This document shows positions 1 through 64,000 of a DNA stretch of 64,000 nt, in pieces. The stretch's first letter is position 1. Every line of letters begins with the position of its first letter. The notes under the pieces were generated by a model, which did no database searches, was not told the DNA's origin, and saw only the letters and a program-made list of their open reading frames with translations. The position numbers and the translations under genes were made by a program. This stretch comes from Bacteroides sp. (GTDB lineage Bacteria > Bacteroidota > Bacteroidia > Bacteroidales > Bacteroidaceae), in the NCBI GenBank assembly GCA_015060735.1, contig SUXX01000004.1, positions 51,398 through 115,397 of the forward strand. Direction: 5' to 3'.

Positions 1-79
1 TGTCACTCTGAGCATCGCGAAGAGTCTGTGTGCATCCACCAGTGTGTGTGCAGAGCCTTCGCATCGCTCAGGATGACAC
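1..79. repeat. ~79-bp palindromic REP-like repeat, copy 1 (tgtca.ctgagc..gcgaag / cttcgc..gctcaggatgaca)
   Basis: Two imperfectly complementary arms; same sequence family at about 16561, 40757, 50940 and 62067. Confidence 0.8.
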
Positions 80-100
80 CGTAGGGCAGAAAATTCTTCA

Positions 101-145
101 ACTATCATCTATCATTTATCATCTATCATTTATCAACTATCATTT
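101..145. repeat. Short degenerate heptamer tandem repeat (ctatcat/ttatcat/ctatcaa)
   Basis: actatcatctatcatttatcatctatcatttatcaactatcattt read directly. Confidence 0.7.
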
Positions 146-147
146 AA

Positions 148-639
148 ATGAAAAGAGGAATCAGAAACAACAACCCCCTCAACATCCGCCACTCGGGCGA
201 CCGGTGGCAAGGGGCAAAGATAAACCAAACAGACAAAAGCTTCGTGCAATTCGAATCGATGGCCTACGGATACCGAGCCGCATGGAAAACCTTGCAGAGT
301 TATTACAAGCGATTCCGTAGCCAAAACGAACCCTTTACCGTGAAGAACATCATCCAGCGATGGGCACCACCCACCGAAAACAACACAAACCACTACATAC
401 AGACCGTGCTCAGCCTCTCGGGCATCGGAGGAAGGGAAAACCTGGATGCACCCGAAAATGTGCAAGGATACGGACGCCTAAGCCGACTGATGATGGCCAT
501 GACCTGCATGGAATGTGGCACCCCCCTATCGGAGGTAGACACCCAAGCCATTTACCAGGGTTACAAACTGGCCTTCCCCCACAACGCCCGAAAGCTGGAC
601 GAATGGATGCTGGCCGAGGATGAATACGGAGAGTGGTAA
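148..639 (+). CDS. Small phage-structural-protein-like protein (MKRGIRNNNPLNIRHSGDRWQGA...)
   Basis: 163-aa ORF; RNNNPLNIR...W.G motif typical of P5-like structural/lysozyme-related proteins in Bacteroidales. Confidence 0.6.
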   Translation: MKRGIRNNNPLNIRHSGDRWQGAKINQTDKSFVQFESMAYGYRAAWKTLQSYYKRFRSQNEPFTVKNIIQRWAPPTENNTNHYIQTVLSLSGIGGRENLDAPENVQGYGRLSRLMMAMTCMECGTPLSEVDTQAIYQGYKLAFPHNARKLDEWMLAEDEYGEW

Positions 640-708
640 ATCCCCCCTCTGCCCCTCAAAAAAAAAAAAAAAAATCGTCCTCACTCTTGCTTTTCCAAAT
701 ACTTTCCC

Positions 709-716
709 TACCTTTG
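709..716 (+). promoter_or_regulatory. Bacteroidales -7 box TACCTTTG upstream of cobalamin riboswitch
   Basis: Matches TAnnTTTG. Confidence 0.6.
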
Positions 717-721
717 CAGAG

Positions 722-930
722 TCTTGTTTCCGTCCTCTCCATGCGAGGGGACGGATGAAAAGGGAATCAGGTGAAAGTCCTGAACAGTCCCGCTGCTGTA
801 AGCCTCATCTTACATACAGATTGAGTTTACTTAATTCTCCTAGCCACTGCCTATATATCATTCAGGTGGGAAGGCAAAGTAAACCGAGGTAAGTCAGAAG
901 ACCTGCAAGGCAAAAGTCATGCTCCCGGCT
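722..930 (+). ncRNA. Cobalamin (AdoCbl) riboswitch
   Basis: gggaatcaggtgaaagtcctgaacagtcccgctgctgtaa, gccactg B12 box, gggaaggc and gtaagtcagaagacctgc in the expected order upstream of btuB. Confidence 0.93.
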
Positions 931-989
931 TTCGAGGAAAGAGCAAGGAGAACGTGCAAGAATGTAAATACTTTAATTTTTATTGGTTT

Positions 990-3011
990 ATGAAGAAACT
1001 GAACCCTGCCTTTCGTGTATGGGTATGTCGGCTCGTAATGGTCGTTCTGTCTTCATCCGTGGCCTCGGCTCAGGAGCAGAAAGACTCTATCAACGGAGAA
1101 GTGCATCAGATGGATGTAGTGACCGTGACCGCCCGACGCATGCCCGCCAAGATAACCTCTTCTACCTCCGTACAGGTGCTGGGCAAGGAGGACTTGAAGA
1201 ACCTGGGCCTGCAAAACATAGGCGATGCCGTGAAACGATTTGCCGGCACCAATGTACGCGACTATGGAGGCATCGGCGGACTGAAGACCGTATCGGTGCG
1301 TAACCTCGGTGCGGCTCATACGGCGGTGAGCTACGACGGAGTAGCCATCAGCAACACACAGGCAGGCCAGATAGACATCGGACGCTTCTCGCTGGACAAT
1401 GTGTCGACCCTGTCGCTGGCTATCGGACACGATGACAACTTACTTCAATCGGCCAGACTATTCGCCTCGGCCGGGGTGCTGAACATCGAGACGGAGAAGC
1501 CGCACTTCGAGGACGGACGAAAGACCGCTACCCAAGTGCAGATGCGGGGAGGTTCGTTTGGCTACCTCACCCCAGCCCTTCGCCATTGGCAGAAGTTGGG
1601 CGAACGCACCCGATTGTCCGTCGAAGGAAACTATCTGAAAGCCGAAGGCGACTATCCGTTCGTACTAAAGAATGGAAACTTGATAACCGACGAAAAACGA
1701 ATCAACTCCGACGTGGAATCTTGGCAAGGCGAGGTGAACCTCTTCCACACGTTCGAGGACGAAAGCGAGTGGAGTGCCAAGGCCTATTATTACAATAGCA
1801 AACGAGGATTGCCGGGAGCCATCATTCTCTACAACTCCGCCTCCGATGAACGCCTTTGGGACGAAAACTTCTTCGCCCAAACCCGATACAAAAAGGTGTT
1901 CTCGCCCCAATGGACACTTCAGGCACAAGGCAAGTTCAACTATTCGTGGAACAAATACGAAGATACGGGGGTGGAATACGCAGGTGGCAAGCAGACGGAC
2001 ACGAACCGCCAAAAGGAATATTACCTCTCGGCATCGGCCCTCTATCGACCCACAGAGCATTGGGCGTTCTCGCTCTCGCAAGACGGAGTCATCAACCAGC
2101 TTCACACCAATGGCACCAACTCGCCCGAGCCTACCCGATACACCTCGCTCACGGCCCTGAACGCTCGCTATCAGACAAAGCAAGTAAAAATATCGGGGAG
2201 CGTGGTGGGAACCTACATCACCGAGGAGGTGAAGGCCGGCAACACACCCGAGGACCGCAAACGTCTCTCGCCCACCCTTTCGGCCTCGTGGCAACCGTGG
2301 GAAGAGGAACAGTTCTTCATCCGTGCCCTGTACAAGAACACCTTCCGTGTGCCTACGTTCAGCGACTTGTATTACCTCCGCGTGGGGAACTCCAATCTGA
2401 AGCCCGAAAAGGCCACGGAATACACCCTCGGCCTGACGTGGAGCGGAACCCCGTTCGAGTTCACTGACTTCGTGTCGCTCACCGTGGACGGATATTACAA
2501 CGAGGTGAAGGACAAAATCATCGCCTTCCCCAGCACCTATGTGTGGAAGATGCAGAACTATGGCAAGGTACACATCACGGGCATTGACGTGACACTGGCC
2601 ACCGCCATCCCCTTCGGGCGGAAAGTGAATCTGAACCTCAGTGGCAACTACTCTTGGCAGAAGGCACTCGACGTGACCAACAAGGAGGCGAAGAACTACA
2701 AGGACCAATTGCCCTACACCCCCGAACACAACGGAAACGTATCGGCCACACTCGAAATGCCCTGGGTGAACCTCGGCTATACGGTGACGATGGTGGGCAA
2801 GCGATATTACTTGGCTCAGAACATCGAGGACAATAAGATAGAAGGATACAACGAGCATACGGCTACCCTATGGAGGGAGTTCAATATAGGGCGATGCGGA
2901 TTGCGATTGCAAGCCGAGGTCATCAACCTGACGGATGTGCAATACGAAGTCATCAAGTATTACCCCATGCCGGGACGCTCGTGGAGACTAACAGGAACAT
3001 TCAACTTTTAA
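990..3011 (+). CDS. btuB: TonB-dependent vitamin B12 receptor BtuB-like
   Basis: Plug and barrel motifs (VVTVTARRMPAK, GDAVKRFAGTNVRDYGG); downstream of B12 riboswitch; likely start MKKLNPAF at 990. Confidence 0.88.
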   Translation: MKKLNPAFRVWVCRLVMVVLSSSVASAQEQKDSINGEVHQMDVVTVTARRMPAKITSSTSVQVLGKEDLKNLGLQNIGDAVKRFAGTNVRDYGGIGGLKTVSVRNLGAAHTAVSYDGVAISNTQAGQIDIGRFSLDNVSTLSLAIGHDDNLLQSARLFASAGVLNIETEKPHFEDGRKTATQVQMRGGSFGYLTPALRHWQKLGERTRLSVEGNYLKAEGDYPFVLKNGNLITDEKRINSDVESWQGEVNLFHTFEDESEWSAKAYYYNSKRGLPGAIILYNSASDERLWDENFFAQTRYKKVFSPQWTLQAQGKFNYSWNKYEDTGVEYAGGKQTDTNRQKEYYLSASALYRPTEHWAFSLSQDGVINQLHTNGTNSPEPTRYTSLTALNARYQTKQVKISGSVVGTYITEEVKAGNTPEDRKRLSPTLSASWQPWEEEQFFIRALYKNTFRVPTFSDLYYLRVGNSNLKPEKATEYTLGLTWSGTPFEFTDFVSLTVDGYYNEVKDKIIAFPSTYVWKMQNYGKVHITGIDVTLATAIPFGRKVNLNLSGNYSWQKALDVTNKEAKNYKDQLPYTPEHNGNVSATLEMPWVNLGYTVTMVGKRYYLAQNIEDNKIEGYNEHTATLWREFNIGRCGLRLQAEVINLTDVQYEVIKYYPMPGRSWRLTGTFNF

Positions 3012-3022
3012 ACCATAAAAAC

Positions 3023-4159
3023 ATGAAAACAAGAAGTATTTTAATGACTACGCTTTGCTCACTGATGTTGGGCATGAGTTTCACCGCTTGTAGTGACGAC
3101 GACAACGAAGTGCCCGACAAGCCCAACACGGACAATCAGGGACCAACCACCGACCCCGTAGCCGAGAACCTGACGTACATTCTGAACGAAGGCATTTGGG
3201 GATCCAACAATGCCGAAATCACGTTGTTTTATCAAATGGGCGGTTCTTCATACGTAGAAACCAACTACTACAAAAAGATGAACAACAACCTCCCGATGGG
3301 CGATGTGGCCAATGCCATGATGGAAGAAGATGACAACATCTATGTGGTATTGAACGGCTCGAAATATGTGGCACGCCTCGACATGAGTGTCAAGGAACAA
3401 GCCCGCTACACCTTCCCCGAAACCGAGGGTGCCCCGCGTTGCATCGAGGTGGAAGACGATTATGCCTACGTGACTCAATACGGAGGTCAAGTGACCAAGC
3501 TGAACATCAAGGACATGACCTTGGCCGGTACCTTCAAGGGGGGTGACAACCTGGAAGGCATCGTGGAAAAGGACGGCAAACTCTATGTAGCCAACACATA
3601 CACCGTGGACGGCTCGAACAATTGGGTTTATAACAAGGAAGTGTTCGTCATCGATGCTCAAACCATGACCTTGGAAAAGACCATCGAAGTGGTGGACAAT
3701 CCGACCAAGTTGTTCGAAATCGATGACCAGATTTATCTCATCTCGGCCGGTAATTATGCCGATGTGGCGGGTGCCCTTCAAGTCATCGACACCAAGACAG
3801 GTACGAAGAAGGATATCCTCAACGATGTGAACAAGATTACCGAAGGAAACAATGGCCTGATATATGGCGTTCGCATGGTGTACGATGCCTACTGGACTCC
3901 TAACAACACCTTCTTTACCTACAATCCGAGTACAGGAACCGTGAGCGAGACATCGTTCTTGCAAGATGCACCAAGCTCTTTTGTCAGCGATAACATCTAC
4001 CTGCTCGAAGTGGACGAAGACAACGGATTCATTTACGTAGGTACCAGTGATTATCAAAATAGTGGCACCATTTATCAATTCGATAAGAGTGGCAAGTTGG
4101 TTCAATCGTTCGATTCGGGTGGTATCAACCCTAGTGCAATGGTGTTTATCAATGACTAA
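3023..4159 (+). CDS. Surface beta-propeller lipoprotein, YncE/DUF5074-like, BtuG-like
   Basis: Lipobox (LGMSFTACSDDD), propeller-like repeats, position between btuB and btuF. Confidence 0.75.
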   Translation: MKTRSILMTTLCSLMLGMSFTACSDDDNEVPDKPNTDNQGPTTDPVAENLTYILNEGIWGSNNAEITLFYQMGGSSYVETNYYKKMNNNLPMGDVANAMMEEDDNIYVVLNGSKYVARLDMSVKEQARYTFPETEGAPRCIEVEDDYAYVTQYGGQVTKLNIKDMTLAGTFKGGDNLEGIVEKDGKLYVANTYTVDGSNNWVYNKEVFVIDAQTMTLEKTIEVVDNPTKLFEIDDQIYLISAGNYADVAGALQVIDTKTGTKKDILNDVNKITEGNNGLIYGVRMVYDAYWTPNNTFFTYNPSTGTVSETSFLQDAPSSFVSDNIYLLEVDEDNGFIYVGTSDYQNSGTIYQFDKSGKLVQSFDSGGINPSAMVFIND

Positions 4160-4160
4160 T

Positions 4161-5297
4161 ATGAAGAAACTCCTACTATCTGCCCATATAGGATTATTAG
4201 TCTTGCTTCTCTCCGCTTGTGGTGGAGGGGGCAAGACTTCTTCGGCTCTTGACCAAGCGGAAATCATCCCGATGAAGTATGCCGAAAACCTGATGCTGGC
4301 CAAAGGTGATGGCTACATCGAAGCACGCCTCCGCAATCCGTGGGACACCACTCGGACGCTTCGCACCTATCTGCTCGTGGAGAAGGACAAGCCCCTACCC
4401 GAGTCTCTGCCCGAAGGCACCATTGTCCGCACCCCACTGAGCAAGGCATTGGTCTATACCGCCACGCATTGCAACCTCATCCACGAACTGGGGATGGTGA
4501 AGAACATCGGAGGCATCTGTGAACTACAATACATCAAGGTGCCCGAAATCATCGAGGGATGTCGGAAGGGAACCATCGTCAATGCCGGAGAAGGAACCAA
4601 TCCCGACATCGAGAAAATCATCGACCTGAACCCCGATGCCTTGATGCTCTCGCCCTACGAGAATAGTGGCGGACACGGACAAGTGGAGAAGCTGAAAGTG
4701 CCCATCATCGAGTGTGCCGACTACATGGAGACCTCTGCCCTGGGAAGTGCTGAATGGATACGTTTTTATGGTTTACTCTTCCATCAGCAAGCCAAGGCGG
4801 ATAGCATCTTCGCCATCGTGGAAAAGAATTATAACGAATTGAAGGCACTCGCCACCTCGCAAGCCCAGAAGCCCAAGGTGATGTGCGAACTGAAGAGCGG
4901 TTCGGCTTGGTATGTACCGGGAGGACGAAGCACCACGGGCAAGCTCTACAAGGATGCGGGAGGCGATTACCTGTTCGACTCCTACCCCAATAGTGGAGCG
5001 GTACCCCTGAGCTTCGAAACGGTATTCGACAAGGCTCAGAACGCTGATGTGTGGCTCATGAAGTACAACCAACCATCGGACAAGACTTTAAGCGGTATTC
5101 GGGAAGATTATTCGCCCTACGCCAACTTCGAGGCATTCAAGAAGAAGCAAGTGTATGGATGCAACACGAATGACAAAGCGTATTACGAAGATTTCCCCTT
5201 CCATCCCGACAAGGTATTGAAGGATTTGATAAAAATCTTCCATCCAAGCCTCCTCCCGGCGTATGAATTGAAATATTTTAGTAAATTAGCGGAGTGA
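4161..5297 (+). CDS. btuF: ABC transporter substrate-binding lipoprotein (cobalamin, BtuF-like)
   Basis: Lipobox LLLSACGGGG; TroA-like fold motifs (GGICELQYIKVPEII, NPDALMLSPY); operon context. Confidence 0.82.
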   Translation: MKKLLLSAHIGLLVLLLSACGGGGKTSSALDQAEIIPMKYAENLMLAKGDGYIEARLRNPWDTTRTLRTYLLVEKDKPLPESLPEGTIVRTPLSKALVYTATHCNLIHELGMVKNIGGICELQYIKVPEIIEGCRKGTIVNAGEGTNPDIEKIIDLNPDALMLSPYENSGGHGQVEKLKVPIIECADYMETSALGSAEWIRFYGLLFHQQAKADSIFAIVEKNYNELKALATSQAQKPKVMCELKSGSAWYVPGGRSTTGKLYKDAGGDYLFDSYPNSGAVPLSFETVFDKAQNADVWLMKYNQPSDKTLSGIREDYSPYANFEAFKKKQVYGCNTNDKAYYEDFPFHPDKVLKDLIKIFHPSLLPAYELKYFSKLAE

Positions 5298-6325
5298 ACA
5301 ACAAAGGAACCACATACAGCCTTGCATTGACCGTCCTCATCCTAATCTTGATAGGGGCCAATCTATTCTTCGGCTCGGTGAACATCCCAGCCGAAGCCAT
5401 CATCGACACCCTCCTGGGAAAGGAAGTGGAAAAGGCAAGCTGGAGCTTCATCGTGTGGGAAGCCCGTGTGCCCCAAGCCCTTACGGCCCTGCTTTGTGGA
5501 GCTGCTTTGGCCGGGTCGGGCTTGATGCTACAAACAGCATTCAATAATCCGTTGGCTGGTCCATCCATCCTCGGCATCAACTCGGGGGCAAGCCTCGGGG
5601 TGGCCCTCGTGATGCTAGCCTTCGGAGGTACCATCGCTACGGCAGGTGTCACCCTTTCGAGCTTCTTCTCCATCGTGGTGGGAGCGTTCATCGGTTCGAT
5701 GGTGGTCATGGGGCTGATTCTATTCTTCTCTACCCTCATCAAGAGCAACATCATGCTCCTCATCACGGGGATTATGATTGGGTATATCACCTCGTCGGCC
5801 ATCTCCTTGCTCAATTTCTTTGCTACGGCCGAGGGCGTTCATTCGTATATGATTTGGGGGATGGGGAACTTCAGTGGCGTGTCGCTCGAACAACTACCCT
5901 ATTTCGCCATGTTTACCCTCAGCGGATTGGTACTTGCCATCCTCCTGATAAAGCCTCTCAATGCCATGCTTTTAGGCACAAGATATGCCGAGAATTTGGG
6001 CGTGAACATTAAGCGTACACGTAACCTGTTGCTCATTTCCACGGGGATTCTTACCGCTATAACCACGGCATTTTGTGGCCCTGTTTCGTTCATCGGATTG
6101 GCCGTTCCCCACATCGCCCGATTGATGCTAGGCACATCCAATCATAACTCGTTGCTTCCCGTCACCTTGCTCACGGGGAGTGTCGTAGCCTTGCTTTGCA
6201 ATCTCATCTGCATCCTTCCAGGCGAATCGGGCATCATCCCGCTCAATGCCGTCACACCAGTACTGGGAGCACCCGTCATCATCTATGTCATCATCAACCA
6301 ACGTCGCATCCAATACTTCAACTGA
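5294..6325 (+). CDS. btuC: FecCD-family ABC permease (BtuC-like), GTG start
   Basis: FecCD motifs (WEARVPQALTALLCGAALAGSGLMLQ, GPVSFIGLAVPHIAR). Confidence 0.88.
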   Translation: MNNKGTTYSLALTVLILILIGANLFFGSVNIPAEAIIDTLLGKEVEKASWSFIVWEARVPQALTALLCGAALAGSGLMLQTAFNNPLAGPSILGINSGASLGVALVMLAFGGTIATAGVTLSSFFSIVVGAFIGSMVVMGLILFFSTLIKSNIMLLITGIMIGYITSSAISLLNFFATAEGVHSYMIWGMGNFSGVSLEQLPYFAMFTLSGLVLAILLIKPLNAMLLGTRYAENLGVNIKRTRNLLLISTGILTAITTAFCGPVSFIGLAVPHIARLMLGTSNHNSLLPVTLLTGSVVALLCNLICILPGESGIIPLNAVTPVLGAPVIIYVIINQRRIQYFN

Positions 6326-7323
6326 TGGAAAAGAAAGTTGTCATACAAGGTCAGGACCTCTGCATCGGTTATCGCACGGGGAAACAGGAAAAGATGGTTC
6401 ACGAACATCTCGACTTCGAACTTCGTGCGGGTGAACTGACTTGCCTCCTAGGAGCCAACGGAGCCGGAAAATCCACGCTTCTCCGCACCTTGTCCGCCTC
6501 CCAGCCCTCGCTTGGAGGAGATTTGAAGATGCTTGGCAAACCTTTGAAGGACTACACCGAGAAGGAACGCTCTCGAACCATTGGTGTGGTGCTGACCGAC
6601 AAGACCTTTGCCGGAGGACTGAGCGTGTATGAGCTGGTGGCCTTGGGACGCCAACCTCACACGGGGTTCTTCGGACGTCTGACGAAAGAAGACAAGCAAA
6701 TCGTACAAGAAGCCATGGAGAACGTGGGCATCGCCCACAAGGCTCGAAATTACGTCGCCGAGCTATCCGATGGCGAACGACAGAAGGTGATGATTGCCAA
6801 GGCACTTGTACAAGAATGTCCGCTCATTCTCCTTGATGAGCCTACGGCTTTTCTCGATGTGGTGAGCCGTATCGAAATCATGCACTTGCTCCATCGCTTG
6901 GCCATCGAACAACAGAAAGCCATCCTCCTCTCCACCCACGACATCGAACAAGCCTTGGTATTGGCAGACAGGCTCTGGCTCCTCACCAAGGGCGAAGGCC
7001 TGCAATGTGGCGTGACGGAAGACCTCATCCTGAGTCATCGCATGGATAGCCTTTTCACTCATCGCGACATCCGTTTCGATTACGACCATGGGGTGTATTA
7101 TCCCACGGTGAAGGGGCAAAAGAAAATCGTCGTGGAAAGCGAGGACAAGACCTTGCTTCATTGGACCATTAATGCGTTGAACCGACATGGATATCGATGT
7201 GTGTCCATTCCCCAAGAAGGTGTTCCCCACATCCGGGTCCTCTCTGCCAAGGAAATACAGATATGCCTCCATGGACAAAATCATACTTGTACTTCATTTG
7301 AAGAATTGTTAGGAAGATTGTGA
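6325..7323 (+). CDS. btuD: ABC transporter ATP-binding protein (BtuD/FecE-like)
   Basis: Walker A GANGAGKST, LSDGERQKVMIAKAL, Walker B LILLDEPTAFLD; overlaps btuC stop. Confidence 0.88.
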   Translation: MEKKVVIQGQDLCIGYRTGKQEKMVHEHLDFELRAGELTCLLGANGAGKSTLLRTLSASQPSLGGDLKMLGKPLKDYTEKERSRTIGVVLTDKTFAGGLSVYELVALGRQPHTGFFGRLTKEDKQIVQEAMENVGIAHKARNYVAELSDGERQKVMIAKALVQECPLILLDEPTAFLDVVSRIEIMHLLHRLAIEQQKAILLSTHDIEQALVLADRLWLLTKGEGLQCGVTEDLILSHRMDSLFTHRDIRFDYDHGVYYPTVKGQKKIVVESEDKTLLHWTINALNRHGYRCVSIPQEGVPHIRVLSAKEIQICLHGQNHTCTSFEELLGRL

Positions 7324-7344
7324 ATCTTGAAATAAACGAGCTTC

Positions 7345-7420
7345 ATTTCTTGCCGGTATCGGCAAGAAATATTATATTTGTGCATGGAATCGGTCATCAA
7401 ACTTGCCGATAACGGAAAAG
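7345..7420 (+). promoter_or_regulatory. Palindromic operator/promoter of fic: ATTTCTTGCCGgtatCGGCAAGAAAT, -7 box TATATTTG (7373-7380), second imperfect site CTTGCCGataaCGGaaaAG
   Basis: Perfect 11-bp arms with 4-bp spacer, next to a TAnnTTTG box. Confidence 0.75.
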
Positions 7421-7421
7421 C

Positions 7422-8309
7422 ATGAAGTATATATCAGTAGGAGAATTTGCCGAAAAGCATGGCATATCGGAACGTACGGCACGAAACTATTGTGCCACGG
7501 GTAAAATAGAAGGTGTATTCCTGACGGGTAAAACGTGGAATATACCCGAAGATGCCTCATTGCCTTCACGTAAGTCTTCGGGCAAGAAAATGATGCCCCT
7601 ACTTGCCATCCTTCGCGAACAACAACAAATGAAGCTGAAAGGAGGCATCTACCATCGGACACAAATCGACCTCACCTACAACTCCAACCACATCGAAGGA
7701 AGCCGACTCACCCACGAACAGACCCGCTACATCTTCGAGACAAACACTATTGGCGTGACGGAAGAAAGCATCAATGTGGACGACATCATCGAGACCACCA
7801 ACCACTTCCGGTGCATCGACCTCATCATCAAACGGGCAGAGGAAAAACTTTCGGAAACATTCATCAAGGAGTTACATCGAATCCTCAAATCGGGCACATC
7901 GGATAGCCGTAAGGATTGGTTTGCCGTGGGCGAATACAAGCGATTGCCCAACGAAGTGGGAGGCCGTGAGACATGCCTTCCGGAGAATGTAAGCAAAGAA
8001 ATGAAAGCATTGCTCAAAGAATACAATGCCAAGAAACAAAAGTCTTTCGACGACATTTTGGATTTGCATCATCGCTTCGAATGTATCCACCCCTTCCAGG
8101 ACGGAAACGGACGTGTAGGCCGACTCCTCATGTTCAAGGAATGTCTGGCGAACGGGCATGTTCCTTTCATCATCACAGATGATTTGAAAATGTTCTATTA
8201 CCGTGGCTTGCAACAATGGCCGGGTATCAAAGGATATTTGCGAGATACTTGTCTCACGGCTCAGGATCGGTATAAGGTTTTGTTGGAGTATTATCGGGTG
8301 GAGATTTAA
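7422..8309 (+). CDS. Fic-domain protein with N-terminal MerR/excisionase-like HTH
   Basis: HPFQDGNGRVGR Fic motif; N-term VGEFAEKHGISERTARNYCATGKIEG HTH. Confidence 0.93.
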   Translation: MKYISVGEFAEKHGISERTARNYCATGKIEGVFLTGKTWNIPEDASLPSRKSSGKKMMPLLAILREQQQMKLKGGIYHRTQIDLTYNSNHIEGSRLTHEQTRYIFETNTIGVTEESINVDDIIETTNHFRCIDLIIKRAEEKLSETFIKELHRILKSGTSDSRKDWFAVGEYKRLPNEVGGRETCLPENVSKEMKALLKEYNAKKQKSFDDILDLHHRFECIHPFQDGNGRVGRLLMFKECLANGHVPFIITDDLKMFYYRGLQQWPGIKGYLRDTCLTAQDRYKVLLEYYRVEI

Positions 8310-8386
8310 GAATTATTGGTGACTTGAGAAAACTCCCGAGCCACCAATGATTTCACTTATTATTCAAAAGAGAATAAACAAGCAAC

Positions 8387-8452
8387 ATTTCTTGCCCATA
8401 TTGGCAAGAAATAGCATATTTGCAAACAAAAACAATGAAAAGTTTGCCGATA
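8387..8452 (+). promoter_or_regulatory. Second copy of the fic-type operator module, upstream of bcp: ATTTCTTGCCcatattGGCAAGAAAT plus downstream TTTGCCGATA
   Basis: Same 26-bp dyad length and same spacing to a TTGCCGATA half-site as at 7345. Confidence 0.75.
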
Positions 8453-8493
8453 AAAATCATTACCCCATAAAATAACATTAAACCACTACGAAT

Positions 8494-8952
8494 ATGAACA
8501 TAGGAGAAAAAGCACCCGAAATTTTGGGCATCAATCAAGACGGAAAAGAAATCCGTTTGAGCGACTATCAAGGCAAAAAATTGGTACTCTATTTCTACCC
8601 GAAGGACAATACGTCAGGATGTACCGCCGAAGCATGTAGCCTACGCGACAATTACACCGAGCTTCGCAAGCAAGGATACGAAGTGATAGGAGTAAGTGTG
8701 GACAACGAAAAATCGCACCAGAAATTCATCGAAAAACATGAACTACCCTTCACACTCATTGCCGATACAGACAAGAAACTGGTGGAAGCCATGGGCGTAT
8801 GGGGCGAAAAAAGCATGTATGGACGCAAATACATGGGCACCTACCGTACTACCTTCCTCATCAACGAAGAAGGAATCATCGAACGGATATTCTTGCCCAA
8901 AGAAATCAAAACCAAAACCCACGGAGAGCAGATTTTGAAAAGCATACAGTAA
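8494..8952 (+). CDS. bcp: Thioredoxin-dependent thiol peroxidase (Bcp/PrxQ)
   Basis: FYPKDNTSGCTAEACSLRDNY. Confidence 0.93.
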   Translation: MNIGEKAPEILGINQDGKEIRLSDYQGKKLVLYFYPKDNTSGCTAEACSLRDNYTELRKQGYEVIGVSVDNEKSHQKFIEKHELPFTLIADTDKKLVEAMGVWGEKSMYGRKYMGTYRTTFLINEEGIIERIFLPKEIKTKTHGEQILKSIQ

Positions 8953-8974
8953 CTCCTCTTCTTTACACCATCAT

Positions 8975-9013
8975 CCCCTATCTTTAATTAGCCACAAAAG
9001 ATAGGGGGTTTTC
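8975..9013 (+). terminator. Intrinsic terminator after bcp
   Basis: cccctatcttt...aaagataggggg followed by ttttct. Confidence 0.7.
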
Positions 9014-9120
9014 TATTCACCTTCACCACATGATTCCATCCTTTTGCTAAACATTTTTTCAGAGAAGTTTGTCTTTTAATTAAATTATAGACTATTTGAT
9101 TAAAACTAAACAAGACAACT

Positions 9121-11502
9121 ATGAAAAGATATGCCTATCTATGTGGGGTATTTCTCCTTGCATGCCTAACAGCCACGACACAAGCACAAACATTTCCCGT
9201 ACAAGGAAGAATTATCGACAAGAATACCCGACAAGGTATCTCCTTTGCCAATATTTATCTGGAAGGAAATACCCAAATAGGTACGGCAACCGACTCTATC
9301 GGAAAATTCCACCTGACCAATGCCAAGCCTGGCATTCATCGCTTCGTGGTATCATGCATTGGATACAAAAGCCATCTGACACCCGAATATCTGATTTCGG
9401 CCCGTACACCCTTCATCGAAGTGGAATTGGAAGAAGACCCACAGATGCTAAACGAAGTAACCGTGACACCCTCACCCATGCGACGCACGACGGAAAGCCC
9501 CGTGAGCCTCTTCGTTATCGGGGTTCAGGACATCGAGAAGATTCCGGGTGCCAATCGAGACATCTCACGGGTGGTACGCTCCTTTCCTGGTGTATCCTTC
9601 TCACCCGTAGGCTATCGGAACGACTTGATAGTGAGAGGCGGAGGCCCTTCGGAAAACCGCTATTTCATGGACGGCATCGAGATTCCGAACATCAACCATT
9701 TCTCCACGCAAGGAGCTTCGGGAGGACCAGTGGGCATCATCAATTCGGACTTGGTGCGTGAAATCAATTTCTATACGGGTGCCTTCCCAACCAACCGTTC
9801 GGGAGCCTTGAGTTCGGTACTCGATTTCAGCCTATATAACGGCAATCCCGAGCGTCAAGACTTCAAAGCGACCCTCGGTGCAGCTGAGGCCTCGTTCAGC
9901 GGGAGCGGGCATTTCTCGCCCCGAACCACTTATCTGTTCTCCATCCGCCAATCGTACTTGCAATTCCTTTTCAAGCTCTTGGGGATGCCTTTCCTGCCGA
10001 ACTACATCGACGGGCAATTCAAAATCAAAACTCGCCTGAACGACCATCACGAACTGATGTTCCTCGGTTTGGGAGGCATCGACCGAATGAAGCTGAACAC
10101 CGACGAGAAAGGCGATGCCACGGAGTATCTGCTGAGCTATCTGCCCGTAATCCACCAGGACACTTACACCCTGGGTGCGAGCTACAAGCACTATGCCGGA
10201 GCACACACGCAGAGCGTCTTCCTGAGCCACAATTACCTGAACAACCGTATAACGAAGTATATGAATAATGACGAATCCATCGAAGAGAACCTGATGCTCC
10301 GCCTCCGTAGCTCCGAGCAGAAGACTTCCCTCCGTTTCGAGAACCGTTCGTCCATCGGGCAATGGATATGGAAGCAAGGGGCAGAAGTGAGTTATTCGCA
10401 CTACACCAACCGTACTCGCCAACGCTTCTATGCCAACAACCAGGCTACATGGTTGGATTATGACACAAAATTGGGCATCTGGAGTTGGGGAGGTTTCGTC
10501 TCGGCCGATTACACCTCGCCTGACGGACACTTCACCTCGTCCTTTGGCATCCGTACTGATGCTTCGGATTTTGTTAACATGAGGAATATTTTTAAGCAAA
10601 TTTCTCCTCGGATTTCTGTCAATTACACCTTCAATGAACATTGGTCTTTGGCTGGGAATGCGGGTATTTATTACGAATTACCCCCCTATACCGCCCTCGG
10701 ATTCAAGGATAATAAAGGGAATTTCGTGAATCGGGAACTGAAATATCAACGGGTAGCATCGGGAAGCGTGGGTGTGAACTGGCGTCCCATGAGGCAACTC
10801 ATCTTTTCCGTGGAGGGATTCTACAAGCGATACACCGATATGCCCCTCAGTCTCATCGACCACATCCCCTTAGCTTGCAAGGGAAATGACTATGGTATCT
10901 TCGGCAACGAACCTTTGGTGTCCTCGGCACAAGGACGTGCCTATGGTGTGGAATTGCTCGCCAAATGGCAAGTGCCCGACAAAATCAATGTCAGTGCCTC
11001 GCTCACTCTCTATCAAAGCGAATATCAAAATAACGAAAAGAGTACCTATCTACCTTCGGCATGGGACAATCGCTACATCCTCAATATGAGTTGTGTATGG
11101 GATATGCCCCGACAATGGAGCATCGGTGGTAAGCTAAGCGTTATCGGAGGCTCGCCATATACCCCCTATGATTGGGAGAAATCCTCACTTGTAGAGGCAT
11201 GGAATGCACAAGGAAGACCTTATTATGATTATGACTTGTACAACACCGAACGGCTCTCAAGTTATGCCCAATTAGACATCCGCATCGATAAGAATTATTA
11301 CTTCAAGAAATGGCGATTGGGGTGGTACATCAGCCTACAAAACGTAACGGGTAGCAAACTCAAACAACAGGATGCCTTCATCAGTACAGGAACAATAGAA
11401 AACCCCACCTCTCCCCTTGCCGAACGACGATACACCATGCGAACCATTCAGCAAGAAGAAGGAAGCATCATCCCAAGCATTGGGATAACGGTAGAGTTTT
11501 AG
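9121..11502 (+). CDS. TonB-dependent receptor with carboxypeptidase-regulatory-like N-terminal domain
   Basis: VQGRIIDKNTRQGISFANIYLEG; plug VRGGGPSENRYFMDGIEIPNINHF. Confidence 0.88.
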   Translation: MKRYAYLCGVFLLACLTATTQAQTFPVQGRIIDKNTRQGISFANIYLEGNTQIGTATDSIGKFHLTNAKPGIHRFVVSCIGYKSHLTPEYLISARTPFIEVELEEDPQMLNEVTVTPSPMRRTTESPVSLFVIGVQDIEKIPGANRDISRVVRSFPGVSFSPVGYRNDLIVRGGGPSENRYFMDGIEIPNINHFSTQGASGGPVGIINSDLVREINFYTGAFPTNRSGALSSVLDFSLYNGNPERQDFKATLGAAEASFSGSGHFSPRTTYLFSIRQSYLQFLFKLLGMPFLPNYIDGQFKIKTRLNDHHELMFLGLGGIDRMKLNTDEKGDATEYLLSYLPVIHQDTYTLGASYKHYAGAHTQSVFLSHNYLNNRITKYMNNDESIEENLMLRLRSSEQKTSLRFENRSSIGQWIWKQGAEVSYSHYTNRTRQRFYANNQATWLDYDTKLGIWSWGGFVSADYTSPDGHFTSSFGIRTDASDFVNMRNIFKQISPRISVNYTFNEHWSLAGNAGIYYELPPYTALGFKDNKGNFVNRELKYQRVASGSVGVNWRPMRQLIFSVEGFYKRYTDMPLSLIDHIPLACKGNDYGIFGNEPLVSSAQGRAYGVELLAKWQVPDKINVSASLTLYQSEYQNNEKSTYLPSAWDNRYILNMSCVWDMPRQWSIGGKLSVIGGSPYTPYDWEKSSLVEAWNAQGRPYYDYDLYNTERLSSYAQLDIRIDKNYYFKKWRLGWYISLQNVTGSKLKQQDAFISTGTIENPTSPLAERRYTMRTIQQEEGSIIPSIGITVEF

Positions 11503-12800
11503 ACTTTCATCAGATACGCCTTGAACGAAGCAAAATCCTTCGACATCGGGAGGCTTTGCTTAGTCCCCTTCATGAACGCTTGCAACTTGGCGGGGATTTC
11601 CACTTGCTCGCCAATAATGCCTTCTACCGTTTCAAGGAACTTGGCCGGATGGGCGGTTTCAAGGAACACCCCTACCTCACCATCTTGTAAGCCTTCTTCG
11701 AGGGCACGATAGCCACATGCTCCATGAGGGTCGAGCAAATAACCGGTTTCCTGGTAAGCCTTCTTTACGGTCTCACGGATTTGTTCATCCGTATAAGTGG
11801 CACCGGAGATTTCCTTCGCAATTGCTTTGTGGCTATTTTCGTAAAGAGCCAAAACACGGGCAAAATTACTCGGGTCGCCTACGTCCATGGCATTGGCAAT
11901 GGTGGCTTTGGAAGGACATGGGTTGTATTGAGCGGTTTGTAAATATTGATAGAAAATATCATTGGCATTGTTGGAGGCAATGAATCGCTTCACGGGCAAT
12001 CCCATTCGCTTACCAAAGAGACCTGCGGTGATGTTTCCGAAGTTTCCGCTCGGCACACATACCACCAAGTTATCGGCCTTACCCACTTTCTTCAACTGAG
12101 CATAGGCATAAAAATAATAGAATGCTTGAGGCAAGAAACGAGCCACGTTGATGGAATTGGCCGAAGTGAGCTTCATGTGAGCATTGAGTTCCGCATCCAT
12201 GAATGCATTCTTCACCAATGCCTGACAATCATCGAATGTTCCATCCACTTCGAGGGCGGTGATGTTTTGTCCAAGGGTTGTGAATTGTTTTTCTTGAATC
12301 TCGCTCACCTTACCCTTCGGATAAAGCACATAGACATGAATACCTTCCACACCAAGGAAACCATTGGCCACGGCACTACCCGTATCTCCCGAAGTAGCCA
12401 CCAATACATTCACTTGCTTCTGTCCCTCCTTGCGGATGAAATAGCCCAAGAGACGAGCCATAAAGCGTCCACCCACATCCTTGAACGCCAAGGTAGGGCC
12501 ATGGAAGAGTTCGAGGGAATAGATGTTTTCCTTCACCTTCACGGCAGGTACATCGAAGCTCAAGGTGTCATACACAATTTCTTTCAGCACATCGGCCGGC
12601 ACGTCCTCGCCAAAGAAAGCATCCGCCACTTGATAGGCGATTTCTTGGAAAGACAAGTTCTCGATGTTATCGTAGAACAACGATGGAAGTGGCTTGATGA
12701 CTTCCGGCATATATAAGCCTTTATCGGATGCCAACCCCTTTACTACGGCTTCTTGCAAGGAAGCTTCGGGGGCTTGGTGGTTGGTGCTATAATATTTCAT
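11499..12800 (-). CDS. thrC: Threonine synthase
   Basis: MKYYSTNHQAPEASLQEAVVKGLASDKGLYMPE; FHGPTLAFKDVGGRFMA PLP motif. Confidence 0.93.
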   Translation of the reverse strand: MKYYSTNHQAPEASLQEAVVKGLASDKGLYMPEVIKPLPSLFYDNIENLSFQEIAYQVADAFFGEDVPADVLKEIVYDTLSFDVPAVKVKENIYSLELFHGPTLAFKDVGGRFMARLLGYFIRKEGQKQVNVLVATSGDTGSAVANGFLGVEGIHVYVLYPKGKVSEIQEKQFTTLGQNITALEVDGTFDDCQALVKNAFMDAELNAHMKLTSANSINVARFLPQAFYYFYAYAQLKKVGKADNLVVCVPSGNFGNITAGLFGKRMGLPVKRFIASNNANDIFYQYLQTAQYNPCPSKATIANAMDVGDPSNFARVLALYENSHKAIAKEISGATYTDEQIRETVKKAYQETGYLLDPHGACGYRALEEGLQDGEVGVFLETAHPAKFLETVEGIIGEQVEIPAKLQAFMKGTKQSLPMSKDFASFKAYLMKV

Positions 12801-12818
12801 TACTTGATTATTTTAGTG

Positions 12819-12893
12819 CACCACGGATTACACAGATTACCACAGAATAAAAATTTGATTATTTATCTGTGCAAATCTGTGTAATCTGTGGTG
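12819..12893. repeat. Palindromic CACCACRGATTACACAGATT repeat, solo copy A
   Basis: Left arm caccacggattacacagattaccacaga; right arm is near-exact reverse complement. Confidence 0.85.
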
Positions 12894-14100
12894 AATTAAT
12901 AAACTCATTCATAAACTCATTTTCTTTCATCACGCCATAAATACCTTCCTTGCAAGCTATCTCATCGAACGTCTGTACACCGTCCGGCTCGATACCCGGA
13001 TAATAAATCAGGAAAGGAACCGGCTCGGCGGTATGGGTGCGAAGCTCGCAAGGTGTAGGATGGTCAGGAAGCACGGCAATCGACACGGGTTCTTCCCAAT
13101 CCTTAACCGCTTCATAAATCGGGCCAACGACACACTTATCAAGGTTCTCTATCGTGAGTTGCTTCAACTCGAAGTTACCTTCATGTCCGGCCTCATCGCT
13201 CGCCTCGATATGGAGGTAAACCAAGTCGTCCGTCTTCAAGGCTTCGAGAGCGGCATTTACCTTGTTTTCATAATTCGTATCATAAAGCCCTGTCGCTCCT
13301 ACTACGTAGATTCTTCGAAGACCAGCATACACCCCGATGCCATTAATCAAGTCGACGGCAGAGATGACCGAACCTTTCTTAATGCTTGGATACATCGTCG
13401 AAAGAGACTCCATCTGTGGACGATAGCCCGGGCTCCAAGGCCAGATGCTATTGGCAGGGTCCTTGCCTTCAGCCATCCGTTTCAGATTCAAAGGATGATT
13501 CTTCAGAAGCTCTTGCGATTTCAGAATCAAATCATTGATTAAATCAGCGGTTTCTTGTGCCTCGGGCACTTTGGCCTTCACCATCAATGGGCGGAAAGGA
13601 TGCAAGGGTACATCATGAGGAGGAGTACAATCTATCTGCTTGTTTCCTCCCTTAATAATCAACAGATGGCGATATTGCACACCTGTATAGAATTGCACCC
13701 GTTCATTGCCCAAATGCTCTTGCAAGTATTTTACCAAGACATCGGCATCCTCGGTCGAGATATGACCAGCTGAATGATTCTTCAAGATGTCTCCTTCGAC
13801 ACAAACAATGTTGCATCGCATTGCCATATCACCGGGTTGAAGTTCCACGCCGATACTGGCTGCTTCTAATGGACCACGACCTTCATAAACCTTCGGGAGG
13901 TCATACCCCATCACGGACATATTGGCTACCTCGCTTCCCGGATGAAAGCCATCGGCCACGGTGATAAGTTTCCCCGTCCTACCCTTGCTTGCCAACATAT
14001 CCATATACGGAGTATGCGAGTGTTGCAACAGGGTCTGATTACCCAAGGAGGCGGATGGCCAATCGGCCATGCCATCTCCTAAGATGATGATATGTTTCAT
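12859..14100 (-). CDS. Cofactor-independent phosphoglycerate mutase-like protein (COG3635), probable alternative homoserine kinase
   Basis: MKHIIILGDGMADWPS...; located between thrA and thrC; no thrB in the operon. Confidence 0.8.
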   Translation of the reverse strand: MKHIIILGDGMADWPSASLGNQTLLQHSHTPYMDMLASKGRTGKLITVADGFHPGSEVANMSVMGYDLPKVYEGRGPLEAASIGVELQPGDMAMRCNIVCVEGDILKNHSAGHISTEDADVLVKYLQEHLGNERVQFYTGVQYRHLLIIKGGNKQIDCTPPHDVPLHPFRPLMVKAKVPEAQETADLINDLILKSQELLKNHPLNLKRMAEGKDPANSIWPWSPGYRPQMESLSTMYPSIKKGSVISAVDLINGIGVYAGLRRIYVVGATGLYDTNYENKVNAALEALKTDDLVYLHIEASDEAGHEGNFELKQLTIENLDKCVVGPIYEAVKDWEEPVSIAVLPDHPTPCELRTHTAEPVPFLIYYPGIEPDGVQTFDEIACKEGIYGVMKENEFMNEFINSPQITQICTDK

Positions 14101-14104
14101 AAGC

Positions 14105-16552
14105 TTAAATATTCGCCACACTAATGATGTCGGCAAAGACACCGGCCGCGGTCACACTTGCACCGGCACCATATCCCTGAATCATCATCGGATATTCATT
14201 GTAGCGTTCGGTGGTGAGGAGTACGATATTGTTGCTTCCTTCCAAGCCATAGAACGGATGGCTTCGACTTACTTCTTGCAACGATACACTTCCCTTTCCG
14301 TTTTCGAGTTTGGCCACAAACTTCCAATGTTTGTTTTCAGCTTCCAACTTCTGACGACGGGCTTCGAAATCGGCATCGAGCGAAGGAATATTCTTCCAGA
14401 AGTCTTCCAATGAACCTTCGAAGAATTCATCGGGCACAAAGAGATGTTTTTCTACATCTTCCTGTTCAAGTTTGTAACCGGCCTCACGAGCCAAAATTAC
14501 TAGCTTGCGAATCACATCCTTGCCACTCAAGTCGATACGTGGGTCGGGCTCGGAATAGCCTTGTTCCTTCGCCATACGGATGGTTTCACTGAATGGCACA
14601 TCGGCACTTATCTTATTGAAAATGAAGTTCAAAGTTCCACTTACTACGGCTTCAATCTTCAGAATCTTGTCACCACTAGCCAACAAATCGTTGATAGTCT
14701 TAATAATCGGGAGACCGGCACCTACATTGGTTTCGAACAAGAACTTCACACCACGATTACGGGCTATCTGCTTAAGTTCGCTATAGTTAGCATACGAGGA
14801 TGAAGCCGCAATCTTATTAGCTGCTACTACGGACACGTTATTATTCAACAAATCTTTATAGAGCGATGCTACATCAGCATTGGCCGTACAATCCACAAAC
14901 ACGGAGTTGAAGATATTCATGCCAATGATTTCGTCGCGGATAATCTGAGGACTGGAGGCGGTTCCTTTTTCATCGAGCAAGGCACGATAGTTGGACAAGT
15001 CCAAGCCTTCGCGATCGAACAAGGCCTGATGTCCGTTAGCAATACCTACTACATTCAACTTCAAACCACGTTCTTGCATTAATTTTTCTTGTTGACCGGC
15101 CAATTGCTTCAAAAGGCTATCGCCTACTGTACCCGTACCACAAATGAAGAGGTTGAGCACTTGGTATTCGGACAAGAAGAATGAATCATGGATGACGTTC
15201 AATGACTTACGCAACGATTTTTCTTCCACCACGAACGAAATATTGGTTTCCGATGCACCCTGGGCACATGCGATTACACTGATACCGTTCCGCCCCAGTG
15301 TGCCGAACAACTTTCCGGCAATACCTGGCGTATGCTTCATATTCTCGCCCACAATTGCAATAGTCGCCAAGTTCTTTTCGGCAGATACTGGGCTGATTTC
15401 ACCCATCTGGATTTCCTTTGCAAATTCTTCATTCAGCACTTCGCAAGCCAACTCGGCATCCTGATTACGCACACCGATGGAGGTACTGTTTTCTGAAGAT
15501 GCCTGCGACACCATGAACACACTGATGCCATTCTTTGCCAATGCCTTGAAGATGCGATAGTTCACCCCGATGACACCCACCATACCAAGACCGGTCACGG
15601 TAATCAAGCTTGTATCGTTAATGGACGAGATACCTTTAATGGCCTTCAATTTGGAATGTTCTATTTCCTGACGGATAACGGTGCCCTTTGCATCGGGATT
15701 GAAGGTGTTCTTGATGACAATAGGGATATTGTTGTGACAAGCCGGGTAAATGGTTGGCGGATAAACCACCTTTGCACCAAAGTTACAAAGTTCCATGGCT
15801 TCGACATAACTCAACTCATTGATAGCGTACGCATTACTGATAACACGAGGGTCGGCGGTCATGAAGCCATCCACATCTGTCCAAATTTCCAACACTTCTG
15901 CTTGGAGAGCAGCCGCAATGATGGAGGCGGTATAATCCGAGCCACCTCGACCAAGGTTAGTAATTTCACCACTATGCTTATCGCTCGAAATGAAGCCCGG
16001 CACGAGAGCCACCTTCGGAAGTTGCTGGAAGGTTTCCTTAATCAACCGGTTGGTTAAATCCGAATCAAGAATATGCTTGGAATGTTTCTTCTCTGTCTTG
16101 ATGAACATACGCGAATCATACCATACGGCTCCCTCGATAAGTGTTGCCACGATGATGGACGAAAGTCGTTCGCCATAGCTTACGATGGTAGCCGATGTCT
16201 TTGGAGAAAGGTCGCGAATCAAATAGATACCTTGGAAGATGTCTTTCAATTCATTCAAAAGTTCATTCACCTGATCAAGCAGCATGCTTCGTGCTTCTCC
16301 GGCTGGGATAACGGTATATACCATTTCGATGTGACGATTCAGTATGTCACGATATTCTTTTTCATAAGCCGGATTGCCATCTGCGGCCATCTGTGAAGTG
16401 CTAATCAATTTATCTGTAATTCCACTCAAGGCCGATACCACTACAATTACCGGCTCTTCGATGGCCTCTACAATCTTCTTTACACTTAAAATGCTGTTCA
16501 CGGAGCCTACCGAGCTTCCACCGAATTTCAATACTTTCATGCGTTCGTTCAT
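14105..16552 (-). CDS. thrA: Bifunctional aspartokinase / homoserine dehydrogenase
   Basis: MKVLKFGGSSVGSVNSI; ACT domains; HSDH AANKIAASSSYANYSEL, GLPIIKTINDLLASGDKI. Confidence 0.95.
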   Translation of the reverse strand: MNERMKVLKFGGSSVGSVNSILSVKKIVEAIEEPVIVVVSALSGITDKLISTSQMAADGNPAYEKEYRDILNRHIEMVYTVIPAGEARSMLLDQVNELLNELKDIFQGIYLIRDLSPKTSATIVSYGERLSSIIVATLIEGAVWYDSRMFIKTEKKHSKHILDSDLTNRLIKETFQQLPKVALVPGFISSDKHSGEITNLGRGGSDYTASIIAAALQAEVLEIWTDVDGFMTADPRVISNAYAINELSYVEAMELCNFGAKVVYPPTIYPACHNNIPIVIKNTFNPDAKGTVIRQEIEHSKLKAIKGISSINDTSLITVTGLGMVGVIGVNYRIFKALAKNGISVFMVSQASSENSTSIGVRNQDAELACEVLNEEFAKEIQMGEISPVSAEKNLATIAIVGENMKHTPGIAGKLFGTLGRNGISVIACAQGASETNISFVVEEKSLRKSLNVIHDSFFLSEYQVLNLFICGTGTVGDSLLKQLAGQQEKLMQERGLKLNVVGIANGHQALFDREGLDLSNYRALLDEKGTASSPQIIRDEIIGMNIFNSVFVDCTANADVASLYKDLLNNNVSVVAANKIAASSSYANYSELKQIARNRGVKFLFETNVGAGLPIIKTINDLLASGDKILKIEAVVSGTLNFIFNKISADVPFSETIRMAKEQGYSEPDPRIDLSGKDVIRKLVILAREAGYKLEQEDVEKHLFVPDEFFEGSLEDFWKNIPSLDADFEARRQKLEAENKHWKFVAKLENGKGSVSLQEVSRSHPFYGLEGSNNIVLLTTERYNEYPMMIQGYGAGASVTAAGVFADIISVANI

Positions 16553-16560
16553 TTATATTA

Positions 16561-16638
16561 GTGTCATCCTGAACGAAGTGAAGGATCTGATGACGTCCAC
16601 GTAAATGTATACAGATTCTTCGTTTCACTCAGAATGAC
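16561..16638. repeat. ~79-bp palindromic REP-like repeat, copy 2, in thr operon leader
   Basis: gtgtcatcctgaacgaagtgaaggatctg ... cagattcttcgtttcactcagaatgac. Confidence 0.85.
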
Positions 16639-16726
16639 AAATCCTGAGATTCTTAAAATAAAAAAAATGATTAATTGGTGCTTACATCCATAAGCGTGTA
16701 TCACGTAGAAACACATATATACTATC

Positions 16727-16813
16727 CTAACCCCGAGGGGTCATCATCATGGTGGATGTGGTCATGGTCCACATTCGCATTCGCATGGAAAGAGTGGTAT
16801 ATGAATAGTACAT
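16727..16813 (-). CDS. Putative thr operon leader peptide, 28 aa: MYYSYTTLSMRMRMWTMTTSTMMMTPRG
   Basis: ATG at 16813 to TAG at 16727 on minus strand; 7 Thr and 8 Met codons; between a TATATTTG promoter and thrA. Confidence 0.8.
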   Translation of the reverse strand: MYYSYTTLSMRMRMWTMTTSTMMMTPRG

Positions 16814-16856
16814 TGTCATCTGTTAATAATTATCCGTCTTTTCGAATTCAACTTCG

Positions 16857-16864
16857 CAAATATA
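16857..16864 (-). promoter_or_regulatory. Candidate thr operon -7 box TATATTTG (minus strand)
   Basis: caaatata on + strand; ~44 nt upstream of leader ATG. Confidence 0.6.
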
Positions 16865-17083
16865 AGAAGTATTTCGAACATTCTATCACTTTTCTCCTTT
16901 TTTTTATGATAAAACATCAAAACCCCTCCATTTTCGTCTTCCCTCATCTCCACATACGCGAAGGCATATTTTAAAAATGCAAAGACGTTTTGCCTAAAAC
17001 GCAAGGACGTTTTCAGATAAAGAATCTGATTATTTCTAAAACTTTCCTTACCTTTGTGGGTTCAAAACTATACATTATTCATA

Positions 17084-18454
17084 ATGGCCAAAGAAAAGAC
17101 CCTATATGTATGCACCCATTGCGGACAAGACTCGCCCAAATGGGTGGGTAAATGTCCGTCGTGTGGACAATGGAACACGTATGTGGAGCAAGTGGTACGG
17201 AAGGAATCGCCCGTAGCCCGTCACGGAGCCTCCATCCTGGAGCCGACCAAGAGTCAACCCTTGACCCTGAGCGACATCCACGGAGTCGAAGAGCCACGCA
17301 TCCATATGCACGACGAGGAACTGAATCGTGTCCTTGGGGGAGGTCTCGTGCCGGGAAGTCTTGTCTTGTTGGGAGGTGAACCGGGTATCGGAAAATCCAC
17401 CCTCATCCTCCAGACGGTCTTGAAACTCAACGACAAGAAAGTACTCTACGTGTCGGGCGAAGAAAGTGCCCGCCAACTGAAGCTCAGGGCCGATCGCATT
17501 TCAAACGAAACATCCAATTGTTTAATCGTATGCGAGACGTCGTTGGAGCAAATCTACGTCCACATCAAGAATACTCGTCCCGATTTGGTCATCATCGACT
17601 CCATCCAAACCATCTTCACCGAGAACATCGACTCGTCGCCGGGAAGCTTGGTGCAAGTACGTGAATGTTCGGCCTCCATCCTAAAGTTTGCCAAGGAGAG
17701 CAACACACCGGTCATCCTCATCGGTCATATTAATAAGGAAGGAAGCATTGCAGGTCCCAAGGTGTTGGAGCACATCGTAGATACCGTCCTCCAATTCGAA
17801 GGCGACCAGCACTACATGTACCGCATCCTACGAAGTATCAAGAACCGATTCGGAAGCACCGCCGAACTGGGCATTTACGAGATGCGTCAAAACGGTCTCC
17901 GACAAGTGAGCAACCCTTCCGAACTCCTCCTCACCGACGAGCACGAAGGCATGAGTGGCGTAGCCATTGCCTCAGCCATCGAGGGAGTACGCCCGTTCTT
18001 GATCGAGACGCAAGCCTTGGTCAGTTCGGCGGTATATGGCAATCCGCAACGCTCGGCCACGGGCTTCGACCTCCGACGAATGAACATGCTCCTGGCCGTA
18101 CTCGAAAAGCGTGTGGGCTTCAAGCTGGCACAAAAAGATGTCTATCTGAACATCGCCGGTGGCTTAAAGGTAAACGACCCCGCCATCGACCTTTCCATCA
18201 TCAGTGCCATCCTTTCGAGCAACATGGATGTGGCTATTGACCGAGACATCTGCATGGCCGGGGAAGTAGGCCTCAGTGGCGAAATCCGCCCCGTGAACCG
18301 CATCGAGCAACGCATCAGCGAAGCGGAGAAACTCGGTTTCAAACGCATCCTGATTCCGAAGCATAACCTCCAAGGACTCGATACGAAGAAAATGAAAATA
18401 GAAATCATCCCCGTGCGAAAAGTGGAAGAAGCCTTCCGTGCTTTGTTCGGATGA
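17084..18454 (+). CDS. radA: DNA repair protein RadA/Sms
   Basis: C4 zinc finger YVCTHCGQDSPKWVGKCPSCGQWNTY; Walker A GGEPGIGKST; KNRFGS. Confidence 0.96.
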   Translation: MAKEKTLYVCTHCGQDSPKWVGKCPSCGQWNTYVEQVVRKESPVARHGASILEPTKSQPLTLSDIHGVEEPRIHMHDEELNRVLGGGLVPGSLVLLGGEPGIGKSTLILQTVLKLNDKKVLYVSGEESARQLKLRADRISNETSNCLIVCETSLEQIYVHIKNTRPDLVIIDSIQTIFTENIDSSPGSLVQVRECSASILKFAKESNTPVILIGHINKEGSIAGPKVLEHIVDTVLQFEGDQHYMYRILRSIKNRFGSTAELGIYEMRQNGLRQVSNPSELLLTDEHEGMSGVAIASAIEGVRPFLIETQALVSSAVYGNPQRSATGFDLRRMNMLLAVLEKRVGFKLAQKDVYLNIAGGLKVNDPAIDLSIISAILSSNMDVAIDRDICMAGEVGLSGEIRPVNRIEQRISEAEKLGFKRILIPKHNLQGLDTKKMKIEIIPVRKVEEAFRALFG

Positions 18455-18460
18455 TTTTTT

Positions 18461-18911
18461 ACCACAGATTACACGGATTTTCACAGATTATTTTATTTAT
18501 TGTGATGGATGTAAATGAATTATCATATAAAATTATCGGCTGTGCTTATGATGTGCATAAGACATTGGGACCTGGATTGTTGGAAAGTACTTATGAGAAA
18601 TGCTTATGTTTTGAATTAGAAAAACTAAATCTTAAGTATGAAAGACAAAAGGAACTTCCTATCAATTACAAAGGAATGATTTTGGACAATGGATACCGAA
18701 TAGACATTTTGGTTGAAGACAAGATTGTCATCGAATTGAAATCCGTAGATATTCTACAACCCATCCATTCCGCCCAACTATTGACTTATTTAAAACTATC
18801 CAAAAAAACATTGGGATTATTGATAAACTTTAATGTAACAAACCTACAGAATGGCATTCGCAGATACAAAATATAAAATAAAAATCTGTGTTTATCTGTG
18901 TAATCTGTGGT
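18461..18911. mobile_element. Putative 451-bp element: GxxExxY ORF within long inverted repeats (accacagattacacrgatt...cacagatt)
   Basis: Left arm 18461-18500 and right arm ~18873-18911 are near-perfect reverse complements; same arm sequence as the solo repeats. Confidence 0.65.
18505..18876 (+). CDS. GxxExxY protein (PD-(D/E)XK-like)
   Basis: GPGLLESTYEKCL matches GxxExxY; GYRIDILVEDKIVIELKSV resembles D...ExK. Confidence 0.88.
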   Translation: MDVNELSYKIIGCAYDVHKTLGPGLLESTYEKCLCFELEKLNLKYERQKELPINYKGMILDNGYRIDILVEDKIVIELKSVDILQPIHSAQLLTYLKLSKKTLGLLINFNVTNLQNGIRRYKI

Positions 18912-18923
18912 GAAAAAAAGAAT

Positions 18924-20543
18924 ATGATACAAGAATACCAAATAAGAGTTCTGCCCGAGCAGGCAGCCAATGAACAGAGCATCAAGCTGTTCATCAGTAA
19001 AGACAAGGGTCTCGATGCACGTACCATCAAGGCGATTCGTGTATTGAAACGAAGCATCGATGCCCGCCAACGTACCATCTATGTAAACCTGAAAGTGCGT
19101 CTGTACATCAACGAACTTCCACAAGACGAAGAATTCACACGCACCATATATAATAATGTAGAAGGCAAACCTCAAGTCATTGTGGTAGGTGCCGGTCCTG
19201 GTGGATTGTTTGCAGCCCTACGCTTGATTGAGCTTGGCCTCCGCCCCATCGTAGTAGAAAGAGGAAAGAATGTCCGTGACCGAAAAGTGGATATTGCCAA
19301 GATAAGTCGGGAGCACAAGGTAGACCCCGAGAGCAATTATAGTTTTGGTGAAGGAGGTGCCGGTGCCTATTCCGATGGAAAACTCTACACCCGAAGCAAA
19401 AAGCGTGGCAATGTCGATAAGATTCTGAATGTCTTCTGTCAGCATGGAGCAAGTACGTCCATCCTCGTGGATGCCCATCCACACATAGGTACGGACAAGC
19501 TTCCGCGTGTCATCGAAAACATGCGAAACACCATCCTTGAATGTGGTGGCGAAGTACATTTCGAAACCCGCATGGATGCCCTTATCATCGAGAAGGAGAA
19601 AGTAGTGGGCATCGAAACCAATACGGGTAAGACCTTCCGAGGTCCCGTCATCTTGGCAACCGGGCATTCCGCCCGTGATGTCTATCGTTGGTTATATAAT
19701 AATGGTGTCCAGTTAGAAGCTAAAGGCATTGCCGTAGGTGTCCGCTTGGAACATCCTTCGCACTTGATTGACCAAATTCAATATCATAACCGTAACGGAC
19801 GAGGAAAGTATCTCCCAGCAGCCGAGTATAGCTTTGTCACTCAGGTAGATGGACGAGGCGTATATAGTTTCTGCATGTGTCCGGGTGGCTTCGTGGTACC
19901 TGCCGCAAGCGGTCCTCATCAGATCGTAGTGAACGGTATGAGCCCCAGCAACCGAGGTGGGAAATGGAGTAACTCGGGCATGGTAGTGGAATTGCGTCCA
20001 GAGGATTTAAACGACCAATCATTCACAAGTTTAATGGCGTGTCATCCTGAACATAGTGAAGGATCTGATGAGTTATCAGGAAGCATCCACCCTCTTTCCA
20101 TGATGTATCTGCAAGAAGCCCTTGAAGCGGCATGTTGGCAACAAGGAAACATGCGACAAACGGCACCTGCCCAACGCATGGTAGACTTTACCCGCAAGAA
20201 GCTGAGCTACGACCTGCCGGCCTCTTCGTACAGTCCGGGCTTGGTATCGTCTCCCCTCCATTTCTGGATGCCCCACTTTATCAGTGACCGGTTGAGCAAA
20301 GGTTTCCAGCAATTCGGACGAAGTTCGCATGGCTTCCTTACGAACGAAGCTTGTATGATTGGAATGGAAACACGCACCTCGGCTCCCGTCCGCATCGTGA
20401 GAAACAATGAAACATTACAACACATCACCATTAGCGGACTTTTCCCTTGTGGCGAAGGTGCCGGATACGCCGGGGGGATTGTCTCAGCCGGTGTAGATGG
20501 CGAACGATGTGCCGAAGCTGTAGCTAATTATTTAGAATCATGA
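18924..20543 (+). CDS. FAD/NAD(P)-dependent oxidoreductase
   Basis: VIVVGAGPGGLFAALRLIELGLRPIVVERGKNVRDR Rossmann motif; C-term GLFPCGEGAGYAGGIVSAGVDGERCAEAV. Confidence 0.85.
   Translation: MIQEYQIRVLPEQAANEQSIKLFISKDKGLDARTIKAIRVLKRSIDARQRTIYVNLKVRLYINELPQDEEFTRTIYNNVEGKPQVIVVGAGPGGLFAALRLIELGLRPIVVERGKNVRDRKVDIAKISREHKVDPESNYSFGEGGAGAYSDGKLYTRSKKRGNVDKILNVFCQHGASTSILVDAHPHIGTDKLPRVIENMRNTILECGGEVHFETRMDALIIEKEKVVGIETNTGKTFRGPVILATGHSARDVYRWLYNNGVQLEAKGIAVGVRLEHPSHLIDQIQYHNRNGRGKYLPAAEYSFVTQVDGRGVYSFCMCPGGFVVPAASGPHQIVVNGMSPSNRGGKWSNSGMVVELRPEDLNDQSFTSLMACHPEHSEGSDELSGSIHPLSMMYLQEALEAACWQQGNMRQTAPAQRMVDFTRKKLSYDLPASSYSPGLVSSPLHFWMPHFISDRLSKGFQQFGRSSHGFLTNEACMIGMETRTSAPVRIVRNNETLQHITISGLFPCGEGAGYAGGIVSAGVDGERCAEAVANYLES
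20041..20080. repeat. Half-copy (left arm) of the 79-bp REP-like repeat inside the oxidoreductase CDS
   Basis: gtcatcctgaacatagtgaaggatctgatgagttatcag, encoding CHPEHSEGSDELS. Confidence 0.8.
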
Positions 20544-21121
20544 AGCATTTACCCGAAATAGCCATCATCGACCCGAACACCCTATCAGGCATGGGTCTTC
20601 AGACACTGTTGGAAGAAATTATACCAATGGCAACCATCCGTGTGTTCCATTCCTTCGGTGAACTGGTGGACGATACCCCCGATATGTATGCCCACTACTT
20701 TGTGTCGGCACAAATCTACTTCGAACATACGGCTTTCTTCCTCGAACGAAGACCTAGAGCCATCGTACTTACAGGCGGTGATAACTTGCCACAATTGACA
20801 GGAGTGCCTACCCTCAACATCTATCAAGATGAAAAAGCATTAGCCAAATCCATTCTCCATATGCATAAACGAGGACACGGCCACCATGGTAGCAAGCATC
20901 CACAACAAGTGGATCATATCCTATCTGCTCGCGAGATAGAGGTTTTGGTACTTATTACCAAAGGGCTTATCAACAAGGAGATTGCGGACAAATTGAACAT
21001 CAGTCTCACCACGGTCATCAGTCACCGGAAAAACATCACAGAGAAATTAGGCATTAAATCGGTACCTGGACTAACCATTTATGCGGTGATGAACGGATAT
21101 GTAGAAGCGGATAGCATTTAA
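20540..21121 (+). CDS. LuxR-family regulator with receiver-like N-terminus and His-rich linker
   Basis: LSAREIEVLVLITKGLINKEIADKLNISLTTVISHRKNITEKLGIKS; linker HMHKRGHGHHGSKH. Confidence 0.85.
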   Translation: MKHLPEIAIIDPNTLSGMGLQTLLEEIIPMATIRVFHSFGELVDDTPDMYAHYFVSAQIYFEHTAFFLERRPRAIVLTGGDNLPQLTGVPTLNIYQDEKALAKSILHMHKRGHGHHGSKHPQQVDHILSAREIEVLVLITKGLINKEIADKLNISLTTVISHRKNITEKLGIKSVPGLTIYAVMNGYVEADSI

Positions 21122-21194
21122 AATCCTCATTTATTAGGATTGCAAGTTTGCAAATGTTAGTGTTTCTTTGCAACCTGAAAACTAGAAAAACAAT

Positions 21195-23636
21195 ATGAAG
21201 AAACATCTACTATTAGCAACAGCATTATTGGTAACAAGCCACGCTTTTGCCGAAAAGACACACACCATTCCCGAAGATACTACTAAGGTTATTGATATCG
21301 AAGAAATTGTAGTCATCGCTTCACCCAAAGAGACGAGTAAACTGAGACAAATGCCTACTTCCGTGTCCCTAATCTCACAAAAGGACATGCAAGCTAATCG
21401 CATCACGTCACTGAAAGGTGCTAGCAACTTGGTACCCAACTTCTTTATGCCCGACTACGGTTCCCGACTCACTTCGGCAATGTATATCCGTGGTATCGGT
21501 TCGCGTATCAACACCCCAGCCGTAGGGATGTATGTCGACAACATTCCTTACCTCGACAAAAGTGCTTTCGACTTCAATTTCTATGACATCGAACGCATTG
21601 ACATTCTTCGTGGGCCTCAAGGCACACTCTATGGAAGAAACACCATGGGAGGCCTCGTGAAAGTACACACTCGTTCACCATTTTCCTATCAGGGTACAGA
21701 CCTAAAGTTGAGCTATGGAACCAAGAGCAATGAACGGAGTGCTTCCCTTACCCACTACCATCGCATCAGTGAACAGTTTGCCTTCTCGGCTGGAGGATAT
21801 TACGAAGGTTCGGACGGATTCTTCACAAACTCTTTCCTTGATAAAAAAGTCGATGAAAGACAATCCGGTGGCGGACGCATCCGTAGCATTTGGTTACCAT
21901 CCGAGAATTGGAAACTCGACTTCAATGTGAGTTATGACTATACTGATGAGGGAGGATATCCTTATTATTTCACAGGAGACCTCTATAATTTCCCCCCTGG
22001 AGAAACGGCTGGATTGCTTGACAAGATTGCCTATAATCGCGAAAGTTCTTATCGCCGTAGTTTGCTGAATACCGGATTGAACATCGAGCACCAAGCCCGC
22101 CATTTCATTTTCAATGCCGTGACCGGATTTCAGCACCTCAACGACCGTATGTTCATGGACCAGGATTTCTCGCCAAGTGACACCTACACCATCGAGCAGA
22201 AACAACGTATCAACTCCATCAGCGAGGAAATCAGCTTCAAGAGCAAACCGAACAAACGTTGGCAATGGACCACCGGAGCCTTCGGTTTCTATCAAAGCAT
22301 GAACGTGAATAGCCCTGTAACTTTCCGCAAGGACGGTATGACGATGCTTAACGGAATGCTTGGCTCCGTCATTCCAGGTAAAATTGAAGTACCGATGGGT
22401 CCCGTAATGGCGATGAACATTCTCCCGTCACTCCAAATAACCGATACCGAAATGCCGATTGACGGACATTTCAAAACACCGCAATATAACCTCGCCCTCT
22501 TCCACCAATCACAATTCCGTAATTTGTTTGGTGCCGAAGGATTATCGTTTACCGTAGGACTCCGCCTTGACTATGAAAAGATGGAAATGGACTACAACAC
22601 AGGCACAGCACTCAATTATTCCGTGGGTATCAAAGGCGAAATGACACAGATGGGAAAAGTTATTCGCGAAATCAATATGATGCCTGAAACCCCACTCACC
22701 GTACAATCACGTTATCAAGGCAAACTTTCGAAAGATTACGTGCAATTGCTCCCGAAGTTTGCTCTGCAATACGACTTCAACCAAGGCAAGAACAATGTCT
22801 ATACTAGTGTAAGCAAGGGCTACCGTTCAGGCGGATACAATTTCCAAATGTTCTCCGAACTTTTACAGAGTAGTCTCCGTAATGACATGATGCGTCAAAG
22901 CAAGGAAGAAATTATGAAGAATGTACCAGAAAGCTACGTGGGGCTTGTCGCCAACAAGTTCCCCGATGCCGGCGAGAATCCTAATGCTCAAGCAGCCGTA
23001 GAATATAAACCCGAATACACTTGGAGCTATGAACTCGGCACACACTTGAGTTTGTTTGATGGTAAATTGCAAGCCGACCTCGCTGCATTCTATATGAGTA
23101 CACACGATCAACAAATTTCGAAGTTTGCCGCAAGTGGTTTGGGACGCATCACTGAAAATGCCGGTGAAAGTGAAAGCTACGGAGTGGAAGCAAGTTTTGT
23201 GGCAAGTCTCAACCGACATCTCCAGTTGAATGCTAACTATGGCTATACCAAGGCTACTTTTGTGAAATATGATGGCGGAAAAGACCAAGATTATAGCGGA
23301 AACTATGTACCTTTCGTGCCCATGCACACACTGAATGTAGGCGGTTCTTACTCGCTTTTCTTCAACGATAGTTGGGCACAAAGCCTCACCTTTGGAGCAA
23401 ATGTCAGTGGTGCCGGAGAAATTTATTGGACGGAAGCCAATAATGCCTCGCAGGATTTCTACGCCACTTTAAATGGATATGTTTCTTTGAAAACAAAGAG
23501 CGTACAAATCGACCTTTGGGGACGCAATCTCACGGACAACAACTACACTACTTTCTACTTTGAAAGTATGGGACGTGGCTTCGAACAGCGTTGCAAACCA
23601 CTTCAAGTGGGTGTAGATGTGCGATTGCATTTCTAA
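21195..23636 (+). CDS. TonB-dependent receptor (siderophore/iron-type)
   Basis: IEEIVVIASPKETSKLRQMPTSVSLIS; ILRGPQGTLYGRNTMGG. Confidence 0.87.
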   Translation: MKKHLLLATALLVTSHAFAEKTHTIPEDTTKVIDIEEIVVIASPKETSKLRQMPTSVSLISQKDMQANRITSLKGASNLVPNFFMPDYGSRLTSAMYIRGIGSRINTPAVGMYVDNIPYLDKSAFDFNFYDIERIDILRGPQGTLYGRNTMGGLVKVHTRSPFSYQGTDLKLSYGTKSNERSASLTHYHRISEQFAFSAGGYYEGSDGFFTNSFLDKKVDERQSGGGRIRSIWLPSENWKLDFNVSYDYTDEGGYPYYFTGDLYNFPPGETAGLLDKIAYNRESSYRRSLLNTGLNIEHQARHFIFNAVTGFQHLNDRMFMDQDFSPSDTYTIEQKQRINSISEEISFKSKPNKRWQWTTGAFGFYQSMNVNSPVTFRKDGMTMLNGMLGSVIPGKIEVPMGPVMAMNILPSLQITDTEMPIDGHFKTPQYNLALFHQSQFRNLFGAEGLSFTVGLRLDYEKMEMDYNTGTALNYSVGIKGEMTQMGKVIREINMMPETPLTVQSRYQGKLSKDYVQLLPKFALQYDFNQGKNNVYTSVSKGYRSGGYNFQMFSELLQSSLRNDMMRQSKEEIMKNVPESYVGLVANKFPDAGENPNAQAAVEYKPEYTWSYELGTHLSLFDGKLQADLAAFYMSTHDQQISKFAASGLGRITENAGESESYGVEASFVASLNRHLQLNANYGYTKATFVKYDGGKDQDYSGNYVPFVPMHTLNVGGSYSLFFNDSWAQSLTFGANVSGAGEIYWTEANNASQDFYATLNGYVSLKTKSVQIDLWGRNLTDNNYTTFYFESMGRGFEQRCKPLQVGVDVRLHF

Positions 23637-23666
23637 AAAAAACATTCAAAGAAAAAGGATATATGA

Positions 23667-23703
23667 AGATTTCTGTATACATTTGTAGACAGAAATCTTT
23701 TGT
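23667..23703 (+). terminator. Intrinsic terminator
   Basis: agatttctgt atacatttgtag acagaaatct tttg. Confidence 0.65.
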
Positions 23704-23728
23704 TTATCAACCTTAATACATCAATATT

Positions 23729-24553
23729 ATGAAGAAACACTTTCAACCTCTGATTCTAAGTATGCTTTTCCTTTTCACTATGCCAATCCAAGCACAACTG
23801 GTGAAAGGACCTCGCGGTTACGAAGACTTCAAAATCGGTGTTGCCGGATTTACCTATCGAAAGTACAATTTGGAAGAAACTTTGGCATTCCTTAAAAGTA
23901 TGGAAGTAAAGTATTTGTCTATCAAAGACTGGTGGTTACCACTTGACTCTGACAAGGAGAAAATGGATGCTTTCAAAGCTAAATGTAAGGAATATGATGT
24001 AAACCCCTATATTTTAGGCCCCATCTACATGAAGAGCGAAGCGGAAGTAGACCGTGCTTTTGCTTATGCCGAACGCTACGGTTCGAAGATGTTTATCGGT
24101 GTACCCAACTACGAGCTTATTGATTACGTAATCAAAAAGGTGGCTCAAACGGGTATCAAAGTGGCCATTCATACACATGGCCCAGACGGTGCACCATTCC
24201 CCAATATCCAGAAAGTAGCAGAGATGGTGAAGGATCCTTCGTTGGGTGTAGGATGCTGTATGGACTTGGGACATTCCGTACGTATGGGTGAAGACATCGT
24301 AAAGGATATCAAACAATACAAGGATTGGATTTACGACATACACATAAAGGATGAAAGTGCCGCCTCAAAAGAAGGACAGACATGGGAAATGGGACGTGGC
24401 GTAATGGATTTTGTTCCTATCATCAAGGTTTTACGCGAAATCAATTATCAAGGCGTTGTTTCCTTGGAATTTGAAAAGAACGGTGATAATCCACATCCGG
24501 GTGTAGCTGAGTCCATCGGGTATTTGCGAGGAATCTGCGATGCTACCAAATAA
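23729..24553 (+). CDS. Sugar phosphate isomerase/epimerase (xylose-isomerase-like TIM barrel), secreted
   Basis: Signal peptide; LGVGCCMDLGHSVRMGEDI, YDIHIKDES, GVVSLEFEK. Confidence 0.8.
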   Translation: MKKHFQPLILSMLFLFTMPIQAQLVKGPRGYEDFKIGVAGFTYRKYNLEETLAFLKSMEVKYLSIKDWWLPLDSDKEKMDAFKAKCKEYDVNPYILGPIYMKSEAEVDRAFAYAERYGSKMFIGVPNYELIDYVIKKVAQTGIKVAIHTHGPDGAPFPNIQKVAEMVKDPSLGVGCCMDLGHSVRMGEDIVKDIKQYKDWIYDIHIKDESAASKEGQTWEMGRGVMDFVPIIKVLREINYQGVVSLEFEKNGDNPHPGVAESIGYLRGICDATK

Positions 24554-24594
24554 GACAAAGGGCGATATAATCGCCCTTTGTCTTATTTGGTAGC
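24542..24594. terminator. Bidirectional palindrome, 25-bp perfect stem with 3-nt loop, spanning both convergent stop codons
   Basis: GCTACCAAATAAGACAAAGGGCGAT ata ATCGCCCTTTGTCTTATTTGGTAGC. Confidence 0.9.
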
Positions 24595-26415
24595 CAGGAC
24601 TTTCATCTGGCATAGCTTACAATCGAACTCCAATCGGAAACGCTTACCATCATTACTCACCAAATAGTATGGCTCTTTGTAAGGAGATTTTTCCTTGTGA
24701 CGTATCGGACACCACCCCATACTATACCGCAAGCAATGTTTACAGAACATCAACACGGCTTCCTGTACCGGACGCTTTTCAAAAGCCGGTGCAATGTGTG
24801 TCACGCCATGATTTTGATAAAAAGAGATTGCTCCTTCGTTCATCACATTGCCCAAATAAGTAAGCTCACCTTGCGGAAACACATGATTTGTCTTCGGCAT
24901 TGCTACAATTTCCTGACGATAATTCATCTTTCTGGCTTGAAGCAATTTCTCTACTCCAGCCCGACGAAGTTCGGCCAGAACGGACGAAGGAAGAAACCAA
25001 TTATCCTTTAAATCGACATCCATACATTCTACCTCGAAAGGCGTGTTTCCCAACTTACTCAATTGATTCTTGATATTTTCCATCTGCGGTGTGCGAGCAA
25101 GTTCCTTTTCTCTCTCCAAAACAACACTGACACTCACATCATCTTCATCAGTCATTGTAAATGTGAAGCCAAAATTGTTTTCGCTTAATCGCAAAGCAAC
25201 ACCTAACTTTCTTTCAGCCGACTTGCGTTGCATCAATTTCTCGAACTCTTGATCGAAGTTACGATAAAGCACCGTGCGTTGCTTGATTCGTGGCATCTCT
25301 CCGGCCGGGAAGAGTTTATTGTTCTCTACACGATTAACCCTTAACCCTTTCAGCTTACCTCGTTCATCGAGATAACAAATCCCATCACCATTATTGAATG
25401 GTTTTACCCCTGCTACAATGATGTAGTTTCCACGAATTTCCTTTACATAACCCATCTCCTCGCCTAAAGACTTCGGGGTATCGAAAGAAAAAATGTCCTT
25501 GCTTCGTTCATAAAGGAAATAATTGGTAAACCCACGAGTAAAGCTCTTATCTAGTTGAGGTTTGAAAGACAATTTGACGCTTCCTGAAGAGGCACGAATA
25601 AATTCGCGACGGCGTTTCAAGATTTCATCAAGGCGTTTTCGATAAAACGCGGTCACGTTTTTCACGTAAGCCACGTCCTTCAAGCGACCTTCGATTTTGA
25701 ATGAGGAAGCTCCGGCATCAAGCAATTTCTCCAACTCCTCGCTTTGATTCAAATCTTTCAACGAAAGCAAATGCTTGTTTTTGGCTATTATCTGTCCATC
25801 AGCATCTACCATATCAAAGGCTAACCGACAAAATTGGGCACACTCGCCCCGATTGGCACTTCGCCCAAAACAATACTGACTGACGTAGCACTGACCACTA
25901 TAACTCACACACAACGCTCCGTGTACAAACACTTCGAGCGGGGTCTGAGGAACAGCCTCATGTATCTTGCGGATTTGTTCCAACGAAAGTTCACGAGCCA
26001 AGACCACTTGTCTGAAACCGGCATCGGCTAAAAATTTCACTTTACCAGCGGTGCGATTATCCATCTGGGTGCTGGCATGGAGAGGAATCGGAGGAAGATT
26101 CAAGCTCAACAAACCCATATCTTGTACAATAAGGGCATCCACGCCTATCCGATACAATTCCCAAATCATCTTTTCCGTTTCGGGAAGTTCCTCGTCCTTC
26201 AATATCGTATTAAGGGTGACATAGATGCGAACATTATAAAGGTGTGCATACTTCACCAACTCGGCAATATCTTCCAAAGAGTTACCAGCAGCAGCACGGG
26301 CTCCGAAACGAGGAGCACCAATATAAACGGCATCGGCACCGTGGTCGATGGCCGCGATGCCGCATTCCAAATTCTTGGCCGGAGCCAATAGTTCTATCTT
26401 TCGTTGTCGAATCAT
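24583..26415 (-). CDS. Peptidase U32 family protein
   Basis: [64 protein letters not shown]. Confidence 0.92.
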
Positions 26416-27329
26416 TTTATCTCATTAATATCGTACGGAGTTTCTTGATAAACATAGTAGTTCAACCAATTGGAGAACAGCAAGTTGGCATGTCCACGCC
26501 AACGCACCAAAACCCCTTCATCCGGATTATCATTGCGGTAATAGTTCTTCGGCATTTCAATCGGTAAGCCCTTACCCAAGTCACGCTTATATTCCCCATC
26601 GAGGGTATTCGGGGCATATTCTGAATGTCCTGTGATAAAGAATTCACGACCGTTACGAGCCATCACCATATATACACCCGAATCTTCCGACTCGGCCAAC
26701 AATGTTAACTCCTTCACTTTCAATATATCCTCACGACGAATTTCAGTATGCCTACTATGTGGGACAAAGAACTCATCATCAAATCCACGGAAGATGGGCA
26801 ATCCCTGCACATTGATATGATGTTTGAAGACGCCGAACATTTTCTTGTCGAGCGGATACTTAGGCACATCATAAAAATGATAAAGTCCGGCCTGTGCTGC
26901 CCAACATATATATAAGGTAGAAGTAACGTGAGTATGTGCCCAATTGAACACCTCCGAAATCTCTTCCCAATAGTTCACATCCTCATACGGCATCTGCTCC
27001 ACAGGAGCACCGGTAATAATCATCCCATCGAATTTCTGCTCCTTCAAGATATCGAAGTCATGATAAAACGCTTTCATATGTTCTATCGGGGTATTCTTCG
27101 AAGTATGGCTCTTCAACTTCATAAAGGTGATTTCAAGCTGAAGCGGGGTATTCGAGAGCAGACGCACCAAGTCCGTTTCCGTAGTAATCTTAATCGGCAT
27201 CAGATTGAGGATAACAATCTTCAACGGCCGGATGTCCTGCGAATTTGCCCGCGAATTATCAATCACAAAGATATTCTCCTCCTTCAACAATTCAATGGCG
27301 GGTAACTTATCTGGTAAATTTAAAGGCAT
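26412..27329 (-). CDS. metA: Homoserine O-succinyl/acetyltransferase
   Basis: [47 protein letters not shown]. Confidence 0.94.
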
Positions 27330-27366
27330 TTTCTAATTTCTCTTTTTAATCAATTCACAAAGATAA

Positions 27367-29157
27367 TCAAAAGATTTGATTCCGATCCATCACTCTCCAG
27401 GCCGGATGCAATTCATTGTTCTGATGAGCGGTTTTCTTCACCTTCTGATAGAAGAAGTCGAGAATGGCTTGCGAGTCATTAGCAAACTTCGGGTCTTTCT
27501 TCCGTTCTTCAAACTCAGCCTTCAAAGCCGGATCCTTCGCTAATAGTTCACGTCCTTTTTCTTCCATATAAGGCAAGCGAATCCAAAACTCATTCGTCGA
27601 TTGCACCACCTGATTGAAGAATCCCCAATAAACCAAAGAACCCGGTGCAGAAGGTTCGAGCAACCAAGCAGCCAAACGCCCATTCGGTTGATTCATGTCG
27701 ATGAGGATACTTCCTGTTGGCACTTCCAAGGTCTCCTTCTGGGTGGTGTATTCAGTCTTCACAACCGGAATTCGCCCTTCACTCTGACGAGGCGAAAAGG
27801 TAGCCTTTGTATACCGATAGGTTTCTACTTCCACCTGCTTTGATTCTTTCAAACGGGTGTATTTTATATCATGAAAATCGAGCAATTCAATAACATCTAC
27901 CCATTGTGGCATTAGGATATAGGCTTCAGGAAGCTTCACCGAAGAAGTGGCTTCATAAGAAGTGATCAACGGGCAACGCAATGTTATCGGCTTGTTGTAA
28001 TTATGACGTACCCAATCAGCCCCCGAAAGGTCACTCTTTACGGTATCTCTTGCCCAACTCAAATAATCTACCCACACGCTATCCTTATTCACGGCCTTGA
28101 AGGTCAATTCCATCGGATGCTGACGATACTCAGGAGAACTTACCACTTTATCCGCATGAGCAATGGTTTCTTTCAGTGATTCCTTGTTTTCGGCCAAAAT
28201 TCGGGCACTGGCAATAAATGCTTCTACCGTAGCCTTTACACGTTGTTCGTAAGGCTTATAAATATGGTTTTCAATCAGCAAGCCCAAACGATTGCGAGAA
28301 GCCGCATAACTTTCTGAATAGCGTGGATCGAAGATATCAATCAAAATACCACTTTCCGGGGCATTGTACTTGCGAAAAGAAGCATAAAGAAAGAGTGGAA
28401 AGCCTACCTTTTCCATCCGTTCATTGAGCTGCTTTTCATACACATCAAGCGACCAACGACGCAAACCCTCTTCCATAATAGTACCACGATTTTCAATGGC
28501 ATAAGTCATCACGTATTGGAAGTCTGCCCCATTCGTCACGTGAACGTCAATGAATAACTCCGGCATCCAACGGTTGTAGAGTTTCAACCAAGCTCTCATT
28601 TCCGGGGCATCGGCCTTCAGAAAATCACGATTTAAATTGATGAGTTGAGCGGTGTTGCGAGTTCCCAGTTCTTCGGGACCATTCTGGTTAATACGGTTCG
28701 TTGCACTAAAGTTCTCGTGACCGTCTACATTAAAGACGGGAATAAACAAGAAACTTACATCATCCAAAATATCGATATTCTTCTTTTCCACAATCATGTC
28801 ACGAAGAAAAATCATACTGGCATCCTTACCATCAGGTTCTCCCGAATGAATACATGATTCAATCAAGACTATCACACGCCCTTTCTGACGAATCTGGACA
28901 GGGTCTTGCAGACCATCCTTATCGACAATGACTAACGAAAGGTCTCGCCCTTGCGGACTAGTACCAAAAGAAGTCACATTCACCATCGATGAATAATCAG
29001 CCAATTTCCGAAACCAAGCCATTGTTTCGGCAAAACGAGGAGTCTTCACAAAGTTTGACTTCTCACAATCTGTTATAAAATCTTCTTTAGTTGGTTGTTC
29101 TGAACACGAAACACTCATCAACAAAACAAGCATTCCATATAATACAATCTTTCTCAT
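27367..29157 (-). CDS. M14-family zinc carboxypeptidase-like lipoprotein
   Basis: Lipobox VSCSEQ; SCIHSGEPDGKDASM, LFIPVFNVDGHENFS. Confidence 0.88.
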   Translation of the reverse strand: MRKIVLYGMLVLLMSVSCSEQPTKEDFITDCEKSNFVKTPRFAETMAWFRKLADYSSMVNVTSFGTSPQGRDLSLVIVDKDGLQDPVQIRQKGRVIVLIESCIHSGEPDGKDASMIFLRDMIVEKKNIDILDDVSFLFIPVFNVDGHENFSATNRINQNGPEELGTRNTAQLINLNRDFLKADAPEMRAWLKLYNRWMPELFIDVHVTNGADFQYVMTYAIENRGTIMEEGLRRWSLDVYEKQLNERMEKVGFPLFLYASFRKYNAPESGILIDIFDPRYSESYAASRNRLGLLIENHIYKPYEQRVKATVEAFIASARILAENKESLKETIAHADKVVSSPEYRQHPMELTFKAVNKDSVWVDYLSWARDTVKSDLSGADWVRHNYNKPITLRCPLITSYEATSSVKLPEAYILMPQWVDVIELLDFHDIKYTRLKESKQVEVETYRYTKATFSPRQSEGRIPVVKTEYTTQKETLEVPTGSILIDMNQPNGRLAAWLLEPSAPGSLVYWGFFNQVVQSTNEFWIRLPYMEEKGRELLAKDPALKAEFEERKKDPKFANDSQAILDFFYQKVKKTAHQNNELHPAWRVMDRNQIF

Positions 29158-29182
29158 TTCGTCTATCTATTAAATCCATTTT

Positions 29183-31588
29183 TTAGAAATCCTTACCATC
29201 AAACTTCGCACCGGATGAAACAGCACCGGAATGTTCCTTCGGCTTCGCATTGAATGTATAGCTTACTGAAAGCATCAAGTCCGGATATTTCGGACGGACA
29301 CGGGTAGTCGATTGCAAGGTTTCCGATATTCGATAATTATTATACTTTGCCGTACGGAACACATCATGTGCCACCAACGAAAGCGACAACTTATTCTTGA
29401 GCAATTGTTGACGAATAGCCAAGTCAAAATAACAATAGGCATCTTCCCGACCTTGTGACAAGACCGTCGGACCGACCACATTCCCGTCAAATTGCATACG
29501 TGTCGTTGGTCCCAATGTGAAATTATTAATCATAGAAACGGCATACCCCGTATTCGATGCATCAGTACATCCCACATACGAACTGGTAAATTCATAATCA
29601 AAGATACTTCCGTTCAATATCAGATTCCACCAACGGGTAGCTTTCACATTCGCACTGACTTCCAATCCGAACGTACGGTCTTTACCGGCATTAATCAATG
29701 AGTCGAGTGTTACCCCCGGTTCATAAGCCACACGCACTCGGTCACGTACTCCACTACGATGACGATAATATCCGGTCACCGCCAAAGTATGCTTTTCAGC
29801 AAAAGTCTTGCGATACCCCAATTCCAACGAATGGATATACTCCGGCTTGATATCCGGATTACCAATCATTTTGGTATAATAGTCCTCGTAAGTGATATAA
29901 GGTTCCAATTGCCAGATACCCGGACGATTGATACGATAGGAATACCCCAATGAGAAGATGTTTCGTCCCGGAGCTTCGTAAGACAAATGGGCCGAAGGGA
30001 AGAACTCCATATATTTAATATAGCGGTCTGCACCTTCCACTTCTATTTCCAATTTATCAATCGTACGGTCGGCTCTAACACCGGCATCCACCGAAAGCGG
30101 GCCGAATTTATCAGTTACCATGGCATAGGCCGAATGGATTTGTCTGCGATAATAAAAAGGAGCATACAAATCATCTTGCCAATCGAACTCCTTAGCTTCT
30201 CTGTCCCAATAAGTAATGCTATAGTCTCCATGTTCTACATACGAGGTATATTGGTATCCGAATTCAGCCTTTCCCCCCGGACGGTAATTCAATAAATAAC
30301 TGGCCGAAGCATCACAATCCCAATGATGTTCATCCTCATAGCCACGTGTTCCTTCATAACGCTCACCTGCCTTATTGAACATATTACTTTCTGTATATTC
30401 CAATGCATACCAGTCGTAACGGGTACGGTTGGCTAAAGACAATTTATCGCCTCGTTCGTTTATCTTCCACACATATTCCAAGGCAATCTGTCCCAATCTC
30501 TTTTCGTTGCAATATCGGTCACGGCTATTGAACATATTGTCCACCAATAATTCGTCTCCCTTCATACGGTGCTCATAATATTCCATATCACCGCCACGAG
30601 CGTTTTTGGTTACCCCTCCTTGAGCCTCAACCAACAAGTTATGTCCATTCTTGGTATATTCCCAACCTAATCGGCCAATATAAGACATGTTATTACGATG
30701 TCGAGTACCGTCCGCATCCGAAGTGGTCACATAATCATCTACAATCGTAGTCTTACGTTGGTTGAAATCACTTTTACCTTTATTTTCAGATAAAGCAACT
30801 CCCAGATACCAACGATTACTCCCCTTCCGATGGCTAATTAAAGCATCGGCATTCCATGCTCCAATCGTACTTCCCGACAAATTGACGGCTCCACTAACCC
30901 CCGCATCATCATGACGCTTCGTAATGATATTGATTATACCGACATCACCCTCTGTCCGATAACGTGCCGAAGGAGTGGTGATGATTTCGATGTCTTCAAT
31001 ATTCGAAGCAGCCACCTGTTGCAAGGCTTGTGCCCCTTCCAAAGGGCTTTGTTTGCCATCCACATAAACCAAGAAACCAGAACTGCCTCGAAAAGTTACA
31101 TTCCCGTCAGCATCCACTCGAACGGAAGGAGTAGACTTCAACACATCAACGGCCGTCCCACCGGAAGCCACCAACGAAGCAGAGGCATTGATACGTTGAC
31201 GATCCAATTTATACACCACCTGTTTCTTGTCGGCAGTTACTGCTATTTCCTGCAAAACCGTTTCATCCACCTTCAGCGAAATAGTTCCCAAATCCACACA
31301 TTTCCCCTGTTCAAACAACAAGGGTTCACTTTCATAGGTCTGATAACCTATCAATATGACCGAAATCGGGAAACGCCCATTGGGAACTTGCTCCAACACA
31401 AATGAGCCATTGTTCACCAACGTTGAAGCCAAGACCTTGTTATCCTTACCGGTTACAATCACATCGGCATATTCAATAGGCTGACCATTCGAAGCATCAA
31501 CAACCTTCCCCTTAGCAGAAGGAATATTTTGGGCAAAGGCCGTTACGGCATAAATCATTGCCCCAAGAAAAAGTGTCCAACTTTTCAT
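29183..31588 (-). CDS. TonB-dependent outer-membrane beta-barrel protein with carboxypeptidase-regulatory-like domain
   Basis: AKGKVVDASNGQPIEYADVIV; FLVYVDGKQSPLEGAQALQQVAASNIEDIEIITTPSARY. Confidence 0.85.
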   Translation of the reverse strand: MKSWTLFLGAMIYAVTAFAQNIPSAKGKVVDASNGQPIEYADVIVTGKDNKVLASTLVNNGSFVLEQVPNGRFPISVILIGYQTYESEPLLFEQGKCVDLGTISLKVDETVLQEIAVTADKKQVVYKLDRQRINASASLVASGGTAVDVLKSTPSVRVDADGNVTFRGSSGFLVYVDGKQSPLEGAQALQQVAASNIEDIEIITTPSARYRTEGDVGIINIITKRHDDAGVSGAVNLSGSTIGAWNADALISHRKGSNRWYLGVALSENKGKSDFNQRKTTIVDDYVTTSDADGTRHRNNMSYIGRLGWEYTKNGHNLLVEAQGGVTKNARGGDMEYYEHRMKGDELLVDNMFNSRDRYCNEKRLGQIALEYVWKINERGDKLSLANRTRYDWYALEYTESNMFNKAGERYEGTRGYEDEHHWDCDASASYLLNYRPGGKAEFGYQYTSYVEHGDYSITYWDREAKEFDWQDDLYAPFYYRRQIHSAYAMVTDKFGPLSVDAGVRADRTIDKLEIEVEGADRYIKYMEFFPSAHLSYEAPGRNIFSLGYSYRINRPGIWQLEPYITYEDYYTKMIGNPDIKPEYIHSLELGYRKTFAEKHTLAVTGYYRHRSGVRDRVRVAYEPGVTLDSLINAGKDRTFGLEVSANVKATRWWNLILNGSIFDYEFTSSYVGCTDASNTGYAVSMINNFTLGPTTRMQFDGNVVGPTVLSQGREDAYCYFDLAIRQQLLKNKLSLSLVAHDVFRTAKYNNYRISETLQSTTRVRPKYPDLMLSVSYTFNAKPKEHSGAVSSGAKFDGKDF

Positions 31589-31837
31589 GTATTTTCCACA
31601 TTAAAATTTGAGCCGTAAAATTACATAAAAACATTCCAACAGCCAAACATTCCTTACATGATTTACACCTTATTTCATACTCTATACCCCAACAACCGAC
31701 CTAACATTCCATATAACAATCCTTTTCACTATTAAATTCAAAGTAAATTCGATTGCTAAAACATATATTTTTAGTAAATTGCGATGCCTCAAACAAGCCA
31801 ATATCAAGGTATGACAAATAATTTTAAATCAACTTAT

Positions 31838-33820
31838 ATGAAAGCATTAAAAATTTTTATCCTTTGTGCCTTATGTACATTAGTAGCACAAGCACAGAAA
31901 CAGTATCAACTCGCTTCACCGAATGGCAAGTTACAGACGAACATTACTGCCGGCAAACAACTGACTTACAACATCACCTTCAACGGTCAGCAGATATTGG
32001 AAAACTCTCCTTTAACCATGACATTAGATAATGGCGAAATCTGGGGAGAAAACGATAAGCCTTCAAAAGCCACCCGCAAGAGCGTAAACGAAAAGATTAC
32101 TACTCCTTTCTATCGTGCAACCGAACTTTCAGACATTTATAATGAGCTGACTATCCAATTTAAGGGATTCAATGTAGTATTCCGTGCATACGATGACGGT
32201 ATCGCCTACCGCTTCGTAAACCGTGGGAAGAAACCGTTCAAGGTAGTGGACGAGCAAGTACTATACCAATTCCCAACCGATGCCGAAGCCAGCATCCCGT
32301 ACGTAAGAAAAAGCCATAGCTATGAAGAACAATTCTTCAACTCATTCGAAGCACAATATACCAACGACAAGCTCTCCAAGCTGAACAAGGAACGTCTGAT
32401 GTTCCTCCCGCTCATCGTGAAATTGGAAAACAATGTGAAGGTATGCATCACCGAAGTGGACTTGGAAAACTATCCTGGATTATATTTGAAGACCAACGAC
32501 GAAGAAGGACAACTAATCAGTGAATTTGCCAACTATCCGAAGAAAGTAGAACAAGGTGGTCACAACATGCTCCAGATGGTAGTAAAGGAACGTGAAGATT
32601 TTATCGCCAAAGTAGACCAACCTCGCAACTTCCCATGGCGTGTGACTATCGTCACCAACGAGGACAAGGACTTGGCAGCTTGTAATTTAGGCTATGTTTT
32701 GGCAGAACCGTCTCGCTTGGAAGACATCTCCTGGATCAAGCCGGGAAAGATTGCTTGGGACTGGTGGAACGATTGGAACTTGGATGGTGTTGACTTCGAA
32801 ACCGGTATCAACAATGCCACTTATAAAGCATATATCGATTTTGCTTCGAAGAACGGCATTGAATACGTAATCCTTGACGAAGGTTGGGCTGTTAATTTAA
32901 AAGCCGATTTAATGCAAGTTGTTCCTGAAATCAACCTCAAAGAACTGGTGGCTTATGCCAATAGCAAGAACGTAGGCCTCGTACTTTGGGCCGGTTATCA
33001 TGCCTTCAACCGTGACATGGAAAACGTGTGTCGCCATTACTCCGAAATGGGCATCAAAGGTTTCAAGGTTGACTTCATGGACCGCGACGACCAGGATATG
33101 ACCGCATTCAATTATCGTGCTGCTGAAATGGCGGCTAAGTATCATTTGATTCTTGATCTTCACGGTACACACAAGCCGGCCGGTTTGAATCGTACTTATC
33201 CGAACGTGTTGAACTTCGAAGGTGTATTCGGCCTCGAACAAGTAAAATGGGGTAAGCCGGGTGAAATCGATTTGATTTCGTACGATGTCATGATTCCGTT
33301 CATCCGTCAGGTATCCGGCCCGATGGACTATACCCAAGGTGCGATGCGTAATGCAACCAAAGAAAACTACCGTGCTTGCAATAGCGAGCCAATGAGTCAA
33401 GGTACCCGTTGCCACCAATTGGCTCTTTACATGATTCTCGATTCTCCGTTCAACATGCTTTGCGACACTCCGAGCAACTACGAACGCGAGCAAGAATGTA
33501 CTGATTTCATCAGTGCCGTTCCTACCGTATGGAATGAAACTATCGTCCTCGATGGCAAGATGGGTGAATACATCATCACCGCCCGTCGCTCAGGCGATAC
33601 ATGGTACATTGGCGGTATCACCAATTGGAATGCTCGCGACCTCGAAGTTGATCTTTCCATTTTGGGTGAAAAGACATATAGTGGCAAACTTTTCAAAGAC
33701 GGTGTAAACGCTCACCGCATTGCACGCGACTACAAGTCTGAAACCATACAAGCAAAGAAGAGCGACAAGATGAAGCTGCATCTCGCTCCTGGCGGTGGTT
33801 TTGCTTTGATTCTAAAATAA
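31838..33820 (+). CDS. Glycoside hydrolase family 97 (alpha-glucosidase/galactosidase-like)
   Basis: QLASPNGKLQTNITAGKQLTYNITFNGQQIL; GIEYVILDEGWAVNL, GIKGFKVDFMDRDDQDM. Confidence 0.92.
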   Translation: MKALKIFILCALCTLVAQAQKQYQLASPNGKLQTNITAGKQLTYNITFNGQQILENSPLTMTLDNGEIWGENDKPSKATRKSVNEKITTPFYRATELSDIYNELTIQFKGFNVVFRAYDDGIAYRFVNRGKKPFKVVDEQVLYQFPTDAEASIPYVRKSHSYEEQFFNSFEAQYTNDKLSKLNKERLMFLPLIVKLENNVKVCITEVDLENYPGLYLKTNDEEGQLISEFANYPKKVEQGGHNMLQMVVKEREDFIAKVDQPRNFPWRVTIVTNEDKDLAACNLGYVLAEPSRLEDISWIKPGKIAWDWWNDWNLDGVDFETGINNATYKAYIDFASKNGIEYVILDEGWAVNLKADLMQVVPEINLKELVAYANSKNVGLVLWAGYHAFNRDMENVCRHYSEMGIKGFKVDFMDRDDQDMTAFNYRAAEMAAKYHLILDLHGTHKPAGLNRTYPNVLNFEGVFGLEQVKWGKPGEIDLISYDVMIPFIRQVSGPMDYTQGAMRNATKENYRACNSEPMSQGTRCHQLALYMILDSPFNMLCDTPSNYEREQECTDFISAVPTVWNETIVLDGKMGEYIITARRSGDTWYIGGITNWNARDLEVDLSILGEKTYSGKLFKDGVNAHRIARDYKSETIQAKKSDKMKLHLAPGGGFALILK

Positions 33821-33843
33821 GACTTTTTAGCCCTATTATAAAG

Positions 33844-33883
33844 AAAGGAAGTGAGAGTAGATTTACTTTCACTTCCTTTACTT
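33844..33883 (+). terminator. Intrinsic terminator after GH97 gene
   Basis: aaaggaagtga ... tcacttccttt. Confidence 0.65.
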
Positions 33884-33937
33884 TATACTGATGTTCAATG
33901 GGGTGGAGTGCCGATGCGTTTGCTTATGAAGTGAAGT

Positions 33938-34057
33938 TCATTCCAATAAAATCACTCTAGCTTTTCCATTATCCATATCGGGCATGGTAACTCCTACCGG
34001 ATCACCTATATAAATATGTTCACAAAGGAAAAGATTATTGAAAACAAAAGAATCGGA
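33938..34057 (-). pseudogene. C-terminal gene remnant: SDSFVFNNLFLCEHIYIGDPVGVTMPDMDNGKARVILLE*
   Basis: Minus-strand reading gives 39 sense codons with protein-like composition ending in TGA; an in-frame TAA immediately upstream (34058-34060) and no start. Confidence 0.5.
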
Positions 34058-34132
34058 TTAAAAATTAAAAGAATAGCTTTCATACTTCTTTTCAACAAGA
34101 AGAAAACATAAAAAGAATAAGAATAATAGTTT

Positions 34133-34220
34133 ATTCACAATACTTTGTATATTTGTTCATAATACTACGTACAATTATCCGTAACATTATGGATAAGCAT
34201 CCGGAACATTTCGGATATCA
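34133..34220. repeat. Four degenerate 22-bp tandem repeats with internal dyads (e.g. ATCCGGAACATTTCGGATATCA)
   Basis: Units at 34133, 34155, 34177, 34199; units 3 and 4 share ATCCGnAACATT..GGAT, units 1 and 2 share TTCAnAATACT..GTA. Confidence 0.6.
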
Positions 34221-34282
34221 TATATTTCAAGAGAAAAACAAGAATTCTTCAGGAGAAAGAGAAGTATTCTTGTTGGAGTCTA

Positions 34283-34339
34283 TAAAAAAAATCCCTCAAT
34301 GAGGAACGAATTCAACCAAAATCGTCACTCATTGAGGGA
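34283..34339 (-). terminator. Intrinsic terminator of the cus-like operon (minus strand)
   Basis: Minus strand TCCCTCAATGAG ... CTCATTGAGGGA followed by TTTTTTTT. Confidence 0.85.
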
Positions 34340-34422
34340 GAAATTAGGAGCTTCAGAAAGAAACAGTTGGATAACTATTTGAGAACCACGTACTCTGAAG
34401 TCCCTGAAAAACTGAAGCTAAC

Positions 34423-35592
34423 TTACAATTCATTCTTATAAATGTCGGCCATAACCTTTTGATATCGGTTTTCTAACTGCATATAAGCTTGTAAGTTCTT
34501 GTAAACGGTTTCGGCTTCGACAAAGTATTCTATCAACGAAATCTGACCTTCTTTCAATGCCTGTTTCAGAAGGTCGAGCGAACGATGAAGCAAAGGAACA
34601 TCGTAGGTCGACATGGCTTCCTTCAGTTGTTGCATCTCGTTGAAAAGAGCCATGAGGTTGTTTTCCACTTCCAAACGAGCATCTTCTTGCATCAACTGGG
34701 CACTGAGAGCCTGTGCCTTGGCTATCTGCACCTTCTTACGATTGGAAAACAAAGGAATAGAGCCTCCTACCACGAAACCGTTCATCGACATACCCGTATC
34801 GGTGTTACGACGGAAACCGGCTTCAAGCTTCGGAAGCCAATCCTGCTTATTGACAGATACTTGTTTTTCTGCTGCCTTTGTAGCAAACGACATGGCTTGC
34901 AAATCGAGGTCGGAAGCGATGACTTCATCACGTAAGGTGTTGAAGTCGTTGATGTGCTTTACTTCAGGATATTGCACATCGGCAAACTCCAACGGCATGT
35001 TGCCATTCATCGCCAACAAGGATTGAAGTGCCGAACGACAAGCAGCATGGTTTTGAGCCACTTCGGTTTGCACATTCATCCGTTCCATCTTGATTTTGTT
35101 CACCTCTAGGATGTTGGCATCCCCGGCTTCAAGGCGTTGATTGTAAAGAGCCTCCAACTCATCGGCATTCTTCTTGCGGATATCCATCAAAGCTTTCTCC
35201 TGATTGAGAAGAATCAAGTCGAGGCAAAGGGTCTTGGCCTTCAAAAGAATGTCGCGACGAACGGCCTGTTGTTGCTTGTCAAGAGCTTCGTTCGCCAAGT
35301 CGGCCTGACGATTGCGAGTGATGTACTGGGTAGGAAAATCGAAACCCTGAGTAGCTACCAACTCGGTGCCATGCCCCGGCCCCGGTCCGTTCTTATAGAA
35401 AGAGCTATAGCTCACCGTTGGGTCGGGCAAGTTATTGGCGGTACGATTCTCCATCTTCTGAGCCTTGGAAAGCTGGACTTGCGATTGCAACTCCTTGTTG
35501 TTTTGCTCAATGCTCTGAAGCACTTGGTTGATGCTTTGTGCCTGCATCCCTATCGGGAGGCAAAGTGCTATGGTTATGATTATTTTTCTCAT
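34423..35592 (-). CDS. TolC-family outer membrane efflux protein (CusC-like)
   Basis: Coiled-coil TolC repeats; operon with RND pump and adaptor. Confidence 0.87.
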   Translation of the reverse strand: MRKIIITIALCLPIGMQAQSINQVLQSIEQNNKELQSQVQLSKAQKMENRTANNLPDPTVSYSSFYKNGPGPGHGTELVATQGFDFPTQYITRNRQADLANEALDKQQQAVRRDILLKAKTLCLDLILLNQEKALMDIRKKNADELEALYNQRLEAGDANILEVNKIKMERMNVQTEVAQNHAACRSALQSLLAMNGNMPLEFADVQYPEVKHINDFNTLRDEVIASDLDLQAMSFATKAAEKQVSVNKQDWLPKLEAGFRRNTDTGMSMNGFVVGGSIPLFSNRKKVQIAKAQALSAQLMQEDARLEVENNLMALFNEMQQLKEAMSTYDVPLLHRSLDLLKQALKEGQISLIEYFVEAETVYKNLQAYMQLENRYQKVMADIYKNEL

Positions 35593-35608
35593 TATTCTTT
35601 TTGTTTTT

Positions 35609-35679
35609 CACCACAGAGTACACGGAGTTCCACAGAGTTTAAATATTTACTCCGTGAGACTCTGTGTTACTCTGTGGTG
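35609..35679. repeat. Palindromic CACCACAGAGTACACGGAGT repeat, solo copy C (GAGT variant)
   Basis: caccacagagtacacggagttccacagag ... actccgtgagactctgtgttactctgtggtg. Confidence 0.85.
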
Positions 35680-35687
35680 AATTAATT

Positions 35688-38600
35688 TCATTTCTTCTTA
35701 CGGTTCATCCATTCATAAACAATCGGTACGATGAAGGCATTGAGGAGGGTGGATGTCAACAAACCTCCCAAGATGACCTTCGCCATCGGACTTTGGATTT
35801 CATTGCCCGGCAAGTCGCCACGGAAAGCCAACGGAATCAAGGCCAAGGCCGAACTCAAAGCCGTCATGAGAATCGGGTTGAGTCGGTCGAGCGAGCCATG
35901 CACGATGCTTTCTTCCAATGGCATACCTTCGGCACGAAGCTTGTTGTACCGGCTGATGAGCAACATACCGTTACGGGTAGCAATACCGAACAACGAGATG
36001 AAACCGATGATGGCCGGGATGCTGACTTCGCCCGTGGTGAGCATCAAGGCGAACACCCCACCAATCAAGGCCAAAGGCAAGTTAAGGAGAATCACCCCAC
36101 TCTGTGCGGCATTCTTGAACTCGGTATAAATCAAGAGGAAGATGACTACGATACTCATCAACGAAGCCAAAAGCAAGGTGCGACTTGCGGCTTCTTCGCT
36201 CTCGAACTGACCACCGAATTCCACGTGATAGCCTTCGGGCAATTTCACTTCGGCATCAATGCGTTCGCGAATGTCGTTCACCACCCCACGAAGGTCACGT
36301 CCGCTGGTGTTGGCGGAAATCACAATCTTACGCTTCACGTTCTCACGACTCACACTATTGGGGCCCATCGATGAAACCACATCCGCCACATAGCTGAGAG
36401 GGATGCGTTCACCACTTTCAGTATCAATCATCAAGTCGTTCACCTTGTCCATCTCGTCACGGACATTGTCCTTGGCACGGACGATAAGGTTGAACACTTT
36501 GCCTTGTTCATAGACTTGCGATACGGTAGCACCCGCCAAGTTCACGGCCACAAACTCGCCGAACTCCGGCATAGTCACCCCATACTTCGCCATCATTTCA
36601 CGCTTCGGAACAATCTGAAGCTGAGGACGTTCGATTTGTTGTTCCACATTGAGGTCGGCAATACCCTCGATGCCACTGATAGCGGTCTTGATGCGGTTGG
36701 CATAGAGATACATGTGATTCAAGTCATCGCCAAAAAGCTTGATGGCAATACTGGCCTTCGTACCCGAAAGCATGGCATCGATACGATGGCTGATGGGTTG
36801 ACCAAGTTCGATGTTGGCACCCGAAAGGGTATTGAGCTTGTCGCGTACTTCCTGCATCATCTCGTCCTTCGAGCGGTCCTTCAACTCGTAAGGTGCCTCG
36901 ATTTCACTTCCGTTTACCCCACGCGAGTGTTCATCCAATTCGGCACGACCTGTCTTGCGGGCCACGGTCTGGATTTCGGGAATGGAGAGCAAGAGTTCTT
37001 CGGCACGACGACCGAGCTTGTCGGATTCTTCAAGCGATACACCCGGCATGGAGGTGATATTGATGGTCAAAGAACCTTCGTTGAACGATGGCAAGAACGA
37101 GCGTCCCAATTGGAAGAAACATACCAACGCTACCACAAACAAGGCAATGGTTCCACCCAACACCCACTTGCTATACTTCAATGCCCAAAGCAAGGCACGT
37201 TCGTAATGCTTCTTCATCCATACGGCCACGAACGCTTCCTTCGGCAGACCTTCGCCCTTGTTGTTGCCCAAAAGATAGCTACAAAGCACGGGAGTCAAGG
37301 TCAATGCCACAATGGTAGAAGTAAACAACGCCACGATGAAGGCAATGCCCAGAGGCACCAACATACGACCTTCCATACCGCTCAAGAAGAACAAGGGCAC
37401 GAAGCTCACCACAATAATCAAGGTCGAGTTGAGGATAGGCATACGCACTTCTTTCGAAGCTTCGAACACCACTTCCAAAACGCCTTTACGTTCTCCTTCA
37501 GGCATGAGGCGGTTTTCACGCAAACGCTTCCACACGTTTTCCACATCGACAATGGCATCGTCCACCAACGAACCGATGGCAATCGCCATACCGCCCAAAC
37601 TCATCGTATTGATGCTCAAGCCCATGTAGTGTAAAGTCAAGATAGCCACCACCAAAGCCAATGGCAAGGTAACCAACGAAATCAAGGTGGTACGGACATT
37701 CGCCAAGAAGAGGAAAAGCACGATAATTACAAAGATAGCCCCTTCATAAAGCGATGACTTCACATTGTCAATCGAGCTATCGATGAATCGGCTCTGACGG
37801 AAGATGTCGGTCGAAATCTTCACATCGGGAGGAAGATTCTTCTGCACATCGTCGAGGGCCGCAATGAGCTTTTCGGTCAACTCGATGGTACCGGTCTGAG
37901 GTTGCTTGCTCACGGTGACGAGTACGGCAGGCTTGCCTCTTTCCGAAGCCAAACCGAGCTTCGGTTCTTGCGAGCCAATCTTCACGTCGGCCACATCTTC
38001 GAGGGTGACAGACACACCATCCACGGTCTTGATAACGGCACGCCCTATCTGTTCAACATTCGTGGTCGAGAGCATCCCACGCACAATGTATTCATTACTA
38101 TGTTCGTAGATGATACCTCCGTTCACATTCTGATTCATGTTGCGGGTCACGGCCATCACCTCGTCGAGCGACACGCCATAATGACGCATACGGGCAGGGT
38201 CTATCAACACCTGATATTCCTTGATGTCACCACCGAGAACGGACACCTGAGCCACCCCACCGGTAGAGAGCAAGCGAGGACGGATGGTCCAATCGGCTAT
38301 CGTGCGAAGGTCAATCATGGAGGTAGAATCCGAAGTCAAGCCCACAATCAGCACCTCACCCAAGATGGAGGATTGAGGACCCATGGTCGGCTTACCCACG
38401 TTTTCGGGGAGCTCTTCATTCACCAAAGAAAGTTTCTCGCTCACAATCTGACGGGCGAGATAAATGTCTGTATCCCAATCGAATTCCACCCAAACCACAG
38501 AGAAACCATTGGTCGAGGAAGAACGTACACGGCGTACGTGAGTCGCCCCGTTCACGGTTGTTTCAATCGGGAAAGTCACCAGTTGCTCCACTTCTTCGGC

Positions 38601-38771
38601 GGCCATACCATTCGCTTCGGTCATGACCACTACCGTAGGAGCCGTCAAGTCAGGAAATACATCGACTTCGGTATGATAGGCCGTATAGAAACCGCCCACC
38701 AGCAGAAGCACCGATGCCACCAACACCAAGATACGGTTGTGGAGGGAAAAATGTATGATTTTGTTCAGCAT
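35688..38771 (-). CDS. CusA/CzcA-family heavy-metal RND efflux pump
   Basis: NRILVLVASVLLLVGGFYTAYHTEVDVFPDLTAPTVVVMTEANGMAAEEVEQLVTFPIE; GGMAIAIGSLVDDAIVDVENVWKRL. Confidence 0.95.
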   Translation of the reverse strand: MLNKIIHFSLHNRILVLVASVLLLVGGFYTAYHTEVDVFPDLTAPTVVVMTEANGMAAEEVEQLVTFPIETTVNGATHVRRVRSSSTNGFSVVWVEFDWDTDIYLARQIVSEKLSLVNEELPENVGKPTMGPQSSILGEVLIVGLTSDSTSMIDLRTIADWTIRPRLLSTGGVAQVSVLGGDIKEYQVLIDPARMRHYGVSLDEVMAVTRNMNQNVNGGIIYEHSNEYIVRGMLSTTNVEQIGRAVIKTVDGVSVTLEDVADVKIGSQEPKLGLASERGKPAVLVTVSKQPQTGTIELTEKLIAALDDVQKNLPPDVKISTDIFRQSRFIDSSIDNVKSSLYEGAIFVIIVLFLFLANVRTTLISLVTLPLALVVAILTLHYMGLSINTMSLGGMAIAIGSLVDDAIVDVENVWKRLRENRLMPEGERKGVLEVVFEASKEVRMPILNSTLIIVVSFVPLFFLSGMEGRMLVPLGIAFIVALFTSTIVALTLTPVLCSYLLGNNKGEGLPKEAFVAVWMKKHYERALLWALKYSKWVLGGTIALFVVALVCFFQLGRSFLPSFNEGSLTINITSMPGVSLEESDKLGRRAEELLLSIPEIQTVARKTGRAELDEHSRGVNGSEIEAPYELKDRSKDEMMQEVRDKLNTLSGANIELGQPISHRIDAMLSGTKASIAIKLFGDDLNHMYLYANRIKTAISGIEGIADLNVEQQIERPQLQIVPKREMMAKYGVTMPEFGEFVAVNLAGATVSQVYEQGKVFNLIVRAKDNVRDEMDKVNDLMIDTESGERIPLSYVADVVSSMGPNSVSRENVKRKIVISANTSGRDLRGVVNDIRERIDAEVKLPEGYHVEFGGQFESEEAASRTLLLASLMSIVVIFLLIYTEFKNAAQSGVILLNLPLALIGGVFALMLTTGEVSIPAIIGFISLFGIATRNGMLLISRYNKLRAEGMPLEESIVHGSLDRLNPILMTALSSALALIPLAFRGDLPGNEIQSPMAKVILGGLLTSTLLNAFIVPIVYEWMNRKKK

Positions 38772-38788
38772 AAGTTATCTATTTTCTT

Positions 38789-38862
38789 ACCACGGATTCC
38801 ACAGATTTCCACAGATTAACAATTAATTATTCCAATCTGTGTTTATCTGTGTAATCTGTGGT
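38789..38862. repeat. Palindromic ACCACGGATTCCACAGATT repeat, solo copy D
   Basis: accacggattccacagatttccacagatt ... aatctgtgtttatctgtgtaatctgtggt. Confidence 0.85.
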
Positions 38863-38871
38863 GCAATATTA

Positions 38872-40167
38872 TTAATGTTCATGACTATGAGCCGGAAGGG
38901 CATTGCTAGCCGAAGCCAATTTCACATGATAAGCGCCTTTCACCACGACCTTGTCGCCCGGATGAACGCCACTCAGGATTTGCACTTCCTTACCATTGCT
39001 GGCTCCCAATTTCACTTCCTGTTTTTTGTAACTTTCCTCACAATTTTGAATGTAGATGAAGTACAAGCCTTGTTCTTCGGTGAGAGCTTCTACCGGGAGG
39101 ACAATGGCATCTTCCATCTGCTTGGAGAGCAAGAAAATTTCCACAAACGAACCCGGGATGATGTCACCCTTGTTATCGAAGCTGAAGGTTACCGGTACAT
39201 AGAACGAACCTGCACCTGATGACTTGCCATAAGACAAGAGCTTGCCATTGAGAGCTTCCAATTCATACACCTGATTGTCATACGGAGTCTTGAAATTGGC
39301 CGAGGTGATGCCATTCAGATACTTGTAATAACGTTCTGATACATCGGCACGGAGGAAGAGGCGGTTATTCTGAGTTACCGTAGCAAGAGGTTGACCTACT
39401 GATACATAGTCACCTTCATTCACCAAGAGATTCTTGATGTAACCACCCATCGGAGAGGTTACGCCTACCCCATTCTTGGTTTGGTTCTTTGCCAAGGCTT
39501 CGTAGGCGAGTTTGGCGTTTTCATACTTTTCCTTGATGGCATTGAATTCCTTTTGCGATACGATTTGGCTTTCTACCAATCGGCTTGCACGGTCGAAATC
39601 AGCCTTAGCGGCTTCGTAAGCGATGCGGGCACGTTCGGCTGGATCACCGTCCTGCAACTTGCTAGCTGAGATAGACATCAAAGATGCCCCCTTGCCTACC
39701 TGCATACCTTCGGTTACCGAGCGTTGGAATGAAACGATACCCGACACATTGGCTACTACGATGCTTTCATTGCCTTGAGCTGCTTGCACCTCTCCACTCG
39801 CCTTAATGATTTGGCGGAAAGGCTTCGGCTGGATGACTTCGGACGCTACACCTGCGGCCTTGGCCTTGTGAGGAGCGAGCATGATTTCATCGGGATTCAC
39901 TCCGTGAGCATGGCCGTGGTCGTGGTCATGACCTTCGTGTGCATCGTGATTGTGGCCTTCGGCTTCGTGGTTATGACCGGCGTGAGCATCATGATTATGG
40001 TCTTCGTGTTCATGACTATGCCCTTCGTGATTGTGGGCATGTTCTTCTGTCGCATGGTTGTGCCCTTCGTGGTCGTGATGATGGCCTTCGTGGCTATGAC
40101 CCGAATTGCTTGAGCAGGAGCCTAGGAGAAACATCCCCATGACTCCCATAAAGAAAATTTTCTTCAT
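38872..40167 (-). CDS. CusB-like periplasmic adaptor (RND MFP) with long His-rich N-terminal tract
   Basis: Lipobox LLGSCSSNSG; HHDHEGHNHATEEHAHNHEGHSHEHEDHNHDAHAGHNH...; HlyD core. Confidence 0.93.
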   Translation of the reverse strand: MKKIFFMGVMGMFLLGSCSSNSGHSHEGHHHDHEGHNHATEEHAHNHEGHSHEHEDHNHDAHAGHNHEAEGHNHDAHEGHDHDHGHAHGVNPDEIMLAPHKAKAAGVASEVIQPKPFRQIIKASGEVQAAQGNESIVVANVSGIVSFQRSVTEGMQVGKGASLMSISASKLQDGDPAERARIAYEAAKADFDRASRLVESQIVSQKEFNAIKEKYENAKLAYEALAKNQTKNGVGVTSPMGGYIKNLLVNEGDYVSVGQPLATVTQNNRLFLRADVSERYYKYLNGITSANFKTPYDNQVYELEALNGKLLSYGKSSGAGSFYVPVTFSFDNKGDIIPGSFVEIFLLSKQMEDAIVLPVEALTEEQGLYFIYIQNCEESYKKQEVKLGASNGKEVQILSGVHPGDKVVVKGAYHVKLASASNALPAHSHEH

Positions 40168-40238
40168 GATAGTATTTAATTTTTATTGTTATTGTTCTAT
40201 GAAATAAAAGCTGACATAACGTTTCGTTATCCCAGGTA

Positions 40239-40694
40239 TCAAGCAAGAACAAAAGCAGGAGGCGCACGAAGCCCCTGTATATGCCATAAGCACGTAGAAT
40301 GTAGTTTCTCTAAATAGAAATAAGAAAGATTTGCCTTCGTGTCTTTCAAAGGCAAAGGAATGGACAGAAGGTCGGCCAAAGTGTAAAGCAAGGCACAAAA
40401 GGAATAGTCAGGCGAGACATCCACCGAAGCTTTCTCGGGTGTAAGCGTCTGAAAATGAGTAACGCAATCGGAGCCACATGCATGATGGGTACCATGCGAA
40501 CAATGGCCATCATGCTGATGATGCTCGTGATGATTTCCCTCACAATGAGAAGTACATTCGCAAGCCTCCACATCGTGTTGCAAGCAAAGAATCTCCCGAT
40601 GATGATGATGGGGCAAGACCGATGCCGTCAACATCACTATGCTGACTATCATTAACATCCAGGCTATGAATCTTCTCTGCTTCATGGAGTGCAA
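40239..40694 (-). CDS. Small His/Cys-rich membrane-anchored protein (cus operon-linked, DUF6769-like)
   Basis: CLQHDVEACECTSHCEGNHHEHHQHDGHCSHGTHHACGSDC after an N-terminal TM segment. Confidence 0.7.
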   Translation of the reverse strand: MHSMKQRRFIAWMLMIVSIVMLTASVLPHHHHREILCLQHDVEACECTSHCEGNHHEHHQHDGHCSHGTHHACGSDCVTHFQTLTPEKASVDVSPDYSFCALLYTLADLLSIPLPLKDTKANLSYFYLEKLHSTCLWHIQGLRAPPAFVLA

Positions 40695-40756
40695 AAATAG
40701 TGATTTTTAAATTATAGAACAAACAATAAAATGAAAATGTCATTCGCTCCTTCATC

Positions 40757-40835
40757 GTGTCATCCTGAGCATCGCGAAGGATCTGTATACACAAGCATAA
40801 TGTATTCAGATTCTTCACTTCGTTCAGAATGACAC
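40757..40835. repeat. ~79-bp palindromic REP-like repeat, copy 4
   Basis: gtgtcatcctgagcatcgcgaaggatctg ... cagattcttcacttcgttcagaatgacac. Confidence 0.88.
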
Positions 40836-40877
40836 GACGGGGGAAGAATGACAATTAGTATTGTTTATGTATTCCTA

Positions 40878-42899
40878 TTACCAAATCGAAGCACGCTTTT
40901 CAGGAGCGATGTACATCGGGTCGGTTTCGGTGATGCCGAATGCATCATACCATGCATTAATATGAGGCAAAGCACCATTCACACGCCAACGACCGAGTGA
41001 GTGCGGGTCGCTCTTGGTGTACACACGGATTTGTTCATCGCGGATATTGCCTGCCCATACACCCGAGTATGCCAAGAAGAAGCGTTGTTCCGGAGTGAAA
41101 CCGTCCTTTTCGGCTAACGGAGCATTCTTGGTGGCGTTCTTGAAAGCTTGGTAAGCTACTTGGAGACCACCATGGTCGGCAATGTTTTCACCGAGAGTGA
41201 GTTCGCCATTTGCTTGCAAGCCCGGGAGCACTTCGATAGCGTTGAAGTAATCCACCAATACTTTCGAACGGGCATTGAAGCGTTCAGCATCCTCAGCTGT
41301 CCACCAATCCTTGAGGTTACCTTCCTTGTCGAACTGACGACCTTGGTCGTCGAAGCCATGAGTCATTTCGTGGCCGATAACCACACCGATAGCACCGTAG
41401 TTGAAGGCATCATCGGCATTCATATCGAAGAACGGATATTGCAAGATACCTGCCGGGAAGCAGATTTCGTTGGTAGTCGGGTTGTAGTATGCGTTTACGG
41501 TCTGCGGAGTCATGTGCCATTCATCGATGTCTACCGGCTTACCAGCCTTTTCGAGCATTTCGTTCAAAGCAAATTCCTGTGCACGCTTGATGTTTGCCCA
41601 ATAAGAATCCTTTTCGATGTGGAGGGAAGAATAGTCCTTCCATTTATCAGGATAGCCCACCTTTACATAGAAGGTATTGAGCTTTTCCATCGCCTTGGCC
41701 TTGGTTTCTTCGCCCATCCATTCGAGTGCCTGGATGCGTTCGCCAAGAGCAGTCTGAAGGTTCTTCACCAACTGAACCATGCGTTCCTTTGCTGCAGCAG
41801 GGAAATACTTTTCCACATACATCTGACCTACGGCTTCGCCCAATACGCCATTCACGGTACCTACGGCCTTCTTCCAACGTGGTTGATCTTCCTTCTTGCC
41901 GGACATTACCTTGCCGTAGAATTCGAAGTTCTGAGCCACGAAAGCATCGCTCAAATAGCTAGCAGCCGAGTCGATGAGCTTCCATTGCAAGTAAGCCTTC
42001 TGCTTGTCCATCGGGAGGGAGTTGATGATAGCCACGGCTTCCTGCACCGGTTCGATTTGCGATACGTTGAGCGAAGTCACGCCCTTCACGCCTACCGCAT
42101 TGAGGTAAGCTTCCCAGTCGAAGCCCGGGATTTGCTTCTTGAGTTCATCCAAAGTCAACATGTGATAGTTGGCCGCAGGATTGCGTTGTTCTACCGCATT
42201 GAACGACTTCTTCGCCAAGCGAGTTTCGATTTCCATCACGGCTTCCATGCTCTTGGTCGCTTGCTTTTCGTCCTGACCGATGAGTTGGAACATCTTCACA
42301 ATGTGAGCCTTATAGCCATCGCGAATCTTTTTGGTAGCTTCGTCGTCTTCCAAGTAGTATTCCTTTTCACCGAGGCCGATACCGCCCTGATAGAGTTGGA
42401 AGATGTTGGTCTTGCTATCCATGATGTCGGCACCCACATAGAATTGGAAGTAAGCCGAGCCTGCGAGTTCGGCCATGGCCTGGATGATGCCTGCCTTGTC
42501 GTTGATGGCATTGATGCGGTCGAGGTCAGCTTGGATAGGTTTCATGCCGTCGGCATTCAGCTTTTCGGTGTCCATGGCGAGGTTGTAGAGGTCGCCAATC
42601 TTCTGTGCGATAGAGCCTTGCTCGTGCTGAGAGGCTGCGATTTCGCCAATCAAACCCTTGAGTTGTTCGCGGTTGTTTTCCGCCAACTGGTCGAATGTGC
42701 CGAAGCGTGAATACTCGTCTGTGAGTGGATTTGCTTTCATCCATCCGCCACAGGCATACTGATAGAAGTCAGCTCCTTTCTGAGCCGTGAGGTCCATGTT
42801 TTCAGGTCTGATTCCTGCGTTCATTTCCTTCTTTCCTTCACAACCGGTGAGTGTGGCAATGGCCATCACGGCCACCGGCAAGATTTGTTTTACGTTCAT
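40878..42899 (-). CDS. M13-family metallopeptidase (neprilysin/PepO-like)
   Basis: VVIGHEMTHGFDDQGRQFDKEGNLKDWW; ENIADHGG. Confidence 0.95.
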   Translation of the reverse strand: MNVKQILPVAVMAIATLTGCEGKKEMNAGIRPENMDLTAQKGADFYQYACGGWMKANPLTDEYSRFGTFDQLAENNREQLKGLIGEIAASQHEQGSIAQKIGDLYNLAMDTEKLNADGMKPIQADLDRINAINDKAGIIQAMAELAGSAYFQFYVGADIMDSKTNIFQLYQGGIGLGEKEYYLEDDEATKKIRDGYKAHIVKMFQLIGQDEKQATKSMEAVMEIETRLAKKSFNAVEQRNPAANYHMLTLDELKKQIPGFDWEAYLNAVGVKGVTSLNVSQIEPVQEAVAIINSLPMDKQKAYLQWKLIDSAASYLSDAFVAQNFEFYGKVMSGKKEDQPRWKKAVGTVNGVLGEAVGQMYVEKYFPAAAKERMVQLVKNLQTALGERIQALEWMGEETKAKAMEKLNTFYVKVGYPDKWKDYSSLHIEKDSYWANIKRAQEFALNEMLEKAGKPVDIDEWHMTPQTVNAYYNPTTNEICFPAGILQYPFFDMNADDAFNYGAIGVVIGHEMTHGFDDQGRQFDKEGNLKDWWTAEDAERFNARSKVLVDYFNAIEVLPGLQANGELTLGENIADHGGLQVAYQAFKNATKNAPLAEKDGFTPEQRFFLAYSGVWAGNIRDEQIRVYTKSDPHSLGRWRVNGALPHINAWYDAFGITETDPMYIAPEKRASIW

Positions 42900-43089
42900 A
42901 TCTCTCTATTTCTTTTTATTATCAAGGCCGCAAAGGTACTATTTTTATTTGAACAGGTATTAAAAATGCCCAATAAAAGCTTTTAATAGCTTACACTATC
43001 ACTAAACAGTTTCCTTACGAACCAATGAGACCTACCATTCGCATGAATAGTAGGTCTCGAACCCATAAATCAGCCCTAGGCTGTTCTAT

Positions 43090-45450
43090 TTAGTTGTTAC
43101 CAACGTAAGCATTAATGGTTACACCATCAGCAATATGAACATCGCTCTGACCGTTGTAATCTTCATATACTACATTGGAATCATAGGTACCTCCATTGAA
43201 GTAAAGTTCGCCCAAATAGGTTCCAGCCTCTTGATTCCAAATATAAGTAGTAGCACCGTTATTTGCATGAAACTCACCGTCATTAACAATCAATGTTGCA
43301 GTTCCTCCCTGCTGAGGATAATTGCGGAACAAGTTGATAGCATCACCACTAACAGAGTAGTCACCTCCATTGATGGTCAACTTAGTTGCACTAGATGCAT
43401 TTGTCGTACGGTTATCAACAATGGCAGCAATAATCCAAGTATGATCGTTTCTGACGTTACTAATATTGTACGCACCACCATTTAACATCAACTCACCAGA
43501 GTTCAAGAAAATTGCCAAAGACCGATTATCCGCTGTTATTTCAGTAACAGCATTGATTTCACCGTCACCGAAAACAGTCAAAGAAGAAGTACTGGGGATG
43601 GTGAACATGGCATAATGATCAGAGCCTACGTAAGAAGCAGTCAATTTGTGGCCGTTCAAGCTAAGAACAACATCCGCATCGGCAGGAATGGTGATAGTGG
43701 CGTCACCCAATTCGATATCACTGACCAAAACGATACTCTTTCCTCCGTTGATAGCCGTTGTCAAATCATTCACGCTAGAAACTTCGGTTGCAAAATCATC
43801 ACTAATAACCACATTATTGAATGTACCGCCCATAACATTAACTACACCGGCACCTTCAGGAGCAGAAGCAGAAGGCTTCTGATTCCAGATAGCACCTTTA
43901 TCATTATCGCGTCCATTGAACGTACCACCGTAAATATTGATTGTAGCAACGGTTGCATAGTTGTTATGACCTGCCGCATTCGCAAAATTACGGAAGAGAT
44001 TACGATGGAAGGTATATGTACCTCCATTGATATTCAATGTAACATTTGCCACATTACTATTGTTATCCACAAACGTAGGAATCAATGCATCCGGATATTC
44101 CAATGCTGTCATAATCCAGTTACCTCCATTCAGATTGACGGTACCACCTATATTATTGATAAATGCTGCCAAGCCTGTTGCTGTATGCGTAACCACATTC
44201 ACATTGCCTTGACCTTGAATAGTCAGCGTTCCATTGTTTTGAACTTGGAAGATAGCCGTGTTACGGGTTACATCAGGAATATTGGCGATGAGTTCGTAAC
44301 CATTCAAGTCGATGGTTACATTCTTTCCGTCGAGGACAAAGAGGTATGGACTAGCGATAGTTGCGTCAAGTGCCGTTTCACCTACCAATTTGATGGTTTC
44401 ACCATCCTGAACCGCATCCATTGCCTTGGCAAAAGAAGTGTAAGCCACACCGTTAATTGTTGCATAAGGCATCTTCAAATTGTTATCGTCCTCGTAAACA
44501 GGATCAATGATAATATTGAATGTTATATCACCTGTCAACAGTTTACCAAGAATATTGGTACGCCAGTTACGTTGTACAGGAACATTGTTCAAGCCTTGAT
44601 TGAATCTGATTTCGTTACCTGCTGTCGGTTTGAATACAAAGCTTACATTGTCTAAGGTTGTCTTTGCATAACCTGTCGTTGCATCAGCCGGAAGGATATA
44701 GCTCATAGAAAGCCATTTGTAACTTTCCTTGTTACCATCCCCATCAGTATCCACCTTCAAAGTTTCGCTAGGAATAGCATTAAGAGCGTAAGTTATTTCC
44801 GTAGTTGCATTACCTACCGTTCCATCCAACAGGTTCAAGGAGGTTGCCACATTGCTGATTACAACTGAAGAGTTTGCAATCTGAATACCAGATGATACAG
44901 CAGCATTCCAATCTTCTTCCGTAACCCCCACGTTGATTTGAGCAAAAGGACGTTTCAGTTCCACATCTATGGAAGTAGAACCAGTTACTGTAAATTCAAC
45001 AGTTTTGAAAAAAGCATCACGAGTTTCATCATTGTTGATGTCCGAAGTAGAACCCGTCGTACCATCTGTATAGTCGATAGAGACAGACATGTCATCTGTA
45101 TCTACGGTATAGGCATCACATTCTGAATCCTGTGCCCAGAAAGCAACTTTGTAAGTCTGTCCCTTAGCCAAGATGAGACTTTCGGTTGTCGGGAAATTAA
45201 CATTATCCTTACTAACAACTGCAATGTCGGAAAGGCGATTACCATCCTTGTCAAATACAGCATAAACTAATCTATCGGCACCCGTACCATCACTGATACC
45301 ACGGCTTCCAATCACACTTTCCAAGTCAAGCGAGAACTTTACCTGAGCTTCATTACCTGCCTGAGTATTTTCCTGTACGTCATCAGAGCAAGAGGTTGCA
45401 AACAACATACCTGCAGTCGCAAAAATTCCAAAAATAATTTTCTTGTCCAT
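43090..45450 (-). CDS. Surface lipoprotein: fimbrillin-like N-terminus plus two duplicated beta-helix-like domains
   Basis: Lipobox FATSCSDD; ~330-aa fimbrillin-like region; repeated DLNGYEL / SLNGHKL, LTIQGQGNVN / LTVFGDGEIN, NGGTY blocks. Confidence 0.75.
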   Translation of the reverse strand: MDKKIIFGIFATAGMLFATSCSDDVQENTQAGNEAQVKFSLDLESVIGSRGISDGTGADRLVYAVFDKDGNRLSDIAVVSKDNVNFPTTESLILAKGQTYKVAFWAQDSECDAYTVDTDDMSVSIDYTDGTTGSTSDINNDETRDAFFKTVEFTVTGSTSIDVELKRPFAQINVGVTEEDWNAAVSSGIQIANSSVVISNVATSLNLLDGTVGNATTEITYALNAIPSETLKVDTDGDGNKESYKWLSMSYILPADATTGYAKTTLDNVSFVFKPTAGNEIRFNQGLNNVPVQRNWRTNILGKLLTGDITFNIIIDPVYEDDNNLKMPYATINGVAYTSFAKAMDAVQDGETIKLVGETALDATIASPYLFVLDGKNVTIDLNGYELIANIPDVTRNTAIFQVQNNGTLTIQGQGNVNVVTHTATGLAAFINNIGGTVNLNGGNWIMTALEYPDALIPTFVDNNSNVANVTLNINGGTYTFHRNLFRNFANAAGHNNYATVATINIYGGTFNGRDNDKGAIWNQKPSASAPEGAGVVNVMGGTFNNVVISDDFATEVSSVNDLTTAINGGKSIVLVSDIELGDATITIPADADVVLSLNGHKLTASYVGSDHYAMFTIPSTSSLTVFGDGEINAVTEITADNRSLAIFLNSGELMLNGGAYNISNVRNDHTWIIAAIVDNRTTNASSATKLTINGGDYSVSGDAINLFRNYPQQGGTATLIVNDGEFHANNGATTYIWNQEAGTYLGELYFNGGTYDSNVVYEDYNGQSDVHIADGVTINAYVGNN

Positions 45451-45488
45451 TAGTAATCATTTTAGTAAAACAAATTTATTTATAAAAG

Positions 45489-46514
45489 CTATTCAAACTT
45501 TATGTTGTGGTCTCCATTAAAACTGGGGTTGATGGTTACACCTCCCGTTGCTTCCGATATTAGGAACGTACCCGTCAATAAGGTATGCCGACTACGTTTG
45601 ACCGGCACATCCACCGGCTTAGTTAAGGAGACTTGTGTACCTTTCTTATCATAAAGGGCCATCTGCATAGTTACAGTTGTCTCCTTGTCGTTAGCAAGAA
45701 CATAATCAAATCCCATTGAAGCCTCCTTGTCGTTAAGTTTCTTCAAAGTTGATTCAAACATCACACCCGTAGAAGAGTCAACCGGCTTGTCGGTATACAT
45801 GCTATAAGTGTCTGCCATAAAGCCCACATAATGAAATGCCACCTTGTAATCCTCCAAGTTCACGGTTCTGCTTTCCCTAGAATCCACACGAACCGATTCC
45901 TTTTTAATGAATTCCTCCACATCATTGGTAACGAATTCAATTTTGGCAAGGGGGCGTTGCATCGTTATATTAACCGTATCAAGCTGATGGTTCCTGACAT
46001 CTGCAACCAGCGACAGACGGTTCGTACCCCGAAAGGCATCCCGATAGTTTGTATTTCCTTGATGGTCGCCTTGCAACTTGATTTCGTTGAAGTTGGCTGC
46101 ATCGTGGAAGGGTGTATCTCCAACTGTTTCCATCAAGTCCGACCATACCATCACGTTATAATCCCCTTCCGGAAGACTAAGCGTCACCTCGTGCTCATAA
46201 CCCTCGGAAATATCCTTGGTGAATACAAACTCCTGTGCGTAAATGGATGCGACACGCTGCATCTCTGATACGGGATAGGCACGTATAACATAGCGGATCT
46301 TACCTTGTCCCAAACGGTTGTCGTACATTTCACCCAATCCTTGTTCCCTAACTTCCAAACCGTTATACAGATGTTTCCATTCGGTCATATCGGTTTCGTA
46401 AACAAGCCGCAGATGGAACGGCACACGGTTGGGCAAGTCCGGCCATTCATGCACATCACACGAAACAAGAAGCATCATCGGTGTCCATATGATAAAGCAT
46501 AATATCCTTTTCAT
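45489..46514 (-). CDS. FimB/Mfa2-family fimbrial anchor/tip lipoprotein
   Basis: MMLLVSCDVHEWPD; DYNVMVWSDLME; RPLAKIEFVTND. Confidence 0.78.
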   Translation of the reverse strand: MKRILCFIIWTPMMLLVSCDVHEWPDLPNRVPFHLRLVYETDMTEWKHLYNGLEVREQGLGEMYDNRLGQGKIRYVIRAYPVSEMQRVASIYAQEFVFTKDISEGYEHEVTLSLPEGDYNVMVWSDLMETVGDTPFHDAANFNEIKLQGDHQGNTNYRDAFRGTNRLSLVADVRNHQLDTVNITMQRPLAKIEFVTNDVEEFIKKESVRVDSRESRTVNLEDYKVAFHYVGFMADTYSMYTDKPVDSSTGVMFESTLKKLNDKEASMGFDYVLANDKETTVTMQMALYDKKGTQVSLTKPVDVPVKRSRHTLLTGTFLISEATGGVTINPSFNGDHNIKFE

Positions 46515-47779
46515 CGCTTGCCTCCTCTCTTCTTCAGATCAAACGAATACGAGAACGATACTGCCGCTTGGTCAATGCCCCAATAGACTTTCTTGATGCT
46601 CTCTATCAACGCACCGTCTTTGGTTCGTGGAGTGTTGTAGAACTTGTCGTAATGCAACGGATAGACACCTGCACCAAGTATGAACTCCACCCACCAACGA
46701 TTGTTCTTGCTGATGGGTAGCCGATAACCAACACTCATACCACCACCAATAGCCGGAGTCCTGCGATAATGGTCCTGATATCGGTATTCTCCATCCATAG
46801 CAAAATTATAATATGCCAAACCAAAGTGTGCTCCTGCAAAAAAGCCCTCATTCGCCTCTGACCACCAGTAACGCAACTCAGGCTGAATGGCAAACGTACG
46901 AAACTTGATGGTTGTCTTGAAATAGTCCCAAGCCGAATAATAAACAGGCAAGGTAAACGACCAGTGTTTGGCTAAGTCAACTTCCACGGCTACATTCGCT
47001 ATAACCAGCCCCAATCCAAGGACATTGGTCTTCAGATGTAGTTTTCGAGACCAATCCTCTGCTTCGAGCATTTCAACTTCTACATAAGTGACCGTATCAG
47101 GGACAATTGCCGGTGCTTCCATTATCGGCTCTACAACCAGCGTATCAGAAAAAGCAACAGATTCCTGAACAGGAGGCAAATCCGTCTTAAAAGCTACAAT
47201 CACCGCACAAGCATTCCGCATCCTTCCAAAGAACTGATTATATATTTGTTTCCATATTTTTCCGTTATCCAACGCCTTTAACTTAACAATACGGTTGTCG
47301 ATTTGCGTATTCGGCTGCTGATAATCCACCAATCGGGCCTCTTCTTCCAAGATAGCCATCACTTCATCCTTGCCAGGCAGGTTGGAATCTTCAATTTGAG
47401 ACTTCAGATATTCCCATGGAATATAGCTATCGTCACGCGTAATCAAGCTATCTGGAATATACACTTCCTTGCGAACAAACTTTTCAAGAGCCTCGAGCCG
47501 TCCCCTTGCCAACTTGCGATTAAGCTGATAGCTACCTTCAGGAGAAGCTGCACCACAAAAAGATACTTCGACGATGCGAGTTGTGCTATCCTGACGGAGA
47601 GTCTGAAGAAACTCCACCAGTTCCTGCATGCGAGCAGCATTATCCGAAAAGGAAGGGTCTATGACCATGCTGTTCAAACGGAAGTCCACACATATCTCCG
47701 AGCGTCTTTCTTGTGCATATCCAATACCGACTCCAAACAAAAAGAGAATCAGTGTTATTAAAGTATCCTTCATACACAT
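46511..47779 (-). CDS. DUF3575/OmpA-like outer membrane protein of a fimbrial locus
   Basis: VSFCGAASPEGSYQLNRKLARGRLEAL; C-term beta-barrel; overlaps downstream ORF start. Confidence 0.78.
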   Translation of the reverse strand: MCMKDTLITLILFLFGVGIGYAQERRSEICVDFRLNSMVIDPSFSDNAARMQELVEFLQTLRQDSTTRIVEVSFCGAASPEGSYQLNRKLARGRLEALEKFVRKEVYIPDSLITRDDSYIPWEYLKSQIEDSNLPGKDEVMAILEEEARLVDYQQPNTQIDNRIVKLKALDNGKIWKQIYNQFFGRMRNACAVIVAFKTDLPPVQESVAFSDTLVVEPIMEAPAIVPDTVTYVEVEMLEAEDWSRKLHLKTNVLGLGLVIANVAVEVDLAKHWSFTLPVYYSAWDYFKTTIKFRTFAIQPELRYWWSEANEGFFAGAHFGLAYYNFAMDGEYRYQDHYRRTPAIGGGMSVGYRLPISKNNRWWVEFILGAGVYPLHYDKFYNTPRTKDGALIESIKKVYWGIDQAAVSFSYSFDLKKRGGKR

Positions 47780-48050
47780 AAATCCAGTTTTAAGACCACA
47801 CCTCTTGAAGAGAGTGATTCATTCTTCTGTGAGCAATAAACAAGCCAACTGATAAATTGCTCAACGATTTCAGGATATACCCCTAACAAAAAGTATTTTT
47901 TGGACAAATTTTAGAATTGTTTACCGAAGAAGTGATGGTTTTGGAATACAGTCATTCCTTTTCTTGAGACATCTTCACGTTTTAAAGAAATCTGTCAACT
48001 GCGGCTTTTCCATTCTGCACGAAATCGTTCATCCGTCAAGATGTTTAGAG

Positions 48051-48138
48051 CGATTCACTGGGGTGAGTCGGTCGTTTCACTAGAGTGAATCGGTAGATTG
48101 ACTTAAGTGAGTCAGTCGATTCACTGGAGTGAATCGAT
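48051..48138. promoter_or_regulatory. Four exact 22-bp tandem palindromic repeats (consensus CGATTCACTnnAGTGAATCGGT)
   Basis: Units 48051-48072, 48073-48094, 48095-48116, 48117-48138; immediately upstream of the -33 region and TATCTTTG (48170-48177). Confidence 0.88.
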
Positions 48139-48201
48139 TTAAGCACTTGCATCTTTACACAAGTTTTCCTATCTTTGTACATTCACTAAAACCTAAGAAT
48201 C

Positions 48202-48825
48202 ATGCCTATCGAATACGAGTTTTACCGCAACCCCAACTCACAAGGAACCAACAAGAAGCGTTATCATGCCCGAGTCATATCCGGCAATCGGATTTCGTCC
48301 GACCGGCTGGCCAAGGAAATCCAGCAGGAAAGTTCGCTGACCATTGCCGATGTGAAGGCCGTACTCATCACACTGGGTGACAAACTGGCCAAACACCTAG
48401 GCGAAGGAAGCAAGGTGCATCTGGAAGGAATCGGCTATTTCCAAGTGAACTTGCAATGTAAGGAAGAAGTTCGTACCCCGCATGCCGTCCGATCGGAAAA
48501 CGTGGAGTTCAAATCGGTTTCCTATCGGGCAGACAATGAACTGAAAAAGCATTTGCGACAACAAAAAATACTACGCTCGAAAAACAAACCACATTCTATG
48601 CCGATGACGGAGGAAGAAGTCGACCGGATACTAACGGAACATTTTGCAACGCACGAAACCCTCACCCGCCGGCAATTCCAATTTCATGGTATGCAGGTAA
48701 AATCGACCGCCCACCGCATCCTGAAAAAGCTGGTGGAAGATGGCAAACTGAAGAATGTAGCCACTCGACAAAATCCGGTTTACATGCCCGACAACGGCCA
48801 TTACTCTCCTGTGGCAGAAAAATAA
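48202..48825 (+). CDS. HU-like DNA-binding protein with C-terminal winged-helix-like region
   Basis: YEFYRNPNSQGTNKKRYHARVI; LAKHLGEGSKVHLEGIGYFQV. Confidence 0.85.
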   Translation: MPIEYEFYRNPNSQGTNKKRYHARVISGNRISSDRLAKEIQQESSLTIADVKAVLITLGDKLAKHLGEGSKVHLEGIGYFQVNLQCKEEVRTPHAVRSENVEFKSVSYRADNELKKHLRQQKILRSKNKPHSMPMTEEEVDRILTEHFATHETLTRRQFQFHGMQVKSTAHRILKKLVEDGKLKNVATRQNPVYMPDNGHYSPVAEK

Positions 48826-48853
48826 ACGTGTGGCAGATAATCTGCCACACGTT
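48825..48853 (+). terminator. Perfect-stem terminator-like palindrome at stop codon of HU-like gene
   Basis: AACGTGTGGCAGAT a ATCTGCCACACGTT ctt. Confidence 0.7.
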
Positions 48854-48925
48854 CTTATTGATTCTCAAGGACTTACATCTATATTGCAGATATGGCAGAT
48901 GCTATTTGATTATATTTGGTTCTGA

Positions 48926-50863
48926 CTAACCCTTTACTTCGTCCAGCTCCATCGAAACCATTTCCCATTCTTCAACCACGGCATCGAGTTCCTTCTTCAG
49001 TTGCTGATGACGTTCGTAGAGTTTCATGTCCGAAGCACCTTCGGGAGTGGCCATTTGAGCCTCAACCTCAGCGATTTGCGATTCTATCTTCTCGATGCGA
49101 GATTCACAATCTGCCACCTGTTTTTCAAGCTTCTTGATCTTCTTGTTCAACTCCTTCTGTGCCTCGTAAGAGAGTTTGTTTTCGCTCACCGTCACGGGTT
49201 CTTCTTTCTTGATGGAAGCCGTAGGCGAAATGGTGAGCTGGAGTTCGTTGAGGTTTTCAATCTTTTTCTTTTGGAGGAAATCGTAGATGCCACCGATGTG
49301 TTCACGTACCACTCCCCCACCGAATTCGTACACCTTGGTCACGAGTCCGTCGAGGAATTCACGGTCGTGCGACACGACAATCACCGTTCCGTCGAAATCG
49401 CGGATGGCATCCTTCAATACGTCCTTCGATCGCATGTCGAGGTGGTTGGTAGGTTCGTCAAGGATAAGGAAGTTCACGGGTTCAAGGAGGAGTTTAATCA
49501 TCGCCAAACGGCTTCTTTCGCCACCTGAAAGCACTTTCACTTTCTTATCCGATGCCTCGCCACCGAACATGAATGCACCGAGTATATCGCGTATTTTCAA
49601 GCGGATGTCGCCCTTCGCCACATAGTCGATAGTATCGAAAACGGTCTTATCCTCGTCGAGTAATTGTGCCTGATTCTGAGCGAAGTAGCCTATCTGCACA
49701 TTGTGCCCCACAGTGAGCTTTCCTTCGAATGGAATCTCGTCCATGATACATTTCACGAGGGTAGATTTCCCTTCGCCGTTCTTGCCCACAAAGGCCACTT
49801 TCTCGCCTCGCTTGATGGTGAGGTTCACATCGTGGAAGACCGTTTGTGCTCCGTAAGCTTTCTTCACGTCCTCGCAAATAATCGGGTAATCGCCCGAACG
49901 CATGGCAGGCGGGAATTTCAAACGCAACGAAGCATTGTCTTCTTCATCCACTTCGATACGTTCAATCTTTTCCAGTTGCTTGATGCGGCTCTGCACCTGT
50001 ACGGCCTTGGTCGCCTTGTATCGGAACCGTTCGATAAAATCCTCTGTATCTTGGATTTGCTTCTGTTGGTTTTCGTAAGCACGGAGCTGTTGTTCACGTC
50101 TTTCTTTGCGGAGCACCACAAACTCATCGTATGCCACCTTATAGTCATAGATACGTCCGCAGGAGATTTCGATGGTGCGGTTGGTTACGTTGTTGATAAA
50201 GGCACGGTCGTGCGATACGAGCACCACGGCACCGGCATTGACCTTGAGGAAGTTTTCGAGCCATTGGATGGACTCAATGTCGAGGTGGTTGGTAGGTTCG
50301 TCGAGCAGAAGCACATCCGGTCGTCTGAGCAAGAGTTTCGCCAACTCGATACGCATACGCCATCCGCCACTGAACTCGGAAGTAGAGCGATTGAAGTCCG
50401 CACGGCTGAATCCCAAACCCATGAGCGTACGTTCGATTTCGGCTTGATAGTTCATTCCTCCCATCATCTGGAAGCGTTCGTTTTCGTGTGTGAACTTATC
50501 TATCAGCTCTTGGTAACTCTCAGATTCATAATCGGTACGGTCGGCCAATTCCTTATTCAGTCGATTCAGGTTCTCTTGCATCTCGAAGATATGTTCGAAA
50601 GCCATCTCGGCCTCTTCCATCACGGTACGCGTATCACTCAGAATCATGACCTGAGGCAAATACCCCACGGTGATTTCCTTCGGCATGGCCACTACGCCCG
50701 AGGTGGGTTGTTGCATCCCAGCCAAAATCTTGAGCATGGTGGATTTGCCCGCCCCGTTCTTGCCCACGAGGGCGATGCGGTCGCGCTTGTTGATAACGTA
50801 TGATACATTCTCGAAGAGAGGGGTTACTCCAAATTCTACCTTCAAATTATCTACTGATACCAT
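48926..50863 (-). CDS. ABC-F family ATPase
   Basis: Two ABC domains with LSGGERSRLAMIKLLLEP and LLLDEPTNHLDIES. Confidence 0.94.
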   Translation of the reverse strand: MVSVDNLKVEFGVTPLFENVSYVINKRDRIALVGKNGAGKSTMLKILAGMQQPTSGVVAMPKEITVGYLPQVMILSDTRTVMEEAEMAFEHIFEMQENLNRLNKELADRTDYESESYQELIDKFTHENERFQMMGGMNYQAEIERTLMGLGFSRADFNRSTSEFSGGWRMRIELAKLLLRRPDVLLLDEPTNHLDIESIQWLENFLKVNAGAVVLVSHDRAFINNVTNRTIEISCGRIYDYKVAYDEFVVLRKERREQQLRAYENQQKQIQDTEDFIERFRYKATKAVQVQSRIKQLEKIERIEVDEEDNASLRLKFPPAMRSGDYPIICEDVKKAYGAQTVFHDVNLTIKRGEKVAFVGKNGEGKSTLVKCIMDEIPFEGKLTVGHNVQIGYFAQNQAQLLDEDKTVFDTIDYVAKGDIRLKIRDILGAFMFGGEASDKKVKVLSGGERSRLAMIKLLLEPVNFLILDEPTNHLDMRSKDVLKDAIRDFDGTVIVVSHDREFLDGLVTKVYEFGGGVVREHIGGIYDFLQKKKIENLNELQLTISPTASIKKEEPVTVSENKLSYEAQKELNKKIKKLEKQVADCESRIEKIESQIAEVEAQMATPEGASDMKLYERHQQLKKELDAVVEEWEMVSMELDEVKG

Positions 50864-50939
50864 ATCTTCCTTTTTAAGCGGTGCAAAGATAGTCATAAAT
50901 TTCCATTGTCATCTAGAGCTCAGCGAAGAATCTTCCCAT

Positions 50940-51049
50940 TCGTGTCATCCTGAGCTTTGCAAAGGAGCTGTGTACATAAAGTAGATGCAATCAGATTTTT
51001 CGGACAAAGTACTCAACAACTCGTCTTCGCTAACGCTCAGAATGACACG
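50940..51049. repeat. Degenerate copy of the 79-bp REP-like repeat
   Basis: gtgtcatcctgagctttgcaaaggagctgtgtac ... tcttcgctaacgctcagaatgacac. Confidence 0.65.
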
Positions 51050-51157
51050 ACGAAAGAATAACATTCCCCTTGACAAGTACAAAATCCCTCAAAAAGTGTA
51101 AAGCGAGGCTCCAAAACATAAAAATATGCTAAAAAACATACTTTTTACTCCAAAACA

Positions 51158-51257
51158 TTTGCAGATATCAAAAAAGTCCGTACCTTTGCAATGTGTTTTT
51201 CATAGTATTAGAATTAAGGTTAACAAAGGTTGGAGCAAAGCGTTGCTCCTTTTTTTA
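51158..51257 (+). ncRNA. Short RNA unit: promoter (TTTG-19-TACCTTTG) plus ~60-nt transcript ending in intrinsic terminator
   Basis: TTTG 51158-51161, TACCTTTG 51181-51188, hairpin ggagcaa agcg ttgctcc ttttttt at 51232-51257. Confidence 0.6.
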
Positions 51258-51332
51258 TGCCCGTATCTTTCCAAATGCTTGCAGATTTCAAAAAAAACTA
51301 CGAATATTGCACTAAAATAAATAATGTATTAT

Positions 51333-53546
51333 ATGAAGAAACAATTTTTACCGCTTATGCTATTAGCATCTGCTATCTGCTCGTGTTCAGAGAAGCAACC
51401 TGAAACTACCGAGCCAATGATTACTAAGACCGAAATCCAAGTGGAAAACGGTCTATTCACCCCCGAAATCATGCACCGTCTGGGCAAGGTGGGCGACGTG
51501 CAAATATCGCCCGACCACTCCAAGATTCTCTATGGCGTGACCTACACCAGCATTGAACAGAACAAGGGTAACCGCGAACTCTACCTCATGAACGTGGACG
51601 GCTCTGAGAATGTGAAGATTACCAACACCCCGAAGAGCGAATCGAACGCCCGTTGGTTGAACGACTCACAAATCATCTACATGCGTAGTGGCAAGCTCTA
51701 TACCGCTACCATTGAAGGTGCAACCCTCAAGAACGAAACCGAAGTAGCCGGTGCAGAAGGCATGGAAAGCTTCGAACTCTCTCCGGCAGGCGACAAGCTC
51801 ATGTTCATCAAGAGCGTGAAAGCCGCCCAGAAGCCGACTGATGTATATCCTGACCTCGACAAGTCATCGGGACGTACCTACAATGACTTGATGTATCGTC
51901 ACTGGGACCATTTCGTGGAAGAAGTGCCTCACACCTACGTGGCTACATTCGATGGCAAGCAAGTATCGGGTGTAACTGATATCCTCGCTGGCGACAAGGC
52001 CAACCCGGAAACCGCTGAAAAGAAGTTCGAATTGCCGACTCTCCCGTTCGGTGGTCTCGAACAACTCGCTTGGAGTCCTGATGGCAAGTACATCGCTTAC
52101 TCTTGCCGTAAGTTGGCAGGCCGCGACTATGCGTTCTCTACCAACACCGACATCTATCTGTACAATGTAGAAACCGGTGCTACCCAAAACCTTACCGCAG
52201 GCATGATGGGTTACGACACCGACCCGCTCTTCTCTCCGGACGGCACTCAGCTTGCCTTCGTGAGCATGGAAAGAGACGGATACGAAGCCGACAAGCGTCG
52301 CCTCTTTGTCATCGACATGAACAAGGCACTCGCCAACTTGGACGGCAAGGATTTCCGTGGCTACATGAAGGAACTCACCACCGACTATAAGTACAATGTA
52401 GAAGCCATCACATGGGCTCCGAAGGGCGACAAGATTTACTTCAACTCTTGCGTGAATGCCTTGACTGCTCTCTTCTCGGTTGACGTAAACAAGAAGGTAG
52501 GTCTCCCCATCGAAGACAACGAAGGTACCGGTTATCTCCCGGCATCGTATGGTGACGGCATCCGTCGTATCACTTCCAGCGAAGCCTTGTACGACTTTGA
52601 TGGCGTATCCATCATCCCGAACGAAATCGGCGAAGTGGCTTCCTTGATTACTACCAACAAGTGCATGATGCGTCCGGCTGAAATCGTGAAGGTAGACCCT
52701 GCTACCGGCGACTTCCAAGAATTGACTTTCGAAAACAAGGAAACCCTCGACAAACTCGACACTCCACTCATGGAACAACGCTGGATGACGACCGTGGATG
52801 GCAAGAAGATGCATACATGGATTCTCTATCCTCCTCACTTCGACAAGACCAAGAAGTATCCGGCTATCTTGATGTGCTTGGGTGGCCCTCAAGGCACCAT
52901 CAGCCAAAGTTTTTCTACTCGTTGGAACTATCGTTTGATGGCTCAGCAAGGCTATATCGTTATCCTTCCGAACCGTCGTGGTACTACCGCATTCGGTCAG
53001 CCATGGTGTGAACAAATCTCGAAGGACTACATGGGCTTGAATATGCAAGACTATCTCTTGGCGGTAGACAACATGAAGAAGGAACCATACGTGGGTAAGG
53101 TAGCTGCTACCGGTGCCAGCTATGGTGGTTTCTCTGTTTACTACCTCGCAGGCATTCATCAAAACCGTTTCTCGGCACTCATCGCTCACGCCGGTATCTT
53201 CAACCAGGAACACATGTACATGATGACCGAAGAAATGTGGTTCCCACAATTCGACAACGGTGGTGCTCCATGGGACGGCACTCCGCAAACCAACCGTCAC
53301 TATGGCAATTCGGCTCACAAACTCATCAAGAACTGGAACACTCCGATTCTTGTAACTCACGGTGAAATGGACTACCGTGTACCGGTTGACCAAGGTATGG
53401 CTGCTTTCAATGCGGCTCGCATGATGGGTGTGGAAGCCAAGCTCCTCCTTTTCCCGGAAGAAAACCACTGGATCTTGAAACCACAGAACTCTGTTCATTG
53501 GAATCGTGAATTCTTCGCATGGCTAGATAAGTATTGTAAGGAATAA
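51333..53546 (+). CDS. S9-family (prolyl oligopeptidase/DPP-IV-like) peptidase
   Basis: ATGASYGGFSVYYLAG serine motif; HGEMDYRVPVDQG; ENHWILKPQNS. Confidence 0.94.
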   Translation: MKKQFLPLMLLASAICSCSEKQPETTEPMITKTEIQVENGLFTPEIMHRLGKVGDVQISPDHSKILYGVTYTSIEQNKGNRELYLMNVDGSENVKITNTPKSESNARWLNDSQIIYMRSGKLYTATIEGATLKNETEVAGAEGMESFELSPAGDKLMFIKSVKAAQKPTDVYPDLDKSSGRTYNDLMYRHWDHFVEEVPHTYVATFDGKQVSGVTDILAGDKANPETAEKKFELPTLPFGGLEQLAWSPDGKYIAYSCRKLAGRDYAFSTNTDIYLYNVETGATQNLTAGMMGYDTDPLFSPDGTQLAFVSMERDGYEADKRRLFVIDMNKALANLDGKDFRGYMKELTTDYKYNVEAITWAPKGDKIYFNSCVNALTALFSVDVNKKVGLPIEDNEGTGYLPASYGDGIRRITSSEALYDFDGVSIIPNEIGEVASLITTNKCMMRPAEIVKVDPATGDFQELTFENKETLDKLDTPLMEQRWMTTVDGKKMHTWILYPPHFDKTKKYPAILMCLGGPQGTISQSFSTRWNYRLMAQQGYIVILPNRRGTTAFGQPWCEQISKDYMGLNMQDYLLAVDNMKKEPYVGKVAATGASYGGFSVYYLAGIHQNRFSALIAHAGIFNQEHMYMMTEEMWFPQFDNGGAPWDGTPQTNRHYGNSAHKLIKNWNTPILVTHGEMDYRVPVDQGMAAFNAARMMGVEAKLLLFPEENHWILKPQNSVHWNREFFAWLDKYCKE

Positions 53547-53588
53547 AAAAGAAAGGAGAAGCCTCAAAAACTTCTCCTTTCTTTTTTT
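53544..53588. terminator. Bidirectional intrinsic terminator
   Basis: aaaaaagaaaggagaag cctcaaaaa cttctcctttcttttttt. Confidence 0.85.
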
Positions 53589-53601
53589 ATTTTACTACCA
53601 A

Positions 53602-54873
53602 TTATTCTTCCGTATAGCGTTCAATAGTTTGTGCACGGTCAGGACCTACTGAGATAATCTTAATAGGAGTTTCCAACTGTTCTTCCAAGAAACTGACATA
53701 AGCATTAAATTCTTCGGGGAACTCGTTTTCACTAGTCATCTTTGTCATATCAGTCTTCCAACCCAGCAATTCTGCATAAACAGGTTCTATTCCTTCAGTT
53801 ATGTCGTATGGGAAGTAGTCGATTTCTTCTCCATTCACCTTATAAGCCACACAAGCCTTGATGGTATCGAAACCATCCAATACGTCACTCTTCATCATGA
53901 TGAGGTGGGTCACTCCATTCACCATAATAGCATACTTCAAAGCAACGAGGTCAATCCAACCACAGCGACGTTCACGACCAGTTACGGCACCATACTCATG
54001 ACCAAGATCACGGATAGTCTTGCCAGTTTCATCGAACAATTCGGTTGGGAATGGTCCTGCACCAACACGAGTACAATAAGCCTTCATGATACCATAAACA
54101 TTGCCAATCTTGTTCGGACCGATACCGAGACCGGTACAAGCACCAGCACAAATGGTATTCGAAGAAGTGACGAACGGATATGATCCGAAATCCACATCAA
54201 GCATGGTTCCTTGAGCACCTTCGCACAATACACTCTTACCAGCACGGAGCAAACCATTGATTTCGTGTTCGCTATCCACCAAATGGAACTCACGGAGATA
54301 GTTGATGGCATCTAACCATTCCTTTTCCAATTCAACGATATCGTATTCATAGTTCATGCTCTTCAGAATCTGTTCGTGACGAGCTTTTGCCTTGGCATAT
54401 TTTTCCTCGAAATTACAAAGGATATCACCTACACGAAGACCGTTACGGCTCACCTTGTCAGTGTATGTAGGGCCGATACCCTTACCGGTTGTACCTACCT
54501 TGGCATCACCCTTGGCAGCTTCGTAAGCCGCATCGAGCACACGATGAGTAGGCATAATCAAATGAGCCTTCTTAGAGATGTGGAGACGTTCCTTCAGTGG
54601 ATGACCACTGGCTTCCAAAGCTACGGCCTCTCCCTTGAACAACAATGGGTCGAGCACAACACCATTACCGATGATATTCACCTTATCACCTTGGAAAATA
54701 CCCGAAGGGATAGAGCGAAGAACATATTTCTGACCTTCGAACTCCAATGTATGACCGGCATTCGGGCCACCTTGGAAACGAGCTACTACATCGTAACGGG
54801 GGGTCAACACATCGACAACCTTGCCTTTGCCTTCATCACCCCATTGTAATCCTAACAAGACATCTACTTTCAT
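53602..54873 (-). CDS. purA: Adenylosuccinate synthase
   Basis: LGLQWGDEGKGKVVDVL; CEGAQGTMLDVDFGSYPFVTSSNT. Confidence 0.97.
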   Translation of the reverse strand: MKVDVLLGLQWGDEGKGKVVDVLTPRYDVVARFQGGPNAGHTLEFEGQKYVLRSIPSGIFQGDKVNIIGNGVVLDPLLFKGEAVALEASGHPLKERLHISKKAHLIMPTHRVLDAAYEAAKGDAKVGTTGKGIGPTYTDKVSRNGLRVGDILCNFEEKYAKAKARHEQILKSMNYEYDIVELEKEWLDAINYLREFHLVDSEHEINGLLRAGKSVLCEGAQGTMLDVDFGSYPFVTSSNTICAGACTGLGIGPNKIGNVYGIMKAYCTRVGAGPFPTELFDETGKTIRDLGHEYGAVTGRERRCGWIDLVALKYAIMVNGVTHLIMMKSDVLDGFDTIKACVAYKVNGEEIDYFPYDITEGIEPVYAELLGWKTDMTKMTSENEFPEEFNAYVSFLEEQLETPIKIISVGPDRAQTIERYTEE

Positions 54874-54875
54874 TG

Positions 54876-55352
54876 TTACTTTGATTTTATATTACTTATT
54901 TTCTTTCTTTTCGCTAATGCACATTTGTTGCATATACCATATATATATAAAGAATAATGCATTGCCGTAAAACGCTTTAGTTTCGTATCGGCAACAGTCT
55001 TCTTTAAAGCTTCATCTTGAAACTCGGATACTTTACCACACTCCGTACAAATCATGTGGTGGTGAGTTTCATTCCGATAAGCACGTTCGTATTGGGAAGA
55101 ATTGCCAAACTGATGCTTGATGACCAAATTGGCATCGAGCAACAACACAATGGTATTGTAAAGTGTAGCACGGCTCACACGGAACTTCCCCTCCGTCTCC
55201 ATATAGTTATAGAGTGACTCTATATTGAAATGCCCTTTAATGGTATAGATAGTCTCAAGTATAGCATATCGTTCGGGAGTCTTACGATGCCCGTTCGTCT
55301 GCAAATACTCGGTCAATATCTGTTTTACCTTATTTATAATGTTTTCTTCCAT
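54876..55352 (-). CDS. Fur-family transcriptional repressor
   Basis: TPERYAILETIYTIKGHFNIESLYNYME; HHHMICTECGKVSEF. Confidence 0.9.
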   Translation of the reverse strand: MEENIINKVKQILTEYLQTNGHRKTPERYAILETIYTIKGHFNIESLYNYMETEGKFRVSRATLYNTIVLLLDANLVIKHQFGNSSQYERAYRNETHHHMICTECGKVSEFQDEALKKTVADTKLKRFTAMHYSLYIYGICNKCALAKRKKISNIKSK

Positions 55353-55406
55353 ATAGGTATTCCGTTCAGCCTTCAAAGTTAAACCTTTTTATAATAACTT
55401 GAAAGT

Positions 55407-56078
55407 TTAACGCAAATATTCTATCTGTAATTTTACTTCTTCCATCAATAATACGGCCTCAGTTTTCCCTGTACCGACAACTGATGGCAACATTTTAGCT
55501 AATTTTTGAGCATGAGCCAGTTGCTGGGATGCATACTTCTGTAATGAAGTAGAAGCTGCTCGGCACACTCTACCATCGGCATCTTGCAAGGCGGTCAATG
55601 CTTGGTCTAGAAATTCATTTTCAGCACGTTCGTTCATTTCTACTCCCTTCATCAGCAGACGAGCCATCGTGAGATAACCACATAGTTGAAAATATTCTCT
55701 CTCGTCGGCTATCCATTGAAATATTTTATCTGAAATATAAGGCAGGTGCTGGAAAAGGTTCATACTGGTCAATTCGGCTATTTCAGGATAATGCATGTCT
55801 TCTATCCAAATATCAGCAATCTCGGGATAAAATGTCTCGACGGGTTGCAATAAACCTGCTAGAATTTTGCATTCGCGGATATTCTCTTTCCAAAGGGCTT
55901 GTGCCACATCATGGTTCTTCTCAAACTTGCCCGCTATTTCCTTAAGACGAGGAAGTTCGATTCCAAAATTGACTTTATAATCGAGCCCTTTCTCACGCAT
56001 GCTTTGAGAAACAACTCCGTTCATGAACAAACGGAATTGCTTCTTGATTTCTCTGATTGTTTCTTGTGTTTCCATCAT
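55407..56078 (-). CDS. DNA alkylation repair (AlkD-like HEAT repeat) protein
   Basis: Helical repeat protein with W-x-x-D-x-x-Y-E/A-E pattern; moderately diagnostic. Confidence 0.65.
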   Translation of the reverse strand: MMETQETIREIKKQFRLFMNGVVSQSMREKGLDYKVNFGIELPRLKEIAGKFEKNHDVAQALWKENIRECKILAGLLQPVETFYPEIADIWIEDMHYPEIAELTSMNLFQHLPYISDKIFQWIADEREYFQLCGYLTMARLLMKGVEMNERAENEFLDQALTALQDADGRVCRAASTSLQKYASQQLAHAQKLAKMLPSVVGTGKTEAVLLMEEVKLQIEYLR

Positions 56079-58123
56079 TCGTTCCTATAAGGTAAATTTG
56101 CATAGTCCCTGCTATAACGAAGCATTTGTTCGGCATAACCTTCTTCATAGCTTATCGTCACATCTGTAATATGACCTTCAGCATCTGTTTCTGCGGTATA
56201 TAGAGGATTAACGAACCCCTTGTATGGTGCCAAATTGAGCTTCGCATATCGTGTCAACACTTCCTTATGAAGTTCCGGGTCAATCTTCACCGCATAGGTT
56301 TCTACCAACTTTCGAGCTGCTTCGAAATCGCCCTCGCTCTTGATGCGTTGAATTTCACTAAGCAATTGGCCGAAAAGCGTGCGAAGTTTTTCATAGTCGT
56401 TCACCTTTACATAAGTCTTTCCGTTTCTTTTCACCAGTTCGGTCACCTTATCACCGGCTCCTTTCTCGAAAGCCCAACGGGCTATGAGTTGACGGTTACG
56501 CATGTGGGCTTCTTCCACATTATTGCCCAACTCTATACGCACTAACTGAGTCATCAATCCATTCATCATAAACGAATAATATTCAGCCTTGTAAGCATCG
56601 GCGTCGGGTGTCAAACCAAGTTCTTGCATCTTGACATCGGGCAAATAATAAAGGCCAAAAAGATCAGCACGAGCTTCTTCGATGGTCGAACCGTATGCCT
56701 TCAATGCATCAGGGTCAACCCCAGGAAGCAACTGACCGGAGCCGTGTCCAAGGCATTCATGAAGGTCTGTATGCAAGTCACCCGTCAAATCGCCATACTT
56801 TTCAAGGTATGTTTTTTCCACTTCGCTATATACAAATTCATCCGAGAAACCATTTCCGTGAGCAGCCTTATTATAAGCATCGGTAAAGTTTCCGATAGTC
56901 ACCGATTTCGAGCCATGCACGCTACGAATCCAATTGGAATTGGGTAGATTGATGCCAATGGCTGTAGCCGGATAGAGGTCGCCCGCAATGATGGCACCAG
57001 TTATCACCTTGGCCGATACGCCTTTCACTTCTTCTTTCTTGAATCGTTTGTCTACCGGTGAATGGTCTTCAAACCACTGAGCATTGGCACTGATGGTTTC
57101 GGTACGTTTTGTCGACACCAAATCCTTGAAGTTGACGATGGATTCCCAACTAGCTTTCATGCCAAGTGGGTCACCATAGCTTTCGGTGAATCCGTTCACG
57201 AAATCAACTCTCGAATCTAAATCCTTTACCCAAAGGATAGCATATTCGTCGAAGGTTTTCAAGTCACCGTCCTTGTAGAACTGAATCACTTTCTCGATAA
57301 CGGCTTTTTGTTTTTCATTCTCTGCCACGCCCTTGGCCTTCTCCAACCAATAGATAATCTTATCGATGGCTTGTCCGTAAAGTCCACCCGACTTCCATAC
57401 TTTTTCTTGTATTCTACCGTCTTCCTTCACTAATCGGCTATTCATACCAAACATCACCGGCATCGTGTCGTTCGGGTTCTTCATCTGAGCATAAAAATCC
57501 TCAGCTTCTTGTTGGGTAACACCCTCATAATAGTTGGAAGCAGAAGTCAGTACCAGGTCTTCACCATCGGCTTGGTTCACTCGCTTGGGCATCACTTTCG
57601 GATCGAAGATGACGGGAAAGACTTCTTCGCAAAGGCTCGCCAAAGTTTCGCCTTCGCTAATGGGTAATTTGTCTTCGCTAACACTCTGCAACGCTTGCAT
57701 GAAAAATTCGGGTGTGAACCCCGGCACAAACTTATCGGATGCATAATGATGATGGATACCGTTCGAGAACCATACACGTTTCAAGTAAGTCTCCAGATTC
57801 ACAAAGTTAGTATCCGCTCGGTCTCCTTGATAATCGGTATATACTGTTTCAAGCATCTTGCGAATAATCAAGTTGTACTTACCGTTTTGGTCAAACAAGA
57901 TATCACGTCCCTGCAGGGCGGCTTCTGAAAGGTAATACACCAACTTTTTCTGTTCGAGAGGCAATTCCTCAAATCCATGTACCTTGAAACGCAAGAGTTG
58001 TAAATCGGCAAACTGCTCTACCGTATAATCAAACGTATCTTTCTTTTCGGCAGGTCCTTCAGCACAAGCATTCCACATCATCGTTCCCATAAGTCCTATC
58101 CATAAATGTTTTTTCATCTTCAA
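56075..58123 (-). CDS. Dipeptidyl peptidase III (M49) family lipoprotein
   Basis: HECLGHGSGQLLPGVD (HECxGH zinc motif); EEARADLFGLYY. Confidence 0.93.
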   Translation of the reverse strand: MKMKKHLWIGLMGTMMWNACAEGPAEKKDTFDYTVEQFADLQLLRFKVHGFEELPLEQKKLVYYLSEAALQGRDILFDQNGKYNLIIRKMLETVYTDYQGDRADTNFVNLETYLKRVWFSNGIHHHYASDKFVPGFTPEFFMQALQSVSEDKLPISEGETLASLCEEVFPVIFDPKVMPKRVNQADGEDLVLTSASNYYEGVTQQEAEDFYAQMKNPNDTMPVMFGMNSRLVKEDGRIQEKVWKSGGLYGQAIDKIIYWLEKAKGVAENEKQKAVIEKVIQFYKDGDLKTFDEYAILWVKDLDSRVDFVNGFTESYGDPLGMKASWESIVNFKDLVSTKRTETISANAQWFEDHSPVDKRFKKEEVKGVSAKVITGAIIAGDLYPATAIGINLPNSNWIRSVHGSKSVTIGNFTDAYNKAAHGNGFSDEFVYSEVEKTYLEKYGDLTGDLHTDLHECLGHGSGQLLPGVDPDALKAYGSTIEEARADLFGLYYLPDVKMQELGLTPDADAYKAEYYSFMMNGLMTQLVRIELGNNVEEAHMRNRQLIARWAFEKGAGDKVTELVKRNGKTYVKVNDYEKLRTLFGQLLSEIQRIKSEGDFEAARKLVETYAVKIDPELHKEVLTRYAKLNLAPYKGFVNPLYTAETDAEGHITDVTISYEEGYAEQMLRYSRDYANLPYRNE

Positions 58124-58143
58124 AAGGTCATTTCTTAAACAAA

Positions 58144-58172
58144 AAAAGGAAAACTACTGTTTTCCTTTTATA
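58144..58172. terminator. Terminator-like hairpin
   Basis: aaaaggaaaa ctactg ttttcctttta. Confidence 0.6.
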
Positions 58173-58192
58173 TTAGTATTCGCTGCTTACGA

Positions 58193-58669
58193 TTATTTCT
58201 TCATCTTAGCAGCCAATATTTTCTTTCGATATCCATTCGGAGTTTCACCCATAATACGATAGAAGGCTGCATAGAAAGACTGACGGTTGGCAAAGCCTAC
58301 CATTGCACTGATTTCTTCAATGTTCTTATCTGCATTCTTCTTGTCGCCCATCAAGCGAATAGCATCCTTCACACGATATTCATTCAATAGACATGAATAA
58401 TTCATACCAAAACGTGAATTAACTACCGCTGATAGATAACGGGTGTTGGTCTTCAACAACTTGGCCAAATCTTTCGAAGAAAAGTTCGGATCCTTGTACT
58501 TCTTCTTTACGATAACAACATCCACAATTTTCTGATACAATTCATCGGCCAATTCTGCACGAATCATAGTTCTGTAAGCAGCATTTTTTTCTTTCTTTTC
58601 CCTTAAGTTGTAAGGCAATTTCTTAGGGGCTTCTGCTTGTTCTTCAATTTGGTTTAGTTTATAGCTCAT
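58193..58669 (-). CDS. AraC-type helix-turn-helix protein
   Basis: IEEISAMVGFANRQSFYAAFYRIMGETPNGYRKK. Confidence 0.85.
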   Translation of the reverse strand: MSYKLNQIEEQAEAPKKLPYNLREKKEKNAAYRTMIRAELADELYQKIVDVVIVKKKYKDPNFSSKDLAKLLKTNTRYLSAVVNSRFGMNYSCLLNEYRVKDAIRLMGDKKNADKNIEEISAMVGFANRQSFYAAFYRIMGETPNGYRKKILAAKMKK

Positions 58670-58816
58670 CTCTTTCTATTTAATAATATATACAATTTCA
58701 ATTTAAAGTACAAATATGGTCATTTTCTTTCTCTTATGCAATTTTTCATGCATTTTATTTTTAAAGAATTTTTCTACGAAACTTTTTACTAATTTTGCCA
58801 AACATTCATAAAAATC

Positions 58817-60640
58817 ATGTTACAGACATTAAAGACATATTTTGGATACGCTTCATTCCGTCCGTTGCAAGAAGAAATCATCAAGCATATCCTTGCCCGG
58901 AAAGACTCCGTAGTACTGATGCCAACTGGCGGAGGTAAGTCCATCTGCTACCAACTTCCCGCCCTGATGATGGAAGGAACAGCCATCGTTGTATCCCCTC
59001 TCATCTCGTTAATGAAGGATCAAGTCGAGGCACTTCAAGCCAATGGTATTGTCGCAAGGGCACTGAATAGCAACAACAATGACACGGAGAACGTAATGCT
59101 TCGCCGAGAATGCTATCAAGGAAAGGTGAAATTGCTCTACATTTCGCCCGAACGCTTATTAATGGAAATGGATTTCCTTTTGAAAGAAATCAAAGTATCT
59201 CTGTTCGCCATCGACGAGGCCCACTGTATCTCTCAATGGGGGCATGATTTCCGTCCTGAATATACCCAACTGAAAACTATCCGTGAAAGGTTTCCTCAAA
59301 CACCCATCGTAGCACTTACCGCTACGGCCGACAAAATAACCCGTCAAGACATCGTCACACAACTTAATTTAAAAGAACCAACCATATTCATCTCCTCTTT
59401 CGATCGACCCAATTTAAGTTTGGATGTACGCAGAGGCTACCAACAAAAAGATAAGACCCGTACCATCCTTGAATTTATTTTCAAGAGACCGAATGAATGC
59501 GGCATCATCTATTGCATGAGTCGTGACAAAACGGAAAAAGTGGCCGATATGCTTCTTCGCCATGGCGTGAAAGCTACCGTCTATCACGCCGGACTCAGTG
59601 CATCGGCACGCGATAAGGCACAAGAAGATTTCATCAATGATCGTGTACAAGTGGTATGTGCTACCATCGCTTTCGGGATGGGTATAGACAAGTCGAACGT
59701 ACGATGGGTAATACATTATAATATGCCCAAGAGTATCGAAAGTTTTTATCAGGAAATCGGACGTGCCGGACGCGATGGCGTAAAGAGCGACACGCTCCTC
59801 TTTTACTCTTTGGGCGATTTAGTGATGTTATCAAAATTTGCTTTAGATAGTGGGCAGCAAGCTATCAACCTTGAAAAGCTAAATCGTATGCAACAATATG
59901 CAGAAAGCGACATCTGCCGAAGACGTATCCTACTCAATTACTTCGGCGAGACAATGGATCACGATTGTGGAAACTGCGATGTTTGCAAGAATCCCCCCGA
60001 ACAATTTGACGGTACCATCATTGTACAGAAAGCCCTCAGTGCCATTATGCGTGCTGAGCAACAAATCGGTACAAGAATGTTGATTGCCATACTACGCGGA
60101 AACTACATCGAAGAACTGGTGGAAAAGGGATACGACAAAATGAAAACCTTTGGTGCCGGACGCGACATCCCGCAAAGAGACTGGCAGGACTATCTCCTCC
60201 AGATGCTGAATATGGGCTACTTTGAAGTGGCTTACAACGAAAACAATCACTTGAAAGTAACCTCTGCTGGTGCCAAAGTGCTTTATGGACAAGAAAAGGC
60301 CATGCTGGTAGTTATCAAACGGGAAGAAAAAGAAACCAAAAGTAAAGGGAAAAAGAAAGCTACGGAAAGTAAGCCATTATTTAATATGCTTTCACCCATC
60401 CTTGCAGGAGAAGAAGACCAAACATTGTTCGAGGAACTTCGCATTCTTCGGAAACAATTGGCTGACCAACAAGCTATCCCTGCCTACATTGTCTTATCGG
60501 ATAAAACCCTGCACCTACTTGCCACACAACGCCCTACTACATTGGAAGAATTCGGTATGATAAGCGGCATTGGCGAGTACAAAAAAGAAAGGTACGGTAA
60601 AGATTTTGTAGACCTCATCAAACAGATAATAGGCAAGTAA
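58817..60640 (+). CDS. recQ: ATP-dependent DNA helicase RecQ
   Basis: FGYASFRPLQEEII; MPTGGGKSICYQLPAL; DEAHCISQWGHDFRP; HRDC-like C-term. Confidence 0.97.
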   Translation: MLQTLKTYFGYASFRPLQEEIIKHILARKDSVVLMPTGGGKSICYQLPALMMEGTAIVVSPLISLMKDQVEALQANGIVARALNSNNNDTENVMLRRECYQGKVKLLYISPERLLMEMDFLLKEIKVSLFAIDEAHCISQWGHDFRPEYTQLKTIRERFPQTPIVALTATADKITRQDIVTQLNLKEPTIFISSFDRPNLSLDVRRGYQQKDKTRTILEFIFKRPNECGIIYCMSRDKTEKVADMLLRHGVKATVYHAGLSASARDKAQEDFINDRVQVVCATIAFGMGIDKSNVRWVIHYNMPKSIESFYQEIGRAGRDGVKSDTLLFYSLGDLVMLSKFALDSGQQAINLEKLNRMQQYAESDICRRRILLNYFGETMDHDCGNCDVCKNPPEQFDGTIIVQKALSAIMRAEQQIGTRMLIAILRGNYIEELVEKGYDKMKTFGAGRDIPQRDWQDYLLQMLNMGYFEVAYNENNHLKVTSAGAKVLYGQEKAMLVVIKREEKETKSKGKKKATESKPLFNMLSPILAGEEDQTLFEELRILRKQLADQQAIPAYIVLSDKTLHLLATQRPTTLEEFGMISGIGEYKKERYGKDFVDLIKQIIGK

Positions 60641-61468
60641 TTATTTACCCTTACTTGCCTTCAACTGTTCTTGCAATAATGAACGGGGAACGCCTAATTC
60701 TATCGCTTTTTCGAAAGCCATATATGCCTCACGTCTTCGTCCTTGAGCCAAATAGATTTCACCACACATCACATAAATATCAGTATCGTTCGGCGAGAGT
60801 TTGACGGCACTTTCCAAATCAAGCAAAGCCAAATCCAGAGTTCCCATATCGACCTCCAATTCTGCCCTAGCCATCAACAAGGAAGCATCGCGAGGATAAT
60901 CCACTATCAAGCGGTTTAACTCCTCCAATGACTCCTTATACCGTTGGAGTTTCTGATTAGCCATTGCTATACCGATACGGGCGGTTTTGTCACCAGGTGT
61001 AACTTCCAACAGCTTCTGATAATCTATCTTCGCATCAGAATACTGGCGACGACGCATATAAATGTAAGCACGGAAGCCAAAAGCCTCGGCATTATCAGCA
61101 TCCAAATCAATGACATCACAATAATCCACATATGCCTTATCCAAATAATCCATTTCCAAATACAATGATGCTCGGTTTAGCAACATCGTGATGGAATAAG
61201 GAGTCAAATTCAGAGCCAAGGAATAAGATTCCAAAGCATCCTTATTTTTCCCCATTCTCCTCTGAACAGTACCTAGATTAGAAAACAACAAGGCATTCCG
61301 TATATTAGCAGGCTCCAATTGCAAAGCTTGTTTAAATAACCCTTCAGCCTGATAAAGACTATCTTTCTCTACGGCATCCATTGCACGGGTTATCAACTCG
61401 TCGTAGGTTTGAGCTGAAAGTTGTAAGCAACTACAACACAACAATATAATATAAACAACTTTTTTCAT
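60641..61468 (-). CDS. TPR-repeat periplasmic protein
   Basis: Signal peptide and multiple TPR motifs. Confidence 0.85.
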   Translation of the reverse strand: MKKVVYIILLCCSCLQLSAQTYDELITRAMDAVEKDSLYQAEGLFKQALQLEPANIRNALLFSNLGTVQRRMGKNKDALESYSLALNLTPYSITMLLNRASLYLEMDYLDKAYVDYCDVIDLDADNAEAFGFRAYIYMRRRQYSDAKIDYQKLLEVTPGDKTARIGIAMANQKLQRYKESLEELNRLIVDYPRDASLLMARAELEVDMGTLDLALLDLESAVKLSPNDTDIYVMCGEIYLAQGRRREAYMAFEKAIELGVPRSLLQEQLKASKGK

Positions 61469-61570
61469 TTATGTTTCTTTTGAGTTGCAAAGGTAGGAAA
61501 AAAACAGAAGGTTAGTTTCTATTTACGGACAAACAACGTATATTTGCGAAACATTAATATTTATAAAGGT

Positions 61571-62056
61571 ATGAAACAGGAAAAAGCTATATTTGCCGCC
61601 GGATGTTTTTGGGGCGTTCAACATCAATTCCAACGAGTAAGCGGAGTCTTGAATACAGTCGTTGGCTATACAGGAGGTCCTGAAGAAAATCCAACCTACC
61701 CAGAGGTAAAGGCTCATCAAACCCATCATGTGGAAGCCATCATTGTGGATTATGATGCAGACATTGTGAGTTATGAAGACCTATGCAAAGTTTTTTTTGA
61801 AATCCACGACCCGGCTCAGACGGATGGCGTAGGTCCGGACATCGGTCCTCAATACCGAAGTGAGATTTTCTATCTAGATGAAGAACAAAAGCAGATAGCC
61901 CAAAAGGTCATTGAATTACTTCGTTCCATGGGGCATGAGGTAAATACCCTTCTTCGTCCGGCCGAGAAGTTTTGGGAGGGTGAAGAATATCACCAACATT
62001 ATTATGACAAGACGGGTGGAGAACCTTATTGTCACATTCGGGTGAAGAAATTCTAA
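61571..62056 (+). CDS. msrA: Peptide-methionine (S)-S-oxide reductase
   Basis: AIFAAGCFWGVQHQFQRVSGV; promoter TATATTTG at 61539. Confidence 0.96.
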   Translation: MKQEKAIFAAGCFWGVQHQFQRVSGVLNTVVGYTGGPEENPTYPEVKAHQTHHVEAIIVDYDADIVSYEDLCKVFFEIHDPAQTDGVGPDIGPQYRSEIFYLDEEQKQIAQKVIELLRSMGHEVNTLLRPAEKFWEGEEYHQHYYDKTGGEPYCHIRVKKF

Positions 62057-62066
62057 AAAACATTCC

Positions 62067-62145
62067 GTGTCATCCTGAGCAATGCGAAGGCTCTGTTTAC
62101 ATCCAGTTGACGTATACAGATTCTTCACTACGTTCAGAATGACAC
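62067..62145. repeat. ~79-bp palindromic REP-like repeat, copy 6
   Basis: gtgtcatcctgagcaatgcgaaggctctg ... cagattcttcactacgttcagaatgacac. Confidence 0.88.
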
Positions 62146-62156
62146 GGAAATTGTTA

Positions 62157-63218
62157 TCAAGCCTTCTTGATATAATCCACAATCCAAGCACCGACTTCCT
62201 TGGTACCATACTTCTCACCACCAGCTACTTGAATCTCTGGAGTACGGACATTAGCATCCAGCGAAGCATCTACCGCCTTCCGAATCAATGCTCCTTCTTC
62301 CTTCAAATCGAAATATTCAAACAACATCGCCACGGAAAGAATCTGTGCCAACGGATTGGCTATATTTAAACCTTTTGCTTGCGGCCACGAACCATGTATT
62401 GGTTCGAACACTGGAGTACTTTCACCTGTCGAAGCCGAAGGAAGCAAACCCATCGAACCACTAATTACCGAACCTTCATCCGTCAAAATATCACCAAACG
62501 TATTCTCCGTTACCATTACATCAAAAAAGGTCGGTTCCTGAATCATACGCATGGCAGCATTGTCTACATACATATAATCGGTGGTCACCTCCGGATATTG
62601 CGGGGCCATTTCCTGGGCAATTTGTCGCCAAAGACGGGAAGAAGCCAACACATTTGCCTTATCCACTACGGTAAGGTGCTTATTACGCTTCATGGCATAT
62701 TCAAAGCCTACCTTCAAGATGCGTTCAATTTCCGGACGAGTATAGTAGTTGGTATCGTACGCCTTGTCATTGTCTTGATACTTTTCGCCGAAATACATGC
62801 CACCAGTCAATTCACGGATACAGATGAAATCGGCATTTTCCACCAACTCGGCACGAAGCGGTGACTTGTGAATCAGGCATTTGAATGTCTGTACCGGACG
62901 GATATTGGCAAACAAACCAAGCTTTTTACGCATCGCCAACAAACCTTGTTCGGGACGTACCTTTGCCGTCGGATTATTGTCAAACTTCGGATCACCTACC
63001 GCTGAGAAAAGTACCGCATCCGCATTCTTACAAATCTGAAAGGTTTCTTCAGGAAATGGGTCTCCCACTTTATCAATGGCATCTGCACCGCAAATGGCAT
63101 ATTCATAACTCACTTGATGACCGAACTTTTCGCAAACGGCGTTCATCACATCCACGCCTTGCACGGAGATTTCGGGACCGATACCGTCACCCGGTAATAC
63201 TGCTATTTTAAAGTTCAT
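62157..63218 (-). CDS. leuB: 3-isopropylmalate dehydrogenase
   Basis: [40 protein letters not shown]. Confidence 0.97.
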
Positions 63219-63223
63219 AGTTA

Positions 63224-63412
63224 TTAATCTTTTTCCTTATATATACTCTTTTGAAAAACCTTCACTACAGCTAAAACTCCTACACCATAACTTGAAGCTA
63301 AACATAAACTATCAAACAAAGGTTGTATCGTTCCTTTAAAACAAAATCTAACAAGCATCCAAAACGAGACACATCCAATGAATATTAATATATTCTTAAT
63401 CCACGTTTTCAT
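63224..63412 (-). CDS. Small putative two-TM membrane protein (62 aa)
   Basis: [62 protein letters not shown]; overlaps upstream leuA-like stop by 17 nt, 5-nt gap to leuB. Confidence 0.45.
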
Positions 63413-64000
63413 ACTCCTTTTCTATGATATTCAACATTTTCATCGTAGCCTTGATGGCAGCTTCTGTCTGGTCGGCATCGAGGCCACGTGTTCTAAATTC
63501 CTTATTCTCAAAGCTCCAGCTAATGGTGGTTTGCACAAACGCATCGGTTCGTCCTCCCGGAGGAATAGTTACGGCATAATTCGTCAACATCGGAAATTTT
63601 CTCCCCAATGTTTCCTTGTATATTTTTCGGAGAGCACGCACAAACGCATCATATTGACCATCACCACTCGAATTAACCTCGTATTCTTTGCCATGAATAT
63701 CCACCTTAACAGTAGCCATTGGCTTCAAGCCGTAGGCCAAGTTTACTATATAACTTTTCAATTTAACTGCATCATCTTCTACATCATGCTTCAACACATC
63801 ACTCACAATGTAGGGCAAATCTTCTTGGGTCACCAACTCTTTCTTATCACCTAATTGAATGATTCGTTCCGTCACTTTACGCATAGCTTCTTCGTCCAAT
63901 TTCAAACCAAGATCTTCCAGATTTTTTCGAATATTGGCTTTACCACTATTCTTTCCCAAAGCATATTCACGTTTACGCCCGAATCGTTCAGGTAAAAGGT
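63396..64000 (-). CDS. Isopropylmalate/citramalate synthase paralog, C-terminal part with LeuA regulatory domain (truncated by window edge)
   Basis: ...PERFGRKREYALGKNSGKANIRKNLEDLGL; reading frame stays open to 64000. Confidence 0.85.
   Translation of the reverse strand, partial: LLPERFGRKREYALGKNSGKANIRKNLEDLGLKLDEEAMRKVTERIIQLGDKKELVTQEDLPYIVSDVLKHDVEDDAVKLKSYIVNLAYGLKPMATVKVDIHGKEYEVNSSGDGQYDAFVRALRKIYKETLGRKFPMLTNYAVTIPPGGRTDAFVQTTISWSFENKEFRTRGLDADQTEAAIKATMKMLNIIEKEYENVD

Follow-up and report, generated by a model that had tools for sequence, protein, structure and literature searches.

The threonine/homoserine operon in the 64,000-nucleotide stretch of DNA analysed here (the window) is preceded by a conserved element that is probably a ribosome-read leader-peptide attenuator. 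On comparison of related loci, a putative, hitherto unannotated leader peptide, a match between its codons and the genes of the operon, three predicted hairpins (P0, P1 and P2) and a predicted long-range helix, PA, are all conserved. The features and their coordinates are collected in Table 1. The nearest named loci to that of the window are those of P. massiliensis, P. vulgatus and P. faecalis, and the host genus is probably Phocaeicola.

Table 1 Features of the leader region and of the operon in the window
Feature	Position	Strand	Basis
TATATTTG, candidate Bacteroidetes-type -7 box (TAnnTTTG) of the leader transcript	16857..16864	-	sequence; conserved in aligned upstream regions
Leader ORF, 30 aa, MTMYYSYTTLSMRMRMWTMTTSTMMMTPRG	16727..16819	-	stop TAG 16729-16727; start conserved in relatives
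PA 5' strand ACAATGTACTATTC, leader codons 2-6	16803..16816	-	duplex prediction and partner-swap test
P0 hairpin ACCC-CTCG-GGGT, over the last codons (TPRG)	16730..16741	-	hairpin at leader end in 90/90 loci
PA 3' strand GGATAGTATATATGT, begins in the stop codon and enters the P1 base	16713..16727	-	duplex prediction, partner-swap test and folding model
P1 hairpin GTGTTTC-TACGT-GATACAC, loop nearly invariant	16696..16714	-	covariation counts; pattern once per genome, at thrA
P2 hairpin GCTTAT-GGAT-GTAAGC	16680..16695	-	4/6 pairs with changes on both sides; absent in some genera
U-rich tail TTTTTTTTATTTT	16655..16667	-	sequence; about 12 nt beyond P2
thrA, bifunctional aspartate kinase/homoserine dehydrogenase I	14105..16552	-	NF006959, 1045 bits (cut-off 726)
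Proposed homoserine kinase, phosphoglycerate-mutase superfamily (ApgM-like), second gene of the operon	12859..14103	-	TIGR02535, 564 bits (cut-off 446)
thrC, threonine synthase	11499..12800	-	TIGR00260, 316 bits (cut-off 167)

Results and discussion

A preliminary description of this DNA had reported a 28-aa ORF at 16813-16727. This ORF is present as described, but the start kept in relatives (M-T-x-Y-Y) is the ATG at 16819, six bases upstream and in frame, so that the 30-aa leader contains 8 Thr and, counting the initiator, 9 Met. Its Thr+Met fraction after the initiator, 0.55, ranked first among the window's 530 ORFs of 15-60 aa that begin with ATG (the runner-up had 0.43), and in 20 block shuffles the highest value among ORFs of at least 25 aa was 0.35. 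Only the short length of the leader would favour a chance low-complexity ORF in an AT-rich spacer; its rank in the window and above every shuffle speaks against this, and its retention in dozens of species already refutes chance, so that the probability of this explanation is negligible. The putative leader is thus the short, presumably translated ORF rich in end-product codons that is expected of an attenuator. The box noted earlier upstream of it was found and is conserved in relatives; going by the known TAnnTTTG consensus, it would act as a promoter element. Another Thr/Met-rich short ORF, of 52 aa (MRQKNMPTITKGIVMNTKTIIMMLTPVITTKPKATITMHTKVMTTTTAMLTE), lies elsewhere in the window, at 40055 on the minus strand.

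In aligned upstream regions of thrA from the genus, most congeners have the leader, with TPRG or something close to it at the end of the peptide, and a block following the stop codon, GTGTTTCTACGTGATACACGCTTACGGATGTAAGC, is nearly invariant. An exact 20-nt pattern taken from this block was found in 47/61 congeners (reversed control, 0), once per genome except for a single genome that has two thrA contigs and two copies. A covariance model (R1) matched 70/301 genomes of the family, in 11/30 genera, with one match per genome and always before threonine-pathway genes. The possibility that the P1 element is a general Bacteroidetes motif found at other operons was rejected, as it is single-copy and confined to thr genes. 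When the order outside the family was searched with R1, the only match with thrA behind it was a weak one (L119, family f56, E 0.086). Membership of an existing Rfam family was likewise rejected: Rfam, including Thr_leader, gave no match to the window region at E values up to 1 and only sub-threshold chance matches to 18 related loci. A literature search found no description of a Bacteroides thr leader, although Vitreschak et al. 2004 may mention Bacteroidetes thr leaders.

Absence of the Thr/Met runs from related genomes had been named in advance as evidence against the attenuator proposal. The runs are kept in relatives, but they are thinner across a large part of the genus (e.g. MTAHYNNITISGMGRMIVTSCGTGMTPRG). 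Some leaders have few control codons, for example MTVHCLHIILLDGHGYMPFITSTTGMTPRG, and this counts against a codon-sensing attenuator.

The codon content of the leaders follows the content of the operons behind them. Leaders before thrA (n = 71) contained Met in 70 cases, with means of 5.4 Thr and 3.4 Met; those of kinase-thrC operons (n = 15) had internal Met in 0/15 and a mean of 8.0 Thr; and those before thrA standing alone (n = 4) had means of 4.25 Met and 0.5 Thr. The contiguous arrangement thrA-kinase-thrC was confirmed in the window and in all eleven other genomes inspected, a subset of the thrA-first genomes. Three genera, g13, g20 and g26, have thrA at another place and the element in front of homoserine kinase-thrC; the leaders there are Thr-rich, some with Ile, and lack internal Met (MNNCTLHTIITITGTTTTLRG, MDYISTYNTLTRLLSTTVTTVTTTTLRG). 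A Phocaeicola clade likewise has thrA apart from homoserine kinase-thrC, as seen in P. abscessus (G001) and G022; in the incomplete genomes of G043 and G054, from the same clade, homoserine kinase-thrC was not found. The thrA leaders of this clade are Met-rich and Thr-poor (MLPSYQHPMNMSERMRIGGMNMPWRA, MTAFYLHQMYVSMRMCSWSMDMPFRAE), and the kinase-thrC halves in P. abscessus and G022 also carry the element, with Thr-rich, Met-free leaders (MRTYNCLTFVTSFTVTTLRG, MNKVYFITTLFTTSTSFFTLTLRG), of which MRTYNCLTFVTSFTVTTLRG continues past the usual stop.

Comparison of Met presence between operon classes gave a Fisher p of 7e-16, a value not corrected for relatedness. Mapping the operon labels onto the ThrA tree takes three changes (shuffled mean 14.7): the Phocaeicola split is a single clade (100/100), and the remaining splits fall into at least two. 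Effectively, then, about three independent split events stand behind the comparison. Dual sensing of Thr and Met, proposed earlier on the grounds that thrA feeds both, is supported, as the leader codons track operon content in three independent splits. The control codons correspond to the products of the regulated genes, as is expected of an attenuator, and the pattern points to a ribosome-read switch sensing the amino acids that the operon makes.

Two oddities were seen among the split loci. Before homoserine kinase-thrC of P. abscessus (L160) the usual stop after LRG is missing, and the frame reads through P1 to a later TAA, a point against the attenuator reading. Before the stand-alone thrA of g13 (L172 and L173) the candidate leader is of another kind (MFYRDSKYEVSADYFARRIGFMP and MKRFCEVFSHYARREGFMPEGAFHC, respectively), with ARRxGFMP common to both and a GC-rich hairpin at the Met-Pro codons.

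The stop-codon hairpin, the GCTTAT-GGAT-GTAAGC hairpin and the U-rich stretch of the preliminary description all exist (P0, P2 and the U-rich tail in Table 1). P1, which that description did not include, is the most conserved part of the element: it has 7 bp, one mismatch being common, and its loop UACGU, within a nearly invariant CUACGUG, is kept in nearly all genera while the stems covary. P0 occurs as 26 stem/loop variants among the 90/90 loci, and in L155 the stop codon has moved into its loop. The structure as a whole was equalled in 0/500 shuffles for percentage paired and in 0/500 for covariation, and lay above all slid controls.

The claim that a hairpin and the U-tract form a canonical terminator did not hold. 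A scan of the window for an intrinsic terminator found none, and terminator-like sites were present in 27/90 loci against 49/180 shuffled sequences, which is no enrichment; the intrinsic terminator of thrL-type attenuators is thus lacking in the window and not above the level of shuffles in the 90 loci. P2 was rejected as a canonical terminator on this ground and on that of distance, as the U-tract of P2-bearing loci is too far from the stem; T is on average enriched 15-24 nt after P2. Only in genera without P2 does the U-tract lie directly 3' of P1. The near-invariant P1 loop also exceeds the needs of a plain terminator, which is a further point against the attenuator as proposed.

These results could be accommodated if the leader senses codons but termination is not intrinsic, P1 and the U-rich tail forming a Rho- or factor-dependent (e.g. 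NusG-type) pause or termination site that is switched off by PA or the ribosome. Such a site would be consistent with the scans, with a U-tract that does not adjoin P2 and with a P1 loop that is near-constant across genera while its stems covary. On the other hand, the U-tract does directly follow P1 in P2-less loci; in two loci from other Bacteroidales families (L270 and L274) it comes after a stem built on a P0-like hairpin, so that intrinsic termination is plausible at least there; and the candidate factor remains hypothetical. Factor-dependent termination is therefore regarded as possible but doubtful.

The conservation of P1 is also stronger than a codon sensor needs, and might suggest direct recognition of a protein regulator or a small molecule by P1 and P2, with little role for the leader codons. 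There is an analogue in the LEU element of Actinobacteria, which belongs to a leucine operon, has a pseudoknot and combines a leader peptide with a conserved RNA and no clear classical terminator; mutations of its leucine codons were reported to be without effect (PMC1262725). The codons are reportedly inert in that system, whereas those of the Bacteroidaceae thr leader evidently matter in evolution: they track operon content in three independent splits with P1 unchanged, which a ligand sensor does not predict. The element also seems too small for a typical aptamer. Although P1 conservation would be compatible with a metabolite riboswitch, the codon partition argues against a ligand as the main sensor, and direct binding is considered improbable.

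Alternative folding had been proposed earlier through pairing of ACATCCA in the leader with TGGATGT. The complementarity is present in the window but is not conserved, relatives having CGGACGT or GCGGATG, and it was rejected as the switch pairing. A different, covarying long-range pairing, PA, is conserved. PA was first noticed by inspection, as UUGUACG/CGUACAA in L135 and CAUUGUAC/GUACAAUG in L138. In a partner-swap test on 38 non-redundant loci, the mean pairing energy was -10.9 kcal/mol for a locus's own strands and -7.7 kcal/mol (sd 0.37) when partners were permuted (z -8.7, p 5e-5), PA being weak in several loci (L052, L057, L134 and L151). In part of the Bacteroides group a segment of the 5' UTR, UAGAAACA, extends PA and is complementary to the 5' arm and loop of P1, UGUUUCUA; PA extended in this way would compete directly with P1.

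In a folding model with a masked ribosome footprint, the probability of PA was 0.85 for free RNA, 0.16 with the ribosome at the stop codon and 0.74 with it stalled on Thr/Met codons. Gating of PA by ribosome position is thus predicted by this model. Only in roughly one locus in three, however, were PA and P1 clearly exclusive in it, both being able to form in the others, and this counts against the attenuator reading.

A mechanism can be proposed in which a ribosome would be at work on the 30 leader codons before RNA polymerase has left this region. With ample charged Thr- and Met-tRNA, it would reach the stop codon, cover the segment after it and block PA; P1 (and P2) would then form and transcription would end early. 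When Thr or Met is short, the ribosome would stall on Thr/Met codons between the two PA strands, leaving both free; PA would form, its 3' strand running into the base of P1, and transcription would continue into thrA, homoserine kinase and thrC. P1, P2 and the U-rich tail would accordingly be a stop signal relieved by PA, and starvation for Thr or Met should raise expression. The direction of gating fits derepression by starvation, provided that PA opposes termination.

Leader folding might instead govern the translation or stability of thrA and not its transcription, since PA and the hairpins could influence decay. The spacer between P1 and thrA, however, is very variable in length and shows no visible conservation. 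This makes it unlikely that the start of thrA is directly masked, and there seems little chance that control is translational. Attenuation remains the preferred reading. A more specific version can be offered only tentatively: a Bacteroidaceae-specific switch in which a ribosome-gated helix, PA, is set against a small hairpin with the near-invariant CUACGUG loop that, rather than being an intrinsic terminator, recruits a termination or antitermination factor, the Thr and Met codons having been divided at the operon split.

Thr/Met leaders with a P0-like hairpin also occur upstream of thrA in several other Bacteroidales families (e.g. MTLTGFTYHTWALTMTPWGV and MTCFTMTTP, with a P0-like CCCCUUAGGGG hairpin). 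As these P0-bearing leaders extend beyond the family, where R1 gave no more than the weak match in f56, the leader is older than P1 and P2. P0 may be an ancestral terminator stem that was later replaced by the PA/P1/P2 arrangement. In six loci from these other families (L266, L270, L272, L274, L281 and L286) thrA follows a short leader, rich in Thr or in Thr and Met, whose peptide ends in TP and often in TPWG; a CCCC..GGGG hairpin accompanies it, in some cases with the stop codon within its loop.

Attenuation of the enterobacterial thr operon uses a Thr/Ile-rich leader and a canonical terminator. Like thrL of enterobacterial thrABC (Rfam Thr_leader), the present element has a short, end-product-rich leader before thrA and alternative pairings that would be gated by the ribosome; unlike thrL, it has Thr and Met codons, a different RNA and no canonical terminator. 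Vitreschak et al. 2004 (FEMS Microbiol Lett 234:357; cited in PMC1262725) reportedly predicted a Thr/Ile/Met attenuator of thrA in Pasteurellales, and their abstract is said to mention some attenuators in Bacteroidetes/Chlorobi, the operon being unnamed. The Pasteurellales prediction is similar in placing thrA under Met as well as Thr control; it differs in belonging to Gammaproteobacteria, and is not known to be linked to PA, P0 or P1.

In layout the element resembles Bacteroid-trp (RF01692), which is from the same clade and has tandem control codons (WW) and early leader codons that pair with a segment after the stop. Bacteroid-trp differs in its sequence, in its strong terminator (GGCCUGUCGUA..UACGACAGGCC-UUUUUU) and in lacking P0 and the CUACGUG loop. 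RF01692 had no match at thrA, only elsewhere in the same genomes; one such Bacteroid-trp leader is in the window's own genome (C63:3795-3942, 54 bits, above cut-off). A map of B. thetaiotaomicron mentions, in general terms, leader-peptide-like sORFs in long 5' UTRs (PMC7366714). The element appears to share its mode of action with leader-peptide attenuators of the thr and trp type; as the scans for a canonical terminator were negative, it is classed as a variant rather than placed in any existing family.

Conclusions

Amino-acid control is little known in the Bacteroidetes, a dominant gut phylum, Bacteroid-trp being the one comparable leader element found in this analysis. If the attenuator reading is true, it would add a second leader element, for the aspartate family, in Phocaeicola vulgatus, Bacteroides fragilis and other tractable species. 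The conserved P1 loop, in the absence of a classical terminator, raises the question of how attenuation ends transcription in Bacteroidetes, and the parting of Met from Thr codons once the operon had split is a rare evolutionary test of leader-peptide sensing.

Follow-up and report, generated by a model that had tools for sequence, protein, structure and literature searches.

The four tandem dyads at 48051-48138 of the window, the stretch of 64,000 nucleotides of Bacteroides sp. DNA analysed here, most probably form an operator array through which the adjacent, downstream-encoded protein would regulate its own gene (we put the probability at roughly 0.78). The protein is a member of the HU-HIG family with a C-terminal winged helix (HU-HIG-wHTH). 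An array in front of such a gene is a rule of the family, with the same layout and a different sequence in most cases in the Bacteroidales. The features of the region are the following.

43090-47779, minus strand: operon encoding a DUF3575 protein and two DUF6562 proteins, one of which also matches the Mfa2 fimbrial anchor family.
48051-48138, no strand assigned: four-dyad tandem array (sequence, repeat finder and detector score).
48147-48177, plus strand: predicted Bacteroidales-type promoter, with TTG at 48147 and TATCTTTG at 48170 (sequence, and position of the -7 box across loci).
48182-48187, plus strand: possible extra half-site TTCACT, weak, between the promoter and the start codon (sequence).
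48202-48825, plus strand: HU-HIG protein of 207 amino acids (Pfam PF18291, TIGR01201, AlphaFold2 model and residue-motif association).

Both the sequence and a repeat finder placed the starts of four head-to-tail 22-bp units, as quoted in an earlier sequence-only reading, at 48051, 48073, 48095 and 48117 (spacing 22, 22, 22), each unit consisting of a dyad with the consensus GATTCACTnnAGTGAATC and a 4-bp linker. That reading had called them four exact palindromes, which is right in number and length and too strong as to exactness, because units 1-3 are imperfect; unit 4 is indeed a perfect 9-bp inverted repeat, with 2 bp between its arms. We scored the 400 bp upstream of a gene for four tandem dyads with a period of 20-24, and used as background 158 unrelated upstream regions from the same loci, after an earlier background of 295 regions was dropped because antisense and divergent open reading frames shared the HU-HIG arrays. 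The window array scored 62.5, compared to a best score of 37.2 among 40 dinucleotide-preserving shuffles of this 400-bp region (z ~20) and a highest score of 48.2 in the background. Single dyads occurred in the window at chance level (8 matches against 7.6 expected, with three mismatches or fewer), and we therefore counted only tandem arrays; the significance of the site rests in its tandem phasing and not in single dyads.

The product of the gene downstream had been described as an HU-like fold followed by a winged helix, and this description was borne out. It matched PF18291 with an E value of 3e-33 (114.8 bits against a curated cut-off of 26.2, covering profile positions 1-123 of 125), and NCBIfam TIGR01201 (HU_rel) as well, making it a clear member of the HU-HIG family, which Pfam names after HU fused to a wHTH, Ig or glycine-rich motif. 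An AlphaFold2 model built from 21 relatives (mean pLDDT 89) predicted an HU domain at residues ~21-125 and, as a C-terminal extension, a winged helix at ~137-196, with a recognition helix at 167-179 that carries Arg172. Foldseek matched the first domain to HU and IHF, and also found the solved structure 4fmr (BVU_2165), a 'putative bacterial DNA binding protein'. The protein thus shares with the nucleoid proteins HU and IHF the fold of residues ~21-125, and differs from them in the added winged helix, which holds a residue that tracks the sequence of the site, and in having tandem dyads as sites instead of single bent ones. In the literature accessible without subscription that we searched, we found no DNA site, operator or regulon for HU-HIG proteins; the paralogue-specific array is what the present analysis adds to the family as known.

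HU-HIG genes were gathered from the window's genus and from other families of the order. The profile matched in 61 of the 61 genomes searched in the genus, and these counts are upper bounds because it also catches ordinary HU. Both wHTH and glycine-rich forms were met in the survey. An array scoring above the 99th percentile of the 158 unrelated regions was found upstream of 106 of 134 HU-HIG-wHTH genes, and 91 of the 134 exceeded the background maximum; HU-HIG genes that lack the winged helix passed the 99th percentile in 5 of 37 cases, all outside the window's genus. About one-fifth of the wHTH genes had no array that the four-dyad detector could find. In the 93 clearest arrays the period was 22 in 77 and 21 in 13, and the array mostly started 105-170 bp before the ATG. 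While this layout was constant across HU-HIG-wHTH genes, the dyad differed between paralogues, as in GATTCACTnnAGTGAATC of the window and in GTTACACGTACGTGTAAC, TAACCACnnnnGTGGTTA, TGGAATGTACATTCCA, TTTGGAGTTAACTCCA and TATGATTATACAATCATA, and within the window's own genome three paralogues (L032, L033 and L034) bear different motifs.

Short HU-HIG genes with upstream repeats were also seen in other families of the order (L165, L169 and L171). The repeat is clearest at L169, TGATGCGCAT, and the three motifs are similar though the genomes belong to different families.

The position of the array with respect to the promoter was consistent with an operator. The -7 box TATCTTTG lies at 48170, where it had been reported, and the ATG at 48202, so that phased dyads stand at the promoter of the putative regulator's own gene. 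A TAnnTTTG box was present within 70 bp of the array in 62 of the 93 loci (chance, 2.8% per window searched). Placement varied between clades: in the window's clade the array precedes the predicted promoter, and in 7 loci the -7 box starts exactly 30 bp beyond it; in most other clades (49 of the 93 loci) the box comes just before the array, which would there follow the start site and lie in the leader. An additional TTCACT half-site proposed near 48182 is present in the window and is not clearly conserved, since the 88% identical paralogue reads TCCACT at this position.

If the adjacent protein reads the array, site and protein should change together. Similarity between motifs grew with similarity between proteins. 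After overall identity was regressed out, residue 172 tracked motif similarity with r of 0.42, compared to a maximum of 0.28 in 300 permutations, where the null was the highest value over all alignment columns; residue 169, also in the recognition helix, came next at 0.22, at the edge of the permutation null. A CAC/GTG core was present in the arrays of 44 of 56 genes encoding Arg172 and of 1 of 43 genes with other residues. After thinning of the proteins to <50% identity the association had p = 2e-5, and at <40% identity it weakened to p = 0.011; on a midpoint-rooted tree 12 changes were needed for Arg172 and 10 for the core. Partial correlations with motif similarity were 0.25 for the HU domain and 0.14 for the winged helix; as the HU domain follows the motif at least as well, it is the single-residue result that carries the argument for the winged helix. 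The site sequence thus co-varies with a predicted DNA-reading residue of the adjacent protein, and the pattern is probably what an arginine-guanine contact made by the winged helix would give.

These observations lend good support, at the level of sequence, to the earlier proposal of a cooperative operator array that is probably autoregulatory, since genes of this type share the layout throughout the genus and in other families of the order, and since changes in the motif go along with changes in the recognition helix. In the mechanism that we envisage, one HU-HIG-wHTH dimer would bind each 22-bp dyad, and each of its two winged helices would use its recognition helix to read a half-site (TTCAC/GTGAA), with Arg172 probably on a guanine of GTG. 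Four such dimers, spaced by about two helical turns, would then occupy one face of the DNA and control transcription of the protein's own gene. The effect would most likely be repression, because the array abuts the promoter and a position on either side of the promoter suits repression. We infer physical binding, cooperativity, a stoichiometry of one dimer to each dyad and the direction of regulation from these sequence patterns. Autoregulatory operator arrays and plasmid iterons consist of phased copies of a ~20-bp site close to the gene whose product binds them, and the window array resembles them in having several such sites adjoining the gene of its presumed binder. Unlike plasmid iterons, it is chromosomal, no replication or partition genes were seen, and the site is private to each paralogue.

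The same protein probably acts at matching arrays elsewhere. A search of the draft genome for further arrays, which the sequence-only reading had suggested as a check, returned two in addition to that of the window (two mismatches or fewer), and two of these three arrays stand before HU-HIG genes. One of the additional arrays (on contig C74; L031:6110-7607) precedes the 88% identical paralogue and lies between it and a VapE-like gene. The other (four units on contig C60; L059:610-700) lies beside an rRNA operon. It is downstream of a response-regulator (DUF5932) operon and ~550 bp upstream of a 16S rRNA gene, which we identified by visual inspection of its conserved 5' end. Seemingly the same response-regulator operon is flanked on its 3' side by an array of a different motif in two other genomes (8 units in G063, L243; L276 in G011). 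Two sister genomes, G031 and G070, contain four further arrays of the window-clade motif, 108-155 bp upstream of VapE-like genes (PF05272/DUF3874; L251, L252, L254 and L255, three of them clear Pfam matches and one below the cut-off). To judge from the position of these arrays, the HU-HIG-wHTH protein may have VapE-like genes as a shared target.

A wider dispersal was seen in G011 and G063, two complete genomes of the genus, where the motif of another HU-HIG-wHTH protein occurs in ~15 intergenic arrays per genome. These form part of a repeated element of ~200 bp (L237-L250 in G063, L273-L276 in G011) whose leader and tail are shared between copies and flank a core of 2-8 21-bp units; several copies lie between convergent genes. 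We considered whether the dispersed arrays of G063 mark a promoter regulon and rejected the idea, as a manual count on naive open reading frame calls, which is not a formal test, placed none of the 14 non-self arrays between divergent genes and ~6 between convergent ones. In G002 and G016, which have a related gene with its own array, the search turned up no further array of this motif (G002 has one extra single dyad), and a dispersed copy that was tested by its flanks was absent. The gene-proximal array is thus the constant feature, and dispersal a lineage-specific addition.

A dispersed repeat of this kind is known from Porphyromonas gingivalis. BrickBuilt is a 23-nt minisatellite or MITE (Klein et al., 2015; PMC4596501), described in that report as a mobile element with promoter activity and with no protein partner. 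By our own reading of the consensus given there, its unit is the dyad ATGAGA-N11-TCTCAT. The shortest copy, of 84 nt, separates PGN_0871 from PGN_0872; PGN_0872 carries the annotation of a PF00216 DNA-binding protein and is transcribed away from the repeat (PMC4596501, Table 1). We did not find BrickBuilt among 393 order-wide genomes; a search of the family then gave two carriers, and in both an HU-HIG gene of 152 amino acids that lacks a winged helix lies behind a BrickBuilt array. The one protein scanned scored 80.8 bits against the Pfam HU-HIG profile. A matching neighbourhood and a rough map position point to PGN_0872 as this gene. Judged by sequence, then, the array that precedes an HU-HIG gene in Porphyromonas is BrickBuilt, a link that we found neither in the sections of PMC4596501 consulted nor, for these genes, in the other literature searched.

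Several more HU-HIG genes without a winged helix, in the Porphyromonas genomes G456 and G458 (L313-L334), have their own, mutually different arrays of 22-23 bp, with dyads such as GAAACGTCTAGACGTTTT, CTAAACTATATAGTTTGG and CGATTTATATATAAATCG. Many of these additional HU-HIG proteins end in a glycine-rich tail. The canonical HU gene in the two BrickBuilt-carrying genomes had no array. A rule that an array requires a winged helix holds in the window's genus and fails in Porphyromonas. The winged helix is therefore not the sole reader in the family, and in Porphyromonas the reading of the site must fall to the HU-HIG domain itself or to a partner. The arrays of the genus resemble BrickBuilt in their tandem dyads (23 bp in BrickBuilt), in dispersed intergenic copies with a leader and tail and in the presence of one copy before an HU-HIG gene. 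They differ in that the sequence of the window array is unrelated and the BrickBuilt-adjacent protein lacks a winged helix.

The dispersal in G063 and G011, with a leader and tail common to the copies, and the description of BrickBuilt as a MITE could indicate that the window array is itself a copy of a MITE- or BIME-like intergenic repeat that lies near the gene by chance and has no regulatory role there. We consider this unlikely, as most wHTH genes of the genus have a gene-proximal array at a fixed distance and against the promoter, the gene in G002 and G016 retains its array where no others were found, and the motif follows the recognition helix. The draft genome also holds three arrays of the window motif and not the many dispersed copies of a BrickBuilt-type repeat.

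Whether an autoregulatory array would in addition govern the divergent fimbrial operon, as had been suggested, is quite doubtful. The divergent start at 47779 is 272 bp from the array. However, neither the DUF3575 gene nor the ABC-F neighbour was found when we inspected 13 loci, orthologous or related and including that of the paralogue, in most cases within flanks of 1.5-4 kb, and control of the fimbrial genes is unsupported because the DUF3575 neighbour is not conserved.

It is also very unlikely that the array serves some other regulator as its operator, or is a centromere- or iteron-like site for another protein, with the HU-HIG gene merely a target. A spacing of about two helical turns resembles that of iterons and centromere repeats, and the adjacent protein in Porphyromonas has no winged helix. 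Against this, the class of motif changes together with the recognition helix of the neighbouring protein, paralogues within one genome each have a motif of their own, and no ATPase or GTPase partner of the partition type adjoins the HU-HIG gene in the window. An action of the array as RNA, through 5'-leader hairpins controlling elongation, stability or translation, would suit the 49 loci with the array in the leader and the stem-loops predicted for BrickBuilt repeats in PMC4596501, but is highly improbable, as the window's clade has its array upstream of the promoter and arms of the same unit were no more complementary than arms from different units (0.6616 against 0.6622 +- 0.0042, and likewise in dispersed arrays), and the lack of compensatory changes between the arms of a unit indicates that duplex DNA, and not hairpin RNA, is read.

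We return to the array as an autoregulatory operator and to what this would mean for the family. HU-HIG proteins are numerous in the Bacteroidales, and the constant layout with a paralogue-specific sequence newly provides them with candidate sites: dozens of these proteins now have a predicted binding site, and for each of them autoregulation and a specificity residue are predicted as well; all of these predictions can be tested directly. A candidate protein partner is also gained for BrickBuilt in P. gingivalis, and gut bacteria supply a set of seemingly orthogonal regulator-operator pairs. Tentatively, and as a possibility that we hold with less than even confidence, the family may consist of nucleoid-type proteins with sequence specificity, each of which has at its own promoter an array, private to it, of about four dyads of 21-23 bp; in some lineages the array of one such protein would have been copied across the chromosome in small intergenic repeats (BrickBuilt, and the ~200-bp element of G011 and G063) to serve as genome-wide docking sites. 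If this is true, such docking arrays would give the paralogue concerned a chromosome-organising or silencing role, with the sites and their reader diverging together.
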